Shown: positions 1-35,069 of the stretch, piece by piece | How the letters are laid out: every line of letters starts with the position of its first letter | How positions within the stretch are numbered: position 1 is the first letter of the stretch | DNA from: Pseudomonadota bacterium | GTDB taxonomy: Bacteria > Pseudomonadota > Alphaproteobacteria > Rhodobacterales > Rhodobacteraceae | NCBI GenBank assembly: GCA_029567145.1 | Contig: JAKQLM010000492.1 | Span: 1-35,069 of the forward strand | DNA: 35,069 nucleotides | Direction of reading: 5' to 3' | Notes under the pieces: model-generated | The model's input: the letters and a program-made list of their open reading frames with translations, nothing else | The model's database searches: none | What the model was told of the DNA's origin: nothing | Translations under genes and position numbers: made by a program

Positions 1-141
1 GGCGTGCTGCGCGAAAGCGGCGTGCCCAGCGGGCGGCTTGCGGCCTATGGCCGGGGCGAAGATCAGCCGGTCGCGTCGAACCTGACGCCGGAAGGCCGGG
101 CGCAGAACCGCCGGGTCGAGATCATCATCCGCCCGAACTGA
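1..141 (+). CDS. OmpA-family C-terminal domain protein (3' end only)
   Basis: Frame 1 is open from the window edge to a TGA at 139-141 and gives the last 46 residues of a protein. The tail has the end of an OmpA-like peptidoglycan-binding domain: an AYGRGEDQPVASN stretch followed by GRAQNRRVEI, where the NRRVE block is the classic ending of this fold. Such domains anchor outer-membrane or periplasmic proteins to peptidoglycan. The N-terminus, and so any signal peptide, barrel or lipobox, lies outside the window, so the protein type (OmpA porin, Pal-like lipoprotein or a periplasmic protein) cannot be decided. A strong hairpin terminator follows the stop. Confidence 0.85.
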   Translation, partial: GVLRESGVPSGRLAAYGRGEDQPVASNLTPEGRAQNRRVEIIIRPN

Positions 142-156
142 GCCGGACGGCATCGT

Positions 157-190
157 CAAAGGGGGCCGGTTCCACACCGGCCCCTTTTCC
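157..190 (+). terminator. Rho-independent terminator after the OmpA-family gene
   Basis: A GC-rich inverted repeat (GGGGCCGGT / ACCGGCCCC, 5-base loop) lies 20 bases after the OmpA-family stop and runs straight into TTTTCC. This is the usual form of an intrinsic terminator. It separates the OmpA gene from the GntR regulator. Confidence 0.8.
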
Positions 191-224
191 ATTTGTGCCC
201 TTTTTCATTTGTGCAATTCCGGCT

Positions 225-245
225 TTGGTCATAATTTCCGACCAA
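225..245 (+). promoter_or_regulatory. Inverted repeat, candidate GntR operator
   Basis: TTGGTC-N9-GACCAA is a perfect 6-base inverted repeat ending 15 bases before the chosen start of the GntR-family gene. FadR-subfamily regulators typically bind TGGT...ACCA half-sites, and these are present here, although the spacing is wider than the usual three bases. Position and half-site sequence suggest autoregulation. A direct repeat CATTTGTGC also occurs twice just upstream (190-198 and 206-214), 16 bases apart. Confidence 0.45.
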
Positions 246-260
246 TCAACCGGATGGATC

Positions 261-1028
261 ATGCCCTTCCTGCGCGTCACCCCTGAAAAACTGTCCCAGT
301 CTGTCGTCCGGCAGATCGAGCAATTGATCCTGCGCGGCATCCTGCGGCCCGGGGAACGCCTGCCGTCCGAGCGCGACATGGCGGAAAAGCTGGGCGTCTC
401 GCGCCCGTCCTTGCGCGACGCGATCTCGGACCTGGCCGACCGGGGGCTGCTGGCCTCGCGCGCGGGGTCGGGGGTGTTTGTCGCCGAAGTGCTGGGGTCG
501 GCGTTTTCCCCGGCATTGATCGACCTGTTCTCGACCCATGAGGAAGCGGTCTTCGACTACATCGCCTTTCGCCGCGACATGGAAGGCATGGCCGCCGAAC
601 GCGCCGCGCGGCTGGGATCGGAAACCGACCTTCGCGTGATCGACACGATCTTCCGCAAGATGGAGGCCGCGCACCAGAAGCGCGACCCGACGGATGAGGC
701 ACAGCTGGACGCCGAGTTTCACATGGCGATCATCGAGGCCAGCCACAACGTGATCATGCTGCACATGCTGCGGTCGATGTTCGACCTGTTGCGGCAGGGT
801 GTGTTCTACAATCGGCAGGTCATGTTCAAGAACCGGATGACGCGGGACCAGCTTCTGGACCAGCACCGGGCGATGAACACCGCCGTCCAGGCCCGAGATC
901 CGGTCGCCGCCCGCGCAGCCGTCGAGGCGCATCTGAGCTTTGTCGAGCAGGCCTTCGTCGACCAGACGCGCGCGGAAAAGCACGAGACGATTGCGCGGCA
1001 ACGGCTGGAGCATGAAGCCAGCCGGTAG
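261..1028 (+). CDS. GntR-family (FadR subfamily, FCD domain) transcriptional regulator
   Basis: A 255-residue DNA-binding regulator. Residues ~8-72 form a GntR winged helix (PGERLPSERDMAEKLGVSR, then a GSGVFV wing). The rest is an FCD ligand-binding domain with the expected metal-binding pattern: D-x3-H in the DAEFHMAI segment and later histidines in QHRAM and EAHLSF. FCD regulators usually sense small carboxylic acids such as lactate, pyruvate or glycolate; the ligand here cannot be read from sequence. The ORF track starts at 195, but the ATG at 261 is preferred because family members begin just before the helix-turn-helix, and because the upstream start would place the TTGGTC/GACCAA operator inside the gene. 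No target operon lies beside it: the ATP synthase genes converge on it from the other strand. Confidence 0.9.
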   Translation: MPFLRVTPEKLSQSVVRQIEQLILRGILRPGERLPSERDMAEKLGVSRPSLRDAISDLADRGLLASRAGSGVFVAEVLGSAFSPALIDLFSTHEEAVFDYIAFRRDMEGMAAERAARLGSETDLRVIDTIFRKMEAAHQKRDPTDEAQLDAEFHMAIIEASHNVIMLHMLRSMFDLLRQGVFYNRQVMFKNRMTRDQLLDQHRAMNTAVQARDPVAARAAVEAHLSFVEQAFVDQTRAEKHETIARQRLEHEASR

Positions 1029-1070
1029 CGTGCGGGATCGGATTTCCTACGCAAGGATCCTGGGGGGCGC

Positions 1071-1107
1071 AAAATGAAACCGGCGGCTCTTGCGAACCGC
1101 CGGTTTC
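1071..1107 (-). terminator. Terminator of the F0 ATP synthase operon
   Basis: A perfect 11-base inverted repeat (GAAACCGGCGG / CCGCCGGTTTC, 10-base loop) lies 20 bases beyond the atpF stop and, on the minus strand, runs into ATTTTG. It lies between converging genes and could also slow transcription from the GntR gene, but only the minus strand has a T-rich tail. Confidence 0.75.
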
Positions 1108-1126
1108 AGCAAATCTGGCCCATACC

Positions 1127-1684
1127 TTAGTGCAGCTTGGCTTCGACCTGGGCAATGGCCGCGTCGATCGAGGCCGAGGCCGCGTCCGCCGTCATCTGCT
1201 TGGCCAGAAGGTCGCCCGCCGCCGCGATGGCCACGGTAACCGCCTGCTCACGAACCTGCCGGATCGCGCCCGCTTCGGCCGAGGCGATCTGATCGGTCGC
1301 CGCCGCCAGACGCCGTGCGATCGAGGTCTTGAGATCGGCTTTGGCCTGCGCCGCTGCCGCCATCGCCTCGTCCCGCGCGCTGCTGACGATGCGTTCGGCC
1401 TGTTCCTGCACTTCTTTCTGGCGCCGCTCATAGGTGGCAAGGATCGACTTCGCCTCTTCCCGCAAGGCACGGGCTTCGTCGAGTTCGGACTTGATCACCG
1501 CAGCGCGGGCGTCCAGCATCCCGGTCAGCTTGGCCGGAACCTTGAGATAGACCAGCAGCGCCACGAAGGCGATGAACGCGATCAGAACGACGAAGTTCGT
1601 GTTCTGCAGCGAGAAGAACGGGCCAGTGGCTGCCAGCGCGGGCGAGGCCAGAAGGGCAAAGAGGATGGAAAGCTGTTTCATCAT
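1127..1684 (-). CDS. atpF: F0F1 ATP synthase subunit b
   Basis: A 185-residue peripheral-stalk subunit of the F0 sector. It has an N-terminal hydrophobic segment that looks like a cleavable signal (ALLASPALA), one membrane helix at ~30-50, and a long charged alanine-rich helix (residues ~55-185) that forms the b/b' coiled coil linking F0 to F1. It begins 1 base after the atpX stop and is the last gene of the operon, just before the terminator. The double-ATG start (MM) leaves two possible initiation codons. The F1 genes (atpHAGDC) are not in this window; this matches the split F0 and F1 operons known in Rhodobacter and related alphaproteobacteria. Confidence 0.95.
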   Translation of the reverse strand: MMKQLSILFALLASPALAATGPFFSLQNTNFVVLIAFIAFVALLVYLKVPAKLTGMLDARAAVIKSELDEARALREEAKSILATYERRQKEVQEQAERIVSSARDEAMAAAAQAKADLKTSIARRLAAATDQIASAEAGAIRQVREQAVTVAIAAAGDLLAKQMTADAASASIDAAIAQVEAKLH

Positions 1685-1685
1685 C

Positions 1686-2210
1686 TTACCCTTTCAACCG
1701 CGCGGTGACCGCCGCCGACACCGCTTTCGCATCGACCGAGCCGCCCAGGGCCGCAACCAGTTCTGCCGCCGTGTCGCGGGCCACTTCGGTCACCGCCTGA
1801 GCGGCCCCGTCGCGGATTTCGGCGATGGATTTCTCGGACTCGGCCGCACGGGCGGAGATTTCGGCATCGGCTTGCGCCGTGGCCGCGTCCAGGTCCTTCT
1901 GGATCTCGGCCTTGGCCGCCGCGACGATCTTGGCCGCTTCGGTGCGGGCATTGGTCAGGGCGTCCTGATAGGCCTTTTCGGCCTCGACCGCCTTGAGCTT
2001 CAGCTCTTCCGCCGCAGCAAGATCGTTGGTGATCGTGCTTTTCCGATCCGCCAGAACCGCGCCAATGCGCGGCAGGGCGATCTTCGACAGCACGAAGTAG
2101 ATCACGACCAGCGTGACCAGAAGCCAGAAGATCTGGTTTGGCCAGGTCGAGAAATCAAGCTGGGGCATGCCCACAGCCTTTCCCGCCTCACCCGTTGCTT
2201 CGGTTGCCAT
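1686..2210 (-). CDS. atpX: F0F1 ATP synthase subunit b'
   Basis: A 174-residue divergent second b-type subunit, typical of photosynthetic and related alphaproteobacteria; it pairs with AtpF in a heterodimeric stalk. A short N-terminal segment leads to the [14 protein letters not shown] membrane entry that marks b' subunits, then one transmembrane helix (~25-45) and a long charged helix with repeated AKAEIQKDL-like heptads. It has a good AAGGAG ribosome site. It is separated from atpE by a 68-base spacer holding a strong hairpin, and is followed by atpF after 1 base. It is also named atpG or atpF2 in some genomes. Confidence 0.93.
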
Positions 2211-2237
2211 GTCGTCTCTCCTTAACCTTTGGAACCA

Positions 2238-2259
2238 GGGCCAGTCCGTGAACTGGCCC
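2238..2259 (-). other. Intercistronic hairpin between atpE and atpX
   Basis: GGGCCAGT and ACTGGCCC form a perfect 8-base stem with a CCGTGA loop, extended by an outer CTTTGG/CCAAAG pairing with a bulge (about 2228-2264). No T-run follows on the minus strand, so it looks more like an mRNA-stabilising or processing structure than a terminator. It sits directly after atpE, whose product is needed in many more copies than its neighbours. Confidence 0.6.
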
Positions 2260-2278
2260 CAAAGTCAGGTTCGAAAGA

Positions 2279-2515
2279 TCAGACGGCGAACATCAGCAGG
2301 AGCGCGATCAGGAACGAGAAGATCCCGAGCGCTTCGGCGAACGCGATGCCGACGAAGAGGTTGGCCATCTGGCCCGGTGCCGCCGACGGGTTGCGCAGGG
2401 CACCCGACAGGAAGTTGCCGGCAATGTGGCCCACGCCGATGCCAGCGCCGCCCAGACCCATCGTTGCCAGACCGGCGCCGATGAACTTGCCCATTTCTGC
2501 GATATCGCCTTCCAT
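2279..2515 (-). CDS. atpE: F0F1 ATP synthase subunit c
   Basis: A 78-residue, two-helix proton-binding ring subunit. Helix 1 carries the glycine ladder ([11 protein letters not shown]), the polar loop is RNPSA, and helix 2 holds the essential carboxylate, Glu61, in the [11 protein letters not shown] segment. This is the DCCD-reactive residue that carries the proton. Length and sequence are normal for the family. It lies third in the F0 operon, between atpB and the b' gene, with an AAAGGAG ribosome site and a stem-loop after the stop. Confidence 0.97.
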
Positions 2516-2558
2516 TTGGTAGCTCCTTTTTGGAATTGGCTGAAGGTGGTTCGTGACC

Positions 2559-3350
2559 TTAGTGGTGGGCGTCGCCCACTGCGTCGCGCAGGTACACGCA
2601 GGTCAGAATGGTGAAAACATAGGCCTGAACGGCCGCAACGAGGAGTTCGAGCCCATAGATCGCGGCGATGGCGGCAATCGGGACAACGGAAGCGACGCCC
2701 ATGGCCCCGGCGAACCCGGCAAAGACCTTGATCACGGCGTGACCGGCCATCAGGTTGCCGCCAAGACGGATGGAGTGCGACAGGGGGCGCACGAAGTACG
2801 AGATGACTTCAATCATCGCAAGGATCGGCCGCAGGACCAGCGGGGCCGAGGAGACCCAGAACATCGACAGAAAGCCGACACCCTTGCGGTAAAAGCCGAC
2901 CAGCGTGACGGTCAGGAACACCAGCAGCGCCAGGACCGCGGTGACCGCGATATGCGAGGTGGTGGTGAACGACATCGGGATCAGGCCCAGCATGTTCGAC
3001 AGGAAGACGAACATGAACAGGGTCATGATGTAGGGGAAGAACTTCAGGCCTTCGTGGCCCGCGACGTCTTCGACCATCTTGTGAATGAAGCCGTAGAACA
3101 TTTCCGCCACCGACTGCCCGCGCGACGGCACGATGGCGCGGCGGCGGGTGGACAGGACCAGAAGCGCCACCATGGCCAGCACCGCGATGCCCATCCAGAG
3201 CGTGACGTTGGTCACGTCATACCAGTGGATGTTGGTGGTGCAGTCGTTCAGCGGCGTGGCGTGGTCGTCGGTGCAGAACAGCTTTGTGACCACGAACTGA
3301 TCCATCGGGTGGATCTGAAGTCCGCCGGCTGCATGTTCTTCCGTCGCCAT
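2559..3350 (-). CDS. atpB: F0F1 ATP synthase subunit a
   Basis: A 263-residue polytopic membrane subunit that forms the proton half-channels against the c-ring. The key motif [14 protein letters not shown] is present, with the indispensable arginine at ~195; a further long helix (~225-255) carries the conserved polar residues near [15 protein letters not shown]. Several hydrophobic helices fill the rest. The N-terminal ~45 residues are polar, as usual in alphaproteobacteria. It starts 2 bases after the atpI stop, so translation is probably coupled. Confidence 0.97.
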
Positions 3351-3352
3351 CG

Positions 3353-3682
3353 TCAGTTCCCTTCGCCCTTTGCGGCCGTCTCGGCCGCCTTTTGTCCCAG
3401 TTCGCGGGCCGTGCCCAGCATCGTCTTGACGCCAGCTGCAAAGCCCATGAGCGAAAAGATGATCAGGAAGATCGGCAGCGTGCCAGCCAGCACATCCAGC
3501 CCGTAACCGATGGCCATTCCCAGCAACATGCCGGTCACCAGCTCGATCACCATCCTCCAGGCCACCTCGCCCTGTGAGAAACCCTTGACCGTATTGGTCC
3601 TGGCCGGTTCCGGTTGACCCCGGACCTTCTGAAGCCGCGCTTCAAGCGCGCGCAGACGGTCGGGATCGGGTTCGGATGCCAT
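3353..3682 (-). CDS. atpI: AtpI, ATP synthase assembly protein
   Basis: A 109-residue protein with a charged N-terminal third and two membrane helices (roughly 45-65 and 70-90, containing [13 protein letters not shown] and [14 protein letters not shown]). This is the layout of AtpI, which helps assemble the c-ring and is non-essential in studied bacteria. It is the first gene of the F0 operon. A sigma70-like promoter lies just upstream and the ArsR gene is divergent. Confidence 0.9.
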
Positions 3683-3709
3683 GCGCCAAGCCCCATTGCA
3701 GTCGGGCGG

Positions 3710-3738
3710 AACCTACGGAGAGGAGGGGACAGAGTCAA
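3710..3738 (-). promoter_or_regulatory. Candidate promoter of the atpIBEXF operon
   Basis: On the minus strand TTGACT (3738-3733) is followed after 17 bases by TAGGTT (3715-3710), about 28 bases before the atpI start. The -35 is good and the -10 is weak. It is the only sigma70-like pair I see directly upstream of the operon. Confidence 0.4.
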
Positions 3739-3839
3739 GCGCGCATCTTGGCATCCAAATCCTTGTCTTTGCAGGATTTTTTCTGTCGTGTGGGTCATTC
3801 TGCCCCCCGCCGCAGCGCCAGCCATATTCAACCCCCCGG

Positions 3840-3868
3840 TTGACGATCCTGCGCCCGCAGGGAATAGT
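3840..3868 (+). promoter_or_regulatory. Candidate promoter of the ArsR-family gene
   Basis: TTGACG at 3840-3845, a 17-base spacer and AATAGT at 3863-3868 place the likely transcription start at or next to the ATG at 3876. No ribosome binding site precedes that ATG, so the mRNA may be leaderless. Confidence 0.4.
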
Positions 3869-3875
3869 TGCGCGC

Positions 3876-4208
3876 ATGACCCAGGCTTTGGACCCTGTCT
3901 TTTCCGCCCTTGCCGACCCGACGCGCCGGGCGATCCTGGCCATGCTGCTGGAGGATGACATGGCCGTCACCGATGTCGCCGCCCCCTTCGCGATGAGCCT
4001 GGCCGCGATCTCGAAACACCTGGGCGTGCTGGCCGATGCGGGGCTGATCAGCCGCGAGCGGCGAGGGCGGGTGATCTGGTGCAAGCTGGAGCCGGACGCC
4101 ATGCGCGCGGCCTCCGTCTGGATGCAGGGATTCGGTCAGTTCGAGCCGCTGGACCTGGACGCCTTTGAAAGATTTCTGGACAGCGAATTGCGCGACGAGG
4201 CGAATTAA
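3876..4208 (+). CDS. ArsR-family winged-helix transcriptional regulator
   Basis: A 110-residue single-domain regulator. It opens with FSALADPTRRAIL, the standard start of ArsR/SmtB proteins, and residues ~45-70 hold the recognition helix (MSLAAISKHLGVLADAGLI) and the wing (RERRGRVIWCKL). No CxC or histidine-rich metal site typical of ArsR/SmtB metal sensors is visible, so it probably belongs to the non-metal subgroup often found beside SRPBCC (AHSA1) proteins; no such gene lies next to it here. The ORF track begins at 3681, but the 65 extra residues look like non-coding sequence and the family starts at the chosen ATG. Divergent from atpI. Confidence 0.88.
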   Translation: MTQALDPVFSALADPTRRAILAMLLEDDMAVTDVAAPFAMSLAAISKHLGVLADAGLISRERRGRVIWCKLEPDAMRAASVWMQGFGQFEPLDLDAFERFLDSELRDEAN

Positions 4209-4258
4209 CCAAACTTTCAAGTGTTTCTGCGACCTTGCAATTGACCGCCCAGTCAACC

Positions 4259-4275
4259 GGAAACATTGCGTTTCC
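4259..4275 (+). other. Small stem-loop after the ArsR gene
   Basis: GGAAAC-ATTGC-GTTTCC is a perfect 6-base stem in the 164-base gap between the ArsR gene and the small ORF; TTGAC-N6-GTCAA (4241-4256) lies just before it. It may be a weak terminator or a regulatory site; there is no clear T-run. The rest of the gap shows only a possible TATACT box near 4342. Confidence 0.3.
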
Positions 4276-4372
4276 ATTCTGGCACAGGCCGGTCGCACAA
4301 GAAACGAACACACGCCATAGTCCTGCCCCGCTTGCGCGTGATATACTGATCAAGACCGCAAAGGATCACCCA

Positions 4373-4549
4373 ATGAAAAAGACCATCAAGCTCTTGCAGA
4401 AGATCGGCCTTGGCAAAAGCAAGCCGGCCGAGGATGAGGCCAGCCTGTTCGACAAGCGGCTGAAAAAGGTGAACCGGGCGCGGGTGGTCAATCAGGTGGG
4501 CCTTGGCGGCCCGGTGTTCAAAAGCCGACCGTCAGAGACGGAAGTTTGA
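4373..4549 (+). CDS. Small basic protein of unknown function
   Basis: A 58-residue ORF with an AAGGA ribosome site ~8 bases before the ATG at 4373. The product is lysine-rich (MKKTIKLLQKIGLGK; FDKRLKKVNRARVV) with no membrane segment or cysteine. I do not recognise a family. It is supported as a real gene by its ribosome site and by amino-acid composition unlike the shadow ORFs here. The track start at 4235 lies within the intergenic region and is rejected. Its last 32 bases overlap the end of mipZ on the other strand, so the two genes run tail to tail. Confidence 0.6.
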   Translation: MKKTIKLLQKIGLGKSKPAEDEASLFDKRLKKVNRARVVNQVGLGGPVFKSRPSETEV

Positions 4550-5309
4550 GGCCGCCCATCAGGTCGCGCAGCTCTTGCCGCGCGGCCACGTTCGACAGGT
4601 TCAACTGATCCACCCCGGTATCCTTGAGGTCCAGTAGCGTCAGCCCGCGCGGAAACAGCTCGCGGAAGATGACACGTTCGGAAAACCCCGGCAGCACGCG
4701 AAAGCCGATGCGGCGCGACAGGTCCTCCAGCGCGGCACCGACCTTTTTCTTGTTGTGCATCTGCTGCGCCCCAAGCCGGTTGCGGACCACGATCCAGTCG
4801 ATCGGCTTCAGCCCTTCCTGCGCCCGCACCTGGCGTGCGCCCCAGACCATTTCCGCATAGATCGACGGGCCCTTGACGCGGCCCGTCGCCGGATCGACGC
4901 GGGCCAAGAGGTCGAAATCGACAAAGCTGTCGTTCAGCGGCGTGATCAGAGTGTCGGCCATCGTATGCGCCAGTTGGCTTAGGCGGGTGTGACTGCCGGG
5001 ACAGTCGATGACGATGAAGTCCTTCGTCGCATCCATCGCCTCGACCGCGCGGGCCAGGCGGTCATCCTGCGCAGCGGCAGGATCGGTGTCCGGCAGGTCG
5101 TGGTAGTCGGGGGTCGGCAGGTCCAGCCCGGCCTGCGCCAGATAGGCCCGGCGGTTTTCCAGATAGCGCCCGAAGGACCGCTGCCGCAAGTCCAGGTCCA
5201 GCGCGCCCACCCGCTTGCCCATCCGCGCCAGCGCGGTGGCCACATGCATGCAGGTGGTCGATTTGCCCGACCCGCCCTTTTCGTTGCCCACAACGATGAT
5301 ATGCGCCAT
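4518..5309 (-). CDS. mipZ: MipZ, ParA-type division-plane positioning ATPase
   Basis: A 263-residue P-loop ATPase of the ParA/MinD superfamily. The deviant Walker A motif KGGSGKST (residues 11-18) follows the N-terminal strand, then DLDLRQRSFGRYLENR and the Walker B-like FIVIDCPG; the DSFVDFDLLARVDPATG region matches MipZ more than ParA. In Caulobacter, MipZ binds ParB near the poles and inhibits FtsZ, directing division to mid-cell; alphaproteobacteria generally use it instead of MinCD. The ORF track starts at 5504, but the ATG at 5309 directly precedes the family start (MAHIIVVGNEKGG) and has an AGGGGA site. The upstream part is the palindrome element. It stands alone, not beside parAB. Confidence 0.9.
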   Translation of the reverse strand: MAHIIVVGNEKGGSGKSTTCMHVATALARMGKRVGALDLDLRQRSFGRYLENRRAYLAQAGLDLPTPDYHDLPDTDPAAAQDDRLARAVEAMDATKDFIVIDCPGSHTRLSQLAHTMADTLITPLNDSFVDFDLLARVDPATGRVKGPSIYAEMVWGARQVRAQEGLKPIDWIVVRNRLGAQQMHNKKKVGAALEDLSRRIGFRVLPGFSERVIFRELFPRGLTLLDLKDTGVDQLNLSNVAARQELRDLMGGLKLPSLTVGF

Positions 5310-5394
5310 GGCCCATCCCCTGTCCCGTCCCGGCCCTGTCATATGCGCAAGGGGTGCGAGGGGAAAGCGGGAAGCTGTGGAGAACGCGGAGCAC

Positions 5395-5461
5395 CGATTT
5401 CTTTGAAGAAATCGGATCGGAGCCTTCAAAGGCTCCGGACCGGACTTTTCAAAAAGTCCGG
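5395..5461. repeat. Palindrome cluster 1 (three TTNNAA-centred palindromes)
   Basis: Three near-perfect palindromes follow one another: CGATTTCTT-TG-AAGAAATCG (5395-5414), CGGAGCCTT-CA-AAGGCTCCG (5418-5437) and CCGGACTTTT-CA-AAAAGTCCGG (5440-5461). Arms are 9-10 bases and every centre reads TTTGAA or TTCAAA. The first two arms recur in cluster 2 (23683) and the third in cluster 3 (28315). It lies between rpmE and mipZ, both on the minus strand. Confidence 0.9.
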
Positions 5462-5487
5462 CGCCGCACGACACCCGGAAATGCGAA

Positions 5488-5511
5488 GGGGCCCGTGTCG
5501 CCACGAGCCCC
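5488..5511 (-). terminator. Terminator after rpmE
   Basis: A 10-base stem (GGGGCTCGTG / CACGGGCCCC on the minus strand, one G-T pair, GCGA loop) lies 27 bases past the rpmE stop, followed by TTCGCATTT. The T-tract is weak but position and stem strength fit an intrinsic terminator for rplS-rpmE. Confidence 0.6.
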
Positions 5512-5537
5512 CCGAAAGTCCTGCCGTTGACAGGGGA

Positions 5538-5759
5538 TCAGAACCCCAGGCCGGCGTATTTGTTCTTGAACTTGGACACACGGCCGCCGGTGTCCATCAG
5601 CTTGGCCTGCTGGCCAGTCCAGGCCGGATGCGCCAGCGGGTCGATGTCCAGCGACATCTGGTCGCCTTCCTTGCCCCAGGTCGAGCGCGTCGTGTAGGTC
5701 GAGCCATCGGTCATCTTGATGGTGATCGTGTGATATCCGGGGTGAATCTCGGCTTTCAT
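5538..5759 (-). CDS. rpmE: 50S ribosomal protein L31
   Basis: A 73-residue L31 beginning [10 protein letters not shown], with the TRSTWGKEG and [10 protein letters not shown] segments typical of the alphaproteobacterial type. The zinc-binding CxxC motif is absent, so this is the cysteine-free (C-) form, which does not bind zinc. It starts 11 bases after the rplS stop, so the two are almost certainly cotranscribed, and a terminator follows. Confidence 0.96.
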
Positions 5760-5770
5760 CGTCCCGCTCC

Positions 5771-6145
5771 TTATTCGGATTTGGCTTTGTAGGTGGCGTC
5801 TTCGGCGATACGGGCCGATTTGCCGCGACGGGCGCGCAGGTAGTACAGCTTGGCGCGACGAACCTTGCCGCGACGCACCACTTCGATGCTGTCGATGTTG
5901 GTCGAGTACAGCGGGAACACGCGTTCCACGCCTTCGCCGAACGAGATCTTGCGGACGGTGAACGAGGCGGCGATGGTCGCGCCCCCCTTGCGGCCGATGC
6001 AGACGCCTTCATAGGCCTGCACGCGCGAACGGGTGCCTTCGGTCACTTTGTAGCCGACGCGGACGGTGTCGCCGGCCTTGAAGTCGGGGATGGTCTTGCC
6101 GAGGGCGGCGATCTGCTCCGCCTCGATCTGCGCGATGAGGTTCAT
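5771..6145 (-). CDS. rplS: 50S ribosomal protein L19
   Basis: A 124-residue L19 of the large subunit, located at the 30S-50S interface. [13 protein letters not shown] is the family N-terminus and [13 protein letters not shown]...[10 protein letters not shown] and [10 protein letters not shown] are diagnostic. The C-terminal ~10 residues (DATYKAKSE region) extend slightly beyond the core, as is common in alphaproteobacteria. The ORF track start at 6316 is too long; the ATG at 6145 has an AAAGGA site at the right distance. It is preceded by a ~205-base leader with its own promoter. Confidence 0.96.
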
Positions 6146-6163
6146 GCGCGGTTCCTTTCTTGC

Positions 6164-6181
6164 CTGCGGTGGTTTCCGCAG
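6164..6181 (-). other. Stem-loop in the rplS leader
   Basis: CTGCGG-AAACCA-CCGCAG (minus strand) is a perfect 6-base stem 18 bases before the rplS start, immediately upstream of the ribosome site. Together with a second GCAGG-CGCCA-CCTGC stem near 6250-6264 it gives the leader potential for translational control, as in other ribosomal protein operons. This is inferred from structure only. Confidence 0.4.
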
Positions 6182-6357
6182 AGGTGATGCCGCGCCAGAG
6201 CTTCCGGTCTTCGTCCGGGTCCCCCTTGAGTGATCAAGAAGCCCGCCGCAGGTGGCGCCTGCTTTGTGTGGTCCGCGCCCCGTGCGATGACCCTGCGGAA
6301 GAAGGCAGGCAGGCAAAGGGAATCGGGTCCGATGGGCAAACTGCCCCGGACCGTGCG

Positions 6358-6386
6358 CGTATAGGGGGAAGGGAAGTCCCGGTCAA
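6358..6386 (-). promoter_or_regulatory. Promoter of rplS-rpmE
   Basis: On the minus strand TTGACC (6386-6381), exactly 17 bases, then TATACG (6363-6358). This is one of the best sigma70-like matches in the window. It lies in the 272-base gap between the charged-tail membrane protein gene and rplS and implies a 5' leader of about 205 bases. Confidence 0.65.
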
Positions 6387-6417
6387 GGGGAGCGTCCGGC
6401 GCGCGAGACCAGACCCG

Positions 6418-7452
6418 TCACTTGCGCCGGTGCTCTTCATCCTTGCGGCGCTGTTCGGCTTCCCAAGCGGCCTTCTTGGCCTCTTCCTTCAGCCGCCAGG
6501 CCAGATCGTCTGCTTCCTTTTTCAGCCGCCAGGCCAGGTCGTCTGCATCCTTGAGGTCCTGCTCGCGCCTGCGCCTGTCGTCCTGGTCCTTGTCCTTGCG
6601 CTGCTTTTCCTCGGCGTCCTCCCGGCGCTTCTTTTCGTCCTTGTCGCGTCTTTCGCGGGCTTTCCGCTCGTCCTCCTGCCACGCCTTCGTGGCATCCTTG
6701 CCAGCCTTATCGTCGCGCTTGCGCTGCGCGGTCCAGAAGTCATCCTCGTCTGGCACCTTCTTCGCGCGGCCCTGCGGGGGGGCCCATCCATCTGACGACG
6801 GCGAGGAGGGCGAGGAGGGTCTTGAATTGCCTTCCACCACCCCGCCGAAAGCGCCAAGGCCGATGAAGCACAGCAGGATCATCACGATGGTGAAGAACGG
6901 TCGGTCGCCCATCCCGGCGGGCCACCAGTAGGTGACCATCGCCATGGCGAGAAATCCGGCGAGGACGTTCCGTGGCACCACCCAGAGTGCGCTTATGTCC
7001 CTGATCCGCGGATCAAGGATGTTGCGCAGCCCCAAGAGCAGAAAGGCGGCAAAGCCAACCAGCAAAACCAGCCGCAAAGCCCAGACCGGGGTGCCCAGCC
7101 ACCCACTGTACCAAACCCACGGATAACTGCCGAACACTTCGGACAGATACCGCGACAGGAAATGGTTGAGGAATTCGTGCAGATGCGGCACGCGTGGCGC
7201 GGTGCCGGGCACGCTGCCCATGGTCAGCCACCAGTCCAGGCCAAAGCTGCTGGTCATCGCAAGCAGAATGCCGAACGAGGTCGCCAAGCGCGGCACCAAC
7301 CAGGCGACCGGCGTTCTGCCCGAGCCACCAGCGGTCGCAATCTGGGCCACAGCCTTCCCACAGTGAACGGCATGGCGAAGCACAAGGAACAGCGCGCAGG
7401 CAAACAGCACCAGCGTCAGGATGTTCGAAACCAAATGCCCGAAGAATTCCAT
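6418..7452 (-). CDS. Membrane protein with a highly charged C-terminal tail, unknown function
   Basis: A 344-residue protein of two parts. Residues 1-~200 contain about five hydrophobic segments (ILTLVLFACALFLVL; LATSFGILLAM; ALRLVLLVGFAAFLLLG; NVLAGFLAMAMVTYWW; FFTIVMILLCFIGLGAF). After a Ser/Pro linker (SSPSSPSSDG), residues ~225-344 are almost entirely Lys, Arg, Asp, Glu and Ala, predicted as a long single helix or coiled coil, including the tandem repeat DDLAWRLKKEA / DDLAWRLKEEA. I recognise no family. The track start at 7854 runs back into trmD; the ATG at 7452, 20 bases after the trmD stop, is chosen. It is inserted between trmD and rplS, which are usually adjacent. Confidence 0.8.
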   Translation of the reverse strand: MEFFGHLVSNILTLVLFACALFLVLRHAVHCGKAVAQIATAGGSGRTPVAWLVPRLATSFGILLAMTSSFGLDWWLTMGSVPGTAPRVPHLHEFLNHFLSRYLSEVFGSYPWVWYSGWLGTPVWALRLVLLVGFAAFLLLGLRNILDPRIRDISALWVVPRNVLAGFLAMAMVTYWWPAGMGDRPFFTIVMILLCFIGLGAFGGVVEGNSRPSSPSSPSSDGWAPPQGRAKKVPDEDDFWTAQRKRDDKAGKDATKAWQEDERKARERRDKDEKKRREDAEEKQRKDKDQDDRRRREQDLKDADDLAWRLKKEADDLAWRLKEEAKKAAWEAEQRRKDEEHRRK

Positions 7453-7472
7453 GCTGCCCTTTGCGACCCTGC

Positions 7473-8300
7473 CTAGACGTCCTTGGTTCCGGGCTTGGTT
7501 CCGGGGCGACGCGCCCACAGATCCGGCCGCCGCTCCTGCGTCAGCGCCTCGGCCTGGGCGCGGCGCCATTTGGCGATCTCGGCGTGGTTGCCGGATTGCA
7601 GGACGGCGGGGATCTCCTGCCCCTCCCACATCTGCGGGCGGGTGTAGTGCGGGTGTTCCAGCAGTCCGTGCGAGTGGCTTTCCTCGTCCAGGCTGGCGGC
7701 GTTGCCGATCACTCCGGGCAAAAGGCGGACCGTGGCGTCCAGTATCGCCTGGGCGGCGATCTCTCCTCCGGTCAGGACAAAGTCGCCAAGGCTGACCTCC
7801 TCGACCTGATGGTGGTCCAGGACACGCTGGTCGACGCCTTCGAAGCGGCCGCACAGAAGGGTGATCCCCTCGGCGGCTGCGAACCGGCGGGCGGTGGCCT
7901 GGGTAAAGGGTGCCCCGCGCGGGGACAGGTAGACCACTGGCCAGCGGGCACGGTCCGGGGGAGTGCCGACGCGGGCGTGGCGAAAGGCGGCGTCCACCAC
8001 ATCGGCGCGCAGGACCATGCCCGCGCCACCCCCGGCGGGCGTATCGTCGACATTGCGGTGCTTGCCTTCGCCAAAGCCGCGCAGGTCGATGGGGTCCAGC
8101 CGCCAGACGCCAAGGTCAAGCGCCTTGCCGGTCAACGACAGGCCAAGAGTGCCGGGAAAGGCGTCCGGAAACAGCGTGATCACCTTGGCGACGAAGGCCC
8201 CTTTCACCAGGCGCGGCTCTTCCATCAGGTCGCGCGGCTTTGCGCTGGCGCTGATCGACAGGCGGCCGTGGCTTTTCGCAGGGGTGTCGGGATCGGACAT
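7473..8300 (-). CDS. trmD: tRNA (guanine-N1)-methyltransferase TrmD
   Basis: A 275-residue SPOUT enzyme that methylates G37 of tRNAs next to the anticodon, preventing +1 frameshifting. Family motifs are clear: [51 protein letters not shown] and the knot segment [11 protein letters not shown]. The core begins at residue ~38 (AKVITLFP); the 38-residue N-terminal extension is unusual compared with E. coli, and a later start is possible but no better ATG is visible. A KPGTK-type tail ends the protein. It belongs to the rpsP-rimM-trmD-rplS set, separated here from its partners by two membrane protein genes. Confidence 0.95.
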
Positions 8301-8354
8301 GGCGCCGACTTAGCCGGAAATGCCGGTCCGGGGAAGGCCCCTGTCAGGGTGGTG

Positions 8355-9326
8355 TCAGGCGGTCCGGGCGGCGGTCTGCGGACGGATGTCGCCGCGCGGG
8401 GCCAAGTCGGCAGCTTCGGCAAGTGCCGCCTCGATCCCGCGGGCAAGGGCGCGCAGGCCATCGCGCAGATCGTCGCGCAGATGCACGGGCAGATCGGCGT
8501 TCGGGTCCGACCCCGACGCAGCCACGGCGGCCTGTCGCAGGCGGGCGGGCACCGGGAAGTCGGCGGCCCGGTTCGGGAAGGCTGCAATCAGGGCGATGGC
8601 GCGCGGCAGGTACAGGCGCAGAAGGTCGGGGCTGCCCTCGGCAAAGGAAAAGGCCGCCGACATCGCATGCGGGACCTGGCCCGAGGCGACGGTCTCGGGT
8701 TCGGACGCCCAAAGGATCAGGCCCTGCCGCAGCGCCAGATGGCTGCGCCCCGGTTGGGCCAGCGCCGCAACCAGCGCCTTCAGCCGCAGATCGGCCGAGG
8801 CGACCGACAGGGCCTTCGAGATGGCAGCAGTCACCTGCGCGTCGCTGGCTGAATCGGGCAGGTTCAACAGCGGCACAATGGCCTTGCCCGCCTCGGCCAC
8901 GACCCGCGGCGCATGGGCTGCTTCGGCGTCTTCATCCAGGAAATAACCGTGATCCGCAGCCTCGCGCGCGTCCCACAGCATGCGGCACAGCGGGATCGCC
9001 AGGAACGAGATCGACAACGGCAGGACCGGGTTCACCACCGGCAGGAACCCGGCAAGCGCGCCGATCCCGCGCCCGATGCCGATCAGCACCGCGATCAGGG
9101 CCACCTGCGACAGGATCTGCGCCAGCGCGGCCAGCCAGGCGCTGCCGGTCAGCCATTCCTGCGGCGAGGCCGGCCATTGTTCGGGCCGCAGCACCATGAG
9201 CCAGACTACGAAGATCAAGGTGAACGGGGCGACAAGGCCCCAGCCGAAATGGCACATCCCGGCAACCAGCGGGCCGATGTACAGAAGTGCCGTCGCGCCT
9301 CTCAATAGACGCATGCGGGTCAGCAT
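8355..9326 (-). CDS. Membrane protein of unknown function
   Basis: A 323-residue protein with about four hydrophobic segments in the first ~115 residues (LYIGPLVAGMCHFGWGL; PFTLIFVVWLMVL; ILSQVALIAVLIGIGRGIG; VLPLSISFLAIPL), followed by a soluble alanine-rich helical domain to residue ~320. I recognise no family or catalytic motif. It may start at the first ATG (9326) or at MRLLRG four residues later. It sits between rimM and trmD, 33 bases after the rimM stop and 54 bases before trmD, so it is likely cotranscribed with them. Confidence 0.75.
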   Translation of the reverse strand: MLTRMRLLRGATALLYIGPLVAGMCHFGWGLVAPFTLIFVVWLMVLRPEQWPASPQEWLTGSAWLAALAQILSQVALIAVLIGIGRGIGALAGFLPVVNPVLPLSISFLAIPLCRMLWDAREAADHGYFLDEDAEAAHAPRVVAEAGKAIVPLLNLPDSASDAQVTAAISKALSVASADLRLKALVAALAQPGRSHLALRQGLILWASEPETVASGQVPHAMSAAFSFAEGSPDLLRLYLPRAIALIAAFPNRAADFPVPARLRQAAVAASGSDPNADLPVHLRDDLRDGLRALARGIEAALAEAADLAPRGDIRPQTAARTA

Positions 9327-9359
9327 CCCGATCCCCCCCGTCGTCGCCCCAAGTCGTCG

Positions 9360-9863
9360 TTATTCGCTGTCTTCCGGCAAATCGACCACAATTCGACCCG
9401 CCGAAAGGTCCACATTGGGCACGATTGCCTTGGTAAAGGGCAAAAGCAGGGCCGATTTGTGACTGGCAGGCGATATTTCGATGATGTCCCCCGCACCGTG
9501 GTTGTGAACCGCGGCAACCTTGCCCAATTCCACCCCGCCCACGTCAAACGCGGCAAGGCCGATCAGGTCGGCGTGGTAGAATTCGTCATCCGGCAAGGAC
9601 GGAAGCCGGTCGCGGGTGACGAAAAGGCTGGTGCCGCGCAGCGCTTCGGCCTGATCGCGGTTCTGGACCCCCTGAACGCGCGCGCCAAGGCCGCCTGCAA
9701 CCGGACGGGTCAGCGTGATCCGGTATTCGGTCTTGCCGTCCTCGGAGGTCAGCGGGCCATAGGCGGCAATGTCGGCGGGTTCGGTGCAGAACGATTTCAA
9801 CCGCACTTCGCCGTTGACCCCAAAGGCCCCCGCAATCGCCCCGACACAGATCCGTTCGGTCAT
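9360..9863 (-). CDS. rimM: Ribosome maturation factor RimM
   Basis: A 167-residue 16S rRNA-processing factor that assists 30S head assembly by binding S19. It has the N-terminal RimM beta-barrel (ICVGAIAGAFGVNGEVRLKSF) and the PRC-barrel-like C-terminal domain (DLIGLAAFD; HNHGAGDIIEI; LLLPFTKAIVP). The ATG at 9863 is chosen over the track start at 9980: it overlaps the bluB stop by one base (TGATG), which suggests translational coupling. Confidence 0.95.
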   Translation of the reverse strand: MTERICVGAIAGAFGVNGEVRLKSFCTEPADIAAYGPLTSEDGKTEYRITLTRPVAGGLGARVQGVQNRDQAEALRGTSLFVTRDRLPSLPDDEFYHADLIGLAAFDVGGVELGKVAAVHNHGAGDIIEISPASHKSALLLPFTKAIVPNVDLSAGRIVVDLPEDSE

Positions 9864-10495
9864 CAGCGTAGCTCCAGTTGCAGGGCGGACGACCGGGTTT
9901 CCCAGCCTTCGCGTTCCAGTTCGGGCACAGTATCCTCCTGTTCCGGCCAGCCGATGCAGAGGTAGGCGATGAACTGCCAATCCGTCGGCACGTCAAGGTC
10001 GCGCGCCAGGCGGGCGGGGTCAAGGATCGAGACCCAGCCAAGACCCAGACCCTCGGCCCGCAAGGCGAGCCAGAAGAGCGTGATCGCCCCGACGACGGAA
10101 TAGGCCCGGGTTTCGGGCATGGTCGCGGCGCCAAGACCCCTACCCTTAGTGGTAGCCGTGTCGCAAAACACCGCCAGTTGTGTCGGCGCCTCGGCCATGC
10201 CGGACAGTTTCAACCGGCTGTAAACCTGCGCCGATGTGCCGTCCTGACCATCCAGAGCCAGGGCATTGGTGTCGCGGAAATTCTGTTGGCACAGGTCGCG
10301 TGCGGTTGCGGTTTCGACGCGCAAGATCCGCCAGGGTTCGCTAAGGCCGACCGATGGGGCCAGGCGAAAGCTGTCCAGCGACCGCGCCAGCACGTCCGCC
10401 GGAACGGGCGTGGTGCGGAAGCGGCGCACGTCGCGCCGCCACCGCATGAGCGCGGCCAGCTCCTCCCGGAAGGCAGGGCTGAACTGGCCGGACAT
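9863..10495 (-). CDS. bluB: 5,6-dimethylbenzimidazole synthase BluB
   Basis: A 210-residue nitroreductase-fold flavoenzyme that uses O2 to break reduced FMN into 5,6-dimethylbenzimidazole, the lower ligand of B12. Diagnostic segments are WRRDVRRFRTTPV, RLAPSVGLSEPWR (BluB-type rather than general nitroreductase) and GLGWVSILDP near the C-terminus. The start at 10495 (MSGQFSP) is chosen because the track ORF extends through rpsP. It lies 7 bases after the rpsP stop and overlaps rimM by one base, so it is embedded in the ribosomal protein operon, 9 kb away from the cob cluster to which it belongs by function. Confidence 0.9.
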   Translation of the reverse strand: MSGQFSPAFREELAALMRWRRDVRRFRTTPVPADVLARSLDSFRLAPSVGLSEPWRILRVETATARDLCQQNFRDTNALALDGQDGTSAQVYSRLKLSGMAEAPTQLAVFCDTATTKGRGLGAATMPETRAYSVVGAITLFWLALRAEGLGLGWVSILDPARLARDLDVPTDWQFIAYLCIGWPEQEDTVPELEREGWETRSSALQLELR

Positions 10496-10502
10496 CAAGC
10501 GA

Positions 10503-10868
10503 TTACTCGGCAGCCGGTTCGGCGGCAGGCTCGGCGGAACGGGCGGCTTTCTTCGCGGCGCGTTCGGCCATCGCCTTGCCGGGGGTGCCGGCCTTGGCGT
10601 TGGCGCGCACGGTTTTCGGACGCACGCCTGCGGCTTCCAGCATCCGGGCGATCCGGTCGGTCGGCTGCGCGCCCTGGCCCAGCCAGTACTGCACACGCTC
10701 GAGGTTCATCACGATACGGGTCGCGTCATCCTTGGCCAGCAGCGGGTTGTAGGTCCCCAGCTTTTCCAGGAAGCGGCCGTCGCGCGGCATGCGGCTGTCG
10801 GTGGCGACGATCGAATAGAACGGGCGCTTTTTGGAACCACCGCGCGCGAGACGGATTTTCATAGCCAT
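10503..10868 (-). CDS. rpsP: 30S ribosomal protein S16
   Basis: A 121-residue S16. [26 protein letters not shown] is the family N-terminus and [12 protein letters not shown] follows. Compared with the ~80-residue E. coli protein it has a C-terminal Ala/Lys/Glu-rich tail ending in a EPAAEPAAE repeat, common in alphaproteobacteria. A GGAGA site precedes the first ATG at 10868; the second ATG two codons later is possible. It is the first ribosomal gene of the block, 43 bases after the chorismate mutase stop. Confidence 0.96.
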
Positions 10869-10911
10869 TTGGTTTTCTCCTTTGAATGGCAAGTAACGGG
10901 GCAAGCCCCTG

Positions 10912-11205
10912 TTATTTCTGTAGTTTCTCGTGGTGCCTGATCACTTCACCGATGATGAAGGCCAGGAATTTCTTGGCAAGGTCGGGGTCAAGATCGGCCT
11001 CGGTCGCCAGTTCGTGCAGCCGCGCCATCTGACGCGCCTCGCGGTCGGGGTCCGAGGCCGGCAGGCCGTGTTCAGCCTTGAGCCGCCCCACGGCCTTGGT
11101 CTGCCGAAAGCGTTCGGCAAGGGTGTAGACCAGGATCGCATCCAGCCGGTCGATCGAGGCGCGGTGGTCCTTGAGCAGTTCGGCTGCCCGGGTTGCGGTG
11201 TCCAT
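10912..11205 (-). CDS. Chorismate mutase (AroQ type)
   Basis: A 97-residue all-helical AroQ-class chorismate mutase, which converts chorismate to prephenate for phenylalanine and tyrosine synthesis. Recognisable elements are [20 protein letters not shown] (helix 1 with the active-site Arg and Asp), [20 protein letters not shown] and a C-terminal [15 protein letters not shown] helix. The ORF track begins at a TTG at 11208; the ATG at 11205 has a GGGGGA site and overlaps the GNAT stop (TGATG). It has no fused dehydratase or dehydrogenase domain. Its place between a GNAT gene and rpsP recurs, as far as I recall, in other Rhodobacterales. Confidence 0.9.
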
Positions 11206-11813
11206 CAATCCCCCTTTTCCGACGTCTTCATCGCGTCTTCATCGCGTCTACCTTGCGTCTCTACGCGCGGTGAGACGCCCGTTCGCGCAACACCTGTGTC
11301 CAGGGCCGGGTGGCGGTAGACATGGTGGTGGCCCTTGTCGTCGTTCAGCGTCCGCTCGATGGTCGCGCCCAGCCGTCTGGCCAGCGCCTCGGAGCGGGCG
11401 TTGGTGACGTCGACATAGCTGATCGGCGGCTGGCCGGTGACGCGGGCGTGATAGTCGGCGCGGGCGGCAAGCGCCGCCTCATGCGCGTAGCCCTGGCCTT
11501 CGTGCCCGTCATACAGGTGCCAGGCGAGTTCGGGCTCATCCCAGCCGTCATGGAAGATCACGCCAATCCGACCGATGAAGTCGCCCGCCCGGGTGTCGAC
11601 GGAATAGAAGCCATAGCCGCGCAGCGCCCAATGGCCGATGTTGGCCAGTAGCCCGCGCCAGACCTGCTGCCGGGGCGCGCTGCCGCCGACAAAGCCCGCA
11701 CGGGCGCTGTCGTTGAACGCGAGCATTGCGGCAAGGTCCGATTCCCGCGGCGCGCGCAGGGTCAGCCGGTCGGTCATCAGCGTGGGGATCGGCAGGGGGA
11801 AGCGGTAGGTCAT
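11205..11813 (-). CDS. GNAT-family N-acetyltransferase (first next to chorismate mutase)
   Basis: A 202-residue acetyltransferase of the RimJ/RimL-like GNAT group. TDRLTLRAPRESDL is the usual opening; the acetyl-CoA-binding segment is GHEGQGYAHEAALAA (residues ~105-120), and TNARSEALARRLGA is the conserved late helix. The last ~35 residues (TGVSPRVETQGRR...) look disordered and exceed the other two copies. Substrate unknown; related proteins modify ribosomal proteins, antibiotics or small amines. It overlaps chorismate mutase by one base and the second GNAT by four (ATGA). Confidence 0.88.
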   Translation of the reverse strand: MTYRFPLPIPTLMTDRLTLRAPRESDLAAMLAFNDSARAGFVGGSAPRQQVWRGLLANIGHWALRGYGFYSVDTRAGDFIGRIGVIFHDGWDEPELAWHLYDGHEGQGYAHEAALAARADYHARVTGQPPISYVDVTNARSEALARRLGATIERTLNDDKGHHHVYRHPALDTGVARTGVSPRVETQGRRDEDAMKTSEKGD

Positions 11814-12313
11814 GCCGCCCCCCGCAGGTCGTGGCGGATCACCACGTCGCCGGGGTCGACGCCCGGCAGCGTCCGGTCGATGGTGCCGCCCGGCCGCAGG
11901 CCAAGCGCAATGGAGCGGGCGTTGTCCGGGTCGATGATCGAGGTGATGTAGGGCCAGTCAAAGCTGCTGCCGACCCAGGACAGGGCCGCGCGGGAGGCCT
12001 CATGCGCGATGCCCCTGCCTTCGGCGGCGGCGGTGACCATCCAGCCGAATTCCGGTCCGGGGAAGTGGTCGGGCTGATAGATCCCGACCTCGCCGACAAA
12101 GACGCCGTCCATTTCGACCGAAAAGGCGCCGTAGCCGCGCAGGGCCCAGCTGGCGACGTCGCCGGCCCAGATCTTCCAGGCGGACTTGCGGGATTTGGTG
12201 CCGCCTTCAAACGCCGCGCGGGGGCTGGCGTGAAACGCGACATGGTGGTCGAAATCGGCAAGCTGGGGCATGCGCAGGACCAGACGGTCGGTGTAAAGCG
12301 TCGGGGCGATCAT
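11810..12313 (-). CDS. GNAT-family N-acetyltransferase (second of three)
   Basis: A 167-residue GNAT protein opening with MIAPTLYTDRLVLRMPQ. The acetyl-CoA segment is AAEGRGIAHEASRAA and the late helix is DPDNARSIALGLRPGG. It is clearly paralogous to the first and third copies. The track ORF extends to 12712 but begins inside the third GNAT gene; the ATG at 12313 overlaps its stop by four bases (ATGA), the usual mark of translational coupling. Substrate unknown. Confidence 0.88.
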   Translation of the reverse strand: MIAPTLYTDRLVLRMPQLADFDHHVAFHASPRAAFEGGTKSRKSAWKIWAGDVASWALRGYGAFSVEMDGVFVGEVGIYQPDHFPGPEFGWMVTAAAEGRGIAHEASRAALSWVGSSFDWPYITSIIDPDNARSIALGLRPGGTIDRTLPGVDPGDVVIRHDLRGAA

Positions 12314-12855
12314 GCGCGGCCCCCCGCATGATGGCGGTAGGTCAGCGTGGAGTCGTCGCCGTAGGGGTGCCGCGCGGTCGGGTCCAGCGTTGCGCCCAGC
12401 CGTTCGCACAACCGGTGCGACCGGGTGTTGGCCGGGTCGGTGTGGCTGACGGCGGTGGTGCGGCCCGAGGTGGCAAAGAACCAGTCGCGGGCAGCGCTGG
12501 CGGCTTCCAGCGCAAGGCCCTGGCCTTCGTCTGCGGCGTGCCACAGGCTCCACCCCAGTTCGGGTTCGGGGTGGGTGTCGGGGAAGAACGGGCCGATGCC
12601 GCCGATGCCGGTGTCGCAGTCGGAGCGGGTGACGGTGAACAGGCTGAAGCCATGCTTTTGCCACTGGTCCAGCAGGCCCCGGGTTTCGGCCCAGAGCGTG
12701 TCCATCGACCACGGCCCGCCCATCAGGCGCGACCGGTCCGAGGACCAGAAGCGATAGCTTTCCGGAATGTCGTCAAGGGTTGGCAGGCGCAGGCGCAGGC
12801 GCGCGGTCTGAAGGACCGGGCCGCCGTCTGCACCTGTTGCCAGCCGGTAGGTCAT
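12310..12855 (-). CDS. GNAT-family N-acetyltransferase (third, next to ffh)
   Basis: A 181-residue GNAT protein: LQTARLRLRLPTLDDI opening, ADEGQGLALEAASAA for acetyl-CoA binding, DPANTRSHRLCERLGA late helix, and a YRHH ending. It overlaps the ffh stop and the second GNAT start by four bases each (ATGA). With its two neighbours it makes a coupled triplet of paralogues between ffh and chorismate mutase. Substrate unknown. Confidence 0.88.
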   Translation of the reverse strand: MTYRLATGADGGPVLQTARLRLRLPTLDDIPESYRFWSSDRSRLMGGPWSMDTLWAETRGLLDQWQKHGFSLFTVTRSDCDTGIGGIGPFFPDTHPEPELGWSLWHAADEGQGLALEAASAARDWFFATSGRTTAVSHTDPANTRSHRLCERLGATLDPTARHPYGDDSTLTYRHHAGGRA

Positions 12856-14363
12856 TTCTTCTTCATCAGCCCGGACAGGCCCGCAGGCAGGGTGATCCCG
12901 CGCGGCAGGCCGCCCATGCCGGGGGGCAGCGCGCCCCCAAGCTCGCCGATGCCCTGCTTCATGCCCTTGGCCGCTTCGGCCAGTTGTTCGAGCGTCATCT
13001 TGGACGGGTCGGGCATGCCGCCCTTGCCCATGAACTGACGGATCATCTGCTTCATCATGCCGCCCTTGCCCATCTTCTTCATCATGTCGGCCATCTGCCG
13101 ATGCTGTTTCAGAAGCTTGTTGAGGTCGGCCACGTCCAGCCCCGCGCCCGCCGCGATGCGTTTCTTGCGGCTGGCGGCCAGAAGGTCGGGGTTGGCCCGT
13201 TCCTTCTTGGTCATCGAGTTGATCAGCGCGATCTGGCGGGTCAGCATCTTGTCGTTCAGGCCCGCGGCTTCGGCCTGGTTGGCCATCTTGCCCATGCCGG
13301 GCATCATGCCCATCAGGCCCTGCATGCCGCCCATCTTGACCATCTGTTCCAGCTGCATGCGAAGGTCGTTCATGTTGAACAGCCCTTTGGAGAAGCGGCG
13401 GGCCATGCGTTCGGCCTGTTCGGCTTCGAAGGTTTCCTGGGCCTTTTCGACCAGGGCCACGATGTCGCCCATGCCAAGGATGCGGCCGGCGACGCGTTCG
13501 GCGTCGAAGGTCTCGATCGCGTCCATCTTTTCGCCAAGGCCGACAAAGCGGATCGGCTTGCCGGTGACAGCGCGCATCGACAGGGCCGCACCGCCGCGCC
13601 CGTCGCCGTCCATCCGGGTCAGGACGACGCCCGAGATGCCGACCTTGCCGTCGAATTCGGTCGCCACGTTGACGGCGTCCTGACCAGTGAGGCCGTCAAC
13701 CACCAGCAGCGTTTCGCGTGGCTGGGCGATGTCGCGGACGGACTGAATCTCGTCCATCAGGACTTCGTCGATGTGCAGACGCCCGGCGGTATCCAGGAAG
13801 ACGACGTCATAGCCGCCAAGGTTGGCCTGGGTCTTGGCGCGCTTGGCGATCTGCACCGCCGTCTCGCCCTTGACGATGGGGAGGCTGTCGACGCCGATCT
13901 GGGTGCCCAGGATCGCCAGCTGCTCCATCGCCGCGGGGCGGTTGGTGTCCAGCGAGGCGAGAAGCACGCGCTTGCCGTTCTTTTCCTTCAACCGCTTGGC
14001 CAGCTTGGCGGTCGTGGTGGTCTTGCCCGAGCCTTGCAGACCGACCATCAGGATCGTCGCCGGCGGGTTGTCGATCTTGAGCGCCTCGGGGTCGCCGTCC
14101 CCGGCCAGGACACGGATCAGTTCGTCATGGACGATCTTGACGACCATCTGGCCGGGGGTGATCGACTTTGTCACCGCCGACCCGGTGGCCTTTTCGGTCA
14201 CCCGCTTGATGAAATCGCGGGCAACGGGAAGGCTTACGTCCGCCTCCAGAAGCGCGGTGCGAACTTCGCGGAGCGCGGTGACGACGTCAGCCTCGGACAG
14301 GGCGCCGGCCTTGGTGAGACGGTCGAACACGCCACCAAGGCGTTCTGACAGGCTTTCGAACAT
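12852..14363 (-). CDS. ffh: Signal recognition particle protein Ffh
   Basis: A 503-residue SRP54-type GTPase that binds 4.5S RNA and delivers ribosomes making membrane proteins to FtsY. The N domain (1-~90) is followed by the G domain with GLQGSGKTTT (108-117), DTAGR (191-195) and TRMDGDGRGG (249-258). The M domain is methionine-rich (GLMGMMPGMGKM; QMADMMKKMGKGGMMKQM) and contains the RNA-binding RIAAGAGLD segment. A Gly/Met/Pro-rich C-terminal extension makes it ~50 residues longer than the E. coli protein. It is the first gene of the long minus-strand block, with a candidate promoter upstream. Confidence 0.97.
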   Translation of the reverse strand: MFESLSERLGGVFDRLTKAGALSEADVVTALREVRTALLEADVSLPVARDFIKRVTEKATGSAVTKSITPGQMVVKIVHDELIRVLAGDGDPEALKIDNPPATILMVGLQGSGKTTTTAKLAKRLKEKNGKRVLLASLDTNRPAAMEQLAILGTQIGVDSLPIVKGETAVQIAKRAKTQANLGGYDVVFLDTAGRLHIDEVLMDEIQSVRDIAQPRETLLVVDGLTGQDAVNVATEFDGKVGISGVVLTRMDGDGRGGAALSMRAVTGKPIRFVGLGEKMDAIETFDAERVAGRILGMGDIVALVEKAQETFEAEQAERMARRFSKGLFNMNDLRMQLEQMVKMGGMQGLMGMMPGMGKMANQAEAAGLNDKMLTRQIALINSMTKKERANPDLLAASRKKRIAAGAGLDVADLNKLLKQHRQMADMMKKMGKGGMMKQMIRQFMGKGGMPDPSKMTLEQLAEAAKGMKQGIGELGGALPPGMGGLPRGITLPAGLSGLMKKK

Positions 14364-14389
14364 CGTGTCACCTCATCTGACGTTTGCCC

Positions 14390-14418
14390 CGATATGGGGG
14401 CGTCGAACCCAGGTGCAA
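14390..14418 (-). promoter_or_regulatory. Candidate promoter of ffh
   Basis: On the minus strand TTGCAC (14418-14413), a 17-base spacer and ATATCG (14395-14390) lie about 27 bases before the ffh ATG. The match is moderate; it is the best pair in the gap. Confidence 0.35.
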
Positions 14419-14482
14419 AGCGGAACAGCACCCGTGGGCGCAACGCGCTGACGGATGGCGATCCCGGGCAATGCCCTAGGGA

Positions 14483-14503
14483 CCGGAAGCGTGATGCCTC
14501 CGG
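14483..14503 (-). terminator. Hairpin after the Rid-domain gene
   Basis: CCGGAGGC-ATCAC-GCTTCCGG (minus strand, one G-T pair) gives an 8-base stem 22 bases past the stop of the Rid-domain gene. No clear T-run follows, so it is a tentative terminator between that gene and ffh. Confidence 0.4.
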
Positions 14504-14525
14504 GGAATTCATGGGGCGGATACGC

Positions 14526-15485
14526 CTATTCGGCGGGGCTGTCAACGATGGCCAGCATGTCGATGGCCAAGGTGGCGGTGGCCAGCCCGGCGACGGGCAC
14601 CCCGGTCGAGGCCGGGCCGGGCATCGGAAACCGGGCGTGGCGGACGGCCAGGTTGGCGTGAAGGTCCTGCGGCCTGGGGCCACCGGCATAATGGGTGGTC
14701 GCCTTCAGGATCGTCAGGCCGGACAGGTCAAGCGCGTCCATCGCCTGATGTGCCGATTGTGCCAGGTCGGGGGCGGTGCCGGTGGCGGAGGTCCAGGCGA
14801 AGCGCCCTGCCCGGCGCAGGATCGCGCCGCCTTGGGTGGTGGTCGCGGTCACCGGGGTCGCGGCAAGCGTCAGGATGGCAGAGACGCTGCCATCCGGCGG
14901 GATCACGCGGGCGGCGGGGTCGGGGATATGGCTGGGCGGCGGGTCGGCGGCGAACCACTGGGCCGACAGGACAAGGGCCGGGTCGATGCAGGTGAGGAGC
15001 GGCAGGGCCGAGGGCATGTCCGGCGCAGTCAGGTGCAGCAGGGCAAGCGGTCCGCCGTCGATCCGGGTCAGCCGGGCGGGACCGCGGGTTTCGACGGTCG
15101 TCCGCGGCGGGGTGGCGATGGCGTAGAGGTCCACCTCGATCCGCATGCCGGGATAGTAGAAATGCGGCAGTCGGACGGGCGCAAGGGTGGTCTGCGGAAA
15201 GGCCTTGGCCAGCGGGGTCAGCACGTCCTGAGGGTCGGTGCAGTCATGGTAGACCACCAGAAGCGCCGGGTGGTGCGGATCGGGCAGATGCGCCAGTACC
15301 CCCTGACCCATCGCCGCGACCACCCCGGCCTGCGCCGCAGCGTCGCCCGGAGCCAGCACCTGCCCGTCGCCGTCCAGCGGGCACTGGCCACAGGTCACCG
15401 CCAGCCCGTCCGACGCCACGGCCAGCGAACAGGCCACGGGAATCGGCATGTTCCACATCAGCCCCATCGGCAGATGCCGGATCAT
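14526..15485 (-). CDS. Protein with two Rid (YjgF/RidA)-like domains
   Basis: A 319-residue protein that reads as two Rid-fold units. Unit 1 (~residues 15-135) has the VTCGQCPLDGDGQVL opening, the VVYHDCTDPQDVL strand and an EVDLYAIA ending. Unit 2 (~165-319) has GRFAWTSATGTAP and ends PASTGVPVAGLA...LAIDMLAIV, the standard Rid C-terminal strand pair. RidA deaminates reactive enamines using an arginine in PARSCVEV; here the matching position reads PASTGVPV, so the arginine is lost in unit 2 and is not obvious in unit 1. It is likely a non-deaminase Rid subgroup. Overlaps the next gene by four bases (ATGA). Confidence 0.65.
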   Translation of the reverse strand: MIRHLPMGLMWNMPIPVACSLAVASDGLAVTCGQCPLDGDGQVLAPGDAAAQAGVVAAMGQGVLAHLPDPHHPALLVVYHDCTDPQDVLTPLAKAFPQTTLAPVRLPHFYYPGMRIEVDLYAIATPPRTTVETRGPARLTRIDGGPLALLHLTAPDMPSALPLLTCIDPALVLSAQWFAADPPPSHIPDPAARVIPPDGSVSAILTLAATPVTATTTQGGAILRRAGRFAWTSATGTAPDLAQSAHQAMDALDLSGLTILKATTHYAGGPRPQDLHANLAVRHARFPMPGPASTGVPVAGLATATLAIDMLAIVDSPAE

Positions 15486-15967
15486 GCGGCCAACCAGTGA
15501 TTGATCGCCGCAGCGCAGGATGCGGCGGACTGGCCTGCGGAAAAGACCTGTGTCAGCGGCACGGCCTGGCTGTTGACCTGAAGCACCACCCGGTGCGTTT
15601 CGCTGGTCGATGCCAGCCGGCCGCTGTTCGTCGGGGTCGAGCGGTTGACCACGGTTTCCACCGATGCCCCGGTGATGTCGGACAGGCGGTGGGTCTGTTC
15701 GGTCTGGCCCAGAAGGCTGGCCGTGCGGACCACGACTGCCCCTGCCCCTCGGTCAAAGATCACGATCACGCGGCGGACGAAGGCGACGAAGGCCACGCCG
15801 AACAGGGCGGCCGCAAGGCCCATCCCCAGGCCAAGCCACAGGTTCTCGGCCCCGGTCGCCAGCGCCAGCAGCGCGAAGAACAGGATGACGATGGCCAGGA
15901 TCGAACCAAGCAGCCAGGGCCGGTCCTCAAGGACAAGCTGGCTGGGCGTGTTGGTGACAATGCGCAT
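15482..15967 (-). CDS. Small membrane protein of unknown function
   Basis: A 161-residue protein with two hydrophobic segments near the N-terminus (LLGSILAIVILFFALLAL, ~18-36; GLGMGLAAALFGVAFVAF, ~46-63) and a soluble beta-rich C-terminal half with HRLSDITGASVET and HRVVLQVN-type strands, reminiscent of bacterial PH-like membrane domains. I cannot name the family. Its stop overlaps the start of the Rid-domain gene by four bases, so the two are probably made together; divergent from the LysR gene. Confidence 0.7.
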   Translation of the reverse strand: MRIVTNTPSQLVLEDRPWLLGSILAIVILFFALLALATGAENLWLGLGMGLAAALFGVAFVAFVRRVIVIFDRGAGAVVVRTASLLGQTEQTHRLSDITGASVETVVNRSTPTNSGRLASTSETHRVVLQVNSQAVPLTQVFSAGQSAASCAAAINHWLAA

Positions 15968-16108
15968 GGGCTGGGCCTTGGCGATCGGGATCGGGCTTGG
16001 CGCAAGTCATCGCAGAGCGGGGTCGCGGGATCAACGGCTTTGACCTTTGCCGGGGGTTGCGCTGGCGGTCGCGCTGGGGGGTTGCGCTGGGCGCTGCGAT
16101 GGCGTTTT

Positions 16109-16126
16109 CTGTGCATGGATGCACAG
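16109..16126 (+). promoter_or_regulatory. Inverted repeat, candidate LysR operator
   Basis: CTGTGCAT-GG-ATGCACAG is a perfect 8-base inverted repeat, 17 bases before the LysR-family ATG and in the divergent gap to the small membrane protein gene. Size and symmetry fit a regulator site; autoregulation is the simplest reading. The rest of the 176-base gap holds degenerate GTTGCGCTGG direct repeats (16056-16093) and nothing else I can name. Confidence 0.5.
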
Positions 16127-16143
16127 CGGGCGGGAAGACTGGC

Positions 16144-17028
16144 ATGGAAAACTGGGACGAAGTGCGCACCGCCTATCAGGTTGCCCGGCTGGGCACGGTG
16201 TCGGGTGCCGCCGAAGTGCTGGGGGTGCACCATGCCACGGTGATCCGCCACATCGACGCGCTGGAAAAGCGGCTGGGGTCCAAGCTCTTTCAGCGCCACG
16301 CGCGGGGCTATACCGCGACCGAGGCCGGGCGCGACCTTTTGTCGGTGGCGCAGACCACCGAAGAGCAGTTCGCCCATCTGTCCAGCCGGATCAAGGGTCA
16401 GGGCGAGACGGTGTCGGGCGAGCTTGTGGTGACCTCGATCGCCGGGATCTCGAACCTGCTGACGCCGGTGATGGTCGGGTTTCAGGACAAGTTCCCGGAT
16501 GTGCGGGTCCGGTTCCTGACCGACATGCGGGTGTTCCGGCTGGACTATGGCGAGGCGCATGTGGCGATCCGCGCCGGGATGGGGCCGGAAGAGCCGGACA
16601 ACGTGGTGCAGCCGCTGACCCATATCAACATGGCGCTGTATGCGGCCCGGTCCTATGCCGACCGCTTTGGCCTGCCCGGCAGCGAGGCCGAGTTCGACGG
16701 GCATCGCTTTGTCTGCACCGATGCCGAGCTGACGCGCGCGCCGTTCCACCGCTGGCTGCGATCCAAGGTCCAGCCCGACCAGATCGTCTATGCCGCAAGC
16801 GAGCCTGCCGCGCTGGAAGACGCCGTGCGGCTGGGGGCGGGGATCGGGTTCATGGCGGTCTACCGGGCGGCGCAGGACCCGCAGATGATCGAGATCCTGC
16901 CTCCCCGCGCCGACTGGGCCAGCCCGCTCAGGATCGTGACCCATGTCGATCTGCACCGCACGCGCAAGGTGCAGGCGTTCCTGACGCATCTGAAAGAGGC
17001 GGTGAAGGACTGGAAGTTCTGCGGGTGA
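16144..17028 (+). CDS. LysR-family transcriptional regulator
   Basis: A 294-residue LysR-type regulator. The N-terminal helix-turn-helix (residues ~5-65) reads LGTVSGAAEVLGVHHATVIRHIDALEKRLG followed by LFQRHARGYTATEAG; residues ~90-290 form a periplasmic-binding-like effector domain. The ORF track starts at 15997; the ATG at 16144 is chosen because the family starts just before the HTH and a GGGAAG site precedes it. The longer start would put the CTGTGCAT palindrome in the gene. Its TGA overlaps the GTG of the EamA transporter gene, so the transporter is its likely target. Confidence 0.93.
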   Translation: MENWDEVRTAYQVARLGTVSGAAEVLGVHHATVIRHIDALEKRLGSKLFQRHARGYTATEAGRDLLSVAQTTEEQFAHLSSRIKGQGETVSGELVVTSIAGISNLLTPVMVGFQDKFPDVRVRFLTDMRVFRLDYGEAHVAIRAGMGPEEPDNVVQPLTHINMALYAARSYADRFGLPGSEAEFDGHRFVCTDAELTRAPFHRWLRSKVQPDQIVYAASEPAALEDAVRLGAGIGFMAVYRAAQDPQMIEILPPRADWASPLRIVTHVDLHRTRKVQAFLTHLKEAVKDWKFCG

Positions 17029-17906
17029 CGTTGACGCCGTCGCAGCGGGGGCATCTGGCGATGCTGGCGTTTTCGGCGCTGGTTGCGGGGTCGTTTTCGC
17101 TGGGTGCGCTGGCGGCTCCGCATGTCGATCCGGCGGCGCTGAGCGCGGTGCGCTTTCTGCTGGCGGGCGTTCTGGTCGGGGCGGCGGCGCTGGCGACGAC
17201 GGGACTGCCGCGCAGCACCTGGGTGGCCCCCTGGCGGTATCTGGTGCTGGGCGGGCTGCTGGCGGGGTATTTCGTCCTGATGTTCCAGGGGCTGAAGACG
17301 GCGGCCCCGGTGCCCACGGCGGCGGTGTTCACGCTGACCCCGGTGATGGCGGCGGGGTTCGGCTGGCTGTTCTTGCGGCAACGGCTGACCGGCCGGATGG
17401 CGCTGGCGCTGGCGATCGGGGCGGCGGGGGCGCTGTGGGTGATCTTTCGCGCCGACCTGGGCGCGCTTTTGGCGCTGGAGATCGGTCGGGGCGAGGTGAT
17501 CTACTTCTGGGGCTGCGTCGCGCATGCCGCCTATACTCCGCTGGTGCGCAGGCTGAACCGGGGCGAAACTCCGGTCGCGTTCACCTTCGGGATGATGCTG
17601 GCGGGAACCGGGATGCTGACGCTTTACGCCTGGCCCGCGATCCGGGCGACGGATTGGGCGGCGCTGCCGGGGATCGTCTGGGTAACGCTGGTCTATGTGG
17701 CGGTGGCGGCCAGTGCGGTGACGTTCGTGCTGCTGCAATACGCCACGCTGCGGCTGCCTGCGGCCAAGGTGATGGCCTATACCTACCTTGTGCCAAGCTG
17801 GGTCATCCTGTGGGAGATCGCCTTGCACGGGGCGGTGCCGCCGGGTCTGGTCGTGGCCGGGGTGGCGCTGACCGCGCTGGCGCTGTGGTTGCTGCTGAAA
17901 GAGTGA
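17025..17906 (+). CDS. EamA-family (DMT superfamily) transporter
   Basis: A 293-residue inner-membrane protein with about ten hydrophobic helices in two five-helix EamA halves. Typical elements are ALSAVRFLLAGVLVG in the first half, TAAVFTLTPVMAAGFGWLFLRQRLTG at its end, and AAKVMAYTYLVPSWVILWE in the second. DMT transporters export or import amino acids and other metabolites; the substrate cannot be read. The start is a GTG overlapping the LysR stop (GTGA), so the two are translationally coupled. The track ORF from 16047 is the LysR gene read in the wrong frame plus this gene. It ends 3 bases from a converging gene. Confidence 0.92.
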   Translation: MTLTPSQRGHLAMLAFSALVAGSFSLGALAAPHVDPAALSAVRFLLAGVLVGAAALATTGLPRSTWVAPWRYLVLGGLLAGYFVLMFQGLKTAAPVPTAAVFTLTPVMAAGFGWLFLRQRLTGRMALALAIGAAGALWVIFRADLGALLALEIGRGEVIYFWGCVAHAAYTPLVRRLNRGETPVAFTFGMMLAGTGMLTLYAWPAIRATDWAALPGIVWVTLVYVAVAASAVTFVLLQYATLRLPAAKVMAYTYLVPSWVILWEIALHGAVPPGLVVAGVALTALALWLLLKE

Positions 17907-17909
17907 CCG

Positions 17910-18512
17910 TCACCCGCCGCGCATCAGCCGGTCAACCTTGCGCGCGACGCGGGTCAGGTGGCGGGCGCGCGTGGCCGGGGCAGAGCCGTCGATCCGGTAC
18001 AGTGCCGCAAAGGCGGTCCGGCGACCCGGCGCGCACAGCGCCCCAAGCCCACGCAAAAGCGTGCGCTTGCCGGGATTGCCCATCACAAAGGCCACCAAGC
18101 CGCTGGCTCCGCCAGAGGTGAAGACCGCAAGCCGGCTGATGTGGCGCAGTCCGGGCGTGACGGGGCCACCGGGCACCAAGGGCAGGTGAAAGGCGACGCC
18201 GGGCAGAAGCACCCGGTCCAGCCAGCCCTTCAGCAGCGCGGGCAGTCCGTGCCACCAGGTCGGGTAGACGAAGATCAGCGTGTCGCACCAGCGCAGGTCC
18301 TGCACCATCGCTGCCACCGGGGACGCGGTGCCAGGAGGCTCGGCATAGTCCTGCCATTCCTTGCAGGTCAGGACGGGCTGGAACCCGCTGGCGTACAGGT
18401 CGGTCAGGCGCACCTCGGCCCCGGCGGCGTGCAGGCGCGACAGGATCACGTCGCGGACGGCGGCAGTAAAGCTGGCGGGGTCGGGGTGGCAATGGATGAC
18501 AAGCGCGCGCAT
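17910..18512 (-). CDS. Flavodoxin-fold NAD(P)H:quinone oxidoreductase
   Basis: A 200-residue FMN/FAD-dependent reductase of the Flavodoxin_2 group (NQO/MdaB/KefF-like). VIHCHPDPASFTAAVRD is the phosphate-binding loop and FVYPTWWHGLPALLKGWLDRVLLPGVAF is the family signature around the isoalloxazine site; only parts of it vary from the norm. Such enzymes reduce quinones by two electrons. It is in the same orientation as the APH-fold kinase, 75 bases after it, so it may be the last gene of the cbtB-cbtA-cobF-kinase unit, or independent. Converges on the EamA gene. Confidence 0.85.
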   Translation of the reverse strand: MRALVIHCHPDPASFTAAVRDVILSRLHAAGAEVRLTDLYASGFQPVLTCKEWQDYAEPPGTASPVAAMVQDLRWCDTLIFVYPTWWHGLPALLKGWLDRVLLPGVAFHLPLVPGGPVTPGLRHISRLAVFTSGGASGLVAFVMGNPGKRTLLRGLGALCAPGRRTAFAALYRIDGSAPATRARHLTRVARKVDRLMRGG

Positions 18513-18587
18513 GGGGCAAAAGGTCCGGCTCGACCTTTGTGCGGTCGGGGTCAGGCTAACACTCGTGCCGTGGCGCGCTCAACCCTG

Positions 18588-19535
18588 TCAGGGGCGCAGG
18601 CGGGCAAGCCCGTCGGCCAGGTATTGCCTGGCCAGCGCGATGGTGCCCGCGGTATAGGTCGGGCCGCCCAGCGCCTGACCCGTGTCACTGTCGGCGCGGG
18701 TGGACAGCCAGGCGGTCAGCAGCACCCGGCGCAGGAAGATGAAATCCGGGATCAGCGCGGCGTCGGGGGGGCCAGAGGGCACGACACGGGAATAGCCGTC
18801 GCACCAGCGGGCAATCAGGTCAGGCAGGCGGGGATCGGTCTCGATGAACGACAGGGCCGAGGCAAGGTCGTAGGTCCACCAGCCAAAGCCGCAATCGTCA
18901 AAGTCGATGGCGGTCAGTCGGTCGCCGTCCACCATCAGATTGGCCAGCCGCAGGTCGGCGTGGATCAGGCCAAAGCTGTCGGGTCCGGTGCCAAGGGCGC
19001 GCAGGGTGGCGGCAAGCCGGTCGGTGGCGCGGGTCAGAAGCGCGGCGCTGGCCGCATCCAGCCCCGGCGCATGCCGCCAGTCGCCCCAGTGCGGTCGCGG
19101 GCCAAGGATGGTGTCCACGTCCCAACGCTTGCGCGCAAAGCCGGGGGCCGGGGTCCACTGGCGGGCGTGCAGGTGCAGGCGGGCGGTGATCTCGCCCAGC
19201 GGGGCGAACCAACGCGCAAGGTCGTCACCGGGCTGCAGCTCTTGCCCCGGAACCGGGGCGAAGCCGACGATGAAACGCCCGTCCAGTTCGGTGACTGGCC
19301 CCTGAGCGCCCGCGACGGGGCGGACGGCGTTCAACCCGGGCAGGCCCTGCAACGCGGTCAGCCAGTGCAGTTCCGACCCGATCTCGGCCCCGGTATGGTA
19401 GCCTGCGCGGTGCAGGCGCAGGATCAGGTCACCCCCGGCCCGCCAGGTTTCGTTTTCCGACCGGTTGAGCAGGGTTAGCGGGGTGTTGGCCGGCAGGCCG
19501 TAGACCGGCAAGGCGCGGCGCAGAAGGTCAGACAT
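18588..19535 (-). CDS. APH-fold phosphotransferase (kinase) coupled to cobF
   Basis: A 315-residue kinase of the aminoglycoside phosphotransferase / homoserine kinase type II fold. The catalytic loop is HADLRLANLM (HxDxxxxN, residues ~206-215) and the metal-binding DFDDCG follows after a short strand; RSENETWRAGGDLILRLHR is the nucleotide-binding N-lobe. The start at 19535 (MSDLLRRALP) is preferred over 19577. It overlaps the end of cobF by 8 bases and so probably lies under the B12 riboswitch ahead of cbtB. The substrate is unknown. Members of this fold phosphorylate homoserine, choline, antibiotics and sugars; a role in making the aminopropanol linker of B12 (threonine phosphorylation) is an inference from context. 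Confidence 0.85.
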   Translation of the reverse strand: MSDLLRRALPVYGLPANTPLTLLNRSENETWRAGGDLILRLHRAGYHTGAEIGSELHWLTALQGLPGLNAVRPVAGAQGPVTELDGRFIVGFAPVPGQELQPGDDLARWFAPLGEITARLHLHARQWTPAPGFARKRWDVDTILGPRPHWGDWRHAPGLDAASAALLTRATDRLAATLRALGTGPDSFGLIHADLRLANLMVDGDRLTAIDFDDCGFGWWTYDLASALSFIETDPRLPDLIARWCDGYSRVVPSGPPDAALIPDFIFLRRVLLTAWLSTRADSDTGQALGGPTYTAGTIALARQYLADGLARLRP

Positions 19536-20274
19536 CGGGGCCGCGCCGGAGAAGGTAGATGTCCATGATCCAGCCATGGTCGGCCCGCAGGCGGGCGCGG
19601 GTGGACAGGATGGCGTCCGAAACGCTGGCCAGCGGGCCGTGGATCAGCGTCTGTTCCGGCATGCCGACATAGGCCCCCCACCAGATCGTCAGGTCCGTGG
19701 GGTCCAGCGTGGCAAAGGCTCCGCCCTTGTCCAGCATCACCGCAAGGGTGGTCGCGCCGTCGGGCCAGCCGTGGTCGCGCAACTGCCGTCCGGTGGTGAT
19801 GGTCACCGGGGCGGCAAGGGTGTTCAGCGGGATCGCATGGGCGGCGGTCAGGACCTGCAGGCTGGTGATGCCGGGAATCACCCGGACCGTCAGACCGGGC
19901 AAGCGGGCGGCGATGCGCAGCGTGCTGTCATACAGCGAGGGATCGCCCCAGACCATCAGCGCAACCTGTCCGCCGGTCGGCAGATGGGCGGCGATGCTGT
20001 CCTGCCAGACCTGGGCGATGGCATCGTGCCAGTCGTTCACCGCGCCCAGATAATCCGTCTGGTCAGCCCGTTTCGGCACGTCGTATTCGGCCACGGGGAC
20101 GGCTTTGGTCAGCACCTGCGTCAGGATCTGGCGGCGGATGTCGGCCAGATCGGACTTGTCGTCGCCCTTGTGCGGCAGAAGGATCAGGTCCGCGCCGTTC
20201 AGCGCCCTGGCGGCCTGGGCCGTCAGGTGATCCGGGTTGCCGGTGCCGATGCCGATGAGGGAAAGCGTGATCAT
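19528..20274 (-). CDS. cobF: Precorrin-6A synthase (deacetylating) CobF
   Basis: A 248-residue tetrapyrrole methylase that methylates C1 of precorrin-5 and releases the C20 acetyl group as acetate, giving precorrin-6A. LIGIGTGNPDHLTAQA is the SAM-site opening; the VWGDPSLYDSTLR and VIPGITSLQVL segments are typical of CobF. The enzyme is specific to the aerobic pathway and is a strong marker of it. The track ORF begins at 20301; the ATG at 20274 matches the family start. It lies apart from the other methylases, downstream of cbtA, and overlaps the kinase by 8 bases. Confidence 0.95.
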   Translation of the reverse strand: MITLSLIGIGTGNPDHLTAQAARALNGADLILLPHKGDDKSDLADIRRQILTQVLTKAVPVAEYDVPKRADQTDYLGAVNDWHDAIAQVWQDSIAAHLPTGGQVALMVWGDPSLYDSTLRIAARLPGLTVRVIPGITSLQVLTAAHAIPLNTLAAPVTITTGRQLRDHGWPDGATTLAVMLDKGGAFATLDPTDLTIWWGAYVGMPEQTLIHGPLASVSDAILSTRARLRADHGWIMDIYLLRRGPDV

Positions 20275-20290
20275 CGCGGTCTTTCTGGGG

Positions 20291-20316
20291 CTGCGGTCCA
20301 AGGGGTCGGACCGCAG
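20291..20316 (-). other. Stem-loop between cbtA and cobF
   Basis: CTGCGGTCC-N8-GGACCGCAG is a perfect 9-base stem in the 69-base cbtA-cobF spacer, 17 bases before the cobF start. No T-run follows on the minus strand, so read-through is likely and the stem may protect or process the mRNA. Confidence 0.5.
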
Positions 20317-20329
20317 CAGGGGTAGCGCA

Positions 20330-20365
20330 GTCAGGCGGCGTTGTCAGGCGGCGTTGTCAGGCGTT
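20330..20365 (-). repeat. 13-bp tandem duplication over the cbtA stop codon
   Basis: GTCAGGCGGCGTT occurs at 20330-20342 and 20343-20355, and a shortened third unit (GTCAGGCGTT) follows. On the minus strand one unit encodes the last codons and stop of cbtA (D-N-A-A-stop), and the other repeats them, including a second TGA, just after it. Confidence 0.8.
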
Positions 20366-21111
20366 CTGGCCCAGACATGGCCCGCAACCCAGCCCATCAA
20401 GGCCCAGACCGCAAGGCCGGTGCCAAGGACACGGGCCGAGAAGGCCCCGGCCACTTCGGGCGGGGCGACGCCGCTGAAGCCGTCAAGCTCGGGTGCGCCG
20501 ACAAGATGCGGGACGGCCAGCAGAACGACGGCCAAAGCGGTGGCCATCAGGCTGCGCCCGTAGCCAAGCAGCCCAAGGCCGACAGCCGTCGCGGCGACGG
20601 TGCCCCACCACCAGACCTGCCGGGCGCCCAGGTCGGCGGCCAGCGTGCCAGGGAGTTCGGGGGCAAGCCCCATGGCCGGGACCAGCTGAAAGCTGGCGAA
20701 CCCGGCGATGCCCCACAACAGGCCCTCGCGCGCGGTGATGATCTTGCCATAGGCCCGGGCCAGACCGAAGCCCGCCACCAGGATCAGCGCATAGGCGACG
20801 TAGACAAGGCCGAAGAACACCGTCGTCCAAAGCGTGCGGGTCCCGGTCGAGACCGCCCCGGCATCCCCGTGGTCATGGGCGGCAGCACCTTCGTCATGGC
20901 TATGGCCTTCTGCCGCAGGCTCGTCGTGGCTGTGACCGGCATCGGCATGGCCGTCCGCGGGAACGACACCGGCATAATGCACGGCCGCCCCGGTTTCATA
21001 GGCTTCGCCCAGAAGGATGTACTTCTGCACGAATGCGAAATGCAGCACGGCCGCAAGCAGCCATGCCGCACAACCAGCGACAAGCGCGCTGGTCAGCATG
21101 CGTTGGATCAT
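20344..21111 (-). CDS. cbtA: CbtA, cobalt transporter subunit
   Basis: A 255-residue membrane protein with about five helices. A long histidine- and acid-rich loop at residues ~53-83 (GHADAGHSHDE, AEGHSHDE, HDHGD) is the predicted metal-binding region of CbtA. The conserved AMGLAPELPGT segment and GARQVWWWGTVAATA follow. CbtA was described by comparative genomics as a B12-regulated cobalt transporter component; transport has been inferred more than measured. The track start at 21198 is in cbtB; the ATG at 21111 lies 4 bases after the cbtB stop. Controlled by the B12 riboswitch upstream. Confidence 0.92.
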   Translation of the reverse strand: MIQRMLTSALVAGCAAWLLAAVLHFAFVQKYILLGEAYETGAAVHYAGVVPADGHADAGHSHDEPAAEGHSHDEGAAAHDHGDAGAVSTGTRTLWTTVFFGLVYVAYALILVAGFGLARAYGKIITAREGLLWGIAGFASFQLVPAMGLAPELPGTLAADLGARQVWWWGTVAATAVGLGLLGYGRSLMATALAVVLLAVPHLVGAPELDGFSGVAPPEVAGAFSARVLGTGLAVWALMGWVAGHVWARTPDNAA

Positions 21112-21115
21112 CGGA

Positions 21116-21292
21116 TCAGTGGCAGGGGAAGCCGGTCGCGTGACGCACGTCATGGGCGGCGTCATGCAGGGTGGCCGACTGTGCGTGCCCCGCGGCAAAC
21201 AGGATCGCCAGGCCCAGCATCGCCATGCCCAGCACGGACAGAAGCGCGGTGGTCTTGTCCGAGGCGCGGGTCGAGATCGTCGTCGTGGTCAT
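21116..21292 (-). CDS. cbtB: CbtB, small cobalt transporter subunit
   Basis: A 58-residue protein with one membrane helix (ALLSVLGMAMLGLAILFAAG, ~15-35) and the characteristic CbtB tail HDAAHDVRHATGFPCH, rich in histidines and ending in Cys-His, the presumed cobalt site. The start at 21292 is preferred over 21298 and 21313 because AAGGAG lies 7 bases before it but only 1 base before the ATG at 21298. First gene behind riboswitch 1; cbtA follows after 4 bases. Confidence 0.9.
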   Translation of the reverse strand: MTTTTISTRASDKTTALLSVLGMAMLGLAILFAAGHAQSATLHDAAHDVRHATGFPCH

Positions 21293-21305
21293 CTTCATGC
21301 TCCTT

Positions 21306-21323
21306 GCCGTCACACCCGACGGC
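21306..21323 (-). promoter_or_regulatory. GGGTGT-loop hairpin of riboswitch 1
   Basis: On the minus strand GCCGTC-GGGTGT-GACGGC forms a 6-base stem directly followed by the AAGGAG ribosome site of cbtB. The same stem and loop occur after riboswitch 2, so it is probably the regulatory hairpin through which B12 binding controls translation. Confidence 0.6.
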
Positions 21324-21331
21324 AGTTTCTG

Positions 21332-21520
21332 TCCCGTCGCATGGCCGGTCTCCTGACTCGCGGGTCAAAGCCTGCTTTCCGCCTTCCCAGTCCCGGGGGA
21401 CCAGTGGCCGATGGAAAGCCGCTCGCCGCATACAGTCGCGGGGGCGGTTGGGGTTTTGACGCCGATCAACGGTCCGCCAGTCCCCATTCCCGTTTCAGTC
21501 CGAACGCTTTGCGCCCATTG
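21332..21520 (-). promoter_or_regulatory. Cobalamin riboswitch 1 (upstream of cbtBA-cobF)
   Basis: On the minus strand the segment has the known B12-element blocks in order: ACTGAAACGGGAATG, then CCGCCCCCGCGACTGTA, then CCACTG and ACTGGGAAGGCGG, and finally the B12 box GAGTCAGGAGACCGGCC (about 21343-21359). It fills most of the 310-base gap between the DUF1636 gene and cbtB. No intrinsic terminator follows, so control is probably translational, lowering cobalt uptake when B12 is plentiful. Ends are approximate. Confidence 0.93.
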
Positions 21521-21602
21521 GACGCCATGCCCCACCAGTTGCCACCAGGCAAGGCGGCGGGTCAAGGCGCATTTGCGGCTTTCCGGGGCGGTTTGCGACG
21601 CA

Positions 21603-21920
21603 TCACCCCGGAATGCGCGCGATCGCCTTCATCCGCAGGCCGCCAAGGACGCGGGCATCGGGAAAGGTCCCGTCCGCCGAGGCGGCGTAGAGCCGGGCAA
21701 AGGTCAGAAGGTCGGGCAGGTCGTCGGCGGTCAGGTCGCCGAAGAGATAGGCGGTCTTGCCCGCCGCGCGGAAGGCGCAGGTCGAGGGACGGGCGCAGCC
21801 GGACATGCAGTCGGTCAGGCGGAGGTCCGCACTCAGGCCGGCCCCGGCCAGCGCCGCGCGAAACGGGTCGGCGAACCCGCCCCGACCAAGGGCGCAGCCG
21901 CCGCACAGGGTGATGATCAT
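21603..21920 (-). CDS. DUF1636 protein, cysteine-rich, cobalamin-associated
   Basis: A 105-residue protein that I place in DUF1636, small proteins often found in B12 and cobalt gene clusters. Five cysteines form CGGC (6, 9) and DCMSGCARPSTC (38, 42, 48), a spacing like that of thioredoxin-fold [2Fe-2S] ferredoxins or a metal site. A RAAGKTAYLFGDL strand follows, as in those ferredoxin-like folds. The function is unknown; a cobalt-handling or electron-transfer role is inferred from context. It lies 56 bases after the CbiM-like gene, so both are probably under riboswitch 2. Confidence 0.8.
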   Translation of the reverse strand: MIITLCGGCALGRGGFADPFRAALAGAGLSADLRLTDCMSGCARPSTCAFRAAGKTAYLFGDLTADDLPDLLTFARLYAASADGTFPDARVLGGLRMKAIARIPG

Positions 21921-21976
21921 GCCCGCAGCTCCGAAAGGGGATCGGCGCGGCCCCGTGCAGGGCCGCGCCGTCTGGA

Positions 21977-22651
21977 TCAGGCGGCTGCGTAAAGCCGCGG
22001 GGTGACAAGGGGCGACCCCTTGCCCTTCAGCGCCTTGGCCAAGCCAAGGACGGCAAGATCGGCAACCGGCTCGATCAGGATGACGGCCATGTAGGCGACG
22101 CCGAAGGTGCCGATGGCCGCCAGCGCGTCGGCCCCGAAGCCCGCGCCATAGACCGCCCAGAACGCGACCCAGGCGACGACACCGCCCTGATACACGGTCG
22201 AAAGCGCCAGGACCTGCGTGTATTCCAGATCGACATAAGCCGTGCCGGGCGCGATCACCCGCCTGGCCAGGGCGTGCAGCGCAAAAAGCGGGACCAGAAG
22301 CGTGGTCAGGTTCATCCCGTATTGCGGCAGGTCCAGCGGCGCGAAGAACAGGCCCTGGATCAAGAGGCCCGCCGCAAGACCGATGGCCGCAGGTCCGGCC
22401 CCAAGGATCAGGAACAGGGTCGATCCCAGGATGAAGTGGACCTCGGAGACACCGACGGGAAAATGCGGCAGGATCTCGAAGAAGACGAACACGCCGACCG
22501 TCGCGATCAGCGACCGGGCGGCAAGCGACAGGACGCCGCTTTCGCGGACGGTCCGGGTGACATGGTAAAGCGCCGTTGCGCCTGCTGCAGCGGCGGTGGC
22601 GTAGCTGAGCGCGATCTTGGCCCCGTCAACGAGACCTGGTTCGATATGCAT
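21977..22651 (-). CDS. CbiM-like cobalt transport permease
   Basis: A 224-residue membrane protein of the CbiM/NikM family. The mature-type N-terminus MHIEPGLVDGAK carries the His2-region metal ligand of CbiM, and HFPVGVSEVHFILGSTLFLILG is the family signature; about six or seven helices follow. CbiM is the substrate-specific component of cobalt ECF transporters, but no cbiN, cbiQ or cbiO gene is next to it. Preceded by an AGGAGG site and by B12 riboswitch 2, which supports a cobalt rather than nickel role. Confidence 0.88.
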   Translation of the reverse strand: MHIEPGLVDGAKIALSYATAAAAGATALYHVTRTVRESGVLSLAARSLIATVGVFVFFEILPHFPVGVSEVHFILGSTLFLILGAGPAAIGLAAGLLIQGLFFAPLDLPQYGMNLTTLLVPLFALHALARRVIAPGTAYVDLEYTQVLALSTVYQGGVVAWVAFWAVYGAGFGADALAAIGTFGVAYMAVILIEPVADLAVLGLAKALKGKGSPLVTPRLYAAA

Positions 22652-22663
22652 GGTTCCTCCTGT

Positions 22664-22679
22664 CCGTCACACCCGACGG
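22664..22679 (-). promoter_or_regulatory. GGGTGT-loop hairpin of riboswitch 2
   Basis: On the minus strand CCGTC-GGGTGT-GACGG, then ACAGGAGG and the CbiM-like start. Stem and loop are identical in core to the hairpin before cbtB. Confidence 0.6.
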
Positions 22680-22689
22680 CGGTTCATTT

Positions 22690-22880
22690 CGGTTCTGCAA
22701 GGCCGGTCTCCTGGCTGGCGGATCGTGGAGGGTCTTCGCCTTCCCATCCGGACGGACAGTGGCTGTTGAAGACCCGCTCACCGCTGACAGTCGCGGGGGC
22801 GGCTGAGGACGCGGGCCCCTGTTCAGGGTGGCCCGCTCCTCATTCCCGTTTCAGTCCCGACGCTTTGCGCCTGATGGGAC
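22690..22880 (-). promoter_or_regulatory. Cobalamin riboswitch 2 (upstream of the CbiM-like gene)
   Basis: The minus strand shows GCGCAAAGCGTCGGGACTGA, then ACGGGAATG, CCGCCCCCGCGACTGT, CCACTG, GATGGGAAGGCG and the B12 box CCAGCCAGGAGACCGGCC (about 22702-22719), the same order as in riboswitch 1. It occupies most of the 293-base gap between cobA and the CbiM-like gene. No terminator-like hairpin with a T-run follows, so translational control is likely. Ends are approximate. Confidence 0.93.
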
Positions 22881-22944
22881 ACCTTGCCCGCCGTGTGTGC
22901 GCCTGGACGAAACGGGGGTCAAGGACGAAGGCGACCTCGCCGCG

Positions 22945-23673
22945 TCAATCTGCGACGCCATCGGCCAGCGCGCCGAAAATGATCAGGCCGGGCAGGCTGG
23001 AGCGGTCTTCGGCCAGCACCTGCGCCAGCGCCGAAATGGTGGACCGGTGCAGGCGCTGGTCGGGGGTGCTGACCGCTTCGGCCAGAAGCGCGGGCGTGTC
23101 GGGGGCCAGCCCCCGGTCGATCAGCGCGGCGGCAAGGGTGGGGAAGGTGCGCTTGCCCATGTAGATGACGGTCGTGGCCTGCGGATCGGCCAGAGCCTCC
23201 AGGTTCAGGCCGGGCGGCAGGTCACCCGTGGTGTCGGCGGCGGTGATGAATTGCACCCGCTGGGCATGGATGCGCCGGGTCAGCGGGATGCCCGCTGCAG
23301 CGGCGGCAGCCGAAGCCGAGGTGACGCCGGGGATGATCGTGCAGCCGATCCCAGCGGCGCGGACGGCGGTCAGCTCTTCCTCCAACCGGCCGAAGATGCC
23401 GCTGTCACCAGACTTCAGCCGGACGACCTGCGCGCCGGTCAGGGCGTAGTCGACCAGAAGACGGCTGACGTGGTCCTGCTTGGGCGAGGGTCGGCCCGCC
23501 CGCTTGCCGACGCCCACCAGATCGGCCCCGGGCCGGGCAAGGGCCAGGATCGGACCCGAGGACAGGTCGTCGAACAGGATGGCATCGGCAGCGGCCAGCG
23601 CCTTCACCGCCTTGACGGTCAGAAGGTCAGGGTCGCCCGGCCCGGCCGAGACAAAGGTGACGAACCCGGTCAT
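22945..23673 (-). CDS. cobA: Uroporphyrinogen-III C-methyltransferase CobA
   Basis: A 242-residue SUMT enzyme that adds methyl groups at C2 and C7 of uroporphyrinogen III, giving precorrin-2, the branch point to B12 and siroheme. Motifs: VSAGPGDPDLLTVKA (SAM loop), LFDDLSS, VRLKSGDSGIFGR and PGVTSASAAAAAAGIPLT. It is the single-domain form, without the CysG dehydrogenase part. RLHRSTISALAQVLAE near the C-terminus is typical. The start at 23673 is chosen because the longer track start lies inside palindrome cluster 2. It follows cobB across that cluster. Confidence 0.95.
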   Translation of the reverse strand: MTGFVTFVSAGPGDPDLLTVKAVKALAAADAILFDDLSSGPILALARPGADLVGVGKRAGRPSPKQDHVSRLLVDYALTGAQVVRLKSGDSGIFGRLEEELTAVRAAGIGCTIIPGVTSASAAAAAAGIPLTRRIHAQRVQFITAADTTGDLPPGLNLEALADPQATTVIYMGKRTFPTLAAALIDRGLAPDTPALLAEAVSTPDQRLHRSTISALAQVLAEDRSSLPGLIIFGALADGVAD

Positions 23674-23682
23674 CGCGCGCCC

Positions 23683-23749
23683 CGATTTCTTCGAAGAAAT
23701 CGGACCGGAGCCTTTGAAGGCTCCGATCCGGAATTTTCGAAAATTCCGG
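23683..23749. repeat. Palindrome cluster 2 (three TTNNAA-centred palindromes)
   Basis: CGATTTCTT-CG-AAGAAATCG (23683-23702), CGGAGCCTT-TG-AAGGCTCCG (23706-23725) and CCGGAATTTT-CG-AAAATTCCGG (23728-23749). Units 1 and 2 have the same arms and order as cluster 1 at 5395; unit 3 differs from it by matched changes in both arms. The centres are TTCGAA or TTTGAA. It fills the spacer between cobB and cobA. Confidence 0.9.
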
Positions 23750-23773
23750 GGCTCCGGAACAGACGGCTGGACA

Positions 23774-25105
23774 TCATGGGCCTGCAATCAGGTGAAAGAA
23801 CGTGCCGGTCGATAGCCCGCCGTCGGACTGAAGTCGATAGGAGCCGGTTTCGGGAACGGTCGCCCCGGTGGCATCGGTCACGGCGGCCAGCGGCGCATCT
23901 GGTTGCGCCAGAATGCTGGAATAGTGGAATTCGTGGCCCCGAAGCCGGGTCATTGCGGCGTGTCCAGGGATGGACTGTGCAAGTGTCGCCTGCCGGTAGC
24001 CCAGGTGCATCTTGCGGTCGGCATAGCTGGTCACCAGACCCAGAAGCCCGGCCATCGGATACCGGGTGCCGTCCTTGCCGATGATCGCCTGCCCCATGGC
24101 CATGTAGCCGCCACACTCGCCATGCACCGGCTTTTGTGCGGCAAAGGCGGCCAGGCCGCTGTGGAAATGACTGGCAGCGGCCAGAGTCGCGCCGTGCAGT
24201 TCGGGGTAGCCGCCGGGCATCCAGCAGACATCTGCGCTGGGGTCGGGGGCCTGATCGGCCAGGGGCGAGAACGGCAGCACTTCGGCCCCCGCCGCCCGCC
24301 ACCCCTGCAAGAGATGCGGGTAGACAAAGCTGAAGGCGGCATCGCGGGCCAAGGCGATGCGCTGGCCCGGAGGGGTGATCCGTGCGGCGGCAGCGGGTAG
24401 CGCACGGGTCGCAGCCGCCGCGATCAGCGCGTCAAGATCGACGCCTGTGCGCATCAGGTCCGCCGCCTCGGCGATCAGGGCCTGCAGGGCGGGCTGCTCT
24501 TCGGCCTGCACAAGGCCCAGGTGACGTTCGGGCATGGTGATGGCGGCGCGCTTGGGCAGGACGCCCAGAACGGGGAGACCGCCCTCCTGCATCCCGGCGC
24601 GCACCAGCGCCTCGTGCCGGGGGCTGGCGATGCGGTTCAGGATCACTCCGGCGACCTGCACGCCGGGACGGAACCGCGCCAGCCCCAGCGCCACCGCCGC
24701 CGCCGTCTGCGCCTGGCCGCTGGCGTCGATCACCAGGACCACCGGCCAGCCCATCCGCAGCGACAGATCGGCGCTGGCACCGTTGCCGCAGGCCCCGGGT
24801 GCCGCCACCCCATCGAACAGACCCATCGAGCCTTCGGCCAGGATCAGGTCCGCCCCGGTCGCCTTGGCCAGTATCCCGTCCAGCATCGCCCCGGGCATCG
24901 CCCAGGTGTCAAGGTTGAAGCTGTCGCGCCCCGAGGCCGCTCGATGAAAGGCCGGGTCGATGTAATCCGGCCCGTTCTTGAACGGCTGCACCACCAGCCC
25001 CCGCGCCCGCAGCCCGGCCAGCAACCCCAGCATGACCGTGGTCTTGCCGGTGCCCGACGCCGGGGCCGAGATGATCAGGCCCGGTGGCAGCGATCCGGGG
25101 GTCAT
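23774..25105 (-). CDS. cobB: Hydrogenobyrinate a,c-diamide synthase CobB
   Basis: A 443-residue ATP- and glutamine-dependent amidotransferase that amidates the a and c side chains. The N-terminal half is a dethiobiotin-synthetase-like ATPase ([17 protein letters not shown]-loop, ~13-29; [12 protein letters not shown]). The C-terminal half is a class I glutamine amidotransferase-like domain with [10 protein letters not shown] and the nucleophile cysteine in [11 protein letters not shown]. In the aerobic pathway it acts on hydrogenobyrinic acid before cobalt insertion by CobNST. Its ATG overlaps the cobM stop by four bases. RGHEFHYS near the end is the expected triad-histidine segment. Confidence 0.95.
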
Positions 25106-25887
25106 CCGCCCGTACCGGGAAAGCGCGGGTGCGTGCCGACCGGGCGATAGCGGCGATCATAGTCGCCCGCATAAAGCCGGCTCTCGTCGAACCCTTCCTG
25201 CGCCAGCGCCGGGCCGACCAGAATCAGCGCGGTCCGCTCCACCTCGGGCGGCACGGCAGCGGCCAGAGTGGCCAGCGTCGCCCGGATCAGCCGCTGGTCC
25301 GGCCAGCTTGCGCGCCAGACGACGGCCACCGGGCAATCCGGGCCATATTGCGGGATCAGCTCGGCGGTCAGCTTGTCGATCAGATGGATCGACAGATGCA
25401 AGGCCAAGGTCGCGCCGGTGACGGCAAAGGCGGTCAGGGTCTCGCGGTCAGGCATCTGGGTGGCGCGGCCCTCGACCCGTGTCAGCACGACCGATTGCGC
25501 AAGACCCGGCAGAGTCAGCTCGACCCCCAGCGCCGCTGCCGCCGCCGCAAAGGACGGGACACCTGGCGTCACGTCATAGGGAATGCCCAGGTCGCGCAAC
25601 CGGCGCAACTGCTCGCCCATCGCCGACCAGACCGACAGATCGCCGGAATGCAGCCGCGCCACGTCCTGCCCGGCGGCATGGGCAGCGGCAATCTCGGCCA
25701 TGATCTCGTCCAGCGACAGGGGCGCGGTGTTGACGATCCGGCAGCCCGGCGGGCAATGCGACAGCACGCCCTCGGGCACCAGAGAGCCGGCATAAAGGCA
25801 GACCGGGGCGGCCGCGATCAGGTCCCTTCCCCGCAGCGTCAGAAGGTCCGGAGCGCCCGGCCCGGCGCCGATGAAATGAACGGTCAT
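25102..25887 (-). CDS. cobM: Precorrin-4 C11-methyltransferase CobM
   Basis: A 261-residue tetrapyrrole methylase. [18 protein letters not shown] is the SAM-binding opening; [30 protein letters not shown] and [19 protein letters not shown] match CobM/Cbi[13 protein letters not shown] segment is followed by the C-terminal ALILVGPAL strand. An AGGTGG site lies before the ATG at 25887. The ~150-base gap to cobE holds a copy of the 80-bp repeat. It overlaps cobB by four bases. Confidence 0.95.
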
Positions 25888-25929
25888 GCCCCACCTTCGC
25901 AGGGAAAAACCCCTGCCCTTTCACATTGG

Positions 25930-26009
25930 TCCAAATATCCCCGCCGTAGGCAATCGCCCGAGCCGGTTGCGCGCCCTTCGCGCGCAGAGGCGAGACAAAA
26001 GGCTTGCGC
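25930..26009 (-). repeat. 80-bp dispersed repeat, copy A (between cobE and cobM)
   Basis: On the minus strand it starts GCGCAAGCCTTTTGTCTCGC, contains the stem GCGCGC-GAAGG-GCGCGC, then AACCGGCTCGGG, and ends CGGCGGGGATATTTGGA. It is ~85% identical to the plus-strand copy at 31659-31736; the closing pair of the stem is C-G here and T-A there. It lies 42 bases upstream of cobM, in the direction of transcription. Confidence 0.85.
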
Positions 26010-26038
26010 CGCAAGGCGCTCATTCTGACAGCCGCCCA

Positions 26039-26398
26039 TCACCCCGCGCCCTCTGCTATGGCCGCCGTCGCCGTCCCGTCCGCCGACACGGCCCTAGGTC
26101 CGCGCAGCCTGGCCCCCGGCCCCGCTGCGACCAGGGCCACGGCCTCGGACACCGAGCTTGTGCCGAACAGCGCCTCTACCCGGGCTGACCGGGTCGGGGT
26201 CGCAATGTCGCGCAGCAGCGCCGGGTCCAGCGCAAGGACCGGCAGACCAAGCGCGCGGCCCAACGGCTCCAGCCCCGCTGCCTTTGCCGCCAGTGTCGCC
26301 AGATGCGTCACGCCCTTTGCCCCGCCTGCCCGCGCCAGCGCGTCCTGCAAGGCGGCCAGGGTCACCCCTGACCGAAAGCCAAAGCCCGCGACGATCAT
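26039..26398 (-). CDS. cobE: Cobalamin biosynthesis protein CobE
   Basis: A 119-residue protein corresponding to CobE, the stand-alone version of the CbiG C-terminal domain. MIVAGFGFRSGVTLAALQDAL is the family start, LATLAAKAAGLEPLGRALGLPVLAL the core, and SVSEAVALVAAGPGARL the late helix. Its exact role is not settled; it is associated with the aerobic pathway between precorrin steps. The ATG at 26398 overlaps the cobL stop by four bases; the longer track ORF is in cobL. Confidence 0.9.
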   Translation of the reverse strand: MIVAGFGFRSGVTLAALQDALARAGGAKGVTHLATLAAKAAGLEPLGRALGLPVLALDPALLRDIATPTRSARVEALFGTSSVSEAVALVAAGPGARLRGPRAVSADGTATAAIAEGAG

Positions 26399-27579
26399 CG
26401 GGTGACGCTCCATTGCAGGATCGGCAGGCTGGCCTTCCAGCCGCGTTTCCGGCCGATGGCCAGGGGTTCCGCAAGGTCGATCTTCAGAAGGCTGCCGCCA
26501 TGGCGCGCGGACCAGTCCAGAACCAGCGCCTCGGTTTCCAACGTCACCGCGTTCATCACCAGGCGGGTGCCGGGCGGGATCAGGTCCCACAGCGCGTGCA
26601 ACAGGGCGTCCGACGCCCCACCGCCGATAAAGACGGCGTCGGGCGCGGGCAGGCCCTTTAATCCGGCAGGCGCGCGGGTTTCGGTCAGGCGGTGGCGGTG
26701 GCTCAGGCCGAAGGCGTCCACATTGCCCCGGGCGCGGCCGGCGCGGGTCGGGTCGGCTTCCAGCGCCTCGACCCTGGCCCCACCGGCCAGCAGCCATTCG
26801 ATCCCGACCGACCCCGAGCCTGCGCCGATGTCCCAAAGAAGTTCCCCGGGACGCGGCGCAAGCGCGGACAGCGTCAGCGCGCGGACCGGGCGTTTGGTGA
26901 TCTGGCCGTCGTGCTGGAAGAGGTCGTCCGGCAGGCCCGAGGCACCCGGCAGCCCGGGATCGGTGGCCAGGATCGCAGCAGAAACGGGGGCCGCCGAGAC
27001 CGGGGTCCAGTTAGGGTCGGAGGGCACGCCCTGCGTGATCCGCTCCTGCGGGCCGCCGAGGCGTTCCAGGATTGTCAGCCGGGCGTTCGGGTGGCCGTTT
27101 GCCGCCAGCCACGCCGCCAGTTCGGCAACCGCCGCCCCGTCGCGCAGGGTGCAGATCACGCGGACTCCCCGCCCCAGCACCGGACGCAGCCGGGCAAAGG
27201 GCGCGGCGTGCAGGCCAAGGGTCAGCACCTCCTCCAACCGCCAGCCCAGCCGGTTCGCGGCCAGTTGGAAAGTGGAGGGCGCGGGGTGCGAGGTCCATTC
27301 CCCGGGCTGGAGGTGGGCCATCAGGCTGCCACCCGCGCCGAACCAGAACGGGTCGCCCGAGGCGAGGACCACGGTGGGTTGGCCCCGGTGGGCAAGAACG
27401 GGGGTGGGATCGAAGGGCACTGGCCAAGGCTGGCCCTTTGCCCCGACATCTGCAAGGGCAAGGTGGCGCGGGCCACCGAAGACGACTTCGGCGCCGTCCA
27501 GCGCGTCACGGCTTGCGGGCGACAGGCCTGCCAGTCCATCTTCGCCCAGCCCGATCAGGGTCAGCCAGGGATTATCCAT
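26395..27579 (-). CDS. cobL: Precorrin-6Y C5,15-methyltransferase (decarboxylating) CobL
   Basis: A 394-residue fused enzyme. The N-terminal half (~1-205) is a CbiE-like tetrapyrrole methylase (WLTLIGLGEDGLAGL; VVLASGDPFWFGAGG). The C-terminal half (~210-394) is a CbiT-like methyltransferase with the SAM motif LLWDIGAGSGSVGIEWL and AVFIGGG. It methylates C5 and C15 and removes the acetate carboxyl, giving precorrin-8x. The start at 27579 matches the family opening; ATG codons at 27588 and further upstream would extend it. The start codon is shared in a CATG with the divergent cobK start. Confidence 0.95.
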   Translation of the reverse strand: MDNPWLTLIGLGEDGLAGLSPASRDALDGAEVVFGGPRHLALADVGAKGQPWPVPFDPTPVLAHRGQPTVVLASGDPFWFGAGGSLMAHLQPGEWTSHPAPSTFQLAANRLGWRLEEVLTLGLHAAPFARLRPVLGRGVRVICTLRDGAAVAELAAWLAANGHPNARLTILERLGGPQERITQGVPSDPNWTPVSAAPVSAAILATDPGLPGASGLPDDLFQHDGQITKRPVRALTLSALAPRPGELLWDIGAGSGSVGIEWLLAGGARVEALEADPTRAGRARGNVDAFGLSHRHRLTETRAPAGLKGLPAPDAVFIGGGASDALLHALWDLIPPGTRLVMNAVTLETEALVLDWSARHGGSLLKIDLAEPLAIGRKRGWKASLPILQWSVTR

Positions 27580-28306
27580 GACACGCATCCTGCTTCTGGG
27601 CGGCACGACCGAGGCGAACCTTGTGGCGCAGGCCATCGCGAAGGCGGGGCTTTCGGGCGTCTACTCCTACGCCGGGCGGACCGAGGCGCCGATGGGCCAG
27701 CCGATCCACATGCGGGTCGGCGGGTTTGGCGGGTTGGCGGGGCTTTGCGCCTACCTTCAGGCCGAGGGGATCACCCATGTGATCGACGCCACGCACCCCT
27801 TTGCCGCGCAGATGAGCAGCAATGCCGTCGCTGCTTGCGCGGCCACCGGCACGCCGCTGATCGCGCTGGAACGTGCGCCCTGGATGCCAGGGGAGGGTGA
27901 CCGCTGGACACATGTGGCAGACATTCAGGCCGCCGTCGCAGCGCTGGCAGGACCCCCGCAGCGGGTGTTCCTGGCCATCGGCCGTCAGCACATCGACGCC
28001 TTCGCGGCGCAACCGCAGCACCGCTATCTTCTGCGGCTGGTGGACGAGCCCACGGGCCCCCTGCCCTTTCCCGCCGAGGTTGTCTTGGCGCGCGGGCCGT
28101 TCGACGTGGCGGGCGATACGGCGCTGATGCGGGACCACGGGACGGACGTGATCGTTGCCAAGAACGCGGGCGGCAAGGGGGCGGTCGCGAAAATCGCCGC
28201 CGCTCGGGCCTTGGGGCTGCCGGTGGTGATGATCGACCGGCCGGTGATTCCGCCGCGCCCTGTGGTGCAGGGGGTCGCCGCCGTGATGGCCTGGCTGAAC
28301 GGTTAG
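27578..28306 (+). CDS. cobK: Precorrin-6A reductase CobK
   Basis: A 242-residue NADPH-dependent reductase that reduces the C18-C19 double bond of precorrin-6A. ILLLGGTTEANLVAQAIA is the nucleotide-binding loop, YAGRTEAP and HVIDATHPFAAQMSSNA are CobK signatures, and DVIVAKNAGGKGAVAKI binds the second half of the site. It is the only plus-strand gene in the cob region. The ATG (27578-27580) lies inside CATG with the cobL start, so each gene's upstream control sequence is inside the other. The track ORF from 26402 is shadow sequence before this point. It converges on cobJ across palindrome cluster 3. Confidence 0.95.
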   Translation: MTRILLLGGTTEANLVAQAIAKAGLSGVYSYAGRTEAPMGQPIHMRVGGFGGLAGLCAYLQAEGITHVIDATHPFAAQMSSNAVAACAATGTPLIALERAPWMPGEGDRWTHVADIQAAVAALAGPPQRVFLAIGRQHIDAFAAQPQHRYLLRLVDEPTGPLPFPAEVVLARGPFDVAGDTALMRDHGTDVIVAKNAGGKGAVAKIAAARALGLPVVMIDRPVIPPRPVVQGVAAVMAWLNG

Positions 28307-28314
28307 GCCGGGAC

Positions 28315-28357
28315 CCGGACTTTTCAAAAAGTCCGGTAAAATCCTTTGAAGGATTTT
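28315..28357. repeat. Palindrome cluster 3 (two TTNNAA-centred palindromes)
   Basis: CCGGACTTTT-CA-AAAAGTCCGG (28315-28336), identical to unit 3 of cluster 1, and AAAATCCTT-TG-AAGGATTTT (28338-28357), a new arm. It lies between the converging cobK and cobJ genes. The second palindrome ends in TTTT on both strands, so it could act as a bidirectional terminator. Confidence 0.9.
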
Positions 28358-28365
28358 GGCCCGGT

Positions 28366-29115
28366 TCATCCCGCGCTCCTGGGGGAATAGACAAAGCGCC
28401 CGACACGGCGGGTGGCAGAGTTGCCGACGATGACAACGGTGCGCATGTCGGCCATCTCGGGCGTGGCTTCGGCAAGGGTGACGGTGATCAAGCGCTGGTC
28501 GGGCGTGCTGACCGCGCGGGCGAAGGTGACCAGACGGTCGGGGCCGCATTCCTGACGCAGGGTTTGCAGCGCTTTCACGAACCCCTCGGGGCGGCTGGCC
28601 GACCGGGGATTGTAGAAGGCCATTGCAAAATCGGCGCGGGCGGCGTGGCGGAGGCGGGTGTCGATCACCTCCCAGGGTTTCAGGTTGTCGGAAAGGTTGA
28701 TGCAGCAGAAATCATGGCCCAAGGGCGCGCCTGCTGCGGCGGCAGCGGCAAGCATCGCGGTGATGCCGGGCAACACGCGGATATCCAGGGCCTGCCAGTC
28801 GGGGCGGCCCTCCAATGCCTCGAACACGGCGGAGGCCATCGCAAAGACGCCAGGGTCGCCCGAAGAGACGACGACAACCTTGTGCCCAGCGGCGGCCATC
28901 TCCAGCGCGGCGCGGGCGCGGTCAAGCTCGACGCGGTTGTCGGAGGGGTGCAGGGTCAGGCCGTCGCGCGGGGCGACGCGGGCGACATAGGGGATGTAGC
29001 CCACGATATCGGTCGCCTGCGAGAGTGCCTCGGTGACTTCCGGCGTTACCATCCGGTCATCCCCCGGACCAAGGCCCGCGATGATCAGCCAGCCCGGTTT
29101 TTCCTTGGCGCTCAT
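28366..29115 (-). CDS. cobJ: Precorrin-3B C17-methyltransferase CobJ
   Basis: A 249-residue methylase and ring-contraction enzyme that produces precorrin-4. LIIAGLGPGDDRMVTPEVTEAL is the SAM loop; DIVGYIPYV, VSSGDPGVFAMASAVFE and the AFYNPRS segment are typical of CobJ/CbiH. It is the single-domain form without the CbiG fusion seen in some relatives. The start overlaps the cobI stop by four bases. It is the last minus-strand gene before cobK. Confidence 0.95.
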   Translation of the reverse strand: MSAKEKPGWLIIAGLGPGDDRMVTPEVTEALSQATDIVGYIPYVARVAPRDGLTLHPSDNRVELDRARAALEMAAAGHKVVVVSSGDPGVFAMASAVFEALEGRPDWQALDIRVLPGITAMLAAAAAAGAPLGHDFCCINLSDNLKPWEVIDTRLRHAARADFAMAFYNPRSASRPEGFVKALQTLRQECGPDRLVTFARAVSTPDQRLITVTLAEATPEMADMRTVVIVGNSATRRVGRFVYSPRSAG

Positions 29116-29855
29116 TCGGCGATCTCGGGGCGGCGGCCGTGGCCGTGGACCAGGACGATGGCGAAGTAGGGGCAGTCGTGATCCTCGACCTCGGTCAGGC
29201 GGGCGACCCTTTGGCCGGGCATCGTGCCGCGTTCGACCAGCCAGGCCTGGTCGAGCCGCCCTGTCCGTTCAAGCGCGCGGCGAACGCGCGGCAGGTTGCG
29301 GCCGGTCTTCATCACGACCAGCGCGTCGGCGTTCGACATGTGGCGAACGAGATCCTCCTCGGGCAGCGTGCCCATCAGGATCGTCAGCACATCGTCGCCC
29401 CAGGTGATCGGGGTATCCGTGGCGTTCCAGCAGCCGGTCATTCCGGTGATGCCGGGGATCACCTCGACCGGGACGCGGCCTTGCAGGCGGGAATGCAGGT
29501 GCATGAAGCTGCCGTAGAAGAACGGGTCGCCTTCGCAGAGGACCAGGATATCCTCGGTGGCCGCAAGCGTGGCAAGCCGGGTGGCCCAGTCGTCGTAGAA
29601 CTGGGCCAGCGCATTGGTGTATTCCGGGCTGTCGAAGGGAAGTTCCGTGGTGACGGGGTATTCCATCGGGTATTCGATGGCGGCCGGGTTCAGCATGCCG
29701 TCGACGATCCGGCGGGCCTGTCCCGCGCGACCGGCCTTGCGGAAATAGGCGACGTGGCGCGCGTCACCGATGGCGCGGGCGGCCCGCAGGCTCATCAGGT
29801 CGGGGTCGCCGGGGCCGAGGCCTGCGCAGATCACCTTGCCGGTCACGGGGGCCAT
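29112..29855 (-). CDS. cobI: Precorrin-2 C20-methyltransferase CobI
   Basis: A 247-residue tetrapyrrole methylase that makes precorrin-3A. ICAGLGPGDPDLMSLRAARAI is the SAM loop; LCEGDPFFYGSFMHLHSRL, VIPGITGMTGCWNATDTPI and VVMKTGRNLPRVR are family segments. The start at 29855 (MAPVTG) is favoured because AAGGA lies 6 bases before it; the ATG at 29861 (MTMAPVTG) has no spacing from that site but overlaps the cobH stop (ATGA). Between cobH and cobJ. Confidence 0.95.
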   Translation of the reverse strand: MAPVTGKVICAGLGPGDPDLMSLRAARAIGDARHVAYFRKAGRAGQARRIVDGMLNPAAIEYPMEYPVTTELPFDSPEYTNALAQFYDDWATRLATLAATEDILVLCEGDPFFYGSFMHLHSRLQGRVPVEVIPGITGMTGCWNATDTPITWGDDVLTILMGTLPEEDLVRHMSNADALVVMKTGRNLPRVRRALERTGRLDQAWLVERGTMPGQRVARLTEVEDHDCPYFAIVLVHGHGRRPEIAE

Positions 29856-29857
29856 GG

Positions 29858-30487
29858 TCATTCCTTCCGCGAGGCAAGGGCGTTGACCGCCGCCACGGTG
29901 ATGGCGCTGCCGCCGAGGCGGCCCTTGACGATGACGGATGGGGCGGGCGGGGCGTCCATCAGCGCGTCCTTGGATTCGGCGGCACCGACGAAGCCCACCG
30001 GGCAGCCGATAATCGCGGCGGGCCGGGGACAGGCGGGGTCTTCGAGCATGTTCAGGAGGTGGAAGAGGGCGGTGGGCGCGTTGCCGATGGCGACGATCGC
30101 GCCTTGGAGGTGCGGACGCCAGAGTTCCACGGCGGCGGCGGAGCGCGTGTTCTGCATCCGGGCAGCAAGGGCGGGGACTTCCGGATGTTGGAGCGTGCAG
30201 ATGATCTGATTGTTCGCGGGCAGGCGCTTTTTCGTGATCCCCTCGCTGACCATGCGGACATCGCAAAGGATGGGCGCACCCGCCTCCAATGCTGCCCGGG
30301 CGGCGATGGCCATGCCGGGGGAGAACCGGATGTGCGGCGCGAGGTCGACCATCCCGGCGGCGTGGATCATGCGGACGGCGACGATCTCTTCTTCAGGCGT
30401 GAAGCGGGCGAGGTCGGCCTCGGCCCGGATCATGGCGAAGGATGCCAGGTAGATCGCGGCGCCGTCGGTTTCATAGGTATGGGGCAT
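29858..30487 (-). CDS. cobH: Precorrin-8X methylmutase CobH
   Basis: A 209-residue enzyme that moves the methyl group from C11 to C12, giving hydrogenobyrinic acid. The active-site histidine is at residue 42 in RMIHAAGMVDLA; DVRMVSEGITKKRLP and AIIGCPVGFVGAAESKDAL are hallmark segments. Length is normal. Its start lies 17 bases inside the end of cobG, indicating coupling. Confidence 0.96.
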   Translation of the reverse strand: MPHTYETDGAAIYLASFAMIRAEADLARFTPEEEIVAVRMIHAAGMVDLAPHIRFSPGMAIAARAALEAGAPILCDVRMVSEGITKKRLPANNQIICTLQHPEVPALAARMQNTRSAAAVELWRPHLQGAIVAIGNAPTALFHLLNMLEDPACPRPAAIIGCPVGFVGAAESKDALMDAPPAPSVIVKGRLGGSAITVAAVNALASRKE

Positions 30488-31613
30488 GGAGGGCTTTCAG
30501 GTGGTCTTGGATGGCCTGCGGGGTAAGGCCGGTCAGGCTGGGCGTGTCATGGGCGGTGCCGTTGCGGATCAGGTCATAGCCCTGGCCGGTGGCGGTGAGC
30601 GTGGTCTTTGTGGCGCTGGGGTGCGCACAGCCCTTGGCGCAGCCGGAGATGTGGAGCGTCTGGTCTGGCGCGAGGTGCAGAGCGAGATCGCGGGCAAGGT
30701 TGCGCGTGTCGCCAAGGCCCTGCGGGCAGCCGGGCGCACCGGTGCAGGCGGTGATGCGCAGGATCGGGTCGGTCGGATCGGTGATCAGGCCGGGAATCGC
30801 GGGGAGTTCCGTCGCGCCGACGAGGAGCAGCATCCGCCAGGGGGTAGGGCAGAGTTCGTGGCCGAGGGCGGCGAGGGCCTGGAGCGTCTCGGCGCGCATC
30901 TGGCCGAAGGCGAGGGCGACGAGGGCGCCGTCCGGGTGGAGGCAAGGGCTGGGGGTCGCCAGGGGGTCTGCGGGCGCAAGGGTGCAGCCGGGCGGGACGG
31001 TTCCGCGCGCGATGAGGGCGGCCATGCGGCCGCGGCCGTTGGTGATGCCGCCGCTTTGGACGAACCAGTTGGCCATGTCGACGGCGTCTTTCGCGAGGTC
31101 GGTGACGGGCTGGCCGAGGGGGTGGCCGTCGGGGCGCAGGATGAGCCTTCCGTCTGTGGCGCGTTCGACACGGATATCGACGGAAGCGTCGGTGAGGACG
31201 GGGCGGGGGCCGGTGTCGAGGGCGAAGCCGAACTTGCCGGGGAGGTGCGGCATCCGGGTCAGGGCTGCGGTGAGGGTTGTAGCCAGCGCGTTGGTCTCGG
31301 CGTCGCTGAACGGGGTCACGATGAGGTTGCGGAGGGATTCGGTTTCGATGTCGGGGTCGATGAGGCCCTGGGCGCGGAGGTCAGCGATCAGGCGCGGGTG
31401 GCTGGCCTCGGTCACGCCGCGCAGTTGCAGGTTGGCGCGGGCGGAGAGGTCGATGATGCCGTTGCCGTGGCTTTGGGCGGCTTCGGCGATGGCTTGCGCC
31501 TGTTGCGGCGTAAGGCGGCCCAGCGGGGGGCGGATGCGGGTGACGAGGCCGTCGCCGGACTGCATCGGGCGGAGCGCGCCGGGGCACCAGCCTTTGATCT
31601 CCCAGGCGGTCAT
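30471..31613 (-). CDS. cobG: Precorrin-3B synthase CobG
   Basis: A 380-residue monooxygenase of the nitrite/sulfite reductase fold. It uses O2 to hydroxylate C20 and form the gamma-lactone of precorrin-3B. The Fe-S cluster cysteines are visible as C-x5-C (CTGAPGC) and C-x3-C (CAKGC) in the C-terminal half; the N-terminal half has LSARANLQLRGV. It is diagnostic of the oxygen-dependent route. The ATG at 31613 (MTAWEIKGWCPG) matches family starts; the track start at 31664 is intergenic. Leucine codons are often CTC here, unlike the upstream methylases. Confidence 0.93.
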   Translation of the reverse strand: MTAWEIKGWCPGALRPMQSGDGLVTRIRPPLGRLTPQQAQAIAEAAQSHGNGIIDLSARANLQLRGVTEASHPRLIADLRAQGLIDPDIETESLRNLIVTPFSDAETNALATTLTAALTRMPHLPGKFGFALDTGPRPVLTDASVDIRVERATDGRLILRPDGHPLGQPVTDLAKDAVDMANWFVQSGGITNGRGRMAALIARGTVPPGCTLAPADPLATPSPCLHPDGALVALAFGQMRAETLQALAALGHELCPTPWRMLLLVGATELPAIPGLITDPTDPILRITACTGAPGCPQGLGDTRNLARDLALHLAPDQTLHISGCAKGCAHPSATKTTLTATGQGYDLIRNGTAHDTPSLTGLTPQAIQDHLKALHAPYL

Positions 31614-31658
31614 GCGGGGTGACCTTGGGTTGGGGCGGTTTCCGAATTGAGCGCTGAC

Positions 31659-31736
31659 GCGCAAGTCTTTTGTCTCGCCTTATGCGCGTGAAGAACGCGC
31701 AACGGCTCGGGTTTGCCTCCGGCGGGGATATTTGGA
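31659..31736 (+). repeat. 80-bp dispersed repeat, copy B (between cobN and cobG)
   Basis: GCGCAAGTCTTTTGTCTCGC, then the stem GCGCGT-GAAGA-ACGCGC, AACGGCTCGGG, TTGCCTCCGGCGGGGATATTTGGA. It is the same element as copy A at 25930-26009 but runs against the cob genes here. It occupies most of the 142-base cobN-cobG spacer; I see no other feature in that spacer. Confidence 0.85.
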
Positions 31737-31755
31737 GACATGAAATGGCTGCAGG

Positions 31756-34700
31756 TCATGCGGCACCGTCCAGCCGCGCGGCGATGGAGTTGCGGCGGGT
31801 TTGCCAGAGGCCGGCGTCGTGGAGGCGGCGGAAGACGTCTTCCATCGCGGCGAGGGCGGCGGGGTTTTCGCGGTTAAGGAAGTCGCGGACCTCGTCACGG
31901 CCGAGGGTGGCGTCGTGGTAGAGGTCGAAAAGGTGCGGGGGCACGACCTGGGCCAGGTGGGCGAAGGCGGCCATGTGGTCGAGGGTAGCGGCGATTTCGG
32001 CGGCACCCCGGTAGCCGTGGTTCATCATGCCTTCCGCCCATGCCGGGTTGGCGGCGCGGGCGCGGGTGACGCGGGCGATTTCCTCGGTCAGGGTTCTTGC
32101 GTGCGGGGTGTCGGGGCGGGTGGCGTCGAGGTGGTAGAGGGTGGGTTTGACCCCCCCGAGTTTGGCGACGGCGGCGGCGAAGCCTGCCTCGTGCGCGGCG
32201 TAGTCGGCGGCGATCAGGACGTCGGTTTCGGGGAGATCCTGGGCGTGGACGAAGCTGTCGGAAGCGAGGATGCGCTGCTCCAGGGCTTCGCGGGCTTCGG
32301 TGGACTGGCCGTCGGGGCCGATGGCCCAGCTGGAAGCGCTGAGCCAGGCTTCGCCGGCGGCGGCGCGGGCTTCGTCCGTGAAGGTGTCGGCGGCGGTTCC
32401 CATCCCCAGGCCGTAGAGGCCGGGTTTGGGGCCGAAGACGCGGGCTTCGCGGGTGGTGTAGGGGTTGTCTTCGGCGGTTTCTTCACGGGTCGAAAGGGCC
32501 TCGGCCCCGGCTTCGAAGAGCTGGGCGAGGGTCGGGAAGACGTCGCGGAAGAGGCCGGAGACGCGGAGGGTGACGTCTATGCGCGGGCGTCCGAGGATCG
32601 CGAGGGGCAGGATTTCGAAGCCGGAGACCCTGGCGGAACCGTCGTCCCATTTGGGGGCAAGGCCAGCGAGGTGGAGGGCCATGGCGAACTCTTCCCCCGC
32701 CGTGCGCATGGTGGCGCTGCCCCACAGGTCGACGACAAGGCCGCGCGGGTAGTCGCCGTGGTCCTGCAGGTGACGGCGGATCAGTTCCTCGGCCAGTTTC
32801 ACGCCCTGGGCGTGGGCGTTGCGCGAGGGGACGGCGCGGGGGTCGACGGAGAAGAGGTTTCTTCCGGTGGGGAGGACGTCGGAGCGGCCCCGGTTGGGGG
32901 AGCCCGCGGGACCGGGGGGCACGCGGTGACCGTTGAGGGCGGTGAGGAGGCCTTGGGTTTCGCCCTCGCCCTGGCCGAAGATGTGCAGGCCGACTCCGTA
33001 CTGGCTTTCCTTCAGGTCGCAGACGAAGCGGTCGATCCGGGTGATCGCTTCGGCGGGGGTGGCGTTTGGGGCGAGGCCGAGGTCTTCCGCCACGCCGGAG
33101 GCTGACGCTTCGTCACGGATGCTGGAGATCAGGCGGGTGCGGCGGGCGGGGTCTAACCCGTCGGCGGTGGAGTATTCGTCGAGCAGGCGTTCAAGGCGTT
33201 GGAGTTCGGGGGGGACGGTGCTTTGCGCCAGGGGGGGCGGCAGGTGGCCGAGGGTGACGGCCCCGATGCGGCGTTTGGCCTGGGCAGCCTCGCCGGGGTC
33301 GTTGACGATGAAGGGGTAGATGACCGGGGTGGGGCCGATGAGGGCCTCGGGCCAGCAGGTGTCGGAGAGGGCGACGGATTTGCCGGGAAGCCATTCGAGC
33401 GTGCCGTGGGCACCCATGTGGATCAGGGCGTGGAGGGATTGTGCGCGGAGCCAGAGGTAGAAGGCGACATAGGCGTGGCGCGGGGTGCGGGAGAGGTCGT
33501 GGTAGCTGTCGTCGCGGGTCTGGACGTCGCCGCGTTCGGGTTGCAGGGCGATGAGGGTTGCGCCCCGGCGGGTGGCGGGGAAGTGGAACTGGCCGTCCCT
33601 GACCGAGGGGTCGGTAGCGGGGTCGCCCCAGGCTTCGGTGAGGGTCTGACGGAGGGGGTCGGGGATGGCTTCGAGGGCTGTTTCGTAGGCGGAGAGGGGC
33701 CAGGAGAGGGTTTCGGTCAGCGCCTGCGGCAGGGGATCGCCCTGGCTGATGGAATAGCCTTCGGCGGTGAGGACATCGAGGAGACGGTCGATCGACGCCA
33801 GCGCGTCGAGGCCGACGGCATGGGCCATCTGGTGTGCGCGGCCGGGATAGGTGGAGAGGATGATCGCCAACTGCCGGTCTTGCGCGGGAGTGGCGGCGAG
33901 GTGGTGCCAGTGGGTGATGCGGTCCACCACGGCCTGAATGCGGGTGGCGTCAGCGCGGTGGGCGAAGCGGGAGAATTGCAGATCCGGGTGGCGCTTGCCG
34001 GGGGACTTGTGGCTGATCAGGCCGGCAAAGAGGCGGCCGTCGACCTCGGGCAGCACCACGTGCATCGCAAGGTCGGCGGGCGACAGGCCCCGGTCGGACG
34101 CGGCCCAGTCGCGGCGGCGGGCGGTGGAGAGGGCGACCTGGAAGACGGGGCAAAGTGCTGCGTCAAAGGGGGTCTGGCCGGTGTCGGATTTGGCAGAGAA
34201 GGCGGTGGCGTTGATCACGGCCACGGGCGGGTTTGCGGTCAGGTGGGGTGAGAGCCAGTCAGCGACGCCGGGGGCCTTGAGGCTGGGGGCGAAGGCGCCA
34301 TAGGCCGCGAAGCCTGCGGCGCGGAGGGCGTGGATCAGGGCGTCCACCGGGGCGGTGTCGCCGGAGGTGAGGTAGCTGCGGTAGAAGGTGACGAGGACGG
34401 GGCCTTTGGGTTCGGGCGTCTTGGAGCGAGTGCTGGTGGTGGAGAGATCGGGCGCGTGATGCGAGGCCGTTGGTGCGATGGCCGATGCCGGCTGCCCCCC
34501 CTCCACAGCCCTCTCCGACGTGGGGGGGAGGGAGGCGTTGGGAGCGGCGTCGGGATGGTTCTGCGGCGTCGGATGGGTGAAGCCGTGGATGACCTGGTGC
34601 GGCCCCTCCCCCTCTGTGGGGAGGGGATGGCGGGCTTGTGGCGCGGGAATCACCCCCCGGTCCGGGTCGTAGAACCCCATCTGCGGCACGGTCTTGTCGC

Positions 34701-35069
34701 CGATCACCGGGGCGACGTAGATGCCTGCGGCCAGCGCCAGTTGCGCCAGCGCGGCATGGGCGGCGACGGCTCCGCCTTCGTCGCACAGCGCCTGCAGACG
34801 GCGGAGGGTGGAGACGGGGAGGGTGGAAAGCTCATCCAGCCGCGGGTCGGGGCGGCCGTCGGCTGGAAGGACGGCAAGCGCGATGCCCTGGCGGCGGGCA
34901 AGGTCCTGCAGCGTGGCGAGGCCGTAGAGCCAGTAGGCCTCGCCCCCGATCAGGCGGACAAGGATGGCCTTCGCGGCGAAAAGGGTTTTCTCGACGTAGG
35001 TGTCGACCGAGACCGGGTGTTTCAGCGCAACGATGTTGGCCAGCCGCAGGGTAGGGTGGGTGATATCAC
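31756..35069 (-). CDS. cobN: Cobaltochelatase large subunit CobN (5' end beyond window)
   Basis: The frame is open from the stop at 31756 to the window edge, giving 1103 residues of the CobN subunit, which with CobS and CobT inserts cobalt into hydrogenobyrinic acid a,c-diamide at the cost of ATP. The track begins at a GTG at 34707, but translation of the upstream part gives clear CobN sequence (ALKHPVSVDTYVEKTLF; GGEAYWLYGL), so roughly 100-200 N-terminal residues are missing. Signature segments include MGAHGTLEWLPGKSVALS, NDPGEAAQAKRRIGAVTLGHLPPP, VDLWGSATMRTAGEEFAMAL and RIDVTLRVSGLFRDVFP. A ~75-residue low-complexity insertion lies between the GFYDPDRGVI and VTFYRSYL segments (see repeat entry). 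Confidence 0.95.
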   Translation of the reverse strand, partial: DITHPTLRLANIVALKHPVSVDTYVEKTLFAAKAILVRLIGGEAYWLYGLATLQDLARRQGIALAVLPADGRPDPRLDELSTLPVSTLRRLQALCDEGGAVAAHAALAQLALAAGIYVAPVIGDKTVPQMGFYDPDRGVIPAPQARHPLPTEGEGPHQVIHGFTHPTPQNHPDAAPNASLPPTSERAVEGGQPASAIAPTASHHAPDLSTTSTRSKTPEPKGPVLVTFYRSYLTSGDTAPVDALIHALRAAGFAAYGAFAPSLKAPGVADWLSPHLTANPPVAVINATAFSAKSDTGQTPFDAALCPVFQVALSTARRRDWAASDRGLSPADLAMHVVLPEVDGRLFAGLISHKSPGKRHPDLQFSRFAHRADATRIQAVVDRITHWHHLAATPAQDRQLAIILSTYPGRAHQMAHAVGLDALASIDRLLDVLTAEGYSISQGDPLPQALTETLSWPLSAYETALEAIPDPLRQTLTEAWGDPATDPSVRDGQFHFPATRRGATLIALQPERGDVQTRDDSYHDLSRTPRHAYVAFYLWLRAQSLHALIHMGAHGTLEWLPGKSVALSDTCWPEALIGPTPVIYPFIVNDPGEAAQAKRRIGAVTLGHLPPPLAQSTVPPELQRLERLLDEYSTADGLDPARRTRLISSIRDEASASGVAEDLGLAPNATPAEAITRIDRFVCDLKESQYGVGLHIFGQGEGETQGLLTALNGHRVPPGPAGSPNRGRSDVLPTGRNLFSVDPRAVPSRNAHAQGVKLAEELIRRHLQDHGDYPRGLVVDLWGSATMRTAGEEFAMALHLAGLAPKWDDGSARVSGFEILPLAILGRPRIDVTLRVSGLFRDVFPTLAQLFEAGAEALSTREETAEDNPYTTREARVFGPKPGLYGLGMGTAADTFTDEARAAAGEAWLSASSWAIGPDGQSTEAREALEQRILASDSFVHAQDLPETDVLIAADYAAHEAGFAAAVAKLGGVKPTLYHLDATRPDTPHARTLTEEIARVTRARAANPAWAEGMMNHGYRGAAEIAATLDHMAAFAHLAQVVPPHLFDLYHDATLGRDEVRDFLNRENPAALAAMEDVFRRLHDAGLWQTRRNSIAARLDGAA
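34430..34655 (-). repeat. Palindrome-rich in-frame insertion in cobN
   Basis: Between two conserved CobN blocks the DNA holds CCCCTCCCC-CTCTGT-GGGGAGGGG (34603-34626, perfect 9-base arms) and an imperfect C/G-rich pair around 34495-34533 (CCCCCCCTCCAC ... GTGGGGGGGAGGG). The encoded protein is proline-, alanine- and threonine-rich (HPLPTEGEGPHQ; ASLPPTSERAVEGGQP). These translations resemble those of intergenic palindromic repeats in other proteobacteria. The frame stays open, so CobN is probably still made with an extra loop. Confidence 0.65.

Follow-up and report, generated by a model that had tools for sequence, protein, structure and literature searches.

Ordered triplets of TTNNAA-centred palindromes recur at gene 3′ ends in Tabrizicola- and Rhodobacter-type genomes

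The window analysed here, a stretch of 35,069 nucleotides, belongs to a Rhodobacteraceae draft genome (4.0 Mb in 818 contigs, with an estimated contamination of about 8%). It contains eight palindromes that have a TTNNAA centre and arms of at least six bases, and all eight lie within three clusters, each of which is present in the sequence as a preliminary description of this DNA had listed it. The palindromes (modules) and the neighbouring genes are arranged as follows.

4518–5309, minus strand: mipZ, encoding the ATPase MipZ (Pfam PF09140); codirectional neighbour downstream of cluster 1
5394–5415, plus strand: cluster 1, module A, CCGATTTCTT-TG-AAGAAATCGG
5418–5437, plus strand: cluster 1, module B, CGGAGCCTT-CA-AAGGCTCCG; centre exactly 23 bp from that of A
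5440–5461, plus strand: cluster 1, module C, CCGGACTTTT-CA-AAAAGTCCGG; centre exactly 23 bp from that of B
5538–5759, minus strand: rpmE, encoding ribosomal protein L31 (Pfam PF01197); codirectional neighbour upstream of cluster 1
22945–23673, minus strand: cobA-like tetrapyrrole methylase gene (Pfam PF00590); start codon 8 bp from cluster 2
23682–23703, plus strand: cluster 2, module A, a perfect 22-bp palindrome with the centre TTCGAA
23706–23725, plus strand: cluster 2, module B
23728–23749, plus strand: cluster 2, module C, the GGAATTTT variant, its change matched on both arms; orthologous filled and empty alleles exist
23774–25105, minus strand: cobB-like gene with CbiA and GATase_3 domains; neighbour upstream of cluster 2
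27578–28306, plus strand: cobK/cbiJ, precorrin-6x reductase (Pfam PF02571); convergent neighbour of cluster 3
28315–28336, plus strand: cluster 3, module C, same sequence as C of cluster 1
28338–28357, plus strand: cluster 3, module of a second family, AAAATCCTT-TG-AAGGATTTT; pitch 22 bp, not 23
28366–29115, minus strand: tetrapyrrole methylase gene (Pfam PF00590); convergent neighbour of cluster 3

A single ordered unit, A(CGATTTCTT)-B(CGGAGCCTT)-C(CGGANTTTT), makes up both cluster 1 and cluster 2. The palindromes of cluster 1 read CCGATTTCTTTGAAGAAATCGG (5394–5415), CGGAGCCTTCAAAGGCTCCG (5418–5437) and CCGGACTTTTCAAAAAGTCCGG (5440–5461); the cluster starts at 5394, one base ahead of the 5395 given for it previously, because the outermost two bases of the first palindrome match as well. 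Cluster 2 (23682–23749) repeats the order A-B-C, and its C arm differs from that of cluster 1 by a change from GGACTTTT to GGAATTTT made in match on both sides, so that both the shared order and the symmetric third-arm differences that had been pointed out are borne out. Cluster 3 (28315–28357), which had been described as reusing the same arms in a different combination, contains the cluster-1 C module; its other module is different and belongs to a second palindrome family with a 22-bp pitch and arms such as CAAAATCCTT, a module type also found at four further loci (L017, L046, L059 and L095). This cluster occupies the whole gap between two convergent stop codons, leaving 8 bp on each side. 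A separate hairpin lies between the rpmE stop codon and cluster 1. At gathering score, the only Rfam matches in the window were two cobalamin riboswitches and the ffh sRNA, with none at the clusters; the riboswitches are on the minus strand (21326–21544 and 22684–22901), close to the genes for cobalamin biosynthesis that border clusters 2 and 3. Across the window, GANTC (the CcrM site) is strongly depleted, with 22 sites found versus 134 expected from shuffles.

The full unit is 66 bp long and consists of three different perfect palindromes in the fixed order A-B-C, each with arms of 9 to 10 bases around TT-NN-AA, and the GC-rich module B is always the middle one. Arm letters are near-invariant; spacer and centre letters vary. 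In a census of all fetched loci, from which sequence duplicates were removed and in which orthologues were kept, 341 pairs of neighbouring modules were counted. The distance between centres was exactly 23 bp in 337 of them and 46 bp in the other 4, where the middle module has probably diverged too far to be recognized; no other module distance occurred within 80 bp. The pairs were AB, BC and their reversals (rarely AC), and the same module was never paired with itself. On 20 contigs of the source genome and at 80 named loci elsewhere, A-B-C was the sole order, on either strand and sometimes with a worn C or A.

The clusters in the window are three of many. Exact B matches the source genome 30 times and the reversed-pattern control 0 times, and 43 A modules are present, again with 0 matches for the reversed pattern. 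When the central six bases were left free, all 30 matches to B had a TTNNAA centre (TTCAAA or TTTGAA), as did 43 of the 44 matches to A. Chance inverted repeats are ruled out by the reversed controls at 0, the TTNNAA centres recovered with the core left free and the exact pitch.

Neighbouring genomes carry the unit as well. Tabrizicola/Rhodobacter-type relatives within the genus hold between 0 and 32 intact A-B junctions per genome. The proposed search of this genome and its relatives for tandem TTNNAA palindromes returned dozens of copies of fixed order and pitch. Among cultured relatives, Rhodobacter calidifons is rich in copies and Tabrizicola sp. SY72 has fewer. Exact B was present in 4 of 199 genomes sampled from the family. 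Among contigs of GTDB species it occurred almost only in records of the Tabrizicola, Rhodobacter, Pseudogemmobacter, Xinfangfangia, Pseudorhodobacter and Fuscovulum type, and the few exact matches outside these genera are probably due to chance. A looser pattern, in which nothing was fixed except three TTNNAA centres at a 23-bp pitch, revealed an equal architecture with quite different arms in further Rhodobacteraceae genera (genomes G244, G187 and G267). Most of its remaining matches look like chance; where a genome had several, the reversed control often matched equally often. No plasmid matched. The lone IMG/VR contig with the B pattern, the one candidate for phage carriage, was rejected, as its match is part of a larger palindrome in a coding sequence and is probably fortuitous. 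As a separate observation, C modules at different loci (L041, L043 and L255 of Rhodobacter calidifons G192, and also L116) share innermost pairs in which TT..AA has been replaced symmetrically by CG..CG, which gives the impression of a variant that spread within a lineage.

Next to genes, which were called around the arrays with a purpose-written codon-usage gene caller, the arrays are distributed far from randomly. Gaps with arrays were convergent in 53 cases, codirectional in 44 and divergent in 3, versus 36, 129 and 55, respectively, among control gaps of at least 20 bp in unselected stretches of one relative (chi-square p ~1e-23). In convergent gaps, the array lies a median of 7 bp from the nearer stop codon; of the 44 arrays in codirectional gaps, 33 are closer to the stop codon upstream and 11 to the start codon downstream. 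The orientation of A-B-C showed no obvious preference with respect to the flanking genes. The location at gene boundaries that had been noted for the three clusters can thus be narrowed to the 3′ ends of genes for most arrays.

Comparison of orthologous sites among congeners revealed filled, eroded and empty alleles. At the cobA site (cluster 2), the element is present in nine congeners, eroded in two of them, and the site is empty in most others, where cobA abuts or overlaps the preceding cobB-like gene (ATGA). Intact filled alleles at this site have about 97–115 bp between two copies of GGTCA; this short duplication occurs at the cobA site only, with no clean duplication at other sites. As the A and C modules differ, the element is without the terminal inverted repeat that, along with a target-site duplication, is a feature of MITEs. 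The mipZ–rpmE site (cluster 1) likewise has filled, eroded and empty alleles, and orthologous copies retain their position and orientation.

A third site lies inside a gene. In nine congeners (eroded in two), a complete A-B-C forms 22 in-frame codons of cutC, and it is absent in about eighteen others. The source genome itself has such a cutC (L020:6935–7753, contig C58; further loci with the element in cutC are L099, L168 and L300–L308), and the statement that the palindromes are not coding therefore holds in the window and fails elsewhere in the same genome. Pfam CutC matches the interrupted genes in two stretches. Empty and filled alleles differ by about 25–28 codons, which extends beyond the 66-bp core, and the filled ones are dispersed over the CutC tree, with at least two changes forced by strongly supported branches and seven on the best tree. 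In genome G332 (L310), the insertion place holds four additional codons, which could be the footprint of a lost copy.

The cutC copies also show which parts of the element endure. Among the seven intact ones, the arms differ by 3.4%, compared with 40% for the centres, 52% for the spacers and 39% for third codon positions in the remainder of the gene. Arm differences are independent of codon position, AT-rich third positions are retained inside a GC-rich gene, and matched arm changes alter the encoded amino acid (GAA TTT .. ATT to GAG TTT .. ACT). The combination of consensus arms and random centres could also result from independent insertions at one hot spot. A C variant, GGAATCTT, that is common to G289 and G306, and the eroded copy of G293, argue that at least some cutC copies are old.

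Retention of the consensus at the three sites tracks the intact copy number of the genome (Spearman 0.74 over 28 alleles, which are not phylogenetically independent and include a few weak mipZ alignments, from G288, G306 and G308). In the low-copy genomes G301 and G291, alleles were decayed at both sites examined. This pattern fits a trans-acting factor that reads or maintains the element and has been lost in some lineages.

Pairing within the modules is likewise conserved. In a set of 88 distinct B-anchored arrays, changes on both sides were seen at 13 pairs, compared with a shuffled mean of 3.7, and 121 doubly changed cells were counted versus 35.1 in shuffles; 0 of 500 shuffles reached either value. 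The most striking example is pair 5 of module C, which was AT in 42 arrays, GC in 38, CG in 6 and TA in 2, and in none unpaired. The arrays were oriented by A and C modules recognized as palindromes, which inflates the absolute percentages of pairing and may somewhat enrich double changes; at C pair 5 and the outer pairs, the signal is too strong for this step to account for it. RNA folding of 68-nt arrays gave −36 to −39 kcal/mol (z −5.6 to −7.6), with three hairpins with four-base loops as the predicted structure. Extending the B stem through the spacers yielded 72.9% pairing versus 77.3% in shuffles, 500 of 500 of which were as high. As this extended pairing is rarer than in shuffles, it is three separate hairpins that are kept, not one long terminator stem, and what is conserved is pairing within each of the three. 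The alternatives offered earlier, that the symmetry is selected or that the unit is copied as a whole, agree with this covariation, with the constant position and orientation of orthologues and with cutC arms that outlast flanks, centres and spacers. In transcribed stems, G-U pairs were not favoured over A-C mismatches (2 versus 5, few events), so the data are silent on whether RNA or single-stranded DNA is the pairing form. Covariation of the innermost pairs was dropped as proof against RNA, since the predicted fold has loops of 4 nt in any case and a pair can close a tetraloop in RNA.

The best reading, and one that we consider probably correct, is that the arrays are non-autonomous interspersed composite palindromic (REP/BIME-like) elements that form hairpins and are kept by a putative trans-acting factor. 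The 66-bp A-B-C unit would enter new places, mostly right after stop codons and rarely in frame inside a gene; it would then be inherited by descent and be lost or eroded in other lineages. Whereas the filled, eroded and empty alleles are directly observed, we infer the route of entry and the mobility of the element. When single-stranded, A-B-C would fold into three separate hairpins with UNNA loops. Quite apart from pairing, the arm letters are kept in high-copy genomes and decay in low-copy ones, so something in trans would read or copy the arms and keep them intact; this putative reader or copier would not be a RAYT.

At 3′ ends, a hairpin triplet that is alike on both strands would probably act as a bidirectional block, by protecting mRNA 3′ ends, aiding termination or both. 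Such a 3′-end role (mRNA protection or termination) is plausible for the arrays, and it is inapplicable to the cutC copy. The block may explain the tolerance of this location and not the existence of the element. More tentatively, and with doubt prevailing, the arrays could belong to a recognition system that spans the Rhodobacteraceae: a putative trans-acting factor would read tandem TTNNAA palindromes at a 22–23-bp pitch, would have co-evolved with lineage-specific arm sets, and would spread or preserve the arrays, which would decay genome-wide once the factor is lost.

Alternatively, the arrays could be read in the duplex, as dyad DNA-binding sites for a dimeric or oligomeric protein that acts at 3′ ends in the manner of a nucleoid protein or gyrase; the relative face of the three sites would be set by the 23-bp pitch. 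In favour of such sites are the exact pitch, which is free of indels despite variable spacer bases, the invariant arms and TTNNAA core, and a symmetry that extends to the pairs adjoining the centre. Arms differ between genera as sets with the architecture unchanged, and erosion follows the state of the genome, as if a protein had been lost. However, positions at which the base is free (C pair 5, and outer pairs that are CG or GC) remain matched. A protein indifferent to the base needs no matched arms, which means that pairing of the strands, or copying templated by a hairpin, must play a part as well. We regard this reading as rather unlikely.

Still less probable are bidirectional intrinsic terminators, in which the GC-rich B hairpin is extended by the inner ends of A and C and followed, in each direction, by the T-rich arm of C or A. 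Their 3′-end location, their reverse-complement symmetry and the constant placement of B in the middle would suit such a design, and in cluster 2, the sole match in a scan, ATTTCTT comes after an extended B stem when the minus strand is read. Yet the B extension pairs less than in shuffles, and the sequence that flanks A and C on the outside is rich in GC and lacks a U-tract. Other genera keep the architecture with GC-rich arms and no T-runs, cutC preserves a perfect copy midway through the gene, and rpmE has its own hairpin ahead of cluster 1. The missing U-tract and an extended-B fold below chance led us to reject simple intrinsic terminators as a general explanation; together with the copy kept inside a gene, they weaken the earlier suggestion of terminator signals. 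None of the outcomes that were to refute the preliminary description came about, be it a total of three copies, their absence from neighbouring genomes or plain intrinsic termination.

The reading as REP/BIME elements proper, mobilized by a RAYT transposase, is largely refuted and very improbable: GTAG/CGTC REPs have been described with a like location next to stop codons, with intragenic copies and with matched arm changes (PMC3733652; PMC2817692), but no Y1_Tnp/RAYT protein exceeded the cut-off in any of 31 congeners (two weak hits fell below it; controls in E. coli and Caulobacter were positive, 5/14), array edges had no GTAG or CGTC tag (flank positions ≤0.56 bits, no fixed tetranucleotide), and three different palindromes in one order replace the inverted pair of one REP. 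A dedicated mobilizer gene adjoining the copies was also rejected, as no mobilizer-like family recurred beside them and the recurrent neighbours were ordinary genes.

Short palindromic repeats are common in bacterial genomes, and to our knowledge a candidate mover is known for none but the RAYT-linked kind. Of the three options in the preliminary description, ‘REP-like’ comes closest and is partly supported: many copies, the 3′-end site, matched changes, presence or absence at orthologous sites and an intragenic copy speak for it, and the lack of a tag, a RAYT and inverted pairs speaks against it. The arrays are filed as a REP-like kind, not as a member of the RAYT–REP family. They share with REPs and BIMEs (PMC2817692, PMC3733652, PMC12306157) short palindromes in many, mostly extragenic copies, regularly spaced composites, convergent or codirectional gaps near stop codons, matched arm changes and occasional intragenic copies. 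They differ in being built from three distinct perfect palindromes whose order is obligatory and whose pitch is exactly 23 bp, in the absence of a GTAG/CGTC tag and of a RAYT over the cut-off in the genus, and in arms conserved across species whose third codon positions are about 39% different. Unlike REPINs and BIMEs, they include no inverted or alternating pairs of the same module among the 341 neighbour pairs. Further traits of REPs and BIMEs are binding of gyrase, IHF or Pol I, or Rho-dependent termination.

Rickettsia RPEs, which are 105–150 bp long, form one long stem-loop and lie in large share within genes (PMC10969869, PMC2229807), resemble the present element as palindromic repeats found both between genes and in frame in a conserved protein gene (here the 22 codons in cutC). 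By contrast, the present element is 66 bp long, has three hairpins and was seen at one intragenic site, cutC. The Caulobacter CcrM-associated intergenic repeats (CIRs; about 110 bp, carrying GANTC; PMC2229807) are likewise alphaproteobacterial intergenic repeats with independent stem-loops. Identity with these CcrM-linked repeats was rejected, as no cluster in the window contains GANTC and all GANTC sites of the window lie outside the clusters. Intrinsic terminators also place hairpins at gene ends, but lack the tandem hairpins of invariant sequence and the copy inside a gene seen here, and the arrays have no adjoining U-tract. Thus, the fixed triple order with exact pitch, the absence of a tag and of a RAYT, and the lineage-specific arm sets set the arrays apart from described repeats. 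In the open-access literature, we found no paper that describes ordered arrays of this kind; subscription journals lay mostly outside the search.

The architecture of the arrays is stricter than that of described repeats, and sister genera have related versions that use other arms. Because close relatives differ at a given site in having an intact, an eroded or an empty allele, gain, upkeep and loss are traceable locus by locus, and comparing high-copy with zero-copy genomes offers a route to the putative trans-acting partner.

Several minor observations concern orientation and related palindromes. On contig C1 of genome G292 (4.19 Mb; for example, L280–L299), A-B-C copies are all on the plus strand at 1.53–2.67 Mb, all on the minus strand at 2.96–3.77 Mb and mixed elsewhere. 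The best two arcs account for 23 of 26 copies (p 0.005; p 0.023 with exact matches only) in G292, the one genome that is nearly complete. The blocks were noticed post hoc, GC skew gave no clean origin or terminus there, and the other genomes offered no clear support, so orientation by replichore is kept as a lead. A third palindrome type occurs in genome G122 (L049:3303, L050:6360 and L057:16222) as a single 26-bp GAAAATTCTTCG-NN-CGAAGAATTTTC, and also as GAAGAATTTTCG-GA-CGAAAATTCTTC. Genome G187 has three longer palindromes at an exact 30-bp pitch (L207:8097), with other arms and centres of the CCAGAAAA/TTTTCTGG type. At L081:4519–4620, three GGTGCGTG..CACGCACC palindromes spaced 39–43 bp apart lie immediately ahead of an A-B-C array.

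Follow-up and report, generated by a model that had tools for sequence, protein, structure and literature searches.

Two sites in a cob cluster as probable copies of a dispersed intergenic hairpin repeat in a Rhodobacteraceae genus

RAYT transposases account for the best-studied REP repeats, and BOX and BIME mosaic repeats combine exchangeable modules with hairpins. REP and REPIN sequences served by a RAYT (TnpA-REP) are dispersed intergenic palindromes that form inverted doublets and undergo compensatory hairpin changes (PMC3116915; PMC3686654). CGTC-tagged REPs are alphaproteobacterial, form hairpins with 4-5 nt loops and have no known dedicated transposase; they carry an unpaired CGTC (TGTC/CCTC) tag, an 8-9 bp stem with A-T as its first two pairs, and a CCA tail (PMC3733652). 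Dozens of rhizobial intergenic repeats of unknown function, the RIMEs among them, conserve both primary sequence and secondary structure (PMC2573895). The element described here appears to work like REP/REPIN and RIME-type repeats, yet it lacks the tag and enzyme of RAYT-linked REPs and departs from CGTC-REPs in both stem and tail.

The window analysed is a 35,069-nt stretch of Rhodobacteraceae DNA. A first-pass annotation had paired positions 25930-26009 (copy A) with 31659-31736 (copy B) at about 85% identity with two small gaps. When the reverse complement of the former was globally aligned to the latter, 70 of 81 columns were identical (86%), in line with that identity, but the 4 gap characters fell into three short gaps. 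The two blocks described as invariant, TTTTGTCTCGCCT and GGCGGGGATATTTGGA, were the same in A and B, and neither recurred elsewhere in the window with up to one mismatch allowed. The central stem reads GCGCGC-GAAGG-GCGCGC in one copy and GCGCGT-GAAGA-ACGCGC in the other, a compensated C-G to T-A change exactly as annotated. The pair had been correctly recognised, but its limits excluded the 5' hairpin as well as the 3' end; the full extents are about 25917-26042 (minus strand) for copy A and about 31628-31748 (plus strand) for copy B. Searched within the window's genome, copy B retrieved copy A at E = 1.8e-19, and the 16-mer GGCGGGGATATTTGGA occurred 37 times at ≤2 mismatches and 0 times when read backwards. 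The likeness of A and B is therefore not due to chance.

By a custom codon-usage gene caller rather than curated annotation, copy A is flanked by cobE (about 26039-26404) and cobM (25102-25887) and runs sense to both, just upstream of cobM as first described. Copy B lies between cobN (31756-35067) and cobG (30471-31613), antisense to both. Two cobalamin riboswitches near cob genes were also seen in the window at 21326-21544 and 22684-22901 (both minus strand; RF00174, 114.7 and 106 bits), together with an Rfam match to the ffh sRNA at 14421-14472 (minus strand; RF01793, 66.6 bits).

An alignment of 15 genome copies defined a unit of ~130 nt comprising hairpin 1, a linker, hairpin 2 and a tail. 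The head of ~90 nt, for which a covariance model (R1) was built, consists of the two hairpins around TTTTGTCTCG, and the tail contains GCCTCCGGCGGGGATATTTG. The features of the two window copies are as follows.

25951-26042, minus strand: copy A head (hairpin 1, TTTTGTCTCG linker, hairpin 2); R1, 85.4 bits, E 1.7e-21 in the genome
26006-26019, minus strand: copy A hairpin 1, GCGCC-TTGC-GGCGC; read from sequence, with helix 1 paired in 93.1% of cells across 80 copies
25988-26000, minus strand: copy A linker TTTTGTCTCGCCT; same in both copies and near-invariant in the family
25962-25991, minus strand: copy A hairpin 2, GCC-TC-TGCGCGC-GAAGG-GCGCGCA-ACC-GGC; covarying helices 2 and 3
25917-25950, minus strand: copy A tail GCCTACGGCGGGGATATTTGGACCAATGTGAAAG; tail core found at 37 genome sites
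31628-31717, plus strand: copy B head; R1, 90.2 bits, E 6.9e-23 in the genome
31651-31662, plus strand: copy B hairpin 1, GCGC-TGAC-GCGC; read from sequence
31668-31680, plus strand: copy B linker TTTTGTCTCGCCT; same in both copies
31677-31706, plus strand: copy B hairpin 2, GCC-TTA-TGCGCGT-GAAGA-ACGCGCA-AC-GGC; covarying helices
31715-31748, plus strand: copy B tail GCCTCCGGCGGGGATATTTGGAGACATGAAATGG; tail core found at 37 genome sites
31608-31617, plus strand: left direct repeat GGTCATGCGG at copy B; holds the cobG start codon on the minus strand
31754-31763, plus strand: right direct repeat GGTCATGCGG at copy B; holds the cobN stop codon on the minus strand; possible target-site duplication

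Across the genome copies, the hairpin 1 region reads GGnCGGGGCGGTTTTCAAATTGAGCGC...GCGC and the linker AAGnCTTTTGTCTCG. Hairpin 2 has a loop of mostly GAAGG or GAAGA and is closed by CTCGG; its stem is either a continuous 12 bp or 7 bp plus an internal loop plus 3 bp, or else TCGTCGGGCTTCGCCTCCTCCTCGG stands in its place. The latter substitution was seen in about a dozen copies of the window's own genome (L169-L185, e.g. L173:2077-2159), and the module contains a CCTCCTCC run resembling an anti-Shine-Dalgarno sequence. Two tail types were found, GCCTCCGGCGGGGATATTTGGGCCAATGTGAAAG and a GGGGG-loop-CCCCC hairpin followed by AAACCCCCAGAGAGTATTTGCAAAAGAGCAA, with a half-palindrome of the form ...GAGTATTTGG..AAAGAGCAA or ...GGGGATATTTGGGCCAATGTGAAAG. 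The tail core occurs with or without the head, the first type standing without one at 13 of 30 inspected sites. Complementarity between head and tail was weak by inspection, and as tails of the second type do not complement the head, reading the two as true terminal inverted repeats was rejected. With a unit of ~130 nt, two hairpins and a tail, the element differs from REPs; the 5' GT(A/G)G tetranucleotide (GTAG/GTGG) is also missing, hairpin 2 being flanked by GTCTCG. Unlike in CGTC-REPs, the stem opens with G-C pairs, measures 12 bp or 7+3 bp and has no CCA tail, and the TGTC within TTTTGTCTCG does not border the stem.

The tail half-palindrome was additionally observed as GAGTATTTGG..AAGAGCAA / AAGATGAAG, in a tail-spacer-inverted tail arrangement, in several Rhodobacteraceae genera (L210, L206, L213) and at L278, L289 and L176. 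Given this spread, the tail looks to be a repeat in its own right, older and family-wide. Lone tails also occur in outward-facing inverted pairs, AAATATCCCCGCCGGAGGC-spacer-GCCTCCGGCGGGGATATTT (L028 around 1188; L197).

The first-pass annotation had suggested a covariance-model search, and took a return of two copies only, or stems that do not covary, as evidence against a structured element; many copies were retrieved, with stems that covary far above shuffled controls. R1 gave 50 matches in the window's genome at E < 0.1, 48 of these below 0.001, and counted 48 copies in genome G007 and 46 in G016. All 25 genomes of the genus that were searched (the window's own and 24 others) were positive with 13-56 matches each, as against hundreds for REPs. 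A survey of 150 genomes of the family, drawn across genera with few candidates scored per genome, gave matches in 22 of them, own genome included; most were weak, and those in other genera were few and weak. The matches often kept the order hairpin 1, TTTTGTCTCG, a very different hairpin 2, CTCGG and GCCTCCGGCGGGAGTATTTG. In 16 alphaproteobacterial genomes from other families R1 matched nothing. At the cobM locus, Tabrizicola and Rhodobacter sp. metagenome assemblies were the closest named relatives. Plasmids and phages gave no match to the element, and an exact core pattern was absent from the viral contigs searched, so an origin from either was rejected. It scored above the gathering threshold of no Rfam family. 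A literature search, with most subscription journals outside its range, returned no description of the element; the tail 14-mer appeared in no paper searched, and the linker and tail half-site led to no paper on bacterial repeats.

Covariation was assessed over 80 distinct copies. Both-sided changes occurred at 12 of 17 pairs, and pairing was kept in 91.3% of cells compared to 80.3% after shuffling, in an alignment that leans towards structure since R1 was trained on 14 of the 80 sequences. The covariation score of 0.282 (0.105 shuffled) was reached by 0 of 500 shuffles, and sliding the pairing partners abolished it. The closing pair that differs between copies A and B (columns 74/107 of alignment A3) was C-G in 37, T-A in 37 and G-C in 3 of 77 copies, and never unpaired. 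Stem changes can also be read by eye (TTTGCGT/ACGCAAA, TCTGCGT/ACGCAGA, TGTGCGT/ACGCACA and TGCGCGC/GCGCGCA). At the orthologous cobN-cobG site, hairpin 1 is GCGCTGACGCGC, GCGGCTGCGCCGC or GCGCGTTCCGCGC across genomes and hairpin 2 varies too with pairing kept; either change in place or gene conversion from other copies would account for this variation. Covariation so far beyond shuffled controls indicates that the hairpins are under constraint, and the palindrome is preserved through compensatory change as in REPs. It also bears on the idea of a double-stranded site for a chromosome-organising or segregation protein, in which hairpin symmetry would reflect a dimeric protein. Such a site would suit palindromic, dispersed copies that are orientation-neutral relative to genes, but the stem sequence is free to vary while pairing is kept, which a base-specific protein would forbid, and the copies in G007 showed no replication-orientation bias (28 of 48 co-oriented). 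We regard this explanation as improbable; a KOPS-like role in particular was rejected on the lack of bias in G007.

Like REP/REPIN sequences the element is repetitive (~50 copies) and extragenic, with 195 of 197 distinct copies intergenic and 2 overlapping a called gene. After orthologous sites were collapsed, 93 sites remained: 32 antisense tandem, 24 sense tandem, 27 convergent, 7 divergent and 3 unresolved. The convergent to divergent ratio of 27:7 compares with 14:37 for background intergenic gaps of ≥100 nt (p = 3e-6), and the head lies a median of ~10 nt past an upstream stop codon. Sense and antisense tandem sites were balanced (24:32, p = 0.35); an antisense preference seen in top matches of other species (21 of 26) disappeared once orthologous sites were collapsed. 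Together these results tie the element to gene 3' ends irrespective of the transcribed strand.

This orientation neutrality argues against a strand-specific RNA. The first-pass annotation had proposed an element either transcribed into a structure or recognised as one. Constraint on the hairpins was borne out by covariation, but transcription was not by orientation, promoter, loop or folding results: neither window copy has a promoter-like site, and the conserved GAAG loop is frequent whatever the gene context, sense and antisense alike. Raw folding energies favoured the plus strand (167 of 197), but the effect vanished and reversed when each strand was set against its own dinucleotide shuffles (mean z -1.41 on plus and -2.09 on minus), and a strand-specific RNA was rejected on this ground. 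A structured small RNA or cis-regulatory RNA family transcribed from the plus strand of each copy would account for the covarying stems, the conserved loop and a few G-U pairs on that strand (15 versus 6 A-C, mostly in one subfamily). Set against the folding result, the random orientation, the unrelated flanks and the lack of any Rfam match or promoter-like site, it seems very improbable. Recognition as a structure, in DNA or RNA, may hold and is the better half of the earlier claim.

The main rival to a mobile repeat is a bidirectional RNA role at 3' ends, in which hairpins in 3' untranslated regions would end transcription, or shield the messenger from 3' exonucleases, in either orientation. 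The stop-codon adjacency and strong convergent excess are consistent with this, as are a terminator-like site in copy A, where hairpin 1 is followed by TTTTGTC, and a strong GGGGGCGCTTCGCCCCCC hairpin in some tails. However, stop-codon adjacency is also expected of a tolerated mobile repeat, and tandem pairs show no orientation preference. The T-run is on one strand only and copy B has no terminator-like site; moreover, both copies sit inside the cob cluster, at cobN-cobG and cobE-cobM, and a strong terminator there would have polar effects. We consider this role possible but unlikely.

Close pairs of units were predominantly tail-to-tail (7 of 8 in three genomes, the other tandem; p = 4e-4 versus random orientation), resembling the inverted doublets of REPINs (PMC3116915), although most copies of the element are single. 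In the inspected pairs the two tails make a long inverted repeat, e.g. GAGTATTTGGAAAAGAGCAA-GCGCA-TTTGCTCTTTTTGAAATACTC. The middle hairpin and the tail swap between alternative modules, even at orthologous sites. Among the 14 genus genomes having the L113 junction, 2 carry the element, with differing middle and tail modules, and the L111 site is filled in 10 of 11 readable genomes. A second tail, GCCTCCGGCGGGGATATTT..., was observed a few tens of nt beyond the first at the L111 site of three species (L341, L343, L344). Copy B was retained in 11 of 12 genomes; in the remaining one (G003) the element is absent and the genes overlap as ATGA, and orthologues without copy A, in other genera, likewise have an overlapping ATGA junction. 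Orthologous sites record both long-standing inheritance and the gain or loss of copies. Many of them are ancient and passed down vertically, a pattern that a host function would produce as well, and the genomes compared included no near-identical strain pair differing in a copy.

An empty orthologous B site (L228) has a single TCATGC, whereas filled B sites have GGTCATGCGG, whole or in part, on both sides, so that it provides the start codon as well as the stop codon. At this one site the GGTCATGCGG pair looks like a target duplication. Flanking direct repeats were clear at copy B and the L111 site, but with one copy per site showed no excess over permuted flanks (6.28 versus 6.10, sd 0.11; 6.43 versus 6.09 for tandem sites only). 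Because the all-site signal does not rise above permuted flanks, target-site duplication is not claimed as a general rule. MITEs of DDE transposons are marked by terminal inverted repeats and a target-site duplication; on these two counts the element shows weak head-tail complementarity and the GGTCATGCGG pair at copy B.

We conclude that both sites are probably copies of a REP/mosaic-type repeat of the genus, non-coding and dispersed between genes, likely non-autonomous, mobile and maintained as hairpins; a new family of such repeats is the best reading. One unit comprises hairpin 1, TTTTGTCTCG, hairpin 2 with its GAAG loop, CTCGG and the tail half-palindrome, and units stand singly or pair tail-to-tail, the paired tails building a long palindrome. 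The hairpins may be exposed as single-stranded DNA or a cruciform, and selection is inferred to act on the hairpin as DNA, not as RNA. A trans-acting enzyme would recognise the hairpins and copy the unit into fresh intergenic sites, where insertions would persist mainly beside stop codons, sparing gene and promoter. What the genomes show directly is dispersal, covariation, module swapping, placement between genes at 3' ends, neutral orientation, tail-to-tail pairing and presence or absence at orthologous sites, whereas mobility and the enzyme are inferred. No Y1/RAYT transposase (PF01797; RAYT/IS200-type) was detected in any of 16 genus genomes, with positive controls detected, so no enzyme was identified; in this the element differs from REPs. 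A more specific proposal is that composite hairpin repeats spread and swap modules genus-wide in Tabrizicola-like bacteria through a non-RAYT recombination or transposition enzyme, inserting preferentially at gene ends and overlapping ATGA junctions and leaving both genes intact through a short duplication. We hold this version to be rather unlikely.

With CGTC-REPs the probable repeat shares an alphaproteobacterial host, hairpins with 4-5 nt loops and the lack of a known dedicated transposase. Like RIME and Sm/ABC repeats (cited in PMC2573895) it is intergenic, alphaproteobacterial, present in dozens of copies and conserved in secondary structure, RIME being also a mosaic by name; the host order differs. 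It thus looks like a Rhodobacteraceae counterpart of the rhizobial intergenic repeats, RIME being compared by description only. The modular hairpin build is shared with BOX and BIME, likewise compared by description only, in unrelated host groups.

Combining REP-like habits and strong covariation without a RAYT-type enzyme, the element offers a clean case for asking how such repeats spread and why their hairpins persist. It also cautions that covariation by itself is no proof of a functional RNA, and that orientation relative to genes should be checked. For Rhodobacteraceae genomes, it provides a ready marker family.
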